A stretch of 64,000 nt of DNA from Symbiodinium sp. CCMP2592 (Eukaryota; Sar; Dinophyceae; Suessiales; Symbiodiniaceae), in the NCBI GenBank assembly GCA_905221615.1, contig CAJNDT010005368.1, positions 37,501-101,500 on the forward strand, written 5' to 3'. The translations under genes and the position numbers were made by a program. The notes under the pieces were generated by a model, which was given only the letters and a program-made list of their open reading frames with translations, was not told the DNA's origin and made no database searches. Below, in pieces: positions 1-64,000 of the stretch (the first letter of the stretch is position 1; the number at the start of each line of letters is the position of its first letter).

Positions 1-2556
1 GAGCGTTGCTCACCAACTTGCGCCGGGCTCGCAAGGGTGCTGCCCCCGGGCCTTCTGGGTGCACTGCCGAAATTGCGCGTGTGGTCTTGGATGCGGAGGA
101 GTCCATGCAGGCCTTCGCTGATGTTGCGACCCTGCTTGCGCAAGCGCAAATCCCTGCTGCCATCTTGCCGGCGTTTGGACTTGGTCGGGTTGTTGCCCTG
201 AGTAAGCCGAGTGGGGGTACCCGAGGGTTGGTGATCGGAGACTTCTTCAGGCGCATCGTCGCGCGCACACTCGCTCAGCAATTTGGGGGCGCCGTCGAGG
301 CAGCTTGTCCACACCAGTATGCCCTCGGCAATCGTGCTGGTTTGGATGCATTGGTGCATGCTGTGCAGGCTAGGTGCGCTCATGATCCGAACCTCACTGT
401 CGTTTCCTTGGATGCATCCGCCGCCTACGATGGCATCAGCCGCCAGTCGATTCTTCAGGAACTCCGGTCCCAGCCTTCTGCAGCAGCGTTGCTCCCGTTT
501 GCCAGACTGTGGGTGGGTCGTCCTTCCTCGTTTGTGTGGCATCAAGGTACCACCACCCGACATCTGCGCCAAGCCGAAGGCGTAGAGCAAGGGGATCCTT
601 TGAGCCCTGCTCTGTTCTGTTTGGGTTTGCAGCCGGCGCTCAATGACCTTCAGCGTGAGCTCCGCGAGGACCTTGGGGAGCGTGTGTTGGCCTACCTCGA
701 TGATGTCACCATTCTCGCTCCCCCCCACCGCGTCTTGCACCTTGTCCGTCGCTTCGAGCATCACCTCGCCCGTCACACTCGCTTGCGCCTCAATGTGGAT
801 AAGACCGCCATCTGGAACGGCGCTGGCCTTACCCCTCAGGGACTGGGCGAGCTATCGCCGGCTGCCCGTGTGTGGTTCGGGGACCCTGCCCTGGAGCCTT
901 CTTCACGCGGTATCGTGCTGCTAGGTACTCCTTTCGGGGAACCGCGGTTTGTAGCGAGGCACTTGCAAATCCTTGCTGATCGGCACGAGGCTCTCCTCGC
1001 GTCGTTACCCGGACTCGGTGACACTCAGGTTTCGTGGCTATTGCTTCTCTACACAGCTGCCCCTCGCGCCCAGTTTGCCTTGCGCACTCTTCCACCTCGC
1101 CTGACTCAGGAGTTTGCACGCACACACGATGCTCGTGTACTCACAACCTTGAGTGCGTTGTTGCTTGCCGAGGGGCCTGCCCCCTTGCCACCGGCCGCTG
1201 CCCGTGTTGCACAACTTGCCCTCCGTCATGGTGGTCTTGGCTTGCGCAGTGCTGCTTTGCACGCGCCTGCAGCGTTCTGGGCGTCCTGGGCTGACGCAGT
1301 CGCCGTCCTTCGTGTACGGGACGCCGCGCTTGCTACTTCCTTGGTGCAAGCCCTGGACGATGGCCGTGGCGTTGACTGGTCGCCTGTGCAGGACCTAGTA
1401 CAAGCTTCCGACGCCCTTGCTGAGGCTGGCTTTGCGGTCCCACGGTGGGCCGACTTGCCCCAGCCTGGCCCGGCGCCCGCCGCTGACGATGCCGAGCCTG
1501 ATGTCCCCTACCGCGGCTGGCAGCGCTCTGCATCCCGCGCCCTCGACGATGATGCCTCGGTCGCGCACCGCCGCGCCGTCGGGCCTGCTGAACTCGCACT
1601 CCTCGACTCACAATCCGGCCCCTTCGCCGCCAGGTTGCTCACTGTCCGACCTGTTGCTCCTGAGCTCGCCCTCGACTCTGCGCTCTTCCGGGTCCTACTC
1701 CTCCGTCGCTTGCGGCTCCCTTTGCCACTTGCACCTGCGCGATGCCGCTGTGGGCGTCCGCAGGATGCCCTGGGTGACCACATCGCTGCCTGTCCTCGGT
1801 CTGGCGTTCTCAGGGCACGAGGTGGACCGCTCGAACGTGCAGCGGCTCGGGTCTGCCGTGAGGCCGGTGCTGCAGTCGCCACACACGTCCTAGTTCGAGA
1901 CCTGAACCTGCAGGCATCCAGGCATGATGAGCGCCGCATCGAGGTGATCGCCAATGGGCTGCCGTTGTGGGGAGGCTCGCAGCTTGCCGTTGACACTACG
2001 CTCGTCTCGCCACTTACATCGGCTGGTGCGCCCCGGCGCCGGCGCGGCAGCACTGCCGGGGCGGCCTTGGCCGAGGCGCGCAGGGCCAAAGAACGTACCT
2101 ACCCTGAGTTCGCCGACGCCCGTCGGTGTCGCCTGGTTGTCCTCGGTCTTGAAGTTGGTGGTCGCTGGAGTGCCGAAGCTGCCGACTTCCTTCGGTTGCT
2201 CGCGCGGGCGCGAGCACGCAGTGCCGCCGCGTCCCAGTGCGCAGCGTGTGTCGCCGCCTTTGTCGCACGATGGTCTGGGCTTCTCTCCATCGCTGCTGCA
2301 CGCTCCTTCGCTGCCAGCCTGCTGTCCCTTCCGATTTCCAACACTGCCAATCTCGATGGCGAGGCTCCTCTCTTGAGCGATGTCCTTGCCGACTCGTCGG
2401 AGGCGCCTCCTCTCACCTCCCGCATGGGGTGAGCTTCGCTTCGTTCTTAGGAGGTTGGGGGTTTGGTTGGTTCTGGACTTTTGGTTGGTTCCGGTAGCTT
2501 GCTGCACTGGGACCGCGCCGGGAGACTTGCAAAAAGGTCCGAGTAAAAAAAAAAAA
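1..2556 (+). mobile_element. 3' part of a non-LTR (RLE-type) retrotransposon
   Basis: The long RT/endonuclease ORF is followed by about 110 nt of non-coding sequence and a run of 12 A at 2545-2556, as expected for the 3' end of a target-primed (LINE-like) insertion. The 5' part lies outside the window. Immediately after the A-run a hexamer microsatellite begins, so no target-site duplication can be recognised on this side. The intact frame suggests a young copy compared with its neighbours at 4.2-9.5 kb. Confidence 0.85.
6..2432 (+). CDS. Reverse transcriptase / restriction-like endonuclease ORF, 5' partial
   Basis: Encodes the polymerase-endonuclease of a non-LTR retrotransposon. The frame is open at the left edge, so residue 1 here (codon TTG) is not a true start. 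RT motifs are visible: SLDASAAYD around residues 134-142 (motif A, first catalytic Asp 136), EGVEQGDPLSPALF around 191-204, and YLDD at 230-233 (motif C, both Asp present). The C-terminal part has a CCHC-type cluster (C580, C582, H592, C596) followed by an R-x-E...D pattern (E646, D663) and K695. Such a cluster followed by an RPD-x(12-14)-D/E-like motif is the layout of R2-type restriction-like endonucleases, here slightly longer than the textbook spacing. The known family role is nicking the target and copying element RNA onto the nick. No frameshift or stop is seen over 808 codons. Codons are strongly GC3-rich. The family assignment is inference; the RT identity is secure. Confidence 0.92.
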   Translation: MLTNLRRARKGAAPGPSGCTAEIARVVLDAEESMQAFADVATLLAQAQIPAAILPAFGLGRVVALSKPSGGTRGLVIGDFFRRIVARTLAQQFGGAVEAACPHQYALGNRAGLDALVHAVQARCAHDPNLTVVSLDASAAYDGISRQSILQELRSQPSAAALLPFARLWVGRPSSFVWHQGTTTRHLRQAEGVEQGDPLSPALFCLGLQPALNDLQRELREDLGERVLAYLDDVTILAPPHRVLHLVRRFEHHLARHTRLRLNVDKTAIWNGAGLTPQGLGELSPAARVWFGDPALEPSSRGIVLLGTPFGEPRFVARHLQILADRHEALLASLPGLGDTQVSWLLLLYTAAPRAQFALRTLPPRLTQEFARTHDARVLTTLSALLLAEGPAPLPPAAARVAQLALRHGGLGLRSAALHAPAAFWASWADAVAVLRVRDAALATSLVQALDDGRGVDWSPVQDLVQASDALAEAGFAVPRWADLPQPGPAPAADDAEPDVPYRGWQRSASRALDDDASVAHRRAVGPAELALLDSQSGPFAARLLTVRPVAPELALDSALFRVLLLRRLRLPLPLAPARCRCGRPQDALGDHIAACPRSGVLRARGGPLERAAARVCREAGAAVATHVLVRDLNLQASRHDERRIEVIANGLPLWGGSQLAVDTTLVSPLTSAGAPRRRRGSTAGAALAEARRAKERTYPEFADARRCRLVVLGLEVGGRWSAEAADFLRLLARARARSAAASQCAACVAAFVARWSGLLSIAAARSFAASLLSLPISNTANLDGEAPLLSDVLADSSEAPPLTSRMG

Positions 2557-3290
2557 TGCATATCTACATATCTACATATTTCCATGTTTACATATCTACA
2601 TATTTAGATGTATACATATCTACATATCTACATATATACATATATACAAAAAAAATATACATATATACATACATGCATACATATATACATATATACATAT
2701 ATACATATATACATATACACATATATACATATACACATATATACATATACACATATACACATATAGACATATATACATATATACATATACACATATACAC
2801 ATATACACATATAGACATACAGACATACAGACATATAGACATATAGACATATAGACATATAGACATATAGACATATAGACATATAGAGATATATCCATAT
2901 ACACATATAGACATATAGACATGTAGACATATAGACATACAGACATATAGACATATAGACATATAGACATATAGACATATAGACATATAGACATATAGAC
3001 ATATAGACATATAGACATATAGACATATACACATATAGACCTATAGACATATAGACATATAGACATATAGACATATAGACATATAGGCATATAGACATAT
3101 AGACATATAAACATATAGACATATAGACATATATACATATATACATATATACATATATACATATATACATATATACATAAATGCATATATACATTTACAC
3201 TCATATACATATACATATATATATACACATATATCCATATATCCAGATATGCAGATATGCAGATATACAGATATACAGATATACAGGTTT
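2557..3290. repeat. ATATAC/ATATAG hexamer microsatellite
   Basis: About 730 bp of variants of the hexamer ACATAT with blocks of TACATA and blocks of GACATA. It directly follows the A-tail of the retrotransposon. Long minus-strand frames rich in Tyr-Met-Cys-Ile across it are repeat artefacts. Confidence 0.95.
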
Positions 3291-4169
3291 ACATACATCA
3301 CTCTTTTGCTTTTTGGGGCACAGAGTCGGTTCGACCAGCCCATAGGCATGCAAACGTCTAATACAAAGACTGAAACAATTCAATGGCACAGCATACCATA
3401 GCATACCCGATCTTGGACGAAGAAAACCTGAACTCCGGGCAAACTGGCAAGGCTGTGAGCTATGTGGCGTGTGGCCGTATCGATCTCGAGGGCAGCAATA
3501 AATCCATGTTGCCACATGCGAAGTGTCAGGCGAACCAAGTCACATGCGTACTGCAAGTGCGAGGCACGAGGGCGCGAAGGTCTTCCCGATTCTTCCAGCA
3601 ATGGAGACCCTGCGGCTGACTCGAGCCCTGGACACCGACTAATGGGCATGCTTCGGGAAGCTCCTGAAAGAAGCCTAAAGACCTTTCATCCGCGAGCCGG
3701 CAGAGGGCATCGGGATGGGCGTACTGGAATGTACTCGAATCTTTGCCGAAGTGGGACTCGTTCCCTCCAACTCGAGGGCGGGCCCCCGATGCACAGGTTG
3801 GCAGTCCACCTCTCTATCGATCTCTATCGCAGGGAGCCTCACATCGTCAAGAAACAGCATACCAAGTACAACTCCAGTATAACACAGGTGTTGATCGGCA
3901 GGACCCGATCATGGGGAACAGGGTCCAACCACCTGGCAATGTCGGCTTCGCAAACCCAATCGGCAGCACTTGTAAGCAGCCGACGGGCAGGCTCGGACAA
4001 CGAGACATCTATGCCGTGCAACAAGCCATCACGCCATGTGAGAGCAGCAAGCCGGAGCCGTCGAACCAGCAAGCAAACACACGAAAAGGCGGTCCTGACA
4101 TGTCCCCAAAGCTCAGCCGATTCCGAGGCAGTCGGGCAGGCGTCGTACCTTCAATGCTGCACCCAGCCG
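3291..4169. other. No recognisable gene; flank of a degraded retroelement
   Basis: Mixed-composition sequence between the microsatellite and the second RT copy. Frames of 60-240 codons exist in several phases but none shows a domain. It may include 5' sequence of the degraded element at 4170. Confidence 0.4.
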
Positions 4170-6000
4170 ACAACAAGCCGCCGTCCCGCCTGAGGACATG
4201 GCCGAGCGCCAGCGCGAACTGGCCTGCGCCAAGGTTCGCAAAGGCGAGCTTTCGCGGGCACGGCTAGTGTTGACCGCGGCCGATATAGCACCGGGCAATG
4301 ATGCTACGTGGGCCGCACTGACCGACCCGGTTCGCCGCCCGCCAGAGCCTCGCACCGCGATTCCGCAGGCGCTGCTCGAATTCCAACCGGCCCAGCTTCC
4401 CAAGCTCAGTGTCAAAGCCTTCTTAGCCTTAGCGGCTCACATCCGCGCGGCTCTGGCCATGCAACCCGACACGGTTGTAGTGTCCCTCGACGGCCGCAGC
4501 GCATACGACTGTATGTCCCGCGCAGACTTCCTCACGAAGCTGCACCAGGTGGCCCCAGAACTGCTCCCCTTCGTCAGGTTGTTTTATGGCCAACCGTCAA
4601 CCGTCCACATACTGCTGGTGGGACGAACAGGGACGTTGCCGCGACATCCGGCAGGCCGAAGGTTGCGAACAGGGCGATGCATTAGCCCCGGCATTGTTTG
4701 CGATTGGACAGCACGATGCGCTCGTCCGCGCAGCCGAGGCTTTGCACCGTCACGACCGCCTCATTGCGTTGTGGGATAACTTGTACGTCGTGACCACCCC
4801 AGGCCGTGCCCACAATGCGCTGGACACGACCGTAGCGGCGGTGGCCACGCACTGCGGCATATCGTCCAATCTGGGCAAGACCCGCGCCATCGCCTCCGTG
4901 CCAGGACCGCCTCCCCCAGGCATCGCTGCACTCGGTGACGATGTTTGGCGGGGCGATAAGCCGCCTCCTGACCGAGGAGTGGTCGTTCTTGGTTCACCCA
5001 TTGGCCATCCGGACTTCATCCACGCGTGGGTCGACGAACGCATGCGCACCGAGCAACAGCTGCTGGACCACTTGCCGCAGCTGCCGGACCTCCAATGCGC
5101 ATGGTTGCTCCTGCACATGCGTGCGGCGCCGCGGGCAAACCACGCCATGTCAGCCGCATACGCCACGGCCATCCACGGCCTACGACGAGGCAATCTGGCA
5201 GACGTTGCAGGCATGTCTGGGTGTGGTTTCCGAACTGGAAGCAGAACAGGCCCGCGAACTTGCGACACTCCCTGCCGCACTCGGTGGCCTCGGCTTGCAG
5301 TCGGCCAAGTGGTCGAACGCGCTTGGCTGCGCGTGTAGGCGCGGAATGCCAGGTCGTGCCACAGCAGTGGCTCGCCCACACAACGGCCCCAGGCGTGCGA
5401 TCTGACGACCGCCGACGCCTCGATGTGGTCGTGTATGGGGCCACGTCCAACGGGGGAGCGCTCTGCTGCGACGCGACACTCGTGTCGCCGCTGACCCGCA
5501 CTGGACACCCGCAACCGTGCGCGGACGCAACGGATGGTGCAGTGCTGCGTGTCGCCGAGCGCCGCAAGCAGGCAGCCTACCCCGAGCCTACGCGCGGCGG
5601 GCCCCAACACCTGGTCGTGCTGGGGAGCGGGGTCGGAGGCCGATGGAATGCGCAGGTTCTTTGTTTCCTGCGCGATCTCGTCCGCCTCCGTGCGCAACGA
5701 GCACCGCCTGCTGTCCGTGCCGCTGCTGCCGGAGGCTGGTTGAAGCGATGGCAAGGCATCGTATCCATCGCAGTGCAACAAGCCGTAGCGGGCACGGCCC
5801 TCGGTCACGCGTGGCCGGCCCAGGACCGACTGGGGGGCCCAGCCTGGACAGGGTGCTGGACCTTGCCGAAGGCGCCGGGGCGAGTCGTCTGCCGCTCCGG
5901 CCGTAGGTTTTTGCTAGGCGTAGCCAGGCGGTGTGAAAGGGTACTGCCATTGGCATCCCGGACAACAGGCAGCTGGAAAAAAACGTGTCAAAAAAAAAAA
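4170..6000 (+). pseudogene. Degraded RT/restriction-like endonuclease retrotransposon, second subfamily
   Basis: A relative of the ORF at 6-2432 broken into several frames. The segment at 4198-4590 carries SLDGRSAYD (motif A). The frame then shifts near 4595 and continues as RQAEGCEQGDALAPALF. The catalytic YLDD position reads LWDN, so the second catalytic Asp is lost. Another shift near 5175 leads to ALGGLGLQSA, and near 5330 the frame changes again to the endonuclease part RRLDVVVYGA...CCDATLVSPLT. About 100 residues between the N-terminal segment and motif A, and the CCHC cluster before the endonuclease, are missing compared with the intact copy. An A-run at 5990-6000 marks the 3' end. The endonuclease sequence differs clearly from the first element, which indicates two subfamilies. 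Confidence 0.85.
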
Positions 6001-6257
6001 CTGGGAAGGTGCAAACAGTCTAAAACCTCGGCAGAAGGACGATGAAGTTCGTCCTCAACGAACGCCTCCCCAACAAGGGGGGGTGGCTTTGGGTGTGTAA
6101 AGGCGGGGCACAGATCAGCCCAGGGTCTGCCGCCTTCCTGCCCGCGGGCAAGTCCTCGCGCTTGCGGAGTCGGGCGGGCGGAGTCGCCTCCCGCTCCGGT
6201 GAGCGGGAGGGTCCACCGTAGCGCTGGTACGCTTGCGTGGTAAGAAAAAAAGAAACG

Positions 6258-6800
6258 ATTCCATGGCAATGTCGCGTTGCCTCGTGTGTATTCCCATTTA
6301 TTGCAGAGTGCGTCGGGGATCGCAGGGGCACATAGACCGAAGCCTCTGCAATTCGGAATACGGAGGTACCGGATTCTGCAACAAGTTACTTTTTCAGCGG
6401 ATCTGAGCAGCATCTTGGGGATTCCTTTGGCACCGCTACGTTGCCTCGGGCATATTTTAATGTAGTGCAGAGGGCATCAGGGCACGTGGAACCAAACCAT
6501 GCGCAAATTAAGTAAGCCTCGAATCAGATCTGATGGGGATTCCACGGCAGTTTCACCTTGCCTTTAGTGTAGTGCAGCATAATTTATGGCAGAAAGCATA
6601 AAGACACGTAAACCGAAGCGGAATACGGAAAAGGGGCACGTAAACGGAGACCCGGTGCAATCGGACGACGGAGGCACGTGAGGCATCGAGTTGTGGGCAG
6701 CATTTTGAAAATTCCACGACGCCCCGAAACCTGCCAATCGAAGCATTTGTGCGGAGGAAACGAGCATTCATTGATCCTATCTGATCTGCACAGCATTACA
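6258..6800. repeat. Strongly diverged tandem repeat, units about 120-150 bp
   Basis: The words ATTCCA-GGCA, TTGCCT..GTGTA, GCAGA..GC.TC.GGGGCAC and ACCGAAGC recur in the same order about three times (starts near 6258, 6418 and 6538). Divergence is high, so limits are approximate. No coding signal. Confidence 0.4.
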
Positions 6801-7890
6801 CCTTGCGTATGCATCCGGATGGCAACCCCGCGTTTCATAGCAGAAAAAGCACCGAACCCTTGCTGAGATGACTCGAGCAGCAGGATGTTTTGCAGCGGCT
6901 CTTGCGCCATTTAGTTTCATGGAAGTATCTCAAAGGCACGATCGAAAAAATAGAGACGTTCGCATGCCGTCATGCCGTGGGAGCCTTCAAACATCGAATA
7001 TTGTGGCGGAACGCCACGCCAAGCTTCATCCTGAAAAGTTTGATAGGTTGGAACGAATATCCACCGATACCGACAAGCACGTCCATCACAAAACATGTTT
7101 ACTGCAGAATCCTACGTCGCACGTATCATTCGCAGGCCTCGTCTCCATCTGGCGTGCAACACCACGCCAGCACGGTGCCCTATATTGGCTGCGCCCGAAT
7201 GTGTCCCGGGGCGTGATGACGCGCGGTGCTGCGCATAAGCTCGGGAAAAGCCTGTGCATGGGTCAGATCGCAGGGGGTATTTGGCGGAGCTGCAGGTGCT
7301 GGATTTCAAAAAAATTCGATACTACAATGCGAAAAAGCATATTTTTTTTTTCAGCGGGCCGGTCCCAACACCAAACCTCTGGATCCTTCCATTCGTCGGA
7401 AACTTGGGAAAAAAACCGACAAGGAACCAAAATGCAAAAACAAAACAACCATGGAGACTCGAAACGCAAAAAAAGTGGGGAGGAACAGGGACAAAAGCCA
7501 GTGTTGGCCAAGAGTTGCCACCCCAAAGCAGCATCCTCGCCGACTTACCTTTCCAGCTCCTTTCGTCAGCTACGTGGTGTGAACATGCGTGAACACGCTC
7601 TGCACGCGACCTTCTGCCGTGGGTTGTCGCCTTGGTTTTGGGCGTGTGCGCAATGATCGCGCTGTTTCGGGCGTTGGAAAACAATACTAACAAATACCTT
7701 AGGACAAACGATATCATGCGCCGATGTATGACAGAACTGTAGCTGGCACCATATTGAAAAAATGGCACGGAGGGAAAGCACCTTCGCGCCTCCACGGGGA
7801 CGGCTTTGTCTTCTTGGATGACTTTCACCTCACCACTTTGCCCGAGCTGAACCTTGGTAATCATGCCTCGTGCACCCTTCCCAGACGGAG
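6801..7890. other. No recognisable gene
   Basis: Frames up to 274 codons occur on both strands but overlap without a recognisable domain. Short A-runs are present near 7310-7480. Confidence 0.35.
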
Positions 7891-8080
7891 GTGGCACGGT
7901 ATGCAGCAGCACGCGATGCAGCTGTGGAATGCGGTGGGGAACGTTCCTCTCAGGCATAGGCAGCAGCGCGACGTGCAAAGTGCTTGGCAAGTAGCTGGTC
8001 TTCCCGCAGCTCTCGGGGTGTTGGGACTCCAGTCCGCGGAGCGCACCAGCCCTGTGGACCTCTGCAGCATACTGGGCTTC
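7891..8080 (+). pseudogene. RT-element fragment (region C-terminal to the RT palm)
   Basis: A plus-strand frame reads GLPAALGVLGLQSAERTSPV, matching the ALRHGGLGLRSAALHAPAAF region of the intact element (its residues 406-424). It lies upstream of a fragment carrying motif A, the reverse of the normal order, so 7.9-8.6 kb holds rearranged pieces or two truncated copies. Confidence 0.65.
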
Positions 8081-8159
8081 CTGGGCCTTCCCACATGTGT
8101 CGCGGAACTTGACTGGTCCTTCACCGGCGGCAGCATGCCGTAGCATGAACCTTCATCAC

Positions 8160-8640
8160 GCCATACCAGACTTCCAACGCTCGCACCCGCTTGCTCGCTG
8201 GGTGTTGGCGCACCTGCTCAACCATCACCACGCAGGGGGTTCGGTCCCATGGTTGTCTTTGGATGGGCGCAGTGCTTACAGCACCATCAGCCGGTGGGAC
8301 AATGCGGGACGAGTGTGTGAGGTAGGATGAAGTAGGCAAGCTCAAGGTGTCGAGCACCGCGACCCTCTCGCACCGAGGCTTTACGTGCTTGGCCAACACG
8401 ACTCGCTAGTAGCGGCGAGTGCCTCCTTCCAGCGTGATGAGCGCCTTCCTTGCTCCCCCGTGCTGCTTCCTAAACGACCCTCTACATCGTCACCGTCCCG
8501 GAACTCGCAGCGCCACTGCTGTGTGACAGGCGGAGATGCACCACACGGAACAGACGCCCTGGGCGCGGATGTTTGGTGCGGCAACCTGGGTGGTGGCACT
8601 GGCTAGACGCCCTGCAGCCGGGTGAAGCAGTGCTGCTAAT
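8160..8640 (+). pseudogene. RT-element fragment with palm motif A and GDPL-like motif
   Basis: Reads SLDGRSAYSTISR (degraded motif A, second Asp replaced), then after a frameshift AQGVEHRDPLAPRLYVLGQH (QGDPLSP degraded to HRDPLAP), then DALGADVWCG. YLDD is not found. Closest in wording to the copy at 4170-6000. Confidence 0.75.
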
Positions 8641-8979
8641 CGGGGTCATCCGAGAATCAGCGGACGTGCTCGTCTGCGCGCACCACCACATTTCGCCGGC
8701 AGGCGCCCAAGCACCCCAACAGATGATCTCAAGGCAAGCAGATGCTTGCTTCAGCGGGCCAACGTGTCGTGGTCCTTCAACCACCCAAAGGCAAAGCAAA
8801 CGGATCTGCGCATGTCGCAGGGCTGGCCCGCTTCCACCAGCAGCTGACCCAAGCAAGCCAAAGGAGGGAACTGGGCGTTACAAGCAGTTGGTGCAGCGGC
8901 GCGGACGTGTTTTTCAAGGCAAATATGGCATACAGGCATATATGCCATACACTTCGGGGAGCAAGCTGTGAAGGGTTGC

Positions 8980-9560
8980 TTACTCTGAAAGGCCCCGTGC
9001 CCAAACGCACAATGGCACGGCAGTGGGAAGCCCGCCTTGAGCCAAAGTGGCTAATATTGGACCAACCGAAACCATAGCACGGCGTGCGATTCGTAGGGCG
9101 GCACCGCGAGTGTGGTCGCTTTTTTGCACGGGATCGCTGAAGCATCTAAGGCCAACCAGCGTTGTGTCAACGGCAAATTGTGCACCACCCCAAAGAAATA
9201 GCCAATTGGCAAGCTCTTCCATGTGCTCTTGTCTTCGCAGGCCGGGATGAGCGGGGTAACATTTCTACAGCGACCTGTGCTCCAGCTTCCCGACATGCAC
9301 CTGCGGCTGCACGCTTGAGTAAGGGGCTGCCTCTGGCACGTAAGACACCCAAGCACAGGCGTGACATGGTCGCCGAAATGGTCATGCTGTTGGCGGCATT
9401 GGCAATGAGATAACGCAAGTGGCCCCGGGAGGCGCAAGCACCGCATCAGTGTGGAAGCAGGCAGAGTCCAAAGACAGCTCCGGGCTAGTATGAATAACAT
9501 TCTATAGAACACTTCTCGCAGCACGCTCGCAGGTTGTGCTCCCGTGCCGTTGCACCGGAT
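8980..9560 (-). pseudogene. RT-element 3' fragment: CCHC cluster and endonuclease, reversed
   Basis: On the minus strand the C-terminal part of the 6-2432 subfamily is spread over three frames: HCQCRQQHDHFGDHV (CCHC cluster), then GVLRARGSPLLKRAAAG and CREAGAQVAVE, then FLWGGAQFAVDTTLVG. These equal residues of about 545-700 of the intact ORF. Several frameshifts show it is dead. Opposite orientation to the other copies. Confidence 0.8.
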
Positions 9561-10897
9561 GCCCGATGGGTCGGTGTCCACCCTTCTCCGAGACCATGCC
9601 CCACTTAGCTCGCGGTCGACACCGCGCCTGGTTCTGAACTCTGCGGAAAAGTTGGGAGGCGATGAGTTCCCAGGCCGCAAACCGGCCCCCGGAAAGTCAA
9701 CTACACAGAGTTGGATCTCTCCGCCTGTTAGAGTGATGGACCGCACCGGACCCGTGTTACGCTGGCCAAGGGCTGGCCGTTGTAGAGCCGTTCGGGCGAG
9801 TGCTCCATCAGGACGGGAGGGGTGCGAAACGGAGCGAAGGCAAGACGCGGGGACGCCGAAACACGTGTTTGACATTGATCCTCCTGCAATTCAGCAAGTG
9901 GCGCTGTCGTCCACGCACGCACGAGCTCGCTGGCCAGAAGATGATCCTTGAAGGAGAGGCAGGGCGAGCTCAAAGGCGGCGCTGGCGCGGGCCAAGCGGA
10001 GGAGGAGGAGGAGGAGGAGGACCAACGACAGAAGACATATTTGATGCAGACGAGCCGTCCAAAAGGACAGGCCATTATCTGAAGACGGTTCTCGGATGTT
10101 GGTTGATCGTGCGAAACGGACCGGCGTTCGACGTTGACCCTCCTGTCGGGAATGTCACAAGGACATGGACGCAAGCTTTCATGTATCGGTAGCTGTCGCA
10201 ACGTTTTTGCATTTTTGCGAGATGCACCAAGCAATGCGGGTGCAGACAAATATCGCGGAGCATCGTACATGCAACGTCGACATACGATCACTGCAGCAAC
10301 ATGCGATGAAGGGACCTGCGCGTGGGCAGGAGTGCTGAACACTGATTCCTCATCCTCCCATTCCAGTCTCGCGGCCACAAGCCTTCGAAAAATAGACACT
10401 AGGCAGCTTACATCATGGGCAGCCCGTGCGACAGCATCGAAGCTTCAAGATCTCCTCAACTTTTTCGACCACTCTCGCAAACCACGCATCGGAAGCTGTC
10501 AGGACGTCCCGGGGACATCTCAATCCTGGCAGGGCGCTGCATCTCGGGGACAAGGGATCCCGACAATTCCACAGCTTCGTGAAAGGCTCAAGCTTGGGGT
10601 TTTAGCCGTGAAAGGCACCTTTCAACATGATCGTCAAGCTCGGGTCGGAATAATCAAAAAGAGGCTTGGGGTGTATGGCTTGGGGGCCGGGTTGGGTTTA
10701 GGTTGAGGAGGTTAAGTAAGGGTTTGGGCCAGGGTGGATTGAAACTTCATGTTTGCCTTTGGGGCCCAAATCTCCCGAGTTCGGCACGCAATGCAGAGGC
10801 AACGCCGAAAACACCTGAATGCCAATCCCTAAAACCCAGGCACGCCAAACCCAACTCCTCCGAAACCCGAAACCGGAAACCTCTACCCAAGTACTTC
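9561..10897. other. No recognisable gene; short GGA repeat at 10001-10020
   Basis: GC-rich sequence with overlapping frames on both strands and no domain. From about 10.6 kb the text changes to G/T-rich TTTAGGG-like sequence, the start of the intron-like landscape. Confidence 0.35.
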
Positions 10898-10996
10898 GGT
10901 GCCTTAATGATTAGAATAGGGTTTTGAAACCCATTATATATAACTATAGAAGGAACCCTCGAAATAGTATAGGTAATTATCAAGGCCCCTGTATTA
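10898..10996. mobile_element. Palindromic element, family A
   Basis: Ends GTGCCTTAATGATTAGAATAGG and, inverted, ATAGGTAATTATCAAGGCCCC, with the family core 'AGAATAGGGTTTTG..CCCATTAT...GGAACCC' between. Diverged copy about 100 bp long. No coding capacity, so non-autonomous (MITE or introner). Confidence 0.7.
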
Positions 10997-11212
10997 GCTT
11001 CCGACATGTCTTCGAAAGCTTCAAGGATTTGACAGCGATTCGGAGCTAGGGATAGCCCAAATTGGGGTTTGGGGCTTCGGGTGGAGTGGAGCTTCGAGTT
11101 AGAGGCTTGGGGCTTGGGTCTTGTGTTTGCGGGTGGCCTGAACTCTCCACCCTGCCAGTCCTACGATCTCTAAGCACCCTGAACCCCACACAAAGTGATC
11201 CAAGGAAGGCAC

Positions 11213-14200
11213 CTCCTTGACGCCATGGGAGCTGACGTAGATTCCGTCCAAGAACTTTCGGATATCCTTCTTCTTGCAGAGGCAGGACCTCATGACTGGA
11301 AGCCCATCAGAGTGTCCCATGTAATGATGAGGGTTTTGGGGCTTAAGGGTTTAGTGTTTAGGGGTTAAGGACCCTTAGGAGTTTAGGAGGGTTTAGGGTT
11401 TAGGCGTTTCGGGCTTTCGTGCTTCAAGGGTGTAGGGGTTTAGGGGTTTAGGGGTTTAGGGAGCTAAGGATTTAGAGGTTGTTCAGCCCAGGACCCTAGG
11501 CCCTAGTCCAACTAATGAGGCCCCTGCATTCGTCTTAAATCCGAAATGGCTCTTCTAGAGGCATCATCTGCCGTGATGCTGGGGAGGCGGATGGCCGGCC
11601 CTTGTTTCAAAGGGTCTATAGGGCTCAGGGCTTAGGGACTACCTTCGGGTTTTGCGATTAGAACGGGTCTTTTACTTGGAGCGCTGCACATTCAGTACGA
11701 ACCAGAACAAGAGCTGCAGGAGAACAGTACCAGTAACAATATCATTGCACGGTCCCACACCCCAACGCCCCAAGCTAAACCCAAGACCCTAAGCCCATTA
11801 TATGCATAGTATACACCAAAGTCCCGTTCGAACTATTCAGACCCCCAGCAAAAGTAGATAACCTCCCCGTGAGGCCCCCTCTGGTGGATCAGCGCCGCAG
11901 ACTGGCCCGTGAGCTCAATGTCCGTACCGCAGACGACCAGCTCGTCCTATTTTGATGGCTTTTTAGCAGGCTTCTGGTTCGTTCTAGTGTGGGTTTTTTG
12001 GTTGAAGCCTAAACCCTAAACCCTAAACCCAAACCCTAAGGGGTTCCGGATTTTGTGGCTTTCGGTTTTTTTTGTGCGGGTTTAGGGCTTCATGAGTTGA
12101 GGGCTCAAGGGTCGGTCGGTTGAGGCCTGTTGTGGGTTTCGAATCTTCCTGTGTGTCCGGAGAACTTGTGGTTACTATTACTATAAGGGCTTAGTAATTA
12201 GGATAAGGTTTTGAGGCCCATTATAAGAAGGAACCCCCAAAATAGTATGTTCAATTACTAAGGCCCCTATATAGGACCCTATTCTAGATCCCTCCCTTAT
12301 AGACCCCTTTAGGGATCCCTTTAAAGGGAGCGTCAAGGTAATGATTTCGACCCCTTCAGTCAGTAGAAGGGCTCAGCCCAGAGACTCCAATATCCCTTAA
12401 TTAAGGAATATACCGTAAATCATATAAGGGATCCTACCATAATTTAAGGTCTATTCCTTAATTAAGGGATATTAGACTCCCCCAAATCCTAAACCCTACA
12501 CCTTATAGATCCCTTTAAAGGAACCCTAGGATTTCTTAATTAAGGGATACTGGAGTCTCTGGGAGGGAGGCTCCGGCTCTGCCGAAGCTCGGGAGGCTCT
12601 AGGTCGGGGGCCATCGCCTGTAAAGGCTCGAACAAAATTTGGGCGTTTCCGAAAATCGGAGACCCTAGGATTCCTTTAAAGGGTCTATAGGGGTTCCATA
12701 AAGGGTTTAGGGTTTAGGGTTATGGGAGCTTCCGAAAATAGGGGACCCTAGTATAATACTCTAAATAGAAGGATCCTTACTATAAGGACCACAAACAAGG
12801 CACCCCCTATTTTCGGAAACTCCCAAATGGAACAGCATCGGAGCCCGAAATCTTGAAACTAATGTAGGTGACTTAATGCTTAGAATAGGGTTTTGGGGCC
12901 AGGTGTACTTTCTAAAGGAACCCCCGAAACAAGATCGAGTTCTGCTGCATGTTGACAGGGACAAACGACTGTTCTGCGTCCTTCCTCTCGAGGAATGAAG
13001 GTTCGACCCCTTTGGACGCCGTCGGGTTTAAGGTCTAGACAGGGTAGTATAGGGGCAATACTTGTAGAGGAAGAACAAAGAAGCTTTGTGGTGTACTAAT
13101 CGTATAGCACAACTATAACAAGTAAGCTTCATAAGGATAATAAGAGTCGCAACTACTCAAGCTTTCAGGCAATGGGGTCGAGGGCTCAGTGGCCCGGAGC
13201 AGCCAAGGTTTGGGGGTTTTGGGCCATGGGTTTGGGGAGAAGGGTTTTGGTGAATCTTTGAGGGTGACATACAGTTCACTTTGGAGTTTAGGCTTTGGGC
13301 TGTCGGGCCCAGGATCCATGACAGGGGTCTCAATATTATTGCATATTCGTATGAATGTCAATATCAAAATTGATATATATATATATATATATATATATCA
13401 AGTGTACATACATACACTATACTTAAGACCAGGGCACAGTCTGCGAATTTGTCAGAGCCCAAAACTTGGCGGCTCCTTGGTGGATGCGCTCTTCTCCACC
13501 GTCACACCAGGCAGCATGTGCACCTGAAGTACAATGAGACGCCGGACACTGCTCAGCGTTCTGGGGCAGTGTATTGTAAGTATGTATGTATGCATCTATC
13601 GACCATCTGTCTATCAATCTGTCTATACATCTATATAACGATGCTAATCTGTATGTAGATGCATACATACATACATCTTCATTCAGGCACATATGTACTA
13701 TCATTGGGCTCGAAACAGTTGCACAGCATCTGGAGTGTGCAACCGTCAAAACCGTCGCCAACGTGTCGCATCAGATAAGCGTCAAACTCTCAACCCGGTG
13801 ATCTGCACCGACCTGATTTACTCCATACGTAACAGGCGTAGCAGCGCAGGGGAATGCTTTCCTCATGGAAGGGAGCCACCGCTCCGAGGCGGAATCACAC
13901 CAGCATGACTACATACTGTAGTTTACAGCAAGATGCCGCTGTATGCTGCTTTAGTATTTATCTATATCATGGGGCAGCAGCGACAAATTCTGCTTCGAAG
14001 GTCTCGCATCAGTTGCGAGCTTGCCTCCGGGAATTCAGGAGAAAATCTCCCGAAACCCAAGACTCTAAATTCCGAAACCTAAACCCTAAACCCTAGACTC
14101 TAAATTCCAAACCCTAAACCCCAAATCCTATACTGTAAATCTGAACCACGTTTAGACTCTCAGCTCCGAGCAGTTCGCACCACCTTCTCACCAAGGAAGT

Positions 14201-17200
14201 TTCGGATCTCGACGGTCTGTACCGGCAAAGGCATCAATTTTGCGGGGCTTGGGTTTAGGGCTTAGGGTTTCAGGGGGGAGGCTCGGAGGGTTGCAGATTC
14301 TTGGTGGCTTGGGGCTTTTGTGGCTGCGGGTAGTGGGGATTTGAAGTTGTTGGGTTTGTAATTTTATGGGGAAAGTAGGGTACTAAGGTTTTTGTGGCTT
14401 GGGGCTCAGGGTTTAGAGGACAACGGTCTGGTAGTTCCCAATACCATCACTCTGACTACAACCATTCGTTTCACGATTTGGAGTTTAAGAAAAAGTTTAG
14501 AGTTCGCATCAACAGGCTAAAGTGGTGCTGCCAATGTCACTGCCTCTGTCCTTTCCATTGCAGCAGTCATTGTGACTGTCATCGTTATGGTCATAGTTGC
14601 TGCCACTCCTGCTGTTCTAGTTGCATGCTCACGTCAACAGTCATCGTTAAACTCCTGCCACGCTTATCGCCACTGCTGCCCTTCTTCTTCCTCTGGGTCT
14701 ACTGTCTTCTGAACTGCAAAGTAAGCTCAAAGGCCTAAAGTCCCTCAGATGTCGGCAGCTACACTTCCAGGGTTGTGGAGAAACGGGAACTTTCCAGCCT
14801 TGCCACCGTTGATGATGTTGGCGTTGATGGGGAAGTGCGCATAGACGAGGCGCATCTTGTACTCGAACTTGTGTGCCACACCCTAGCCGAAGATGCAGGA
14901 TTTGGGGTCTGGCAGTACAGGCCCAGATTTCCGGGAGGATCCAAAAAGTAGATCCCTTGATGGGGGTTCCTATAAAGCACCCTTAGTAGTATAGGGCCCC
15001 AAATTAGGAGATCCACTTTCTAGATCCTGTCTGGGGGGTGGAACCGAATTGTCCTGGGAACCCAAGCACCTGGGGCAAGAAGCAAGACTCCTCAACGGTT
15101 TAGAGTTGGGGCCTCCGGTGGCTGCGCATGTATCTGAAAGCCGTATGCGTCCAGCAGCGTCCAGCCCAAACGACCGGAACATGAAATTGTAACTATATCT
15201 TCAAAGCCCGGAAACCTTTGTATCTGAAGATCCCCCTACCAAGCAGGGAAATGCCCAACCGGAACCCCAACCTGAACCCAGCCGAAGCTGAAATTTCCCT
15301 CTCAACTCACCTCGAAGAGGTTGCTGATGTGGCTGCACACCTGGGTGCTTCCGAAAACTAAGGGTACCTTATTTGGGGTCCCTTATAATAACGATCCTAC
15401 GATTCAGGGTGCTTTATTACGGTCCCCTACTTTCGGAAACTCCCACCTGTGGAAATCTAACGGCGGTCGGGAGCGTTTATGAAGCAGTAACAACGGAATG
15501 GCCACACCAATGGCAGTGTCAATGACTCGGCAATGACCGTTGCAACGGAAACGGTCGGCCAGAAACAAGCGAATGATAGAGCGAAGGATAGCAACGATTA
15601 CAAAACACTCGACCGTAGAAATAGACACGTCGGCACATGTTGCTATGATTATTACAAGTATTCCTCTCAGTGTCAACACTTTGTAATTTACTACTATTCT
15701 TCGTTCTTGCTAGTATGATGACCACCAGTACTGTTTCCAGTGGTGTCGGGACTGGAATTCGCATTCATTATTTACTATACCATCAGCCCAAGCGGCACTG
15801 TTGAGCATGGAGCACTGCTTGCTCTTGGCGAAGTACATGCGTGCCACCACCTGCTTTTCGTAAACCCTGGACCCTAAACCCTAAACCCTAAACCCTGGAT
15901 CCTAGACGCGTAAATTTACTATGGCAGCTGTAAGGCTCAGAACTTATGACCGGGGGTTCAGGGGGTCCAGGGTAGCACAAGCTGTCTGCAAAGAAAGCCC
16001 CCACAGAGTCCGCCGTTCAGGGCCTTCTGGTTCTTAGTAGGGAATGGGGGTTTAGGGTTTAGGGTTTAGGGTTTAGGGTTTAGGGTTTAGGGTTTAGGGT
16101 TTAGGGTTTAGGGTTTAGGGAGGGATGGATCCCTATAGCAGTCCCTGTATAATCCCCAATAATCGTCTCCATAATCCATTCCCCCATTCCCTACCAAGCA
16201 CCAGACAGTTGGCCTTCTTGCCGCCGTCGGACAGGAACAGCTCAATGGGCAAGTGCTTGAAGTCACGCTTGAGTTCACCGTGCTTGCCCTTCACCTGCGC
16301 ATGTTCACCCCTGACTTGGCATTTGCCAGAGTGACCGTTGTGACCATTCTTGCCAGTATCTGTACCATCATTTTTGCTGTCTTCACTGCTGCTATCTTTC
16401 ATGTTAATATTGCTTTAGATGGTTGAGACGACTAACAGTTCAACAAATATTCTCAGCACTTGTACCAATGGTCTCACCCACAGTGCCAGCAATCCACCCC
16501 TCAAACCCTGCGCTACTTTGCCCTCGAAGCAACTCCACAAAAAAACGGGAAGCGCCACAGTTCGCATGCTAGAGCAGCGGTTTCTGCGCAGGCTGTATGT
16601 CTCAGTATGCTTATGTGTGGCAGCTCTTGTCGGTGGACGGCAGGAGATGTTGCGGCATCCCGCGCCTCCACAACCTTGGACTTGATCTTGATGGTGATAC
16701 CTCGAACACCCGAAGAGCACCGGATATCAAATGTCAGCTTCGGCTGCACCGCCCGGAAATCTTATCAACGATTTGCTAAGGTAGAAAACCGCTCGCTGCT
16801 ACTGCTACTGCCACCGCTACTGCCACTGCTACAATTCCTGCTGCGGCTGCGGCTGCTACTGCTACTACAACTGAGCAGTGATACCACTAAATCACCGACT
16901 CTTCCTTCGACTTGACGCGACCGGCTCACTCCCCCCTAAAGGACCTCTTTTCGGAATCCTTCTAGAAGCCCTAAACCCTGAACCCTTCAAGGAACCCATT
17001 CTCGAAACCCTGAAACCCTCGTCATAGTCATAGACTGATGGGAGGCCAAAAGGGACGCTTAAGATTCTTGGGGTAGGAATTTTTTCACATGACTACTATG
17101 GGAACCCTAGTCCCTACTAAACCCCCCTAGGCTAAAACCCCTTTTCACCTCCTATGATCATAGCCATCTTCAAGCAGCCTCCCCCCTGTAATGGTGACTA

Positions 17201-17907
17201 TAAGGATTATATAGGATTATATTAGGGCCCTAATATAATTCCTATTATACCACGATTACAGGGTGGGGGCAGCTTCTAAGACATCCCCAAGCAGCCTCCC
17301 CCGCCCCCCTCTCAGTGCGGTCCGAGGCACCCTTGGGCACCTTCAGGACTTCCTTCGCAAGCTGCTCGGAGCTCCATTTTTCCATTATTCGATAATTAGA
17401 ACAAGGAACCCCCAAAATAGTAATATATGATAGTTAAAATAAGGATCCCCCCAAAATAGTATTATACGATAATTCTAAGAAGGAACCCCCAAAAGAGTAT
17501 TATATGATAAGTAGAAATAAGGAACCCGCAAAATAGTATTGGTAAGAATTTAAGCCCCTATAGTAGGTTTCTGGGCTTAGGGCTTGGGATCTTCAGGCTC
17601 ATCAGGGTCTGTAGGTTTGTACCTAGAGGCGGAGCCAATCAAACTGGGACTTGCCGGTTTGATACCTTACTTAGCTTACTGACGAAGTAGTGGACTCTCA
17701 TCCCAAATCCTTCACCGCCAACCCCAAAACACAAAAACATAAACCCAAAGCTAAAAGTCCCTCAACAGCCCAACTCTGAAAGAATCAAAAACCCTAAACC
17801 TTCAAGACTGAACCCTAAACCCTGAGCCCTGAACCCTAAACCGTGCACCCTGAAAGCCTGAACCCGTGACAAAAAGGATCACCGGCCTCGGTCAGCAAAG
17901 TCTTCAT
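11213..17907 (-). CDS. RPL9: Ribosomal protein L9 (uL6), at least 11 exons
   Basis: Large-subunit ribosomal protein uL6, cytosolic. Exons on the minus strand, in order: 17907-17885 (start MKTLLTE), 17352-17331 (EVLKVPKG), 16700-16666 (ITIKIKSKVVE), 16294-16214 (VKGKHGELKRDFKHLPIEL...), 15853-15797 (ARMYFAKSKQCSMLNS), 15340-15311 (VCSHISNLFE), 14882-14799 (GVAHKFEYKMRLVYAHFPIN...), 14216-14172 (TVEIRNFLGEKVVRT), 13523-13476 (VHMLPGVTVEKSASTK), 11946-11882 (DELVVCGTDIELTGQSAALI) and 11288-11213 (KKKDIRKFLDGIYVSSHGVK). Joined phases are consistent and follow eukaryotic uL6 nearly without gaps. Donors are GC (5), GT (3, including the last, open exon) and GA (2), all with AG acceptors; the first donor is uncertain. 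The terminal exon with the stop was not found. Introns hold TTTAGGG arrays and palindromic elements. Exon 1 limits are the least certain. Confidence 0.92.
11333..11475. repeat. Degenerate TTTAGGG-like tract
   Basis: Repeated GGGTTTAGG and GGGGTTTAGGGG words in the intron between the last two RPL9 exons. A similar tract in opposite orientation (CCCTAAA) is at 12005-12041. Confidence 0.7.
12182..12274. mobile_element. Palindromic element, family A
   Basis: AAGGGCTTAGTAATTAGGAT at the left and ATTACTAAGGCCCCTATATA at the right, with the core TTTTGAGGCCCATTAT...GGAACCCCCAAAATAG. Lies in an RPL9 intron. Confidence 0.8.
12378..12572. mobile_element. Palindromic element, family D, extended form
   Basis: CAGAGACTCCAATATCCCTT at the left, an inner TCCTTAATTAAGGGATATTA, then the module CCCTTTAAAGGAACCCTAGGAT and a second right end GGGATACTGGAGTCTCTGGG. 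The same extended layout occurs at 29301-29476. Confidence 0.85.
12641..12824. mobile_element. Composite family B element with internal TTTAGGG repeats
   Basis: A half element GCGTTTCCGAAAATCGGAGA with the CCTTTAAAGGGTCTATAGGG module runs into AAGGGTTTAGGGTTTAGGGT and then a complete B element (12724-12824) with ends GGGAGCTTCCGAAAATAGGG and CCCTATTTTCGGAAACTCCC. The same composite order is found at 36364-36557. Confidence 0.8.
12860..12930. mobile_element. Truncated family A element
   Basis: Has the left half (TGACTTAATGCTTAGAATAGG...GGGGCC) and GGAACCCCCGAAA, but no right terminal AAGGCCCCTATA. Confidence 0.6.
15343..15445. mobile_element. Family B palindromic element at an RPL9 3' splice site
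   Basis: Ends GGGTGCTTCCGAAAACTAAGG and CCCCTACTTTCGGAAACTCCC are inverted copies. Read on the gene strand the element ends in GAAGCACCCAG, and that AG (15342-15341) is the acceptor of the RPL9 exon starting at 15340. The element therefore supplies the 3' splice site. Confidence 0.85.
16027..16204. mobile_element. Family F element carrying a telomere array, in an RPL9 intron
   Basis: Terminal inverted repeats of 24 bp with two mismatches: left begins CTGGTTCTTAGTAGGGAATG, right reads (reverse complement) CTGGTGCTTGGTAGGGAATG. Between them lie ten perfect TTTAGGG units and then GGATCCCTATAG...AATCCCCAATAAT. It starts ten bases from the GC donor of the RPL9 exon ending at 16214. A related element without the array is at 47818-47920. 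Confidence 0.9.
16051..16120 (+). repeat. Perfect (TTTAGGG)10 telomere-type array
   Basis: Exactly 70 bp, ten uninterrupted heptamers, flanked by GGGGG of the left inverted repeat and AGGGATGGATCC. TTTAGGG is the telomere repeat reported for dinoflagellates and many plants. Confidence 0.98.
17181..17270. repeat. Palindrome centred on GGGCCC with flanking direct repeats
   Basis: Arms CTGTAATGGTGACTATAAGG...TATATTAGGGCCC and GGGCCCTAATATA...CACGATTACAGG pair around 17225-17230. A 15-bp direct repeat CAAGCAGCCTCCCCC lies at 17171-17185 and 17288-17302, just outside, and could be an insertion duplication. Lies in an RPL9 intron. Confidence 0.8.
17390..17566. repeat. Four tandem copies of the family A internal module
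   Basis: A unit of about 39 bp (GATAATTAGAA.AAGGAACCCCCAAAATAGTATTATAT) repeats at about 17390, 17429, 17468 and 17506, ending in the family A right terminus TTTAAGCCCCTATAGTAGG. The left terminus is missing. Confidence 0.85.
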
Positions 17908-19340
17908 CGTGAGAAGCACCTGGACTTCCGATCGATTCTGCTCAAGGGCTCTTGGCTTTGGGCTTACTTTAGGGCTTAGGGTTTAAGGTTTAGGGTTTAG
18001 GGCTTTAGGGTTTCTCACGTCTTTTTTTTTGACTGCATGAGTCTGAAAGCGAAGTCCGCTAGGTGTAGTCGTAAGAACATGCGCACACACACACACACAC
18101 ACACACTTAAGGCTCAGGGTTTGGGAGCTCGTTGTTCAGGAGCTTACGGTTTAGGAGAACCTACCCGCAGTGGACCCGGGTGTTCAGCATCAAGGAATCA
18201 AGGTGAAGTGAATGACCCATGTCTGACGAAAGCCGCACGCCATCGTACAAGGGGTCCAGACGAAACGAACAAAGTCGCTGGGGAGCGCTCGGCACCCTTT
18301 TTGGTGGGGGTTAGGGTTTGGCTCTAGGGTGCCGCGGTCGACGTTTCCAGGGATGGGGCTCATGTTTTCTTGGCTAAGGGCTCGCAGAGATAATCTACGT
18401 CCTAAGACGGCGATCGTGACACCGCTGGACAATCAAGGATGGTCTTGCAAAGAAAGCTGATCAAGCCTACTGTAGGGGCCTGACTTACTAAGATTGGACA
18501 GGGTTAGGGATATGTGTGGTCTTTATAACAAGGAGACCTGAAGACATTGATAATTGCTCAGGCCTCTCTATTAAGCTTCGGAGTTCAAGATTGAGTGGTT
18601 GGGACGTCGAAATGGCACAGGTCCAAGAAGGCAAGATACGAAGTGGGGAACCTTAGGCAAAATACGGTTGCAAGATTCCGAACTTCACGAAACTCTGAAA
18701 ATCTTAAGCTCCAGCCCTACAACCTCAAAGCCATTCCCTGGTCCTTCGCTAGAAACCGCAACCTCTTCAGAGTCCGAATCCACTGCGCCGGTCTTTGAAA
18801 AGACCGTAGTGCGTAAGTTTTTGAAAAACCTAGGCACAGGAGCGAGATCGGAGGCGTGGCTGTGGCGAGTGGAACAAACCGCTTCGAGCAAAATGCAGTC
18901 GCCAAGTGGAGTGCGAGGCCTCTTACGCATTGAGGCTTACTACAGGGACTCATTATACTATCATGTTCATCAGGAACTCCCAAAATAGTCTAGGTAATTA
19001 GATCAGAAAACACCTTCAGGGCGTCGATTTCTGGTGTGCTCTGTGCGACTTCCAAGGGCCAAAAAGAGCCTCTCGCGACCTTGTGGGCTTCGGTTCAGGA
19101 GCTTTGGAAACGATTTCGGGACTTTAGGGTTGAGGTTGGAGGGACGGAGGACTGAGGCTTCGGGAGGCAAGGGCTCAACTTGTCTGGCAAATGACGAATA
19201 CCCACACCTGCCAGACAACTAGAGTACCCGAATTTTCACTGAAGCCGTCAAACGAATCTGGACTGCTAGCACCACCATCACTGCTGTGCTGCGGCGACGA
19301 CGACGCCGACGATGACGACTACTAACCTTCAGGTAAGGGC
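17908..19340. other. No confirmed gene; TTTAGGG-like text, CA repeat, diverged family A elements
   Basis: Upstream of the RPL9 start. An AG lies 13 bases before the ATG (CCAG at 17921), a possible leader splice site. Degenerate TTTAGGG at 17950-18020, (CA)n at 18081-18106, and diverged A-like pieces at 18472-18574 and 18928-19002. No exon is recognised. Confidence 0.5.
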
Positions 19341-19479
19341 ATGTGGATGTGTGTGTGTGTGTGTGTGTGCGCGATTCTTCAATTTCTTCTCCGAGCTCCA
19401 GCCCATACCTCGAGGGCCTCAAAGACAGAGCCGACTCCCTGGCAAACTGCTTATCAACCCCAAACCCAACCCCACGATT

Positions 19480-19672
19480 TGGGTGCATATATGTATACAT
19501 GTATATATGTATACATGTATATATGCATATATTTGTATACGTATGTGTATGTGTGTATATATACATGTGCATGTGCATGTGCACGTGCATGTGCATGTGC
19601 AGGTGCAGGTGCAGGTGCAGGTGCATGTGCATGTGCATGTGCATGTGCATGTGCATGTGCATGTGCATGTGC

Positions 19673-19720
<48 letters not shown>
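19480..19720. repeat. Compound microsatellite: TATACATG, then GTGCAT/GTGCAG hexamers, then (TA)n
   Basis: About 18 copies of the hexamer ATGTGC or AGGTGC (19565-19677) followed by about 40 bp of alternating TA. Long frames across it are artefacts. Confidence 0.95.
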
Positions 19721-19725
<5 letters not shown>

Positions 19726-19897
19726 CATGTACGGGTATGTATCTGTAATATGTTTATACTTGCATACATGTATGTGTATGTATATGCATTATGTATATGT
19801 ATCTTAGAATATACAGACATGTCTATGTCTTTATCTATGTATGTCTGTCTGTAGGTAGGCATGTCTGTATGTTCTCTGCTTGCAGACATGCCTTTGT

Positions 19898-19988
19898 CTT
19901 ACCTTTGGTTAGTAGGGAATGTAAGAATGGTGGTAATAGTGGTTATAATTGTACCCGATTCCTCCATTCCCTACTAACCAAAGGTAAG
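19898..19988. mobile_element. Family F palindromic element with perfect 24-bp inverted repeats
   Basis: The left end begins CTTACCTTTGGTTAGTAGGG and the right end is its exact inverted copy over 24 bp. The 43-bp centre is unique. Both outer ends read AAGGTAAG outward, which matches a 5' splice-site consensus. Confidence 0.9.
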
Positions 19989-20611
19989 TTGTTCCTCTTT
20001 GGCCGCTTTTTGTAGCCTTCGCCCTTCCTCGTCGGTCCGCCTCCCCTGGCTCCCGAGGATCCCATTGCGCGGGATTTTAGGGCGAGGGCTTAGGACTTTA
20101 CCGCTGTCATTTTGGAGGGATGACGTATCCGGGCTCGCTGGGCATAAGAATTAGGGTCTGGGGCCTAGGGCCACGGAACAAGATCAAGGCTTGAGGTTTA
20201 GGTTTTGCGTTTTCATTTGATGGCTGAGGGGTGAGTTTAGAGCTGAGGGCGGAGGAGGCTCGCAACATGCTGATTGGTGAGATGGTGAATATTTTTGATT
20301 CCAGCCATTGGCAGTAGTATGTTCACTGATACTATCGTGCACAGTGGTGCTGCATCCTTCTTACAACACTACCACTTGCACTAGTATCAAACCACTGCCC
20401 GAACCACGTTTCTGAATAATGGCTATTTTCTATGGCCTGTTCTCGCCTCGTTCCTTTACGGTGCAGATTTTGTACTGTTGACACAAAAACCGTATTCCTG
20501 TCGCTCTTATGACTCACGACTGTGCGCTCGCGACTGTGCTTACTAGATTTTGGGAGTCTTTACTCACAAAACTGTCGCGACGTGGTGTCTCATAGTAGTT
20601 TGTTACTGCTG

Positions 20612-21074
20612 CTGTAAAGCAGCAGCAGCAGTCGTAGTAGTAGTAGCAGCAGCAGCAGTAGTAGGCGTAAGCAGCGGCAGTAGTAGTAGTAGCAGTAGTA
20701 GCAGTAGTAGCAGCAGCAGCAGCAGTAGTAGTGGTAGTGCGAGTGGTAGTGGCAGTGGTAGCGGCAGTGGCAGTGGTAGTCGTAGTGGTAGTGGTTGTGG
20801 TAGTGGTAGCGGTAGTGGTAGTGGTAGTGGTAGTGGCAGAAGTAGTAGTGGTAGTAGTAGTAGTAGTAGTAGTAGCAGTAGTAGTAGTAGTAGCAGTAGC
20901 AGTAGCAGTAGCAGTAGTAAGTACTAGTAGTAGCAGTAGTAGTAGTAGTAGTAGTAGTGGTAGTAGCAGTAGTACTAGTAGAAGTAGTAGTAATAGTAGT
21001 AGTGGTAGTAGTAGTAGTAGTAGCAGCAGTAGTAGTAGTCGTCGTCGTCGTGGTGCTGGTAGAAGTAGTAGTAC

Positions 21075-21114
<40 letters not shown>

Positions 21115-21121
21115 CGTAGTC

Positions 21122-21155
<34 letters not shown>

Positions 21156-21190
21156 CAGTAGCAGCAGTAGCAGCAGTAGCAGTCTTTGGA
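20612..21190. repeat. AGT/AGC trinucleotide tract
   Basis: Nearly 580 bp of AGT, AGC, GGT and CGT triplets. Long Ser, Val, Leu or Thr frames in every phase, including a 289-codon minus-strand frame, are products of the repeat. Confidence 0.95.
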
Positions 21191-22858
21191 GTGGTTGATA
21201 TGCTTGCCGTTGCAATAACAGTAGAAGCAGCACTTGTGGATGCTCACGTGGGTTTAAGTAGCATTCCGCATCGACACATCGCATATCAACATAGCTCATG
21301 TTACCAAGTGGTGCGAAAGACTGCCTGGTATTAAACCTGATACGATACCCTCTACAACCACACCAAGACTGACAATAAGACACTGACGAGCGACACTAGA
21401 GACTAAAGGACGTGGTTAGAAACCCCGCTAGAAACCGACGAAATGCAAACATGCCTACAACTACCCACAACAAACAATGGTTCAGATTTTTTATCTTTTT
21501 GAAACCCTCGCTACTTCCAACGTGCCGATGGAAATTGCACCCCAATCAAAACCGATTGAACCACATAAACATCCTACACTAATCCTTTTAAACTCGAACA
21601 AAGTCAGCTTTTAATCTTCTTAAAACCATCTAAAGCCTCTTAGAACCCTAATTTAAAGAATGCCAGAAAGATCCTATCAAAGCCCATATGATTTTTTGGG
21701 GGTCTCGGGCTCAAGCAAAGGAGCTTTCAAAAGCTCTCCTCAATCGGGCCCCGGGGGCTTCGAATTACGCGAATTATTCCGCCGCCCGCATCCTCTGGGT
21801 TCTGGATCACCCGAAGAGTCCGAAGAGCATGGGCTCAGAGGTGAGGGTTCGGGGGGGTTTAGGGCTGATGGGTTCTATTTTTGGTTCAGAGCTGAGGGCT
21901 GAGGGCTTTGGGGCTGATGGGTTCTAGAGGACCCAATTCCGGAACCCCAAACCCGAAACCATGAAGTACGCGGACCAGAACCCAGTCCCTCACTCACTGC
22001 TCTCGGACGAGCTGTCGTCGGAGAGAGGAAGGCGATGGAACCTCCACCGTTGGGGTTCAGGGTTTAGGGCGTTTTTGTAGGGTTTATTCTCTTCAGCGTT
22101 TAGGGTTAAGCTTTTTTGCGCTGAGGGTTTAGGGTTGAAAGTTTCTTGCTGGGTATCATACTACTATAGATAGAGGTTACCAAGAAGGTATTATCAGTAA
22201 CAAATTTTAAAGCTTACTTTCGGAATTTCCCACTTCACATGCGGCTGGCTGTTTTGCATTCTGTTGAGCATGACGAATAGGAATTGGGGTGTATATTCCC
22301 CTACTGTATAACTGACTATACTTATGCAGTGACTGGAAGGAAATGCTACGATTGATTCGTAAGACCCCTATGCTACTCACGAGCCTCCGGTAGAGGTGGC
22401 CGACGCAGCACGGGCAAAACCTGAGGGTGGTCAAGCATAGGCAGGGTTTAGGGTTTAGAGCTGAGGGGCTCCTCGAAGTTTTAAATTGGCTCTCCGGGGC
22501 GATCGAGGAAGAAAGGGAATGCTGGAGCTACCGAGGTTTGAGCTTCTCGCGCCTTGTGAAGTGCGGACGGTGATTCGCGGGGCTCTGTATGGAAGCTTCA
22601 ATCTCAGTATGAGTTTTCGGTGCCGTGCTTGCTGCAGCGAAGCTGACAAAGCCACCAAGCCCAAAGTATCAAAACCCTCAACTCCCAGCTTCGAACCTCA
22701 AAGCGAACTCACCCCCCTTAACTTCACGTTTAAACGCGCATCCTCAACTGCTGCACTTGCTTCCCCGAAGAGCTACCCTGGGACCCGTCTGCCTTCAGGA
22801 ACCCAAAGAATCGAACCCAAAGGCAAATCCCAGAGAAAAACCCAGAAAGCGATGGCTA
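21191..22858. other. No confirmed gene; possible minus-strand terminal exon near 22.0 kb
   Basis: On the minus strand 22040-21990 reads FHRLPLSDDSSSESSE then a stop, a plausible acidic C-terminus. The opposite strand also stays open (MKYADQNPVPHSLLSDEL...), so the strand is uncertain. The remainder is TTTAGGG-like text. Confidence 0.3.
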
Positions 22859-22957
22859 GTATAGGGGCCTTAATAATCAGGGTGTTGGGGCCCATTATGT
22901 TACAATTATGATAAGGAGGCCCCCAAAATAGTATCGGTCATTCTTAAGGCCCCTAAA
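22859..22957. mobile_element. Family A element that may form a complete intron
   Basis: ATAGGGGCCTTAATAATCAGG at the left and CATTCTTAAGGCCCCTAAAT at the right. On the minus strand the sequence before it (about 23026-22969) reads RSRLTKPNGSQLWMMMPG up to GGG|GCCTGA, and the element is followed by CTATACTAG|CC, so GC and AG sit at its two edges. Confidence 0.75.
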
Positions 22958-23720
22958 TCAGGCCCCGGGCATCATCATCCACAGCTGTGAGCCGTTGGGC
23001 TTCGTGAGGCGACTACGCCTGGCCCAAGGCCCAAGGCACCGGAAGATGAAAAGAGAGGCAAACTTATCGCAGCAGAGAAGCATAGTAGTATGGTAGTTTG
23101 GTAGTATAGTAACTAGTACAGGAGGTAGTACGGCAGTATAGTAATATGGAAGTATGGTAGTATGGGACATGGTATATGGTAGCAGCGTAGAGGAGAATTG
23201 TAAGTATATGTAATGTAAGTCTCAATGTGAATGGTATTAAGCAGAACTATACGATAGAAACAGCGGGACATAGCGAACGCAGCTTAACACGGACGCGGGA
23301 AGGACAGGAAAGAGCTCCCAGAAATGCTGAGTCGCGAAGAAGACCGAGACAGACCTCCTTCTCCTGAATAGGCTGGGGCGTGAAATTTGCCGGGAAAGCT
23401 TTGTGCCAGGTACTCCTTGTTGCAAGATACTCAACGTGAACTCGAAACCCAGTACACGCGCTGAGGAATGGACGACTCGGCCCCCGCAGCTTCCCCCAAC
23501 CGCCACACCCCAAACATGTTGAAGCCCAAACCCAAACGCCTCAGAGCCTGAGGTTTAGGGTATACGGTTTAGGGCTTAGGGTTCAGGGCCCTACACCCTA
23601 AACCCTAGACCCAAAGGGCCCTGGAGCTGCCTGTGGTTCAGGTTGTACATCAACGTGAAGGACGCGCTGACGGTGACCTGCGCGAGGTGAGATGAAACGC
23701 AGTTATGGTCAGGTAGCTTC

Positions 23721-23835
23721 GGGCTCATTTCCGAAAATGGGGGACCCTAATGCCGTAATATGGTACCCTAAATAGTCTAGGATCCTTCTTTAAGGACCCC
23801 AAAATAAGGTAACCCGTAATTCTCGGAAACTCCCA
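23721..23835. mobile_element. Family B palindromic element
   Basis: GGGCTCATTTCCGAAAATGG at the left and CTCGGAAACTCCC at the right, with the shared core GGTACCCTAAATAGTCTAGG and CCAAAATAAGGTAACC. A short exon-like block at 23642-23690 precedes it and is open on both strands (minus VTVSASFTLMYNLNHR). Confidence 0.8.
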
Positions 23836-24525
23836 TATGTTCCAGAAGGACTTCACTCTTTGGGGCTTAGGGCTTTTCGAGCTCAGGCTTTCTATGGCTT
23901 TAGGCTTTTATGTTCCAGGGCTAGGGTTCGAGGACTTTGGGGCGTCAGAGGTTCAGGGTTTTCGGTTTGTGCGGCTTGAGTTTCGTCGCTTATCGGTTCA
24001 AGGTCGGAGTGCGTGGTTCGGGAATCGACTCGCGCGACACCCGGGTTCCCTTTGTCTCGCAGGCACTTTGCCGAGGGGTGAAACTCTGGGCGCTGCTGCC
24101 CCGCAAATCGAAAGCTGGAAGCCCCTCATTGACACAGAAAAGCAAGCCCTGCACCCTAAACCCAAAAAAACCTCAACAGACAAGCCTGAAAAACCGGAAA
24201 GCCACACAGATCTCTGATGAGACACTACCCAAGCTCCTGCCGGCTTGGAGTGAGGGCACTTCCGGATTCAGATTTGCCCCAGGTTCACCGCGAAGGCCTC
24301 GAAGTCCTTCGGTGCTTTGAGAGCGATGCACAGTTGCCTCACTTAGAGGAGCCCTTATTTATACCATGAAGGAACCCTTAGAGAAACAGAAACCCCCCAA
24401 GAGAGGCCATAAAGGAACCTGTAGAGGATCCCTGAGAGGAGCCCTGAATCGTTCCGACCCTTATATTGCCTGTACTTGCCGACAACATTCAACGTCATTC
24501 AGGCTCCGGAGGAACTCCAGCTGTC

Positions 24526-27500
24526 CTTCGCCCGCTTCTGCAGGCGATAGCGGAAGTCCTCCCAAATGCAGCATCTGCTTAGGGTTCAGGGGGTTAGGGC
24601 TCAGGGTACGCTAGACAACCCCAAATGGAATTCAATAATGCAATTCCTGACCAGTTGGCCCTTTATTGCCCTTTTGCCGCAGTGAGAGCCGAGGTCGAAA
24701 AGCACAGCCGAAACCAAGAAAGCAACGAACCAACCATCACCAACAGCTACGAGGGTTTGCAGTAGGGTTTAGACAGCAACCGCCGCCGCTACAGCAGCAA
24801 CAGCAAGACCGCGATGCAAAGATCTCCGAACCCTCGGCATAAACCCTGAGACCCCAACCGAAGGAACCTGAACCCCGGTGTCAGAACATGGTTGTCAAAA
24901 TGATGGTCCCTTTTGGGGTCCCTAATATAGTACGGCACCTAATGTTTAGGGTACCCAAAAAGGAACCACAATTTTGACAACCACCCACATCGATGTTGCC
25001 AGGGCGCATTGAAGCTGGGCCTCGCCTCCCCCAGCCAACCAGCCTTTCAAGTCCCAGAATTCAGGGCTTAGGGTTTAGGGTTTAGGGTTTAGGTTTTGGT
25101 TTAGGGACTCTAGCGACTTTTTTAAGGTACAGGGACTTGACGCTTTGGAGTGGTTGAGCGTTTTAAGGTTGAGGGCTTTGGAACAAGGGTTTCGGATTTT
25201 GAAGGGGAATCCGAGCCAGGTGTAGGATGTTGCTTTCAAGTCTCGTGTTACCGGGATCCCAGACCCGAAAAGTCAAGAAACCCGAAACCTCCCGGTCTCT
25301 GAGTAAAAAGCGAATAAGAACTAATGGGAAAAGACAATACGAAAGGCTAGCAGTTTTGGCAAGACTGATGACAACAGCGATCAGAAGAATGCTAGAACTC
25401 TTAGAAGCACTAATGGGTAATCATGAACGGTAAAAATGTGACGGGACATAATGCATGTAAAGGTCAGTCAGATACATGTTTTCAGTAAACATTCACGCCA
25501 GTATGTAAAGAGTCGCGGCAGGAGGAAACAATCCTTGAGCCCTGAACCTTACCAAACCCTGGCCCCTAGCCCCAAACCCTGAAGCAAATCCCCAAGCCTG
25601 GAACCCTAAACCCAAACAAGCCTTAAGCATCCTCAAGCCCTGGGTCCTGTGGACCTCTTTTGGGGCCCCTGACGCACCCTACCCAACCCCTCATAACAAT
25701 TCTTTGCACCCCTGGTAACGGCCTAATAATACCCCCAAGCCCAAGCCCTAAAGCCCTCAAAGCCCTCAAAGTCCCAAACCCAAAACCCCACAACCAACCA
25801 AAAATATCAAGAAGCACCCCCGGTGTGACCTCGGCCAATGCGCAGCCCCTGGGCCAGGCCATAAAGTCCAAGTTCTTCTCCCCCTCGCGGATGTACCTGG
25901 GCTTTCATTACAGATACTGTAAGTTGCTACGGCACGAAGGCTGCTATACAAGATTTTTTGGGTCTATTAAAGGGGTTCATCAAGGTTGTATGAGGGGTTT
26001 AGAGCCGTTTGAGGGTTGTTGAGGGGCCGGGTTGAAACGGGTTGTGAGAAGCTTCAGGGTTCATCCCAGAGATGCGGCCCTGAAAAGCAAACACTAACAA
26101 ACCACCCCTAGTTACCACTCCTTCCTCCCCCCTAGTCACTGCTTGTTTGAAGGCAGCCCCCCGCCCCTCCCCCCCCTCCCCCCAAAGAGACCCCTCGAAG
26201 AGAAGAGGGCAGCCTGAAAGCCTTTAACTAGGACTAGGATACCCAGTAACCTAAGAATAAAAAGGCCTCTCTTTTTGGTATTGGGTAACTTTAGAAGGAA
26301 CCTAGGACTACAAAAAGGGAATAAGGGTACTACTGGGCATCCTAGTTAAAGTGCCTCCGGGGCACTCGCTCCAGAGCTGGCCTTGCAGACCCAGCCTGGA
26401 GACCAGCAAACCAAGGACAAGACTCGGGTTCAGGCCCAGGGTGCAAGGTGTATGGTTTAGGGGTTTAGGGTTTAGGGTTTAGGGTTTATGGTTTAGGGTT
26501 TAGGGTTTAGGGTCTAGGGTTTAGGGACTAGAGTCTAGGGTTGAGGGTATAGGGCTTGGGGTGCAGGGTTGTAGTTTTTGTTTTAACCGATGCTGACGGA
26601 CTTTTCTCCAAAGCACGCCAGCCTTTAGAAGGCCCATAGTCGGTGAAGCATTGGGAAAAGTGAAGCAGAAGCTAGGGTTTAGGTCTTAAGTTCAGGCCTT
26701 AGGGTTTCGGTTTTGGTTGTAGAGTTAACAGGAGATATACGTTCGCTTTCAAGGGCTTCAGTGCATTCTTTGGTGCTCAGGGTGGAAAAGGTTTGCAAGG
26801 TTTCGTTAAAAGAGATGATGTAGGGGCCTTCATAATCACCTATACTATCTTGGGGGTCCTTATTATAGTTATAGTATGATGGGCCCAAAACCGTGCTCAC
26901 CCCTATATTACTCACAGAAATCCGCTTGATGGGCCAAAACGGTTTGCTCTAAGGCTGCTAGTGGCTTGGGCAAGGTCTACGGTTTTAAGACTGCGTTTCT
27001 CTTCTCCAAATCTCTGAGTATCGGCATTGTCGTTACATTTAGAATTCAGGACTGCGGTCCAAGTCGCACTTTGGCACTTCCGGCGGTGGTGGGAACGCTG
27101 TAGACCTTCCGGGTCGGATTGAGCTGAACGGAAGCGATTTGAAGCGATCGTCTCAATTCCTCAAAACCCGCTGCGCGACTACACCCAAAAGCCATTCCAA
27201 AACATCCCCCCCAGAAGATGCCGTCTCGGTGAGCCCAGCCGGCCTTTGACAGTGGCAAGTAGCCTCCAATCGCATCGAACCTTCCCAGTGGCTGGGGTCA
27301 GAATGAGAGGAACCTAGAGCAACAACAGCCCTGAATGGGCAGAGATGGCAACGAGTAGAAAGGTCTGCTACTGCTGGGGGGGCTCAGGGATATGTGGTTT
27401 CAACGCCTGTGCAAGGTCCGGATCCTTGACTGCGAAGCGCCTCCACTAACCTAACCACAAACTGACCTGAAAGCCGCACACACACCCAAAACTTGATCTT

Positions 27501-30500
27501 GCACGGCGGAGCGGCTGCTTTTTGGAGGTGTCCTGCCACTGATCCTGAGTCGCTAGACTGGCCCTTGGTACTACATTTTCATCGATGTTCTTAATTATCC
27601 TCGGATGACTATCAGTACTGCAATACAGTATTTGCCATCGTTGTTCCAACAGTGTTAACGGATCAGCAATCTCCCCTTACTCGTACAGCTTCTGCCATTG
27701 CCACTGCCGCGACCACCCTCGTCATCACCACCATGTCCACACTGACGATGACGACTCCTACTACCACAACAACCACTTCCAAAATTCCTAGTGAGTGCTG
27801 GTGTAACTGTTTCTGCTCTTGCTCATGCTCATCTCACGGTCACTTCTAGTGTTGCTACAACCCCTCTCAGGAGAATCATGTCATGTCTACGCGACTCACG
27901 GGCCTGAAGCAATCAACCACACAGCCGAGTCGCGAGGTATGTCCAGGTCTGTGGAGCCAAGACCACAGAATGGCCTCCGGCTTTCGTCTACCTACTTGGA
28001 GGATCATGGGACTTAGAAACTATAGTTATAAGTCCCTTAATTGGGGTTATAAGTAACTTTAAGTATAGCGACCCCAAGAATAACCGTAGTTACTACGTCC
28101 CATGATCCTTTAAGTAGGGTTCAGGTGTGTAGGGCTTTCTTCTAAACTTGGAGCTGAAGGTTGCGAGACTCAGGCGCGATAGCACTCAGCAGGATCTGCC
28201 CCGACTGCTGCATTCCAAACATCGGCCCGGTCTCACCGTCTAACTTTCCGAAACCCCTCAGTATAAGGTTGAGGGCTTACTGGCAAGCAATCCCCCCCCA
28301 CCCTAAACCCATAGCATCCCAAAGCCCTACACACCTGAACCCTACAGGAGAAGCCCAAAAATTGGAAACCCCATAGCCGCAATCCTTAAGAGTAATGTGT
28401 AGGGAATCCCAGCACTATTTGGCCTTAAGCTGGTTTCCAACTTTATGGAGTTTACTGTAGCCCTTTCTGAAGAGGCAGTCCTCGCTGCGCAGCTCGCTCT
28501 CCGACCTTGTCCAAGCCCAACCAGGACCTCCAAATCATCACCTGGGGTTTAGGGTTTAGGGTTTAGGGTTGAGTTGGGAGCTTCCGAAAAGAGGGGACTC
28601 TTAGATAGTACCCTAAATAGTAGGATTGCTGGATCCTTATTATAAAGGACCCCCAAAAAGGTACCCCCCTAACTTTCGGAAACTCCCATTTCAGTCCTAT
28701 GCTTTATATAAGTGGCGTCTGGGGGTTCCGGATTTAGGGCCCGGGTTTGGGGTTTAGAGCACTTTCAGGCCTCGATCCGGGCTGTCGCAGGGTTTCTGGA
28801 GGGGAGAGTGAGGGTGACCGGCTCCAGGCATGAAGCTCAGGCACATGGCCTAATATAGGAGCGTAAATGATTACCGAGACTGTTTTGGTGGTTCCTTATT
28901 GTGATTATGGTATAATGGGCCCCAAAACCCTATTCTACTTATTAGGGCCCCTATATTAGAGGTGGGCATCCGGAGCTTACTGTAGTGGCCTTAACCTTTG
29001 GATTAAGGCTTTTTTGGGAAGTCCGGTCAAGCAGTAGCAGCACAAAGACCCATCTTAAGCAACTGCAACCACAGCACTGTGCGCGCGGAGATGCACAGCA
29101 GCAGAAGAGTACTAGCAGTTTACTAGCAGCTAGCAGGTACCGAAACCAGACCCAAAGATCAAACAACAAACACTACCATCAAGAACCCAAAGAAAGACGA
29201 CGACGACGACGACGACCCCACACAATTAGTACGAATACGAGTACCGCGATAAACCGAAACCCTTAACCCGAAACCCCAAGCATACCAGGAACCTTCATAC
29301 TCAGAGACTCCAATATCCCTTTATTGAGGAGTATACCTTAAATCATATTCGGGGTCCTACTACAATTCACTGTATATTCCTCAATTAAGGGATATACCTT
29401 AAATTACCCTAAACCCTATAGATCCCTTTAAAGGAACCCTAGGATCCCTTAACTAAGGGAGATATCGGAGTCTCTTTTTATAAGCCGGGGGGCCACGGAA
29501 TCCTTGGGCAAGTCGCCTCCGGACTCGAGCGCCTGTAAGATGGCTCCCCCAGGGGCTAGGCTAGGGTTTCGGGTTAAAAAAAAAGTTTCGGTTAAAAAAA
29601 AAAAGGTTTCGGGTTTCGGGCTTAGGGTTTCGGGTTTCGGGTTTAGGGTGTAGGGGTTAGGGTTTCGGGTTTCGGGTTTAGGGTTTAGGGTTTCGGGTTT
29701 AGGGTTTAGGGTTTAGGGTTTCGGGTTTAGGGTTCCCTTTTTGGGTACCCTAAATATTAGGTGCCGTAGTATAATAAGGACCCAAAAAGGGATTACGCTT
29801 CCCGGATAGGCTTCGAGTTTGGGGTTTAAGGCTCCGTCTTCGAGGGTCTAGGGTTTTAACGGTTTAGGGTTTCAGGTTTCGGATTTACAGGTCCGGGTTC
29901 TAAACTTTCAGAAACGCCTACCTCAACAGAACCCCAAAAGTTGGAAAGTTAAGTGAACAGCCAATAAGATTTCGAACGGTAGCCATACCATACCCTCTAT
30001 ATCAGTGCGATATTGTTCCCTTCTCCGGTTCCGGCGCCTCGTCCCAGACGACCGCCTTGCGGTGCAAAGATTGCAGGTGGTGCGCTGCCTGGCAGGGGTC
30101 CGTTGTATTATAATATATTTCGTTATGTCATGTTCTACTATACTGGGTTGTGACATAGTCTTCTAACACACATATATGTATATATGCACATATATGCATG
30201 CAGTGTACTGTATATTACTGTATTACATCAAGTTACAGTCTATTAGATTAGCGGCTCTTCGGGGTTTGCCCGCTCCAGCTCGCAGTCTCGAGCTCCCCCG
30301 GGGAACGCTGCGCTGTCTTTGCACGAAGCGCTCAAGCCCAACAAACTTTGTATACATCGACGAGCAAGGACATAAACTGGATGTTTTGTGTATGGAAACT
30401 GTAAACAGATTTGTACATACATATATACACAAATACATATAGTGACACGTATAAGTCCACACACATGATGCATACATACATCATACATACATACATACAT

Positions 30501-31234
30501 ACATACATACATACATACATACATACGGGAGCGACCGGGAGCGGGGCGAGGCAGAGATTGCTTCCGGGCCTCCCCGAGCATCAAGCCCTCCAGCTGTCTC
30601 AGAGAGAGGTGCTTCTCCGCCGCCACCTCCTTCAGGAAACTAATTAAGGAAAACAATCGAAATCTCCTGAAAAGCTACGGGCACAAGCAGGGCACGAGTC
30701 CAAGCTGTCAAAGGTCGCACTTACACAATCCAGCAAAGCCCGTACGGATGCAAATCGTCGGCCTTGGCAGCAGGTGACCTGCAAGTGGCAGGTACATCAT
30801 CTTGAACATGCAACCAATGATCGAGATAAATCCATCCCTGCTACGACATCTCACATAACTTGTCGAGCCAAGCCACTCTGCGTATATATGTATGTATGTA
30901 TGTACTTATCTATCTATCTACCTATCTATCTATGTACGTGTGTAAGTACGTATGTATATGTGCATGCGTACTTAAAGACACATGAAACATACATATACAT
31001 ATACATATACACATACACATACATATACAGTATACATATATAAAAAAATAGAGAGAGAGAGAGAGAGATGTCTGTATACATACATACATACATACCTACC
31101 TGCCTACATGCATACATACATACATACATACGTACATACATATATATATATATATGTATATACATACACATATAAATATACATATATATATATATATACA
31201 TATATACATGTACATATCCATATACATATACATG

Positions 31235-31269
<35 letters not shown>

Positions 31270-31305
31270 GTACATATACTATACATATACATATACATAT
31301 ATATA

Positions 31306-31336
<31 letters not shown>

Positions 31337-34300
31337 GTATATGTATATGGATATGTATGTATGTACGTACGTAAGTATGTATGTATGTATGCATCTCTCG
31401 CTCTCTCTCTCTCTCTCTCTCTTGTCACCCCTCAGCTTTCACAAATTCACCGGGACTATGAGGGAGACACTGTTCCGTATCATTCAGATCCCTACGTCAG
31501 GCTCTGAACCCCAGGCCCGAAAAGAAACTCAGCCTTGCAGCGAGACCAGCGCTTACAACTTTGGGTTTCGGGTGAATGGGTTGAGAGGTTTAGGGTTCAG
31601 AAGTTAGGGTTTAGGGTGTAGGGTAAACCAATACTCGAATCTGAGAAATCATGTTGGGAGAACCGGCCAATCGGAGAGGTTTGGGGAGGTCACTGGCTCC
31701 ATATACATACAAGCATTCCCAGAGTGCTGACAATCATCATCTTACGTTACGGAGTCGTCCCCGGCGCACCTTGCCCACTGGTCCGTGGGAACTTCATCGC
31801 CACCGATGTGCACCTTATTTCGGGTTAAGGGTTTAGCGTTTCCGCTGAGACATTTTCACTAGTCACGGGTTCTAGACGCTTCACTACGTGCGATGGAATA
31901 GTCTCCGCCATGCTACAGTCGTTTCTGGATGTTGACATCGTACGACGATTGTCCAGGATGGACTTGAGCCTCCGGAACTCCATAGGAACGCCAGGCGGCA
32001 TAGGGTGTTGCAGGAAAAAGCCGCACAAGTTCGCTGAGGATGTCCTGTGCAGGGTTGCTGGGCTTGGGATGCAATGCTGGCAATCCATGTATGCATATAG
32101 GAGTAAAGACCTACACACATCCAGTTGTATACATATTGAGTCATGTATACACTAGCTAAAGGTGTGTATATACGTTTTGTGGGTTGCTATTGACTTAATT
32201 GTACGTTCACTGATTCTTGTATATACTCTTTTTAGGTATACTTGCACTTACACTAAAACTGATACTTGCACATACGGTTACGTATAGGTCTAGGTCTAGG
32301 TGTTCTCTGCCATGCACTCCTCTACCCATCACGGTAAGATGTGTTGTTGAAGAGACATGAGGGGTCTTCTCAATATCAGGGATGCCTTGATCACACCTTT
32401 CGACAGCGGTCTTTGCTTGGGGCCCCTGGTTCTCTGAAACTCACGTGAAGGCTCAGACTATCTCACAGGCCCTGTGGTTTCAGGGTAGGGATTCAGGACT
32501 TGGGCTTCACGGAGGAGCGACACGCCGGAGCCTTGGTGAAGTTCACGGCTCGATCCGTGGGATTCAGCGTGTACTGCAAGGCACCAAACCTGAAGAAAAA
32601 AACGAGAAACAAAAACAAAACCGAGTTGGAAGCCTCCTAGAACCTACTTTGTCTAGGGCGTCTCAAAATCTCCCTAATACTAATACAGGGACCCCTCAGC
32701 ATTTTGGGTGGCATTGATACTTGGCTCATAAACCTCTTAAAAGACCCCCCCAAAAAACCCTCGTAAATCCAACCAACATGATACAACCCTACAAACCTTT
32801 CTGATAACTCGAATTCAACCCGGTACATCCCTTTAAGCGCCCTTAACATCCTTCAGATCCCTGCTACTCAAGCCGGGCCGGGAGGCTGCGTAGCCACCTG
32901 TGGGTCCCACTTGGCCGCTGCATCCGCGTTTCCTGAGAGAAAGCGGAAACATGGGTTCCTACAGTACTTCCCAAGTTTTCGGGTTTAGGGTTTAGACAGC
33001 TTTTTTAGGGCAGGAGCCCCCTCCCCCCTCTGGAGCGTCGGGCATAACTCTCACATTTAGATCGTCAGCCCGCACGCTCTGGAGGGGGGGTTTGGGAAGA
33101 AAGATGTAGTCACAAAGCTCCTGCTCCAAGCCGTCCTTCAGGTGACCGAATGGAGCTTTTTGGGGGTGACACGAAGGTCTGAATCAGAAACTCCGGATAG
33201 CCCTGAAACCCTCCTGCGGTAAACCCCATATATTCTTAGGGTGACCTCCGGATCCCACTTCATAAGGCCGGGATGCCCATCTCAGGGTACGAAGCAATCG
33301 CCGCCTTGAGGCAACCGCCACGCAAGAAAAAAATCAAAAATCCTGTCCTTAAGATGATGCCCTCGTGGTAACCCTTACAGTAGCCCGTAGTGTAGCCAAT
33401 CTAGAGGCCTTAGGCCCTGCCCTTGCAGTAGTACTCTTTGAGTAAGGGGACCCCGAACTCATCCCAAAAACACTCCCAAGCCCTAAATTCCGATACCCGA
33501 AAACCACCTTGAAGCGGAATTTGACAATATCCTCTTGGAATTTCCAGACTGCAGTGTCGAGGAATTTCACGGGCTTCTGGTCGAACATAAGGGCCCCCGA
33601 TCGTTAGAATAAGGCCTTCGGGTATATTCAGACCACTTTCGGAGAAGATCTAAGATCTCTTCCAGCAACTGGGCTATACTTTCAAACTCCTGTTTGTGGG
33701 CTTCGGGGGTTTCGTCTTTTTAGGTAGCGTTTAAAGTTCAGAGACTGGGGGGCCTCTAGGGGTGTAAACAGCCCCGAAGCCTCAGCTGGAGGTCGAGACC
33801 GAAACCTGAGGCCCCAACTTGGAGGATCATGGGACTTAGTAACTATAGTTATAAGTCCCTTAACTGGGGTTATAAGTATTTATAAGTATAGTTAACCCAA
33901 TAATAACTCTAGTTACTAAGTCCCATGATCCTGTAAGAAGTCTTGCAACCCCCCCGGGGCCGGCTCTGCCTGGTTGTGACCGGGAAGGTCGAACTCGGGC
34001 ATGACCTTCCAAGAGAGGAGTTTAGGGTTTAAGGTACGTTTCCAGGGTTTAGGGTTTAGGGGCTGGGGTGTAGGGTGGGTTTCCGGGGCTCTGGATAAGT
34101 GGATGAGTGCTATGGCTGCTATGGGGAAACCCACGGGATGCTCCGGGCAGGGGGCTTAGATTGCAAGGGCTATCACCATCTTCACCGTCATCGTCCTTTC
34201 TCCCTTCCTGCAGTTCCTGGCACTAAGATGCGGCCGTTGCTGCTCGGTTCCAGGAAGGCCGCTTGTACTGAATCACATCGTAGTACTACCCTCTTATAGT

Positions 34301-37300
34301 CCCTATAAAAACAAACTCCAATTTCCAACACCCCATTTCGGCTGCCAAGGCATGAAAACCCTATTCTAACCATCATAAACGTACGTTTTCAAACTCTTAA
34401 GGCATTCAGCTCACGTCTTCCGCCTCGATGTGCAGAGACTCTGCGAGACTGAGGATGTCCTCAATCTCCTCTCAAGATGGGTTTAAGCTAAGTGTGGGCT
34501 CAGGGTTCAGAGTTTGGGGTTTAAGCCTTAAGGTTTAAGTTTGTTCTAAAACTAAAAGGGCTTTAAGGCTGTATGCTGCTTTCCAGCGGGTCTTTGGAAG
34601 ACTTAGAAACGCAATTTTGGGACAAGAGGTCGGACATGGCGGTCCTTACAGGATCTCAGATCTCCTGACGATGTAGACCCTGCATAGCCGATTTTCAAGT
34701 TTGGTTTGGGGTGCGGGCTAAAGGGTTTAGGGCTTCCGGGTTTACGGTTTGGGGTTTAGGGCTTCAAGGTTTCGGGTTTAGAGCTTCAGGATGTAGGATT
34801 TGGGGTTTAGGGCTTCAGGGTCTGTCGTCCAAGGGCTTCTTGGTGTCTTGGGCCTTTGGCCCGAGAGCTTGGACAACCATGGCGGCCCGAATGATCAGAA
34901 TAGGGCTTTGGGCTGCATTATACTATGATTGTATAGCGACTAAAACGGTGTACATACTACTACTTCTTCAGACCCTCCACCTTCTTGTCGAGTCTTTGGT
35001 ATGCTGCTGATTCTTCAGACGCTCCACCTTGCTGTCGTGTCCTGTGTGCAGCGACACCAGTTATCCTTTAGGGATCCCTCATGCTACGTATTTGTGTTTG
35101 ATGTCACAGGATTCGACAGTTGCAACACGACAGGCCCACGAGTCGTCCTCCACTGTGTAGGAGTGGTTGTAGGGCTGGCCGTCCAACCGGGGGGTGTGGC
35201 CCTGGCCCCGAGCTTGTGGAGCAGAGACAGGACTCTGTGGCTTAGGGCTAAGGCTCGGGTTGAGGGTTGACATTTTTCCAGTTATTTTCATGTGTATGTA
35301 TGTGTATATATACATACACACATACATATATATATATATATATATGTATACTGTATGTACAAACAGATAGATAGATAGAAGGGCTGCAGGGCTGGGCCAA
35401 AAAAATAGGAGCACTGAGATATCCCCTGTGCCTTCGGCGTCGCACGGCGTGCCGCTCCGAGGGAAATGAGCTTGGGATACCTGGGATCAGAGCTCGGAGT
35501 TCGGCGTGTTGCACGAACGGTTCGACGTCCTCACAGTTCGAGACATGGCTGTCGTGATGTGGTGTTGGCTATGCCTAATGCGACATCAACGCGGGCAGGA
35601 TGATAAAGTCAGCACGCAGAAACTCAAGGATGACATCCTGAGATTCCTTACGTTCATCGCCATCGTGATTTTCTTAACAGGGAAAGCGCGCACCACCAAG
35701 GACAATTGCGACGATCTCAATGATAATTCAACAGTCATAGCGACGGCAATCACATCAAGCATGCCGATCGATGCAAGGATAACCAGCAAAGCGGCTTCTC
35801 CACCGGGAAACGCCAGCCCTGGTCATCGGTCAGGTGCCAGTGGAAGTGGTTCATCTTAAACCTGATTAGGAACTCGCGTCTTTAGGCTATGGGTCCGCAC
35901 GGGGTGACCGTTTAGATTGGATGTTGCAAGAAGAATCTTGCAAAAAGATGTTGTTTATCTCTTCTGTACTCTTGAGTGTCTGCCCAGGCTCGCTACTACA
36001 GCGGTCTACTAAATGCTGCTTGTTCTATGCTGGCATGGTACAAGACATTCATTCTGCAAAACTCTGTTAAGCATTAACTTTCGTTACATAAAAACGCTGA
36101 GTCGCGCAGTGCAGTACCTGGCTAGGCTGGACTCTACAGTACTACCTCACTGCTAGAAGATGCTAATATAGGGGCCGTAATAATTAGAATAGGGTTTTGG
36201 GGCCCCTTATACTAGAATTCTGACAAGGAACCCCCAGAATAGTATAGGTCATTCTGAAGGCCCCTATATTAGGCAAGGCGGTTTCCGGTTTAGGGCTGAG
36301 GACTCGGGAGCGAAGACACATTCGAGACTCGAAGCCCCGGAGCAGGAGGGACGTTGTATACACGGGAGTTTCCGAAAATTAGGGATACCTTTAAAGGGAT
36401 CCTTTCAGGGCTCCTTAATAGGATCTATAAGGGTTCTATAAAGGGTTTAGGGTTTAGGGTTTCCGAATATTAGGGGTACCTTATTTTGGGGTCCGTAGAA
36501 TAAGGATCCTACTATTTAGGGTAGTATATCAGGGTCCCCTATTTTCAGAAGCTCCCACCTCAACCCTGCAACCGTAAACCTCTGACCCCGCCCGCTCCAA
36601 AACCAATGCCGACCACATGAGCATAGCCCCCAAAACTCCAAACACCAAAAACTTCCGGCAATAGGCAGCGCCATGGTCCTGAGCAAGTGCTTCACCTCCT
36701 GGTGCTGACACAGACGGGAGTCTGATGCTTGCAACGAGAACGAGCTCAATTGCAGCCCGCTTCCCAGAGATTCCAATATCCCTTAATTAAGGAATATTCC
36801 TTAAATCATATTAGGGATCCTACTATAATTTAAGGAATATTCCTTAATTAAGGGATATTGGAGTCTCTGGGTTGCCCCCACTGCAACCCCCAAGTGCGCC
36901 TTCCGGGCTACCTTTTGAATGGATATCTGCGATTGCTTGAAAACAGGGTTCAAGTTTCAGGGCTTTGGGGAAAGGCAGTCCTTGGGGAAGAAGAAGTGGC
37001 GGCTCACGTCCAGCATAAGCCCCCGCCACTGCAAGGCAGGCTTGTCACGAATGCTCACCTGGGCTCAGATGCAGACTCTCCGGCCAAAAGCTTTAAGGGC
37101 ACCAAGAACCGTCCTAATGCTGGCACGGCAGGTTCCAGCAGCATTTTCATATCGTACCTTCTTGCATATACGTGTGTGTGTGTATATACATATATAGAGA
37201 GATAGATAGATAGATATAGAGAAAGAGAGAGAATTTGAGACACACACACACACACGCACACACGCATATCTGCACTCAGAAAGCATCATGGGCGACTCCC

Positions 37301-37647
37301 AAGCTTTGCCACCTACCGACAGGACAAGGCAAGGTTGGAAGATCAGGGAGCTGGCCTGCAAACGCTTTAGGGTTTAGGGATCGCCTGCTAACAAATCCAC
37401 AGGGGCACTCAGAATATGAGTAGTAGTTCAGCCTACTCATACTCACTCAGCCCCCTGTTTCAGGTTGGAACCCTAAAGCCCCAAATCCTACTGAAACCTT
37501 TAAACGCATATACATGTTAGCACATATTTGTATAAAAAGCCACAAAACTATATATAAACACATAAAATGTAATATATATATATATATATGTGGGGGTGTG
37601 AGCATATACATACATGTATGTATACATATATATATATATATATAATA

Positions 37648-37693
<46 letters not shown>

Positions 37694-38410
37694 TCTGTAT
37701 GTACATGTCTGCGTATATAAGTTACATATATACACAGAAACACATATGACATTATATATCTGTATACCTATATACATATATTAGGTATGTACCCGTCTGC
37801 AAAAACAACCCGAGGAGGCCGTCCGAGGGACCAAGGGCAGCTGCCAGATACCCGAGTCGGGCTTCTGGAGCAGCTGCCGAAGAGTCATCAGGCCGTTGAA
37901 GAGGCCATGCTCGGTCTCCTGGGTGTCGACGTTCTTAGGGTTTAGGGTTTAGAGTTTACAGCTTAGGGTCTAGGGCTTAGAGTTTAGGGTTTAGAGTTTA
38001 GGGTGTAGGGTTAGGGACTTTTCTTAGGCTTGGGGCTGAAGGTTTTGGGGCTTAGGGATTCTGAAATTTAGAAAGGTTCCGGGACCCAAAGGCTTCTTGG
38101 CCCGGACATGGCAGAAGCCTCTCCACTTCGCGAGCCAGCTTTCCAGCACCAGGTCAGCAAAGTACGCAAGGAGCGGAGAACTTGCAGAACTCGGGAGCCC
38201 GACACCAGCAAGCCCCGAATGATCTCGTCCGGGGGTTCCAGGCTCAAAGTGTCCGAAATTAGGACTGTTAAGGCTTAGGCATTCGCGGTTAAGCAGCCGT
38301 GCAAAGTAAGATGCCATGGTTGTTTTGGAAAGTGCTCAAGTCTTCGACTGGTAGTGTCAAGCAGCGGCAGCGAGGTCCACGCCGGAGCTCGTCACGTTGA
38401 GGGCGTAGCC
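24526..38410 (-). CDS. Beta-N-acetylhexosaminidase, glycoside hydrolase family 20, intron-rich
   Basis: GH20 enzymes cleave terminal beta-linked GlcNAc/GalNAc. Exons on the minus strand: 38410-38366 ([15 protein letters not shown]), 37933-37832 ([13 protein letters not shown]), 37058-36981 ([13 protein letters not shown]), 36698-36667 ([10 protein letters not shown]), 35861-35793 ([17 protein letters not shown]), 35481-35433 ([16 protein letters not shown]), 35201-35154 ([12 protein letters not shown]), 34468-34424 ([15 protein letters not shown]), 34005-33970 ([12 protein letters not shown]), 32573-32532 ([14 protein letters not shown]), 32044-32000 ([15 protein letters not shown]), 31813-31751 ([13 protein letters not shown]), about 30648-30560 ([16 protein letters not shown]), 28207-28184 (QSGQILLS), 27948-27911 ([11 protein letters not shown]), 26395-26366 ([10 protein letters not shown]), 25896-25830 ([11 protein letters not shown]) and 24574-24526 ([11 protein letters not shown]). 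The catalytic Asp-Glu pair is GGDEV. Donors are mostly GC, some GT, two GA. The N-terminal and some linking exons, and the stop, are missing. Confidence 0.93.
24888..24988. mobile_element. Palindromic element, family C
   Basis: ATGGTTGTCAAAATGATGGT at the left and CACAATTTTGACAACCACCC at the right; the core has TTTTGGGGTCCCTAATATAG and GGGTACCCAAAAAGGAACC. In a GH20 intron, opposite internal orientation to the copy at 43454. Confidence 0.9.
26222..26351. mobile_element. Palindromic element, family G
   Basis: CTTTAACTAGGACTAGGATA at the left and the inverted CTTTAACTAGGATGCCCAGTA at the right, about 130 bp. It begins 15 bases from the GT donor of the GH20 exon [10 protein letters not shown]. 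Confidence 0.85.
26455..26530. repeat. TTTAGGG-like tract with variant units
   Basis: About eleven heptamers, mostly TTTAGGG with TTTATGG and TCTAGGG variants, in the GH20 intron upstream (gene sense) of exon 26395. Confidence 0.85.
26818..26910. mobile_element. Palindromic element, family A (reverse orientation)
   Basis: TGTAGGGGCCTTCATAATCA at the left and GCTCACCCCTATATTA at the right; the core GGGGGTCCTTATTATAG and GATGGGCCCAAAACC is the inverted family core. Confidence 0.8.
27995..28114. mobile_element. Palindromic element, family E
   Basis: CTTGGAGGATCATGGGACTT at the left and its inverted form at the right (ACGTCCCATGATCCTTTAAG), about 120 bp. In the GH20 intron just upstream of exon 27948-27911. 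The second copy is at 33818-33937. Confidence 0.9.
28576..28687. mobile_element. Palindromic element, family B
   Basis: GGGAGCTTCCGAAAAGAGGG at the left and CCTAACTTTCGGAAACTCCC at the right. Preceded directly by four TTTAGGG-like units. Confidence 0.85.
28850..28959. mobile_element. Palindromic element, family A
   Basis: CTAATATAGGAGCGTAAATG at the left and TTAGGGCCCCTATATTAG at the right. Flanks give GC before one end and AG at the other. Confidence 0.85.
29301..29476. mobile_element. Palindromic element, family D, extended form
   Basis: TCAGAGACTCCAATATCCCT at the left, inner CCTCAATTAAGGGATATACC, the module ATCCCTTTAAAGGAACCC, and the right end GGGAGATATCGGAGTCTC. Same architecture as 12378-12572. 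Confidence 0.85.
29560..29735. repeat. Mixed TTTAGGG / TTTCGGG heptamer array
   Basis: About twenty heptamers, with TTTCGGG and TTTAGGG interspersed, preceded by two GTTAAAAAAAAAA blocks. Directly abuts a family C core at 29733. Confidence 0.9.
29733..29795. mobile_element. Core of a family C element
   Basis: TTTTTGGGTACCCTAAATAT and TAGGTGCCGTA match the family C copy at 43454 almost base for base, but both GGTTGTCAA ends are missing. A TTTAGGG/TTTCGGG array replaces the left end. Confidence 0.8.
30473..30526. repeat. (CATA)n microsatellite
   Basis: About thirteen CATA units in a GH20 intron, next to the exon [16 protein letters not shown]. Confidence 0.95.
30880..31430. repeat. ATGT/ACAT microsatellites with (GA)n and (TC)n
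   Basis: Blocks of GTAT, CATA, TATACA and ATGTAT, (GA)n at 31051-31068 and (TC)n at 31395-31421, all in a GH20 intron. The Tyr/Ile/Met/Cys frames across it are artefacts. Confidence 0.95.
33818..33937. mobile_element. Palindromic element, family E
   Basis: CTTGGAGGATCATGGGACTT at the left and CTAAGTCCCATGATCCTGTAAG at the right, with GTTATAAGTCCCTTAACTGG inside. Lies 33 bases into the GH20 intron after [12 protein letters not shown]. Confidence 0.9.
34883..34940. mobile_element. Family A half element
   Basis: CGAATGATCAGAATAGGGCT followed by TTGGGCTGCATTATACTATG; the right half is lacking. Confidence 0.55.
35283..35385. repeat. ATGT/TA/GATA microsatellite
   Basis: Alternating ATGTGTATG, (TA)n and GATA units in a GH20 intron between exons 35433 and 35201. 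Confidence 0.9.
36163..36272. mobile_element. Palindromic element, family A, well-preserved copy
   Basis: Perfect 14-bp ends CTAATATAGGGGCC and GGCCCCTATATTAG, each preceded on its own strand by G. Either strand therefore starts GC and ends AG across the element. Core AGAATAGGGTTTTGGGGCCCC and GGAACCCCCAGAATAG. In a GH20 intron. Confidence 0.92.
36364..36557. mobile_element. Composite family B element with TTTAGGG units
   Basis: GGGAGTTTCCGAAAATTAGG, the CCTTTAAAGGGATCC module, AAGGGTTTAGGGTTTAGGGT, then a second B core ending TATTTTCAGAAGCTCCCA. Same order as 12641-12824. Confidence 0.8.
36763..36871. mobile_element. Palindromic element, family D, near-perfect palindrome
   Basis: CCCAGAGATTCCAATATCCC to GGGATATTGGAGTCTCTGGG over 109 bp, with the inner TTAATTAAGGAATATTCC repeated on both arms. 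Very few mismatches, so recently active or gene-converted. It sits 65 bases upstream of GH20 exon 36698. Confidence 0.93.
37150..37265. repeat. Short GT, GATA, GA and CA microsatellites
   Basis: GTGTGTGTGTATATACATAT, (GATA)n, AGAGA and (CA)n in a GH20 intron just upstream of exon 37058. Confidence 0.9.
37545..37785. repeat. (TA)n-rich microsatellite
   Basis: Several long TA runs between 37570 and 37700 with ATACATGTATG words, in a GH20 intron. Confidence 0.95.
37934..38025. repeat. TTTAGGG-like tract touching a GH20 acceptor
   Basis: TTAGGGTTTAGGGTTTAGAG and similar words begin right at the intron side of the acceptor AG (37935-37934) of the exon [13 protein letters not shown]. Confidence 0.75.
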
Positions 38411-38655
38411 CTGCAGATGTGCAGCCAAAGTCTACGAGGCCCCCACAGCTATGAAGCCTACGACTTCTAGCCCAGCACCGGGCCCGAATCCCGAACACCG
38501 AGCATGTGCGCGGTGGTGCAACATCTCACCTATACCTCGTTGGCAAACCGCCAACCGAACGAGAATCGCTAGAAACCTACGTTGCCATAGCAGTCAGAAG
38601 TTTAAACGATCAAAAAGAAGAGGAAGACTGGAGGAGGAGGAGGAGGAGGAGGAGC

Positions 38656-38754
38656 AATGTAGTAATATTTAGAATAGGGTTTTGGGGCCCGCGATACTAT
38701 ATTTACAATCAGGAACCCCCAGAAAAGCATAGGCAATTATGAAGGCCCCGATAG
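38656..38754. mobile_element. Palindromic element, family A
   Basis: TGTAGTAATATTTAGAATAG at the left and GCAATTATGAAGGCCCCGATAG at the right with the GGGTTTTGGGGCCC core. GGA repeats flank both sides, suggesting insertion into a GGA tract. Confidence 0.8.
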
Positions 38755-39135
38755 GAGGAGGAGGGGGAGGAGGGGCACTGATGATCGTGCTGTGTTATGC
38801 CAGACGCCTCCGGCGTCAAACCAGAAACTGCGAACTCCGAGCCCCTAAAACCCCTGAACTCCTAAACGCCCAAGGTTCAAACCCGGAATCTAAGCCCTGA
38901 ATCCTTCGAAGACCGCTACAGTAGCTCCTAAATTTTCCTAAACTCCTCCTCACTGAAACCTTGCAAGCCCTCGCCTACCGGAAATCTCTCCGGTGACATT
39001 TCGTTCGGGCTCCAGGTTTAGAATCTTCAGTCTGGGGGTTTATCCATGTGCATGTGTATGTATATATGGGCGCACCCTTATTTGGGGTCCCCTACGTTTT
39101 TCGCTACATCATCTGACTGAGCTCTAACCACCAGA
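38755..39135. other. No recognisable gene
   Basis: C/A-rich CCCTAAA-like text, the intron style of this region, giving way to AT-richer sequence near 39.1 kb. Upstream exons of the GH20 gene may lie here but none could be recognised. Confidence 0.4.
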
Positions 39136-39205
39136 CTAGGTTATAACCAGCCGATTAGGTTATAACCAGCCGACTAGGTTATAACCAGTCGACTAATTTA
39201 TAATC
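39136..39205. repeat. Tandem 19-bp repeat containing GGTTATAACC
   Basis: Four units of ACTAGGTTATAACCAGCCG with few changes. Each unit contains the palindrome GGTTATAACC, so it can fold as a row of hairpins. The same palindrome recurs inverted at 41037-41066. Confidence 0.85.
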
Positions 39206-39539
39206 AGGTATACATTATCGAATATAGTATTATGCTTGTATGGAGCAGCTCGATGGCAATGGTGTACGCCATCGACTACAGTATTATATCCGGTTTGAAG
39301 ACTAACCCGGGAAGTTGCAACAACCCATGCTTTCAGAATGCTGAAGCCCGCACAACGCTAAGAATTCTATGACACCCTCGTCGAAACCCCGTTACAATGT
39401 GCTAAAATCCTTGCCTTGAAGCCGTCGATATATCTTCGTAGTTCATCTTTGTGTGACTGTATCTAAACCGCTGTATTTCAGTTTTTTCCAACAAGCGCGC
39501 TGTAGTCATTAGTCTGGCTCAGTCATTCCTTATCGCGAA

Positions 39540-40600
39540 CTAGATTTTGGAACGAAAAGCTTTCCATCTTTGTACTGTAATGCCACAATCCCATCAAAGT
39601 CTCTGTTGTTGGACGCATTGCTATCACGTTTTGGCAAACTGATAGCTTTCAATGACATATCCCTGTGCCCCTATGTGATTGCTTTTCAACATTGGTATAT
39701 CCGGTAGGTATATTTGAGTGGTGCATTCCTTAATTCTGTATGACGGCTGCCCCAAGCCAACATTGAAAACTTGCACACTACAAGCTTAGCAAACGTTGTA
39801 CAGTGTTTTTCCTGGGGGACGACATGAAGCGTCGCTTCTTAGGCTTGGCACTGTTTCTATATGCTGAGTGATGACCGACTGAAAACCAGAAGGCTACATC
39901 TAGCTTGTCCGAATTTCTGTTTGTGTTCTTGTGAATATTGACTGAAGGTCGAATAGAAGCCATGGTTCCCAGTCCAGAACTTGATCCTCGTGTTAGAAAA
40001 AGTGGTAAACACACACCGAATCACTCCTCGAAAGAGGTTCATCCATGTAGTTGGAAGTAGCATTGCTAGGAATTTTCTACGTACCGAGCGAGGAAATTTA
40101 ACAGTTTGCAAGTTGCAAATTTTGTTTCGCTCACCACACATATTCTTATCAGTTTTGTCTCATCGAAATCCTGCTTCCTTGGAACGGTCTTTGAACATAG
40201 CGTTGCAACCAGTTCGCCTATGTACGAAGTGATGAAACCTGACCACGCTGTAAACTTAGAAATACTGTCTCTCCCTACAATGACGTCATATCAGTCGTAT
40301 CTCAACTTTCTGTGTACCGTGATTTTCCAATGTTGACAACACTTACTGACCTACTGTAATCCCGATAGAGCCCCTTCATATTCCGCATTTTGATTCCTGG
40401 GTCAGTGACATGTTAGTGGCTATTCTCTCAATGTGTACATAGATCTCATAAACCCGATGTACTGGAACGGACAGACCATTATGTAAAGTCCGCCATATAG
40501 CCTTTCCGCTAAAGTTGGGGAATGCGCATATGGTCCCCGGAATTTTGTCTGTTACAAAGCACTGCATCATGCCTCAACAACCGAATACATTCCAATTACC
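39540..40600 (-). pseudogene. Unassigned protein-like fragments in an AT-richer island
   Basis: The minus strand has protein-like stretches in different phases: CFVTDKIPGTICAFPNFSGK (40570-40376 frame), FTAWSGFITSYIGELVATL (near 40240), VKFPRSVRRKFLAMLLPTTW (40141-39857 frame) and MSLKAISLPKRDSNASNNRD (near 39657). Stops and frame changes separate them. The segment lacks TTTAGGG text, so it may be one degraded inserted coding sequence. No family is recognised. Confidence 0.3.
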
Positions 40601-41097
40601 TCGGACCCTCTATTCTTCTAGTCCTTGTTTAATTTCATTGCGGTTACATTCCCCCTGAAACACCGAAACTTTCGAACGTTTGGATCTAGGTGTTGATGAA
40701 GTAGCGGTGGCACAGATTTGCTTCGTAAGGTTTATAGTGTGCAACAAACAATCAAGGCACCCCAATTTACAAACCACAACCCTGGTATGTAAGCCCCCCG
40801 GTGTTTCGACACAGTTTACCAATATTGCAGGTTCACCATCAAGTGTTGGGTTTGTTTGGGTTTTACTGCTTAGGGTTTGGCGCTAGGGTTTGGGGGAGAC
40901 TTAAACTTAAACTATTATACCGGCTCGCTTGCGCGATACGACACGGAAGACTTAAACCATCAAACCAATAAGCCAATCCATTTGGTCTATAGGGCACGGC
41001 GGGAGTCTTCAAACCCTGAACGTATTTTGCCGCCTGGTTATAACCTCTGTCCCCGGTTATAACCAGGACACCTGCGTAGTAGGCAGCTCTAGACCCA

Positions 41098-41776
41098 TCA
41101 CTAAACCATTAAACCATTAACAAACCATTAAATTAGTACACCGTTAAACCAATCCTTTCCCCCAAAGGACCCAAACCAATAAACCATTAAACCATTAAAC
41201 CAATCCTTTTGCCCCATGCCACTAAACCATCAAACCATTAAACATATCCCTTTACCCCATACCACTAAACCACTAAACCACTAAACCATTAAACCATTAA
41301 ACCAATCCTTTCCCCCAATGCACCTAAACCACTAAACCATTAAACCATTAAACCGTTAAACCATTAAACCATTCCTTTTGCTCCATACCACTAAACCACT
41401 AAACCATTAAACCATTAAACCGATCCGTTTGCTCCATACCACTAAACCACTAAACCATTAAACCATTAAACCAATCCGTTTGCTCCATACCACTAGACCA
41501 CTAAACCACTAAACCATTAAACCATTAAACCATTAAACCAATGCTTTCGGCCCATACAGGGATGTGTCTCTCTCTATAGGGGAAAATGATTGGTTTAATG
41601 GTTTAATGGTTTAGTGGTTTGGGTCCATTGGGGGAAATGATTGGTTTAATGGTTTAATGGTTTATTGGTTTGGGTCCATTGGGGGAAAGGATTGGTTTAA
41701 TGGTTTAATGGTTTATTGGTTTAGTGGCATGGAGCAAAAGGAATGGTTTAATGGTTTAATGGTTTAGTGGTTTGGG
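41098..41776. repeat. Inverted minisatellite built from AAACCATT units
   Basis: About eight units of 43-65 bp run forward to 41552 (CACTAAACCACTAAACCATT...AATCCTTTTGC.CCATAC). A 36-bp spacer follows, then four units run in the inverse orientation from 41589 (ATTGGTTTAATGGTTTAATG...GGGTCCATTGGGGGAAA). The arms can pair as a very long hairpin. Confidence 0.95.
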
Positions 41777-41814
41777 TGTGCAAAAACCCAGGGGACCCCA
41801 TATAGGGGGGTACC

Positions 41815-42215
41815 CGTATATATATATATATATATATATGTGTGTATACATAGCTGTGTACTTATTTGTTTGTGCATTTTTCATCTATGTATCGTTATTA
41901 GTATGTACATGTTGTATATCTCTATTTCCATACAAAATAGTCTCGGAAGACCTTATGAACCCTTTACCAAAGCCTCAAAACACACTTCCGGATCCCGAAA
42001 AAAGACAAATCCTAAAACTGAAATCCTAGACCCTTAGCCCTTAACCCTGCTTAACCCATCAACCCTCAACCTAGACTCAAAATAAACCGAAACCAGACCC
42101 TAACCAAACCCTATCTAAAACAATGTATATGTATGCATATATATATATATATACATATATACATATACATTCTTATATACACATACATATACATGTACAT
42201 ATACATCTACATCTA
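41815..42215. repeat. (TA)n and CATATA microsatellites flanking 280 bp of CCCTAAA-like text
   Basis: (TA)n at 41817-41838 and TATA/CATATA/ACATGT words at 42120-42212. Between them are CCCTAAACC-like words. Confidence 0.85.
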
Positions 42216-43453
42216 TAAGCGCCTCTGCCCCCAGACCCACGTCGGCCAGCCGCGCCGAGAGCAGCGGCGCTTCCGAGGCTCCGGGCTCGGAGGAGGCCTG
42301 GGGCCGGGCCCCCCGCACCCCCCGCAGCCCCGGTTTGGGGTTCAGGGTTTAGGACTTACCTCCAGAAACCAAGCTGGGATCCTGCCATTCCATCGTCACC
42401 AGTAAGGGCCCGCAACATCTTGTTTGGGTCGTCAGGGTTTACTGTATTGGACACCCCACTGAACCGATTCTTGGAATGGAGAGCTCTGCCCTTTGCGGTC
42501 TCAAGGGTAGCGAACATCGCTCAAGATACTACCTACCTCACTCTGGGTTGGGGGATGTTGGGGGATCTCCTCACGGTCCTTCGTAGTCCTGTCGTAGCAA
42601 ACCGTTAACACCTCGAAGGCAAAGAAGTTCAGAACCACGCTAACAGGCACTCCCGCCAAGCGTCGCTGTCTATCATGGAGCCGACGAAGTCGTCCAGCGT
42701 CTGCCTGCCCGAAGGATCAGTCCTAGGCCTACTGCGGTGGTGGGTCGGAGCATACGCTTCAGGACTCAGGTTTCAAGCTTTTTGCGACCACGACGACGAC
42801 AGAGGACACCGAGCATGCCCACCACCGTTGATGTCATGATTATGGTCACCATCACCATGATCACCGTCATCATCATCATCATCGTCATCACTAACTAACA
42901 CCGCCGCTCTCATCGTCATTGCTGTCACCAACGTTGCAATAGCCGCAAGCAGCCACCCAAAAAAAACATCCAGCAGAAACACAAATAGCAGCTTCAATGA
43001 CAATTACATTCATGCAGCAATCTCACTGTCACTGAAATCATGAGAACAGCGCTGGAAACAGCGGCAGTAGTGGTAGCACGAAACGCCCCTGCACAGGCCT
43101 CAGCGCGACGCTGGGCAGATCTGCTGTCAGCTTTCGCACCTTTCAAGGATGCACCAAACCGCAAACTCTGCGATGAGTGGCGTGGTCTTGTATCTCTTCT
43201 GACAGCAAGGCCTTTTGCTAACATATCTCTTTCATCCATATATCCTGGAACGGTGAGAGTGGATTTCAGTCTGAATCATGATCCTCATCCTCCTCTTTAA
43301 GTCTTTAAGTCTTTATCACTACACTAAGAGCTTTGCTGTCATTGTCGTAGAAGCGACCCAGCTCCATTTGCAGCAGTCGTGGTACCCCTCCAACAGTCTC
43401 ACGATGGAGTAGCCAAGCCAGCTGCCCAGCATCCTATAATGGAATTCAGTATC
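42216..43453. other. Exon-like pieces without assignment; ATC/GTC triplet tract
   Basis: The minus strand near 42725-42650 reads TDPSGRQTLDDFVGSMIDS followed by DAWREC, strongly protein-like with GC3 bias. A plus-strand frame at 42438-42608 (LDTPLNRFLEWRALPFAVSR...) is also plausible. 42780-42900 is a CAT/CGA triplet tract. No family is recognised. Confidence 0.35.
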
Positions 43454-43556
43454 TGGGTGGTTGTCAACATTATGGCCCCTTTTTGGGTACCCTAAATATT
43501 AGGTGCCGTACCATAATAGGGACCCAAAAAGGGAGCCTCATTTTGGCAACCACCCA
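43454..43556. mobile_element. Palindromic element, family C
   Basis: TGGGTGGTTGTCAACATTAT at the left and CATTTTGGCAACCACCCA at the right. Core TTTTTGGGTACCCTAAATAT and GGGACCCAAAAAGGGA. Shares its core with 29733-29795. Confidence 0.92.
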
Positions 43557-43852
43557 ATCTGGGGTTTGTCTGGGTTTGAGGTTGAGTGAACGTGGAATAC
43601 AGTCATTGTAAACTGACAGCTTCAGATCAGATCAGGAACCGGTTCTAACCCCTGCGTCCCGCCTCAAGCTGGCCCTGCCTCCTGCAGAGCATCGGGATCA
43701 CGGCTTAGGGCTTGCAGTTTCGGGGGTGTCGGGTTTAGGGTTTTGGGGTTTCGGGCTTCGGGGTTGGGGGAAGTCTTGACACTCCAGATCAAACGTCAAG
43801 TTTCAGGGGCTTGGACCTGGAATCAAGCAACCTCACTTGCTCTAGAATCTAG

Positions 43853-46800
43853 AATCTGTCCAAGAAATACCTCCTGCCTGTGGTCTCGTGGAACTACACG
43901 AAGCTGATGGAGAATGGCAACGCGTGGATGAAGACACTTCGGCTTCGAAACCCAAAACTGAAATCATCAACCCCTAGAGTAGGACAGCACAGGGAGTCCG
44001 CGTCGCCTTCGAAACGCACACCCTCCGCACAAAGTGCAACTTCGAGACGGTAGAAACATGTATTATTCTAGTACTGTTAGACCCACTATAGTACTACTAA
44101 AGTATATACCAGTAGAATACCCCAAATATTATTGGAGTATTGTTAGAGTATTTATTAAAGTATTATTATTTCTTCACACGGAAGGGCCGTCCTGGTCAGG
44201 GACTGCGGTTGTGGTATAAGCGCCGAAGCCTCGGGCGGACAACTGCCGATCAGGGACCAGGGTGTTTTTAAGTGCAATTGCTCTATCTCCGGATGAGTTT
44301 GCAGGTCCAGTTGGCTTTGGACTCAGTTTAAAAGTTCAGGGTTCAGGGTTCGGGTTCAGGGTTTAGGGTTTAGGGTTCAGGGGTGCGGGTCTCACAGTAG
44401 GGGTAACCTTTACTGTCCTGGAGCTTCATCGCTCACGATGCATTTGCCAGGCGAGGTACCCCCGATTGCCGCCAGCATCCATTCACCCAACCCTGATGCA
44501 CCACAAATAAACCAATAGAGGGGCCTTCACAATTACAATAGGATTGTGGGGAATCTTACGGTATGACCGTATATTGATCATTACCCACTGGGCCAGGTCG
44601 CATCATTCAGCCTGCTTCTGACTTGTATGAGGCTGGAGGCGGCGGTGTCTGCCTCGAAAGGTGGAGTTCTCGGCTGGCTTTTTGTTGGGGGAGGGGGATT
44701 TGGGGTCGGAGTTTGGGGTTAAGGGGGGTTGAACTCAGGGGTCCTTATTTGAGACACTTAACAATCAATAACTACGTACCACACGCCCTTCTTCTTAATC
44801 CCCATATGGAGCTTACGGGTTTGGTGGTCGTGAATGTTTAGGCGCAGTTGGAGCTCGGTAGGGGTTTTTTTGTTTCGGTTCCTCTCTTAAGGGTGCCTCT
44901 GAGGTTTCCTTTCACGGCCTTTTCAAGGGTTACCATAAGGGCAAGGGTTGATGTAAAGATTACGAATTAAACGGATCATTGTCTTTATTTGTTTTTAAAA
45001 CGAAACCTCTGGGAATTTAGGCCATAGCCTTCTTGAGCCCGTATAGAACGTCATAAAACCCTTCAAGGAATCCATAAAGCACCCTTGTAAAACACCGCGT
45101 CGTCGGCCTCCGCACGGCACTCGGGTAAAGCCTTCACAAAGGAAAGAGCTGGGTTTCGGGACTGGGGCTTTGGGGTTTGTGGGTTCGGCTTTCGGGGTTT
45201 AGGGTTTAGGATGTCTCTTATGAGGGCTGCGGGGCAGGATGAAGGGTTCAGCCTGTGGAGTTGAGGTGGGGGCCTTTAGAGTCAGAGGTCTGAATCTAAG
45301 GCTAAGGTTTCCTGGCTTCGGGGTTCCTGGCGTCTGGTGCAGGATCCCTTTCCTGTCTTTCTTGTGGAGACTCTTTTCGCAAGGACTTCTGAGGGAACCT
45401 CATTGCGGGAGGTTGAAGCTCGGGGCTTGGGTTCTTGGTTGGGGTTCTTGCTCAAAGTATGGAAGTATGGGGCTTAGGCGTAGAAGGTGTATGCGTTGAT
45501 GCTTAGAGAAGCTTGATAGGCTTCCTTCGTGTTTCAAAATGCTGGTTGCGTTCAGCCTGCTTAGAGACAGAGGCGTTTAACAAAGTGCCATGGACAGGTC
45601 GAGATTTTCGAAGAGGGCTTCGGCAAGTAGGGATTGATGGGTTTGCACCGAAGGCTAGGCTGTCATGCAAGGACATTCGGGCGTCGGATCCAGGAATACA
45701 GGTGGTCTTTGCCTTTGTAGGCCTCCATCCAGAGTTTACAGGCAGGCTTCTTGGGCTTAGGCTCAGACTTTGTTCTTGGTCTCTTGATACCACGAGAAAC
45801 TCCCATAAGAACAATCGGCACACCTCAACCCGGCACTCGCGAGTCATGAACATCATGAACTTCGAGTCCATGGCCTGCGCAGCACGTCCAGTAAGAGCGG
45901 CTAATGCCGCCACGCAGCACCTGGACAAAAAGAAAAGCGCAGGACCACGCACGACTACCACATGCACGACTTTAATACTCAGTTCTGGCCACTGTCACAG
46001 CAGCACACACAAGGTGAGTCTGCAGACCGTCAGCACTGTCACTGACTCTGAACATCTCTAGCTTGATACGGAGCAGAATGATAGTGATCGTGGAAGATTG
46101 GTGATGGAAACCGCAAAGTTGCAGCTACGATCCTCAAAGCGCATATTTGTCTTGGTTTTAACACTGCACAATGCGACTGTGGAAGTAATATACGGCTAAG
46201 GTAGCAAGAGTGATGTTGGTCAAGGATGCAACACCCGTACATGTGTCATCTCTACAACCGTGACTACTGTGAGTGGACTTGCAATGAAACCATGAGAAAC
46301 GTCATTGTCCGTATGTGACGGCTTGCGCAGGTGCTTGATTAGCTGGTGTCACATGTCACACTCAATCCTCGACTCAAAACGCAAGCAGAGCTGGCTGCCG
46401 AGGGCTCTGCCCGGCTTTCAGCATCATCTTGGCCAAAAGGGCGGGCTGCCCATGAGCAGTCCTCATCTGAGACGGAAAAATGACAAACTTCCGAACGGCA
46501 TAGCAAGAGGAGGTTTCCAACCTCTCTGAACCCTACGTCAGTCTGGACACCCCAAATTGCCTTGCCGAATCGTATGCATGGAAAGCTGTCAAATTGCAAG
46601 AAGGTCTGCAATGACGCTACTTGAAAGCTGCACTTCGTTCTTCAGGATGCAGGCATCCCTCTGAAGAGGTGTCGCTTCAGCAGTGACATGCACGTCCAGC
46701 TGGGGTTGGGTGTAAAGTTCTTGGGCTGTGGGATTGTGTCGGGCAGAGGGCAACCAGCACCGAGTCCCCGGCCCGAAGTGGATTCCGCTATCAGATGTCC

Positions 46801-48362
46801 ATCTCGAGCCAAAACGACCGAGATCAGAATCGGGGCGGTGCACATGAAAGCATCACAACGGTGTCGGGCCAGCATCGGGCTTCAGCATCGAGGCTCCAAA
46901 TCGAACACCCTCTGAAAGTCCCAACCAGTGTTCGCGGTTTGGGAATTCGCACTCAGAGGACTGTGAGCCTCGTTCTTCCTATTGCTATCCCGGAAGTCTC
47001 CGCCATGCAACCATCGCCTATCACTTCCAAGACCTTGCAGCACAGGCTTGCTCCCGGGGCCCCTCTTTAAAGGCGCACCAGAAGCACCACAGCCAGGACG
47101 ACGGTACAAGCCGCGATCCTGGTGTTCTGGCTCTGGAACCTCGGCCAGGCCCTAGACTATCCCACCGCCCACAGCGCCCTACCTCTACTCTTCGCATCGA
47201 CCTTGGTGTTCATGAACCCTCAAACGACCACTCGCCGGCGCTTGGGCATGGCACCTGCTCAGGACGGTGGGATCTGTCCGCCTGAACACAGTTTCGGCTG
47301 TGTCACTTTGTGCGCTTGGGCAGAGAGCTTCAGGGGTTGCCGGGCTTGCGGTGGAGCTCTGGCTAGGCCTCAGGGCTTGGGGCAACAGCTTGAGGTTGGT
47401 TGTTATAGACCGAGGGGGTGATAGGTTCCGGCTCACGGCTAGTGGAATTTTGAAGACATGTGCCAGCTGCGAGTCATTCCGCATCGCGATTTCGGATTTC
47501 ATGTTTCCCAGCGCCCTGGACACCGAGCAACATGAGGAAACCCCGGGCAATGATCTTCCGAGATCCAAGCAGAGACCTGGATTGATGTTGCAAAGGTCAC
47601 CCAAACCTAAAACCCACAAATCTGAAACTTCCCTAAGCCCTAAAGTCATAGGGATTTTCAGTGTGGTAAGGCCCCCCCTACCCCCTACCCCCTACCCCCC
47701 TAAGGGTCATTGAAGTCTCTTCAACTTGCGCGAAGAGCCTCCAGCACTCTGTCTTGCCCTCGCCCAGGTACGATTGCACCTGCAGCCGGTTTAGGGTTTA
47801 GGGTTTAGACAACTGTCTAGTGCTTGGTAGGGGTTGGGGAAGGGATCCCTATAGAGTCCCGAAAGTAATCCCCAATAATAGTCCCCAATATCCATTCCCC
47901 CATTCCCTAGTAAGCACCAGGGAGACAACCGAAAGCACCCGGGAAAGCAAGAGACGCTCGAAACCACAGTGGCAAGTTGCAAAAAGCAACAGACACAATA
48001 AGATTAACATTGCAATATCAGCGGCAGCAGTAGTAGCAGTAGTAGCAGTAGTAGCAGTAGCAGTAGCAGTAGCAGTAGCAGTAGCAGTAGCAGTAGCAGT
48101 AGCAGTAGCAGTAGCAGTAGCAGTAGCAGTAGCAGTAGCAGTAGCAGTAGCAGTAGCAGTAGCAGTAGCAGTAGCAGTAGCAGTAGCAGTAGCAGTAGCA
48201 GTAGCAGTAGCAGTAGCAGTAGCAGTAGCAGTAGCAGTAGCAGTAGCAGTAGCAGTAGCAGTAGCAGTAGCAGTAGCAGTAGCAGTAGCAGTAGCAGTAG
48301 CAGTAGCAGTAGCAGTAGTGGTGGTAGTAGTAGTAGTAGTTGTAGTAGTAGTAGTAGTAGTT

Positions 48363-48393
<31 letters not shown>

Positions 48394-48725
48394 CAGCAGT
48401 AGGAGTAGTAGCAGTAGCAGTCGCAGTAGCAGTAGTAGTAGTAGTCGTCGTCGTCGTCGTCCCAATCCCTGATCCAACGAATGCCAACCCCTAAACCCTA
48501 AACACTTAGAGCCACGAACCGCTGCCACCCAAAACACAAACCCTTCGACTCAGCCTGCGCCGGTGCCAGCTGTGACCAGGCGGGCGGCTTGTGGAGAGCG
48601 ACCTGGGAAGACGCTTGCATCGAATCCTTCGGTTTCGAGTTTCGAGCACGCCAAAGCCCAAGAGTCCTCCAGGGGCCCGAAATGCGAACTCAGAGCTCAG
48701 AACATGGGGCCTCCTCTGACTCGAA
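43853..48725 (+). CDS. Unassigned multi-exon gene(s), plus strand
   Basis: A series of plus-strand blocks looks like exons with AG before and GT or GC after: 43853-43941 (NLSKKYLLPVVSWNYTKLME...), 43993-44049 (GVRVAFETHTLRTKCNFET then GTAGAA), 45343-45411 (DPFPVFLVETLFARTSEG... then GTTGAA), about 46630-46760 (LHFVLQDAGIPLKRCRFSSD...), 47090-47215 (VQAAILVFWLWNLGQALDYP..., a hydrophobic segment) and 48555-48720 (GLWRATWEDACIESFGFEFR...). Codons are GC3-rich and intervals carry the same TTTAGGG-like text and palindromic elements as the two recognised genes. Whether they form one gene is unknown. I do not recognise the protein, so no function is proposed. Confidence 0.4.
44512..44585. mobile_element. 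Diverged family A half element
   Basis: AATAGAGGGGCCTTCACAAT and TACAATAGGATTGTGGGG resemble the left half; the right end is not found. Confidence 0.5.
47818..47920. mobile_element. Family F element without telomere insert
   Basis: CTAGTGCTTGGTAGGGGTTG at the left and CCATTCCCTAGTAAGCACCAG at the right. The inside (GGGATCCCTATAGAGTCCC...AATCCCCAATAATAGTCCCC) matches 16121-16180, so the two are homologous. Confidence 0.9.
48017..48465. repeat. AGTAGC hexamer array with AGT triplet end
   Basis: More than 40 nearly perfect AGTAGC units (about 48055-48318), then AGT/TGT triplets and CGT. The long Ala-Val, Leu and Thr-Ala frames here are artefacts. Confidence 0.97.
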
Positions 48726-50948
48726 TCTGATGATTTTCGAACGGTTTGGGGTGTGCAGTTTCGGGTTCAAGCTTCAGGGGGTTCAGGGCTGCAGGTAATT
48801 CAGGCACGACTTGTCTTCTTAGGCTTGCAGCTCATAAACCGCCTTAGAGTAACAGCTCCCACTGGAGCGATGTCTGTGCACCTGCAGGCTTAAAGTGCGC
48901 TTGAAGCCCTGACCCCGGAACCTGCAGGCGTTGTGTTGCGACAGCAGTGCAAACCGAGGTGTGCAAGAAAGTGGGCATGCCGAGAACTCAATAATTCGAG
49001 GCTCCAGAATCCAAACTAGCCTTTTCCCTGTACCTCCGCTACGTCGCGATCCTCCCTGCCACGCAGGAATCGTCCGCTCATCTGCCCGTGAAACACCCAG
49101 CCTTCATGCAATCATACATCCTAAAGGCCAGAAGCCCGCTGCCGGGCAGAGGCCCCGGCTAGACCACTGTAGAGCATGCACACTTCCGGACGTGCCTCGA
49201 GGGGGTTCAGGGTTGAGGGGCATCGAGATTGGGGGAATTTGGTTTGGGCGACTCCTACTACTACTGATTATACTGCACTGAGTCGTCCTCCTTTGCTCTG
49301 GCACCGAAAGTTGAGTCCGAGCAGCATGCCTTAAAGTCCGTCGGAGCCAGGAGTGCCCACAGGATCGGCACCCCACAACTATGGAGCAATACCAAGTAAG
49401 TGCCTCTGGAAGTACGGCTTAGGGCTTAGGGCTTAAAGTGCAAACTTCAGGTAGTGTGTGCATCTGCAAACAGCGGTCATGCCATCAGCGCGAAAAGACC
49501 CTGCAAAGCGACAGATTCGAGAGAAACCACATCCAGAAACAGGTGTTGTGAATGTGGCGTCATGGGTTTTCAACATGCTCCAAGTTCAACCAGACCCGCT
49601 ACCAGAAATATCCATCGCCTCACAGAAGGAATACTCTTCGAACTACCAGTACTATGGCATTCTGTGGTCTCAGTTCCTCGCCGCAGTTGCTTCACTGTGA
49701 GAAAACTCTTTGCACTTGATGTCCGCGTCACAGGAATCCCTGGCCATGCGACCAGGAGTCAAAGATGCCACCGAGAACATCTCCCAGAACCGAAGCTTGA
49801 AACGATTCTCCACTTGCAGACAGCGCAAGGCTCGGAAGGCGGAACCCGGCTACTGGTCTGTTGAGGGTGATGCAGTACTGCAGATGGTCCCTTCAAGGTC
49901 GCAGCTGCATCAGCAACTTCAGACGGCACACGTTTTGCTGCTCAAGCGCTGCATATGGGTCCCATCGGTGGTAGCTACAAGTCGAGTGAGAGCTGCAGTT
50001 CCTCAAGATTGCCCACGAAACGCTTACTGTCTAGTCGAACCTTCGTGCCGTGATCTACATTACACTTTACACTGGTACACATGGGCAATCGATGTTGCAG
50101 CAAACTTTGCATGCCCCCACGGAAACTCTGTTCGCTGGGCATCCGTATTCATCGTTGGTCACCATAACGATGCAAGAAGCTTCGGACAAGAATGTTGGGA
50201 AGGCTGGTGTAATTGGGTAAGGAAGCATCAGAGTGACCGGGTTGAGCCGATATATCGCTGGAACCAAGCCTGCTGCATCAGTTTCAGCTCCAGATGACTG
50301 CCGTGGCAGACAATTCACGTTGGGGTGCGGTGCGACCCAAAGCAGGCAGAAACAAGCCAAGCTCAAGTCGTCTAGACAGAAGAAACCATGTGCCACAAAG
50401 ATTCATTTCCAGCCGCACCGCCGGCGGAAGCCCGAACACAAGAAGTGCAGAGCAAGAAAATGCTCCGGCAAGAGGGGAAGGAGGAAATGTATGGAAGGAA
50501 TATATTGCAGCGGAGCTTCCCACCTGAAGCCAGGAAGCCACGCACTCGTCTGAGCCATGATGAAGTCCAGTGAATGTGATCGGCATAGTCTGTTCATGCC
50601 GGTTTCTTAAATGCTGCGTGCAGGCTAGAGATGTCCCGAAACAACACCGTGATTTTGGAAGTGCCAGTATCATTCAGAACATCCAGTACTTGCTACTTTA
50701 AGGTTCTGCAAGTGCTCTGCACGACCGGACAGCTTCTCTGATCACGTGCGGTTCTTCGAGGCATTCTGCAAACGCGGCACGACGCGAGGCCTAAGGCCTT
50801 GCGGCTTTTGAAAGCCTCCGAGTCGCTCTTCGTTGCTAGTTGCAGAATGCTCAAAAAGATCAGTTCAGAAAAGTTTCTGGGAAAGATGCAAAAAAAGCAG
50901 TTCATATGTATTGGGACGTGGACCTGTGTCGACGAGTTTCTCGTCAAC
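48726..50948. other. No assigned gene; possible C-terminal exon at 50388-50573 (+)
   Basis: TTTAGGG text ends here. The plus-strand frame 50388-50573 (CHKDSFPAAPPAEARTQEVQ... to a stop) is charged and compact and may be a 3' exon, but no homologue is recognised. Overlapping frames at 49454-50300 on the plus strand lack domains. 50693-50948 lies just downstream of the next gene and may be its 3' UTR. Confidence 0.35.
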
Positions 50949-51539
50949 TTAAACTAGACTGAGACCTTTCAGTGCTTTTTTGCTAGCACGGCCATTGGTG
51001 TATCTCTGCATGGGGCCCGGCTCCATGCCGTCCCGCCTCCTCTTGTCATCGACCTCTAGCCGGAGCCAGCCTGGCACCTTGCAGCTCGTTCTGAAGAACC
51101 TGTGAAGCTTCTCCAAATGCTCAAGATGCATCTCACGATCCGGTGGACCCAGGAGACCCGCGGGCCGATCCTCGGCCTGCTGAAAGTTCCATGAGCTCTC
51201 GACTGCTGATGGCTCCACGAACTCCGCCTGGACCCGCTCCTTCTTGAGGATGTTTCGGAGGTGCTCCGGGACCTTGACCTCCACCACTCCGCACTCTTCG
51301 CACGCCTCCGAATCCTTCAAGTCCGCCTCTCTTGGCCCGGCTTCCTTGCAGTCAAGGGCATGAGGCAGGATGGAGTCCAGCTGTTGTGTGGCCACCTGCG
51401 GCAATGAGGGCCGCTTTTTGGTGCAAGTCTTGCTGGCTTCACGTCTCGCCGGGCAATCGCTCCTCCCGCTCATGCCCTGGCCCTTGTCCAGCTCGCCGAA
51501 GGTGACGACGCACACCCGGGAGGACGAGTTGCATCCCAT
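50949..51539 (-). CDS. Predicted N-acylated (MGCNSS) soluble protein, 196 aa
   Basis: A single intact frame starting MGCNSSSRVCVVTF and ending KKALKGLSLV-stop. Gly2 with Ser/Thr-type residues at 5-6 is an N-myristoylation context and Cys3 a likely palmitoylation site, so the product is probably anchored at the cytosolic face of a membrane. The middle is hydrophilic and Glu/Lys-rich (VPEHLRNILKKERVQAEFVE around residues 88-107; REMHLEHLEKLHRFF around 134-148). No catalytic domain is seen. The start is chosen because an AG lies exactly four bases before the ATG (GGCAG|CGCG), a plausible spliced-leader acceptor, and because the acylation motif needs this Met. Antisense frames are short. Family unknown. 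Confidence 0.7.
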   Translation of the reverse strand: MGCNSSSRVCVVTFGELDKGQGMSGRSDCPARREASKTCTKKRPSLPQVATQQLDSILPHALDCKEAGPREADLKDSEACEECGVVEVKVPEHLRNILKKERVQAEFVEPSAVESSWNFQQAEDRPAGLLGPPDREMHLEHLEKLHRFFRTSCKVPGWLRLEVDDKRRRDGMEPGPMQRYTNGRASKKALKGLSLV

Positions 51540-54500
51540 CGCGCTGCCAAGCGAAGTCCGGGGGAAAGCCTGACACTTCCCACTTCAGCTCAAGAGCTCC
51601 CGGAGCTGTTCGAGCAAGGCAGCAACGAAGAAAGGGCGAGGCTAAGAGGATTCTGATACCGCCATGCTATGAAATACAAAACCGCACTGTAGCTTTCTTT
51701 AACATTCCATGTGCCCGAAAACACGAGACGCCGGATGGTAGACCTTACGACCTATACAAGCGCACATGGGCGCCTTAAACAAACCAGGACTCCCCACAAG
51801 ATCTCTGCTGCTTGGGGCATCCCGATGGTCTTCCTGCAACCAACACCACGAGGTGTTGGAGTGTTTAGTTTAGCCTTCATTTGTCGGCCTTGGGGGCGGC
51901 ACTGGGGTAGAAACCCCCAAAGGAACATCCCTGCAGTGCCGACGACCTTGAAACCCCTGCCCCTAATCATCTACTACGATCTACTACAATCCACCAGAGT
52001 ATGCCAAATATATACTAGAATCGAAACTGTGAAAACTCACAGGATGACACCCACCTGACCTGCAGGCACTGCTGGACTGGGACGCTACGAAGACCGGCTC
52101 GATGCCGGAGGCCGCGGTGCCTCCGGTCTACTCTCGGGTTCTGAAAGAAGGCCTGACAGGAACCCGGGCAGCAACCCTGAAAGGAACCCTGCAGACAATC
52201 CTAGAAGAGAGCATGCAAGCAACCCGGAAGGAACGTTCAGAGTACGAATACTCAAGGAACGCGAAGGGCAATGCTCTGAACCCTCAGCCAGTGTACACGC
52301 TGGCTTTGTTCAGGGCTTGTCACGTCTGGCTCGTTTCTCAGAAACACTCTCAGAAACACCGTCAAAGCTGATGGGCAAAGCATACAATGAGGAAAGAGGG
52401 CGTAGAATCATGCACGACGGGGAAGAAGAAAACTTAACTTTTTCAAAAGTGACAGCACAAAAAACTTGATTTAAGTGCGATGGGAGCCCACGCGGAATAT
52501 CAGCGGTTTTAAGCAGAGCACGAGTGTAGAGGTTTGAATTTTTTATCTTGACATCATCAACAACATCACTCAGCATCACCAGCAGCATCATCGGCATCGT
52601 CACCATGCCACCGCCACCATGACCATGCTTGTGCTGCAGCTTGTACCCATTTGCGAGCAAAGGAGAGACAAGCAAGTGCAGGTGCACGCACGGGGAGACC
52701 GCTTCAGCCATAAAAGATCATAAAAACCTACAGACAGTACAGGCTTGCAAAAAAGCTCAGTCCTTACTCAGAGCTGGGCTGATGAGTGCTGAGCAGTTCT
52801 GGCTGGCCAGCTCCTGTCGGCCAAACCCGTTGCCGGTTCTCGGATTGCCCTAAAACCCTGCTTTGATACGCAGCCGAGGGTTCTGTACTCTGCAGATCCG
52901 CACACGGCCGGGAAACGGTATGAATGCAGATGACACAACCTGCAGCAAGCGCCTCTCATACTTAGAGATACTTCCTGACCGCTTCTGGCACCCTTATGAT
53001 GAACGTCACGCAGTCCCTACGGGACACTCAAAGCGACCCTCGTGCCCCAAGCAGTTTTGCTGCCTCGTAGAAGAACGACTCGCACAGCTGGGGCATGAGC
53101 CGACATCCCTGTCACGAGCCGAGGGTGAAGAGGGTTGAGAGGGTTTAGGTTAGGGCCGGTTTGGGTTTGGGGTTCCAGGTGCCTTCGGGGGATCGTTTCC
53201 TGAAAGCTTTCAAGCGAAGCCGACGAACTGAACCCCGTGCATGAAACGATAGTTGGAGTCTTCGGGCACATATCAACATTGAAAAGGACATAACACCGAC
53301 TGGGGTACCAATGCCTCTGTGCATAGCAATATTCGCAAGAAAGAAAACAATTTCCGCACCTGCATGACCGGAAAGCTCGACAGCAAGTCGTGCAGGAAAT
53401 GTCCTATGGTGATGGTGATGATGACGATGACCATCATATCATTATCATCGTGATCATCATCCTCATCCTCATCATCGTCATCATCCTACTCCTGGTGCTA
53501 GCACTTAGAAACAAACATGTGTTTCACAGAAACTACAGCCTGGCACTCAACGTGCCTAGTCACGTTGCGAGGGGCTGTTGACGTGGTGACACATAAATAC
53601 GGTAACTGCCGCTAACTATGGAAAAACAGTTGTCCGAAAAATGGCCACGCTGACCAGGGTGATGTAGTCTTCGTGGTCAAAAAGCTACCATGCGCCAAAG
53701 GAGACCGGAGCAGCCAGCAGACGTTGAAGGAGCAGTGAGCGTATCAGCAAGAAGATCTATCAGGTCTCGTCCAAAATCTTGCAAGTTGCAGCCGCTTTTC
53801 CTGAAGGAGAGTCGCTGCCTGCACACCCTGAAGAAGGCTAATCTTCCAGCGGCAGGCAGCACCACACTCGTCAACCTTAAAAGCATTCAATTCAGTTTTG
53901 GAAATTTGGATGCTCTGTGTTGGGAGAGAAAGCTGAGACTCTTCGATTCCAACATTACTGTGCACTGAAGGCCTGCATTTGAGGATGGTCTGCAGTCATC
54001 CTGGTCACGCAGTCTTGCATATGTCCTGTGCTGCAGCATGGTCCATAAATGCATGTCGACCGAGCCGTGCAAATGAGTGGCGATTATGTTTGCTGCAGAT
54101 GGACGATCGGTGGCTCAAGAAACTCTGTTGCTGTCAGGCGCACCCCTAGTGCCCTAGTGAAGCAAGGCACAGGTGGCTCCAAACTGGTAGAGTTCCGTGC
54201 GACCACACGTCGCTCTGGAGTTCAGAGAAGGAACGAAGACGAACAAAGACTGAATTGCCTCGTCTTGCACTTAGTTGCCTCCTTCCCACTGGGCGATGGA
54301 CGCCTACGTCGATCCCAGATGCCCAAGAGCAGTCCAAGGCATGGCCCAGCCTCGAAAGCGTAGTTTCTGAAACTAGTACTATCCGATAATATACTATACT
54401 ATAACCAAGAGATTTTACTATCCTATAGTATACTCATGGTAAGTCATCGATGTCATCATTTCTGACATGCTATATTTGGTGTATAACACTGCAGCGAGGC

Positions 54501-54658
54501 ACTTTCGTCCCCTGAGGCACGGGCTGGAGGTAAATACTCTCATTGCAAAGGTGCTCTACCTGGTTTGGGAGGGGAGATGCTCAGGCTCTACTAGGTATCG
54601 GGACCTGCGTCAGAGATTTAGCTTGCAACTGCCTGGAGTTAAAAGATTGTAAAAGCAA
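51540..54658. other. No recognisable gene; CAT/GAT triplet tracts
   Basis: Triplet tracts at about 52545-52625 and 53404-53495. A short perfect hairpin CCAACACC...GGTGTTGG at 51839-51858. Overlapping frames of 60-133 codons on both strands show no domain. Further exons of the tetraspanin-like gene could lie near its 3' side but were not recognised. Confidence 0.35.
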
Positions 54659-55135
54659 TCATAACATGCCCACAAATGCGGCTGCAAGTGCCTGTCTGTG
54701 CACCAAAGGTTCGACCACGTAAATTCGTTGCATCACTTGCATGGCCAGGACGAGCATCACACCGGCGCAAGCCAGGGAGCAGGAACCGTAGGTCGCAGCA
54801 AGGCATTTGTGTTTTCCAGTGCTGGCTGTTATTCCAATTAGGCTGGTCACCACGACTGCCAAACCGACGAAGAGCAGGATACGTACAAGCATCAATGTCG
54901 TCAACACGTGAGAAGCCCCTGCAAGATCTTCTCCGAACGGGCCAGCAGTGTCGAAACGAACCACTTTGTCCATCAAATAGATGGCTTCTGATTTCGAACC
55001 TGCCATCGACGCCCATAGCAGGACTGCCCCAGTGACCAAAGACAGAGATGCCCAGGCGGTTGCTGTCACGGATTGCCGGTGCCTTTCACGCTTATCAACT
55101 GCGTGCACGTCCTCTTCCAAGTCCGAATCCGCCAT
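54659..55135 (-). CDS. Tetraspanin-like membrane protein, N-terminal 158 aa
   Basis: The acidic N-terminus MADSDLEEDVHAVDKRER is followed by three hydrophobic helices (about residues 24-45, 80-103 and 111-134). The helix 2 to 3 junction, SLIGITASTGKHKCLAATYG, resembles the GxxGA..E.KCLL turn of tetraspanins, and the first loop is small as in that family. After helix 3 only about 24 residues precede a stop, so the large extracellular loop with the CCG motif and helix 4 are missing. Either the gene continues in unseen exons (an AG follows at about 54616) or this is a truncated three-helix relative. The start is supported by an AG exactly four bases before the ATG (GCAG|GGAC). Family call is moderate. 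Confidence 0.6.
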   Translation of the reverse strand: MADSDLEEDVHAVDKRERHRQSVTATAWASLSLVTGAVLLWASMAGSKSEAIYLMDKVVRFDTAGPFGEDLAGASHVLTTLMLVRILLFVGLAVVVTSLIGITASTGKHKCLAATYGSCSLACAGVMLVLAMQVMQRIYVVEPLVHRQALAAAFVGML

Positions 55136-56350
55136 GTCCCTGCAAACGCCGGATGTGTGCTGGAACCTTGCATATGATACATACTGAAATGCAATGCACA
55201 GTATTCAGAAGCTTGCTTCCTGCTTGTACCCGACTTCTGCAAACTGCTTTCCGCCTGCGATCCATGCAAAACCATGTTGCTGTTAACCTCAGCACTGCCG
55301 CCTACGCTTGGAACAAACGCCGATTCGAGTGCATGCTTGGGATGGCTTGCAATCATGGCTTAAGGGCAGATGGTGCCTCATTGCCACATGAAACCGCGCA
55401 AAACAACAGCCCGGCCCGTGCCAGGCGATGCCGTAACACTAACCATGTTTGACAAGTTTTTGCATTACACCTACGAGGATCATCGCGACAACTGGTTGTA
55501 CCGATAGTCATGAATTTTAGGTTTCAGGCTCATCGCTCCACCCGAAACCGTGACCCGTTGAGAGCCGTGATCCGACCTGTAACGAGACATGAGCCGGTTG
55601 TTTCGTGCGGATGCAGTATCGAAGAATTTGCCGGATTTCCTGTGTTCCTAACGCCAGGCACTGCGCAAGACTGAACTGATGTGCCCTGGTCTAGCCATTC
55701 TAGCTGAGCTTCAGGTTTGCTCGTGGACATGATCTACCGGGGCGTGGAGCTTCAGTGGTCCGGAGCAAAAAAACTAAAAGAACCGACTGCATAGCCGGAA
55801 CTTTGATGTGTCCATCTTCGCACATCTCTGTCGCCTCCGTTGTCCCGGAAGGGGTTTTTTGTTGCCGAAACTTCCAGGGCAAATTGCCTCGCAAGTTGCA
55901 ACCTGGATGAGTTTTCTGATGTTTCGAAAGAATAAATAGTCTCAAATGATAGAACCTTGAAAGCTGAAAGGAACTGAAGAAGACAAATGATGCAGGTGAG
56001 ACGGTGGATGCGTTGCCAATATACAGACAATTCACCAGTGAATCGGGCATCAATGCTTGGTCTGCTGGTTAAAAAACCAAAGCTCGAATCCGCTTGCAAT
56101 GCGGTGGCTCATCCTGTTCACGGGTTGCACTGCTGATAGACTAACCTCCTACATTTTCACAATGTTTTGCCAACAAGAGAACTGCTTTCATGCACGAACA
56201 AGCATTTCTAGCAGACTTGTTCTCGTAAGTGCAAAATTTTGAGGTCCACCGAGCTGCCAAGTGCATTGCGGACAAAATCAATAAGTTTACAAAGTGTGGC
56301 AAGAGCAAAAACATCACATCTTCTGCTTTTGAAGCAACACAGAAATTTTT
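55136..56350. other. No recognisable gene
   Basis: Frames up to 134 codons without domains. No repeat of note except short A/T runs near 55850 and 56350. Confidence 0.35.
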
Positions 56351-56621
56351 TTATTTGGTTATGTTTTCAATCCAAGCGCACAAACAGAGCATGAAGCACA
56401 TGGACATGACTGCATCACAACTGCACTCACGGACAGAAACACTCGCACTGCACTGTTTCTTTTTAGAGCGAGGGGTGCAGACTGGTAACGATTCCGGCTC
56501 CATATTCGTGGCCGATATTCAGAAAATGGCAAAGCTGAGAGTATCCTGCATCGAGATTTCCGGCACGTTCCCGCAAGTGAAAACATCCTGCAAGTGAAGG
56601 GCAGATGATGCCACTCCCCAC
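56351..56621 (+). repeat. Direct repeat 1, first copy (271 bp)
   Basis: TTATTTGGTTATGTTTTCAA to GATGATGCCACTCCCCA. The second copy at 56843-57082 is nearly identical but lacks about 32 bases starting at TGACTGCATCACAACTG. Confidence 0.95.
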
Positions 56622-56842
56622 ACCAGAAGGGCGGGTGGGCGGGACAAAAAATTTTCTCACGCCTGCAAGCAAAACTGCGAGTACCAAGACAAGCATGGTC
56701 AGGCACTCGTGAGAAATCAAGAGTCATGCGACATACTCCAGCAAGGCATGAAAAAAAAAGTGCGCATGAAAAATTGTAAACAATTTTTCCAAACATGAAA
56801 ACAATCAAATAAGAAAACATCCCCCTTCGGAAGAGTTTGTTC

Positions 56843-57082
56843 TTATTTGGTTATGTTTTCAATCCAAGCGCACAAACAGAGCATGAAGCACATGGACACA
56901 CTCGCACTGCACTGTTTCTTTTTTAGAGCGAGGGGTGCAGACAGGTAACGATTCCGGCTCCACATTCGTGGCCGATATTCAGAAAAATGGCAAAGCTGAG
57001 AGTATCCTGCATCGAGATTTCCGGCACGTTTCCCGCAAGTGAAAACATCCTGCAAGTGAAGGGCAGATGATGCCACTCCCCA
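56843..57082 (+). repeat. Direct repeat 1, second copy (240 bp)
   Basis: Same ends as 56351-56621, 492 bp downstream, carrying one 32-bp deletion and a few single-base changes. It directly abuts the RNase H end of the broken retroelement. Confidence 0.95.
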
Positions 57083-57099
57083 TTCAAGATCAGATGCCG

Positions 57100-58300
57100 C
57101 TAGAACAACAGCTCTTCGCCTGGCATCCAACGGACTCTGAAACTAGTGGGGAGCTTGTCAAGCACAAAGCGTGAAAGGATCGTCGGCGGGTTCGCAGACG
57201 ACTCCACTCTCTCGAACCATACACTGATTCCTTTCTCATCCTCAAGCATGCTGAGCTTGCGATGCCACCACTGGGGATTCGGAAGCACACTTGATGAGAG
57301 CCGCGAGGGCGGCTTCATTGTCGCAATAACAAATGAGGTTGCAGTCACTCAAGGAATTGCAAAGTTGCACCACACCCTGCACTGCAGCACAAGTCTCCAA
57401 CTCGTAGATCAGACCTTTCTTGCCTTTCTTGTTAATGGCTCTAAAACGTCCGTGTCGACAGACTCAGAGTACCACCTAAGAAGCAAGCGTCCGTGAACAA
57501 GTGGAAGGTGGGACGATCACAGGCGCTGATCATCCTTGCTTCCCCATGCAAAACTCGATCTTTCAAGAAAAGCAAGGCCTCGGTCAAGGAGTCGTTAAGA
57601 GCCACAAAACCTGAAAGCTTCATTGCCTTTGATGCAGCTCGCATGCGTTGGGCCGCACCCCGACCAAACACCTGCGACTCGGCAAACTGAAGACGGCTCC
57701 GCAGGCACTCAAGCTCTTTGGCATGCGCTCCACCTTGCTGCACGATGAATTCGATGGTGGACATAAGCTTCCTAGCCTCTGTGTTTTGCACCCTAAGCAG
57801 ACCTAAGTGATCTCGTCCAAGCTAAATTCTACGCCTAAGGCTTTTGCCACACTTTTGAACCCGGCGTTCTTTTCATCGGACGTTTCCCAGCCGATCAAGG
57901 CAAAGTACGACGCAACACAAGATCAAGGTGTCCCTTTTCCTCGGGCGAGGCCACTACCACATAATCGTCAAAGAAGACGGACCAGTGGATGTGGAGCAGG
58001 GGATCGCCCCTGATGCACGACAAAAGCCTTGTACAGAGGGCTTTGCGCCGAAAGGTAAGACCTGGCTCTGGTAGAGCTGAGGCTCACCCGTATTCGGGTT
58101 GAGCACACATATTTAAGCATCCCCCAAGGCACGCTCCGACAAAGGAAGTTGCTTATAGGCTTTTCGTAGATCTATTGTACGAAGGAGCAAGCGTGCGTCC
58201 CTCCCGGACTTCCATAGCGACCTGCACCGCTTCAAGATCCCGGCAACAATGATGTTCACTGAATGCGGGTCGATGGTTTCCGTACAGATTGCATTTGGGG
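57100..58300 (-). pseudogene. RT-RNase H polyprotein remnant of a retroelement (DIRS- or Ty3-like)
   Basis: Minus-strand pieces in changing frames follow the order of an RT plus RNase H polyprotein. 58260-58120 reads SVNIIVAGILKR and RTIDLRKAYKQLPLSERALG (RT motif A with Asp) and soon hits a TAA. About 57970 reads HWSVFFDDYVVVASPEE (catalytic FxDD). About 57880 reads GFKSVAKALGVEFSLDEIT. 57770-57480 reads LRSRLQFAESQVFGRGAAQR, FLKDRVLHGEARMISA and HLFTDACF (start of RNase H). About 57430-57260 reads GLIYELETCAAVQG and LICYCDNEAALAALIKCASE (RNase H acidic residues). 57230-57110 reads NGISVWFERV-like EKGISVWFERVESSANP and FRVRWMPGEEL. At least three frameshifts and one stop. No gag, integrase or recombinase is seen, so the order of elements is not settled. 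Confidence 0.85.
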
Positions 58301-58494
58301 GAAAACATGCAGACTCTTTCACCGGCAGCTTGCTACTTGAAGCTCGGATCTGCATTTCCCGCCAGAGAACAAAAGGAGCGAGTTTGTGCGAGTGACTGCA
58401 TCAATCCCCTTTTATACATTCCTTGCTTTATATGTATACATTTTTTACATATAAAGCTGCATATAGGAAGCAGCTGCGAATACATTAACCGAAC
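58297..58494 (+). repeat. Direct repeat 2, first copy (198 bp)
   Basis: GGGGAAAACATGCAGACTCT to GCGAATACATTAACCGAAC. Overlaps the RT start of the retroelement remnant on its left edge. Confidence 0.95.
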
Positions 58495-58806
58495 GGCATG
58501 TGTGCTTGCTCACGAGTGTTTGGTAATGTTTTGCATGCTTGCTGCACTCATGACATTCCATGTGCATTGCAGCAAGCAGGCTCGCAGCTGCCAGCTCGCC
58601 TGCATAGCGGGCAGAAACTTTTGTCCCACCCACCTCTTTCCTTTTTCTGGGTGCGAGTGCTGGCAATTGCACTCTTACATTGCTTCATGATTGCTTGCAT
58701 CTGCATTCGATTTGTCCTTTTACGGCTTCAAAGGATCGGTCCATCTGCATTCCCTCTCTCCATGGCAGGTCGGTGCCTTTTGATGCACCTAGATCCCATC
58801 GGAGGA

Positions 58807-59005
58807 GGGGGAAAACATGCAGACCCTTTCACCGGCAGCTTCCTGCTGCTGAAGCTCGGATCTGCATTTCCCGCCAGAGAACAAAAGGAGCGAGTTTGTG
58901 CGAGTGACTGCATCAATCCCCTTTTATACATTCCTTGCTTTATATGTTTACATTTTTACAGATAAAGCTGCATATAGGAAGCAGCTGCGAATACATTAAC
59001 CGAAC
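58807..59005 (+). repeat. Direct repeat 2, second copy (199 bp)
   Basis: Nearly identical to 58297-58494, 510 bp downstream. The 312 bp between the copies carry no recognised domain. Confidence 0.95.
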
Positions 59006-59871
59006 TGTGGATATCAGGGAGGTGACGTCAAGAGTGAGATCGGATCGAACACGGTACCGGGCCCTCCAGAAAGAATAGATCTGATATTTGTGAGGAATAT
59101 GATCTCTTGACAGAAGAGGACAAGGCCTTATCTGTGAGTTCCTGACGGGTCTTCAGGCGACACTTCCGCATGAGACATAATGACGTCTGGCGGAGGACGG
59201 ACTGACGGCGATGGTTTTGCCACCAGTCATTTGAAACAGCACCCCCGAGAATGTGGATGGGTGCATTTTGTCCCAAGACACCTGATGCGGCATGCAGCAG
59301 GTAATGGTCTGATTGGGACGTTTTTTGTTCCAAAAAACAAGAACTCCATCAGTCACACTGGTGAGTGTTTTGACTGAACCAAAAGTGCCTCTGTATAGAG
59401 TGCATTGTTCAAATCCGGATCCCGGTAAAAGTTTAGATTCTAAGATGAGTAATATCATGACACCAATGCATCAAGGGACGGCGATGGTTTGGAATGATGC
59501 AGTGGCAACTCAGTTTTACTCGAGAGAGAATTCACTGGTCACAAGTGATCGTATTTTGGGATCTTGCAGTAATTTGGAATCTTTGAGAGGATTAATTGTA
59601 AGCATTTGAGTACTCCTGATCGAGTAATTCACACAGTCCGTGGAGACATTCGTCCCCAGAGTACTGCAAGATGTCCGTAAGCAAGGACAAATGCGATGCA
59701 TATGAATCGCGACGCAGAAACCTTGCCAGACATGAGGCAAAGGTTTCACAAAATTCATACGGATACACTCGTGACAGCTTAGTTTTCAGACCGTAGCTTT
59801 GAATACCTGAATCACTCCTTGGAGAGGAGGTTGGAGACTTCGGCCTTTGATAGTTCCTGTGAATTGGTGTT
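59006..59871. other. No recognisable gene
   Basis: Minus-strand frames at 59028-59333 and 59153-59458 overlap each other without a domain. Words such as GACGGCGATGGTTT recur (59203, 59476). Confidence 0.35.
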
Positions 59872-60680
59872 ACAGGGGAGGCCCTTCGAGGCTTCCTACG
59901 ATTCTGTAGGAAAAAAGAGCTCCTGCAAGAAGAGCTTCCCAGCGCAAAAACAGCCCACGTACAGCAAGCAATCGAAACAGTTGAAGCTACAAGCTGAGAT
60001 TAACATCTACCAGTAGATGCCGCAAAATCCTCGCATCAGCGTGCCAGCATTTAGCTGCAGCAAACTTATCAAGAGCATTACCACAGGAGGGCGGCGAGCC
60101 TCATGTGCATCAGAGGTGAGCCTGTTTAACGTCTTTGGTCTCGACCCAAACTGCAGATAGCAGACGTGCTTTTTGCAGCCTTACTTCAAAGCAGCAAATC
60201 CAAATGCAGCGCAAGATGTGCGATGGAACTGGGCCACACCTGCAGCCACTGTCCTGAACATCTTCTTCAGTTCCACTCTTCTCTGAAACATAATGCGCGA
60301 GCTGGAGAAACCATGGGAACCCACATGTACCCCACAGGGAACCGAGCTGACACACTGCAAGAGCCAAGGGAGCCCACCCAGACCTTTGCGCAATATATGC
60401 TGGGAAAACCATGGGAACCCACTTGCAATGCTGCAAAAAGCAAGGAACCCACAGGGAATCCACCGTCGACGCTGTTAAACCATGGGGACCCAAAAACTGC
60501 TGCAAAAAACTAGGAAACCCACAGGGAACCCAGCTGACATGCTGCAAAAGCCAAAAGAGCCTATTGGAAAACCATGGGAACCCACTTCAAATGCTGCAAA
60601 AACCCGGGAACCAAACAAAGAACCCACCGTATCGACGGTGAAAAACCATGGGAGCCCACTTAAAAATGCTGCAAAAACTA
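59872..60680. repeat. Segmental duplication, first copy
   Basis: Begins ACAGGGGAGGCCCTTCGAGG. Matches 63203-64000 with few substitutions and short deletions, offset 3331 bp at the start. The left breakpoints are sharp: TGGTGTT precedes here, TTTCCCGC there. Confidence 0.97.
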
Positions 60681-61120
60681 AGGAACCCACAGGGAACCCA
60701 CCGTCCATGCTGCAAAAACCATGGGAATCTACAAGACAGCTAAGTGATGAACATACACAGACCACGCGAAATGCTGCAAAAAACAAGGGAACCCATATGT
60801 TGCCCACCTGAAGTGTTGCAAAAAACAAGGGAACCCACAAAGAATCCACCGTCGATATTGTTAAAAACCATGGGAACCCATTTAAAAATGCTGCAAAAAC
60901 TAGGGAACCCACAAGGAACCCACCGTCCATGCTGCAAAAACCATGGGAATCTACAAGAAAGCTCAATGAAGAACATACACAGACCCACCCGAAATGCTGC
61001 AAAAAACAAGGGAACCCATATGTAGCCCACCTGAAGTGCTGCAAAAAACAAGGGAACCCACAGGGAACCCACCCCATCTGCTGCAAAAACCAAGGGAACC
61101 CACTTACACACCCTTTGGGT
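60300..61120. repeat. Minisatellite of GGGAACCCAC / ATGCTGCAAAAA words
   Basis: Units of roughly 33-45 bp (CCATGGGAACCCACTTAAAA, ATGCTGCAAAAACTAGGGAA, CCCACAGGGAACCCACCGTC) repeat about twenty times with higher-order blocks. The 232-codon minus-strand frame (WVPCGFPCFLQHF repeats) is a translation of the repeat and is not called as a gene. Confidence 0.9.
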
Positions 61121-61609
61121 AGTATAACACTATTAGAACGGTGGAAGGTCCCAGACATGCCGGAGTCAATCAAACTCAGTTGGCAGCTGAGTATTATACC
61201 ACCGGCTTTGTCCTAAGGGTGAAATCATTTGCCCGCCACCTCTGGGCTCGTTCAGGTTCCCTCGTCTGTATCCTCACACCCTGCAGCATACAATCTCGAA
61301 TCAAACTGCGGCGGATCAATAGAGTCTGCCTGTCCTAGCTTTCTGCAAGCGGACAATTTCGGATCCAGATTTCCCATGCTGCGCGTTGCTCTACGTAAAA
61401 GACTACGGCGCTCAGCTTCGACCTTGCAACAGGCTCAACATTTCAGAAGCGAATGAGCATGATATGACGGGCTCACATTCGTGCATTCGGAAAAACCTGC
61501 TAGATGTCAACAAAGAGTTTTGGCTGCCCACATGGACTACAGCAAGGCTCACTTACTCATCCTAAACCCTACACCGCAACGCAACCACGTTTTGTGGCCT
61601 TCAGAAAAA

Positions 61610-62250
61610 GAAGGCTGGGATTACGTCAAAGCAAGGCTTCGTCACTGACTAGCCGGAAAGTTTACCAGCTGCTCAGGCAACAGTTTGGGCAATGCTCATA
61701 CATTCACTGGCTCAGATGGCAGACCTCATTGCCAGATGGCAAACCCCACTCCGCAGAGTCATCGCTTTTAGTGCCAGGCTCAAAGCCCGTAAAACATTCG
61801 TGCTCTGCCTCAGACAAGGCTTGCACACTGCTGAACCGCTCACGCTCAACCGAAGACGAAGAAGTTACTAGCTGCCACGCAACAGTTCGGGTCACAGCCA
61901 AGCTCTCTCACCCACTGCTTCGGCAGGGCTCGCACCGCTGACCACTCTCAGCGCCGGGCTCAAAGCCGTAAACATTCATTCCCTTGGAAAAGAGAGAGCG
62001 AAGCTTGGTCACTGCTCACCCGACACCGAAGAAGAATTTACGCGCTGCAGGCAGCCGTTCGTCGCAGCTAAGCTCACTCAACACTCACTGACTCACGTAC
62101 TAAAAGCTGGCAGAGCTTAGTCACTGCTCAACAGATACTCGCTGCTGGGGCAACAGTTCAACACCAGAGAGGCGACAGCGAAGCTCACTGACCGCTGATC
62201 ACTCTCAGTGCCGGGCTCAATGCGCGTTAAAACATTCGCGCCATCGTGTG
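61610..62250. repeat. Diverged tandem repeat, 150-200 bp units
   Basis: TCTCAGTGCCGGGCTCAA and AGCC.GTAAAACATTCG recur near 61770, 61947 and 62205; GCAACAGTTCGGGTCACAGC-like words recur near 61676, 61878, 62058 and 62150. No coding signal. Confidence 0.7.
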
Positions 62251-63202
62251 AGAAACGACAAGGGTTAATTACTGCGATTCAGAAAGCTGCCGTGCTACTG
62301 TTTTGGCCTGGGCAAGTTCAAACATCTACATTCGACGGGGCAGCAGACAGAACCATGCCTTGCAAAGTCGTTTTTGCTCTGCTTTCAGGATCTTAGCGAC
62401 TCTGCGCGCTTCTACCTGCTTTGGACGAAAGACAATCAAGACATCTTGTAGACACGCAGACAATACCACACCTTTGCATCCTGACGCTCCTGTCGCAGGC
62501 GGGCCAGACGGGCGGACAAAGTCTCCTAGCAACAGGCAGACGAGGAAGGACCATTTATTTACGAAGGACGTTCTACACTCCTGCGGCAACTCCACTCTTT
62601 GAGGGGGAGGAACAGGAGGTGCTTCCACGTCGGACATCGTTGCAACACATGGGCCAAAAGAACGCTCGAATTACGGAGCCAATTCCGGAAGCTGTTCTCT
62701 AGGATGCTTGGAAGGGCCTCCTCTGTGTGAGAAAGTTCTGTTTGCAAGGTTCACATGTTTGCGAGCGTTCCACTTGTTATTTTGAGTTTTGAAGGAACAC
62801 CGGCAAAATGCAAAACAGAGCTGGCGAGGTTTATATACTGTTGCCAGCTGTGCACGCAGATGTGGCATCTGCTCGACGAAAAAACGGCATAACTGGGCCC
62901 CAGAAATGGCTCCCAAATCTGAGCTCTAATCTGGGGCCCCGAATTGCGTGAGCTTGTATGTCCAACGAAGAAAGCCAAAATCGGGAGCCCCGTTTCGGTG
63001 CCCGGACTAGAGCTGCTTTTTGGAACCCGTCTCAGCTGGAAAACGAAAAACAAAATTCCTTCCGCATGCTGTTTGGATCAACGTCCAAGAAAGCCAACAT
63101 GCTGTGAAATGTGAGATACTTTTGGAAAATTTGCCAAACTTGCCATCGGCTGCCGTTTCAAGACAAGTGCTTCTGTTCTTGTTCGTACAAGATCTTTCCC
63201 GC
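62251..63202. other. No recognisable gene; GGGCCCCAGA inverted repeat at 62898-62941
   Basis: TGGGCCCCAGA and TCTGGGGCCCC flank about 22 bases. Short frames on both strands lack domains. Confidence 0.4.
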
Positions 63203-64000
63203 ACAGGGGAGGCCCTTCGAGGCTTCCTACGATTCTGTAGGAAAAAAGAGCTCCTGCAAGTGGAGCTTCCCAGCGCAAAAACAGCCCACGTACAGCAAGC
63301 AATCGAAACAGTTGAAGCTACAAGCTGAGATTAACATCTGCCAGTAGATGCCGCAAAATCCTCGCATCAGCGTGCCAGCATTTAGCCGCAGCAAACTTAT
63401 CAAGAGCATTACCACAGGAGGGCGGCGAGCCTCATGTGCATCAGAGGTGAGCCTGTTTAACGTCTTTGGTCTCGACCCAAACTGCAGATAGCAGACGTGC
63501 TTTTTGCAGCCTTACTTCAAAGCAGCAAATCCAAATGCAGCGCAAGATGTGCGATGGAACTGGGCCACACCTGCAGCCACTGTCCTGAACATCTTCTTCA
63601 GTTCCACTCTTCTCTGAAACATAATGCGCGAGCTGGAGAAACCATGGGAACCCACATGTACCCCACAGGGAACCGAGCTGACACACTGCAAGAGCCAAGG
63701 GAGCCCGCCCAGACCTTTGCGCAATATATGCTGGGAAAACCATGGGGCAATGCTGCAAAAAGCAAGGAACCCACAGGGAATCCACCGTCGATGCTGTTAA
63801 ACCATGGGAACCCAAAAACTGCTGCAAAAAACTAGGAAACCCACAGGGAACCCAGCTGACATGCTGCAAAAGCCAAAAGAGCCTATTGGAAAACCATGGT
63901 AACCCACTTCAAATGCTGCAAAAACCCGGGAACCAAACAGAACCCACCGTATCGACGGTGAAAAACCATGGGAGCCCACTTAAAAATGCTGCAAAAACTA
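63203..64000. repeat. Segmental duplication, second copy (runs off the window)
   Basis: Repeats 59872 onward. Between CCATGGG and GCAATGCTGC a short stretch (AACCCACTT) is missing relative to the first copy. The minus-strand frame stays open in both copies (145 and 142 codons) because the loss is nine bases. Confidence 0.97.

Follow-up and report, generated by a model that had tools for sequence, protein, structure and literature searches.

A perfect interstitial telomeric array, (TTTAGGG)10, is located at 16051..16120 (+ strand) of the 64,000-nt window analysed here (C4922:37501-101500 of the 1.098-Gb assembly of Symbiodinium sp. CCMP2592), inside a short TIR element that in turn lies in intron 3 of the RPL9 gene. 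Comparison with other copies of the element supports the reading that the array is an insertion into one copy, at a site that is normally empty, the empty state being taken from other family members and not from an orthologous RPL9 intron. The array was probably made by break repair, with telomere repeats being added to an exposed G-rich 3' end of the element arm.

Array, element and host intron

The ten perfect TTTAGGG units that the first-pass annotation had read within inverted repeats were recovered both from the sequence itself and by TRF (16048-16120, period 7, 10.4 copies, 100% match). The G-strand is on the + strand, the array reads CCCTAAA in RPL9 sense, and GGG of the target arm stands directly before it. 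Thirty exact TTTAGGG double units were counted in the window and none in 100 shuffles, so the array is beyond chance. It is internal and non-terminal, near 53.5 kb of the 568434-nt contig C4922, and within a gene.

The element (family CTGTCTGGTTCTTAGTAGGG...; 16026..16208, - strand) is non-coding and measures 183 nt with the array; the family consensus, built from same-genome copies, is 113 nt long and consists of 35-nt inverted arms (CTGTCTGGTTCTTAGTAGGGAATGGGGGAATGGAT...) around a 43-nt core. The inverted arms visible in the RPL9 copy (16026-16050 and 16181-16205; 25 nt, 92% complementary) are close to the repeats annotated earlier at 16027-16050 and 16181-16204. In RPL9 sense, arm comparison placed the outer part of the 5' arm at 16181..16208 (-) and the outer part of the 3' arm, which lacks the final 3 nt of the consensus tip, beyond the array at 16026..16050 (-). 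The array had been described as lying directly against the left repeat; it does abut the visible left arm, but measured on the consensus it interrupts the 35-nt arm, approximately 25-29 nt from the outer tip. An 8-nt direct repeat, GGCCTTCT, is found at the element ends, one copy (16021..16028, +) overlapping the tip and the second (16211..16218, +) spanning the 5' splice site of intron 3.

A second copy of the element was identified in the window by sequence comparison (47813..47925, -) and, as had been noticed for 47818-47920, has no internal array; a tract of three telomere units (47788..47808, +), left out of the earlier reading, lies 5 nt outside this copy. Further short TIR elements of several families were seen in the window at 12383-12479, 12723-12828, 15350-15446, 19898-19988, 22862-22955, 27991-28118, 33823-33932, 36163-36272 and 43454-43556, including related pairs (e.g. 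those starting at 27991 and 33823) and one, 19898-19988, that has part of its arm in common with the RPL9 element.

The host gene was identified as RPL9 (uL6) on the minus strand by a PDB sequence search, in which 54 sequences matched, all with uL6, L6 or L9 names except one with a locus name; the two best protein matches were RPL9 of Symbiodinium microadriaticum and RPL9 of Symbiodinium sp. CCMP2456. The exon junction DGGKK|VVARMYF as well as exon 3 (VKGKHGELKRDFKHLPIELFLSDGGKK; 16214..16294, -) and exon 4 (VVARMYFAKSKQCSMLNS; 15797..15850, -) were taken from an alignment that included nine relatives, of which five bear dinoflagellate names. Predicted intron 3 (15851..16213, -) is a 363-nt GC-AG intron (AAG|GC...GCAG|G) that contains the element and also a degenerate telomere-like tract (15861..15896, -) in the orientation opposite to that of the array. 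The earlier placement of the array within an RPL9 intron was thus borne out by the PDB matches, the alignment and the intron predicted at 15851..16213. Pfam, run on three single-strand pieces of the window of 10 kb each, returned reverse transcriptase only; RPL9 was missed by these scans probably because its exons are short, and they thus say little on other genes. The reverse-transcriptase domain (~204-818, +; Pfam RVT_1, E 1.6e-15) marks a retroelement-like piece and sits in a GC-rich block (64% GC over 1-2000). Rfam at gathering thresholds gave no matches in the window.

The element family has the characters of a MITE: it is short and non-coding, with TIRs and many copies (113-nt consensus, 35-nt arms, 937 exact arms), and it shows target site duplication, flanking direct repeats of at least 4 nt being present at 9 of 27 copies versus 1.6 in shuffled pairings (0 of 2000 shuffles reached 9). 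This test used 27 of 39 copies; the 12 left out mostly had truncated ends, and a few of those were readable. Introners are defined by copies that generate new introns, with splice sites either brought along or recruited. The RPL9 intron instead extends 175 nt past the element, to 15851; as this copy does not form the intron alone, it is classed only as MITE-like. Scans of viral contigs for the element gave no matches.

The insertion site in other copies, and rival readings

An exact intact arm across the insertion point was found 937 times genome-wide (up to two arms per copy), against 4 places, RPL9 included, at which the arm runs into TTTAGGG at that base. For the array-free query, the best 40 of 1679 first-look candidates were scored, 38 of which were distinct by their flanks. 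Telomeric DNA was absent from 33 of these 38 copies (two of the 33, L031 and L036, are otherwise broken) and was found in 5 (L001, L011, L019, L003 and L017), either within the element or where its 3' arm is broken; a long perfect array was carried by the RPL9 copy only. For the array-containing query, internal tracts were found in 14 of 37 element-bearing loci; this sample (40 loci, best of 2058 candidates, with L022, L025 and L030 lacking the element) is biased toward arrays and was unused for frequencies. One of the 14 tracts (L028) consists of CCCTATA repeats within the arm in place of CCCTAAA, which may represent a variant of the telomere motif or the expansion of a mutated unit.

The first-pass annotation had proposed that telomere repeat was inserted cleanly into one copy and had held that arrays of varied length at different points in most copies would favour slippage; with 937 intact arms versus 4 TTTAGGG junctions and 33 of 38 copies empty, the counts fall on the side of insertion. 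An ITS is characterized by insertion where relatives have an empty site, and at the level of family copies this holds for the array; slippage of a resident unit is disfavoured. Slippage would have started from the G-rich arm (TAGGGAATGGGGG), which would have mutated to one TTTAGGG unit and then grown by slippage or unequal exchange. In favour of this, the arm resembles telomere sequence in its G-rich composition, slippage does occur in tandem arrays, and telomere-like words border most of 24 unselected perfect arrays (see below). However, the 937 exact arms carry no unit, an inserted unit was seen at the site in 0 of the 33 telomere-free copies (insertions of at least 6 nt were listed; a unit made by point changes would escape), and at the other three exact junctions the tract is followed by a repeated piece of arm, of a kind that slippage does not make. 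This origin is considered unlikely.

A source copy that already bore the tract could also have transposed into RPL9, bringing the array with it. Tract-bearing copies can move: L014, L023 and L026 have tract, junctions and duplication in common, although the similarity of their flanks is within the range of random pairs, and their junction word occurs at 10 places in nine loci (at most 1 mismatch; three of the nine loci were read). One sub-family was thus propagated together with its internal tract. For the RPL9 array, such an arrival is given a smaller chance than slippage: the exact junction exists at 4 places only, the other three of which hold imperfect tracts with a repeated arm piece, and no second long perfect array was found at the site among 40 loci, the best-scored part of 2058 candidates.

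The family might, thirdly, capture telomere DNA specifically, for example when ends made by transposase are healed by telomerase, and an element that captures telomere sequence had been among the earlier suggestions. The 14 tract-bearing loci among 37 with the element point this way, but they come from the sample selected for arrays, whereas the array-free sample gave 5 of 38. In 264 kb with 83 TIR elements and 186 tracts, 5 tracts were inside elements versus 10.1 expected (the scan sees compact elements only, which lowers the inside count) and 7 were within 20 nt of a TIR-element end versus 5.7 expected; in the window, 3 tracts were within 10 nt of TIR elements versus 1.8 expected (P 0.27). 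Enrichment of tracts at TIR elements was rejected by both tests; specific capture of telomere DNA by the element is thus unsupported, and a mechanism of this type is very improbable. An assembly artefact (a wrong repeat number or a collapsed repeat) is hardly credible, as simple arrays can be mis-sized but this one is just 70 nt long, lies in a gene and has similar perfect counterparts at many places in the assembly.

Junctions and proposed repair

Break repair at the arm, the preferred reading, is favoured by the junctions. At the RPL9 junction (GGGAATGGGGG|TTTAGGG) the G-run of the arm passes directly into the G-strand of the array; such an end could be extended by telomerase. The other three exact junctions are at L029 and L107, which belong to the family of the RPL9 element, and at L108, a relative with the same arm and a different core; in all three an imperfect tract is followed by a return to an earlier point of the arm, and 9-14 nt of arm are repeated exactly, a pattern that staggered-break repair would leave but slippage would not. 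Uniform placement of tracts predicts 0.4-0.8 such junctions among 941-2000 arms (a range that reflects the uncertain true arm number) and 4 were observed (P 0.0006-0.009), an excess that is consistent with a preferred G-rich 3' end. Repeated element sequence (6-18 nt, exact) also flanks the in-element tracts of L014/L023/L026, L027, L007 and L024, and likewise that of L046, a member of another TIR family. At the RPL9 array itself the duplication is at most 4-5 nt and doubtful, and in-register bases before the array are indistinguishable from a partial inserted unit.

Perfect arrays elsewhere were analysed in an unselected set of 24 (23 loci, one with two arrays). Arrays whose first unit follows GG or GGG number 13, where uniform phase predicts 6.9 (P 0.007), and the last unit is complete in 8, where it predicts 3.4 (P 0.015); the start and end classes were picked after the data were seen. 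Duplications of at least 7 nt flanked 3 of the 24 versus 1.4 in the control (shuffle maximum 5); a general association of perfect arrays with flanking duplications is unsupported. With a strict mask, non-telomeric DNA was close on both sides of 2 of the 24, both at L089; most perfect arrays border telomere-like words, and slippage or homogenisation could thus make perfect runs there. In the 264 kb, direct repeats flanked 17 of 294 tract clusters versus 3.1 (score 8), a small excess in which tandem-repeat units are included. The 3' junction (TTTAGGG)n-AGGGA of the long perfect arrays at L001, L022 and L025 was considered as a template-derived end and rejected: it was present in 0 of the 24 unselected arrays, and it is shared because the matches were chosen by a query ending in AGGGATG. 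Sequence like TATAGATCCCTTAAAGG recurs beside telomere tracts at L007, L027, L040 and L058 and is possibly a small repeat that travels with tracts or targets them.

The proposed course of events is as follows. A MITE- or introner-like TIR element lies 5 nt inside RPL9 intron 3 and would have been in place first; a later break in the G-run of its arm (GGGAATGGGGG^AATGGAT) would have exposed a 3' end that was rich in G and matched the register of the telomere repeat. About ten TTTAGGG units may then have been added, by telomerase or by a telomere-derived DNA or RNA patch, and the other end rejoined, leaving a few extra nucleotides (AGGG). On this view the array would be a short ITS that arose in a single step and has stayed perfect on account of its young age; the longest other perfect run in 200 kb of sampled sequence has 4 units, which suggests that ten perfect units represent a young array. 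The same process may have seeded much of the genome, older tracts having decayed, with the element as a target and, in at least one sub-family, a tract-bearing copy itself being copied onward. Telomerase or telomere-derived break repair, as suggested earlier, fits best but is unproved, and telomerase as the agent is inferred.

Telomere-like DNA across the genome and known systems

The array is not isolated: the window contains 28 telomere-like tracts, and three first-order Markov controls contained none. Twenty further 10-kb stretches (200 kb; picked at round coordinates in contigs already sampled, and hence arbitrary and not random) held 158 tracts, which cover 4.6% of bases and are present in 18 of the 20 stretches. 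Perfect runs in these 200 kb comprised 89 of two units, 15 of three and 3 of four, with none longer. Perfect (TTTAGGG)8 gave 13744 genome matches in overlapping register, a count that true chromosome ends may inflate, and its reversed control gave 0. Among the matches listed, 100 places on contigs C1-C57 corresponded to 24 arrays of 8-20 units; extrapolation of this ratio gives an estimated ~3300 perfect arrays of at least 8 units. The rarity of the array that the first-pass annotation had implied was wrong at about three thousand such arrays, and by present evidence the RPL9 array is typical of this genome, an ordinary member of a very abundant class. Between 17968 and 47808 of the window the tracts show a strong strand bias: in all telomere-like tracts but one, TTTAGGG is on the + strand. 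The L089 locus carries a perfect 10-unit array (C3:228322-228391, -) and a perfect 11-unit array (228502-228578, +), which are 110 nt apart in opposite orientation, with their G-strands outward.

The dinoflagellate telomere motif is given as TTTAGGG (PMC11453091). In the accessible parts of a literature of mostly open-access papers on dinoflagellate and Symbiodinium telomeres, introners and MITEs, no description of such ITS density in Symbiodinium was found. Interstitial telomere signals are reported as rare in the consulted part of a FISH study of Karenia (PMC6395649), and short ITSs are said to be too short for efficient FISH detection (PMC7215372). Mammalian short ITSs, as far as covered by the portion of PMC7215372 available to us, resemble the present array in their internal telomere motif of few to few hundred units, an empty related site, in-register bases at the break, an occasional direct target duplication and intronic location. 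They are attributed there to the one-step addition of repeats at a break, with in-register nucleotides (31 of 40 informative loci) and deletions or duplications. Here, in contrast, the motif is TTTAGGG, the host is a dinoflagellate and the empty state comes from repeat copies instead of orthologues. By analogy, the break-repair mechanism argued for mammalian short ITSs would be the best mechanism for the Symbiodinium array. Densities differ widely, although under different criteria: 158 tracts per 200 kb in Symbiodinium versus 229 human loci of at least 4 units genome-wide (PMC7215372). Of human ITSs, 31% are intronic (PMC7215372).

The element can be compared with the introner of Symbiodinium microadriaticum, for which a 4-bp TSD and TIRs are described in the part of PMC9860276 consulted; Symbiodinium introners are also treated in Roy et al. 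2023, as cited by PMC11453091. Both are short non-coding TIR elements, the flanking repeats of at least 4 nt (9 of 27) fit a 4-bp TSD, and the element consensus ends ...AG like Symbiodinium introners (PMC9860276). Unlike these, the RPL9 element is not the whole intron (175 nt lie beyond it), and the likeness is one of description. Introner elements of Amoebophrya, likewise a dinoflagellate, have inverted repeats together with direct repeats at intron boundaries (PMC7789003, from the section consulted); they belong to another lineage, and the likeness is again one of description.

It is possible, and is put forward tentatively, that telomere writing into breaks is ongoing genome-wide in Symbiodinium, that several per cent of the genome (tens of Mb) arose in this way as TTTAGGG tracts ranging from perfect to decayed, many of them intronic, and that introner-like elements both take up tracts in their G-rich arms and now and then bring them to new sites. 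The abundance of tracts and the built-in empty sites are the more interesting part. Hundreds of related copies serve as empty sites for studying the entry of telomere repeats, which is usually done with orthologues of other species. Should this density extend throughout the genus, dinoflagellates would stand out as an extreme natural example of telomere DNA serving to patch breaks and to supply raw material for introns, and a role of telomerase in interstitial insertion would be testable at thousands of sites in one genome.

Other repeats were noted in the window. Minisatellite blocks at 41122-41540 and 41579-41777, with units of approximately AAACCATT and its complement TGGTTTAA, face each other as a large inverted repeat. 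Near-identical open frames (SGFPWFSNRLFWLLQHVSWVPCG...) at 60110-60586 and 63441-63908 (-) represent a local duplication ~3.3 kb apart, the first of them adjoining a tandem repeat with 42-, 74- and 222-nt periods.
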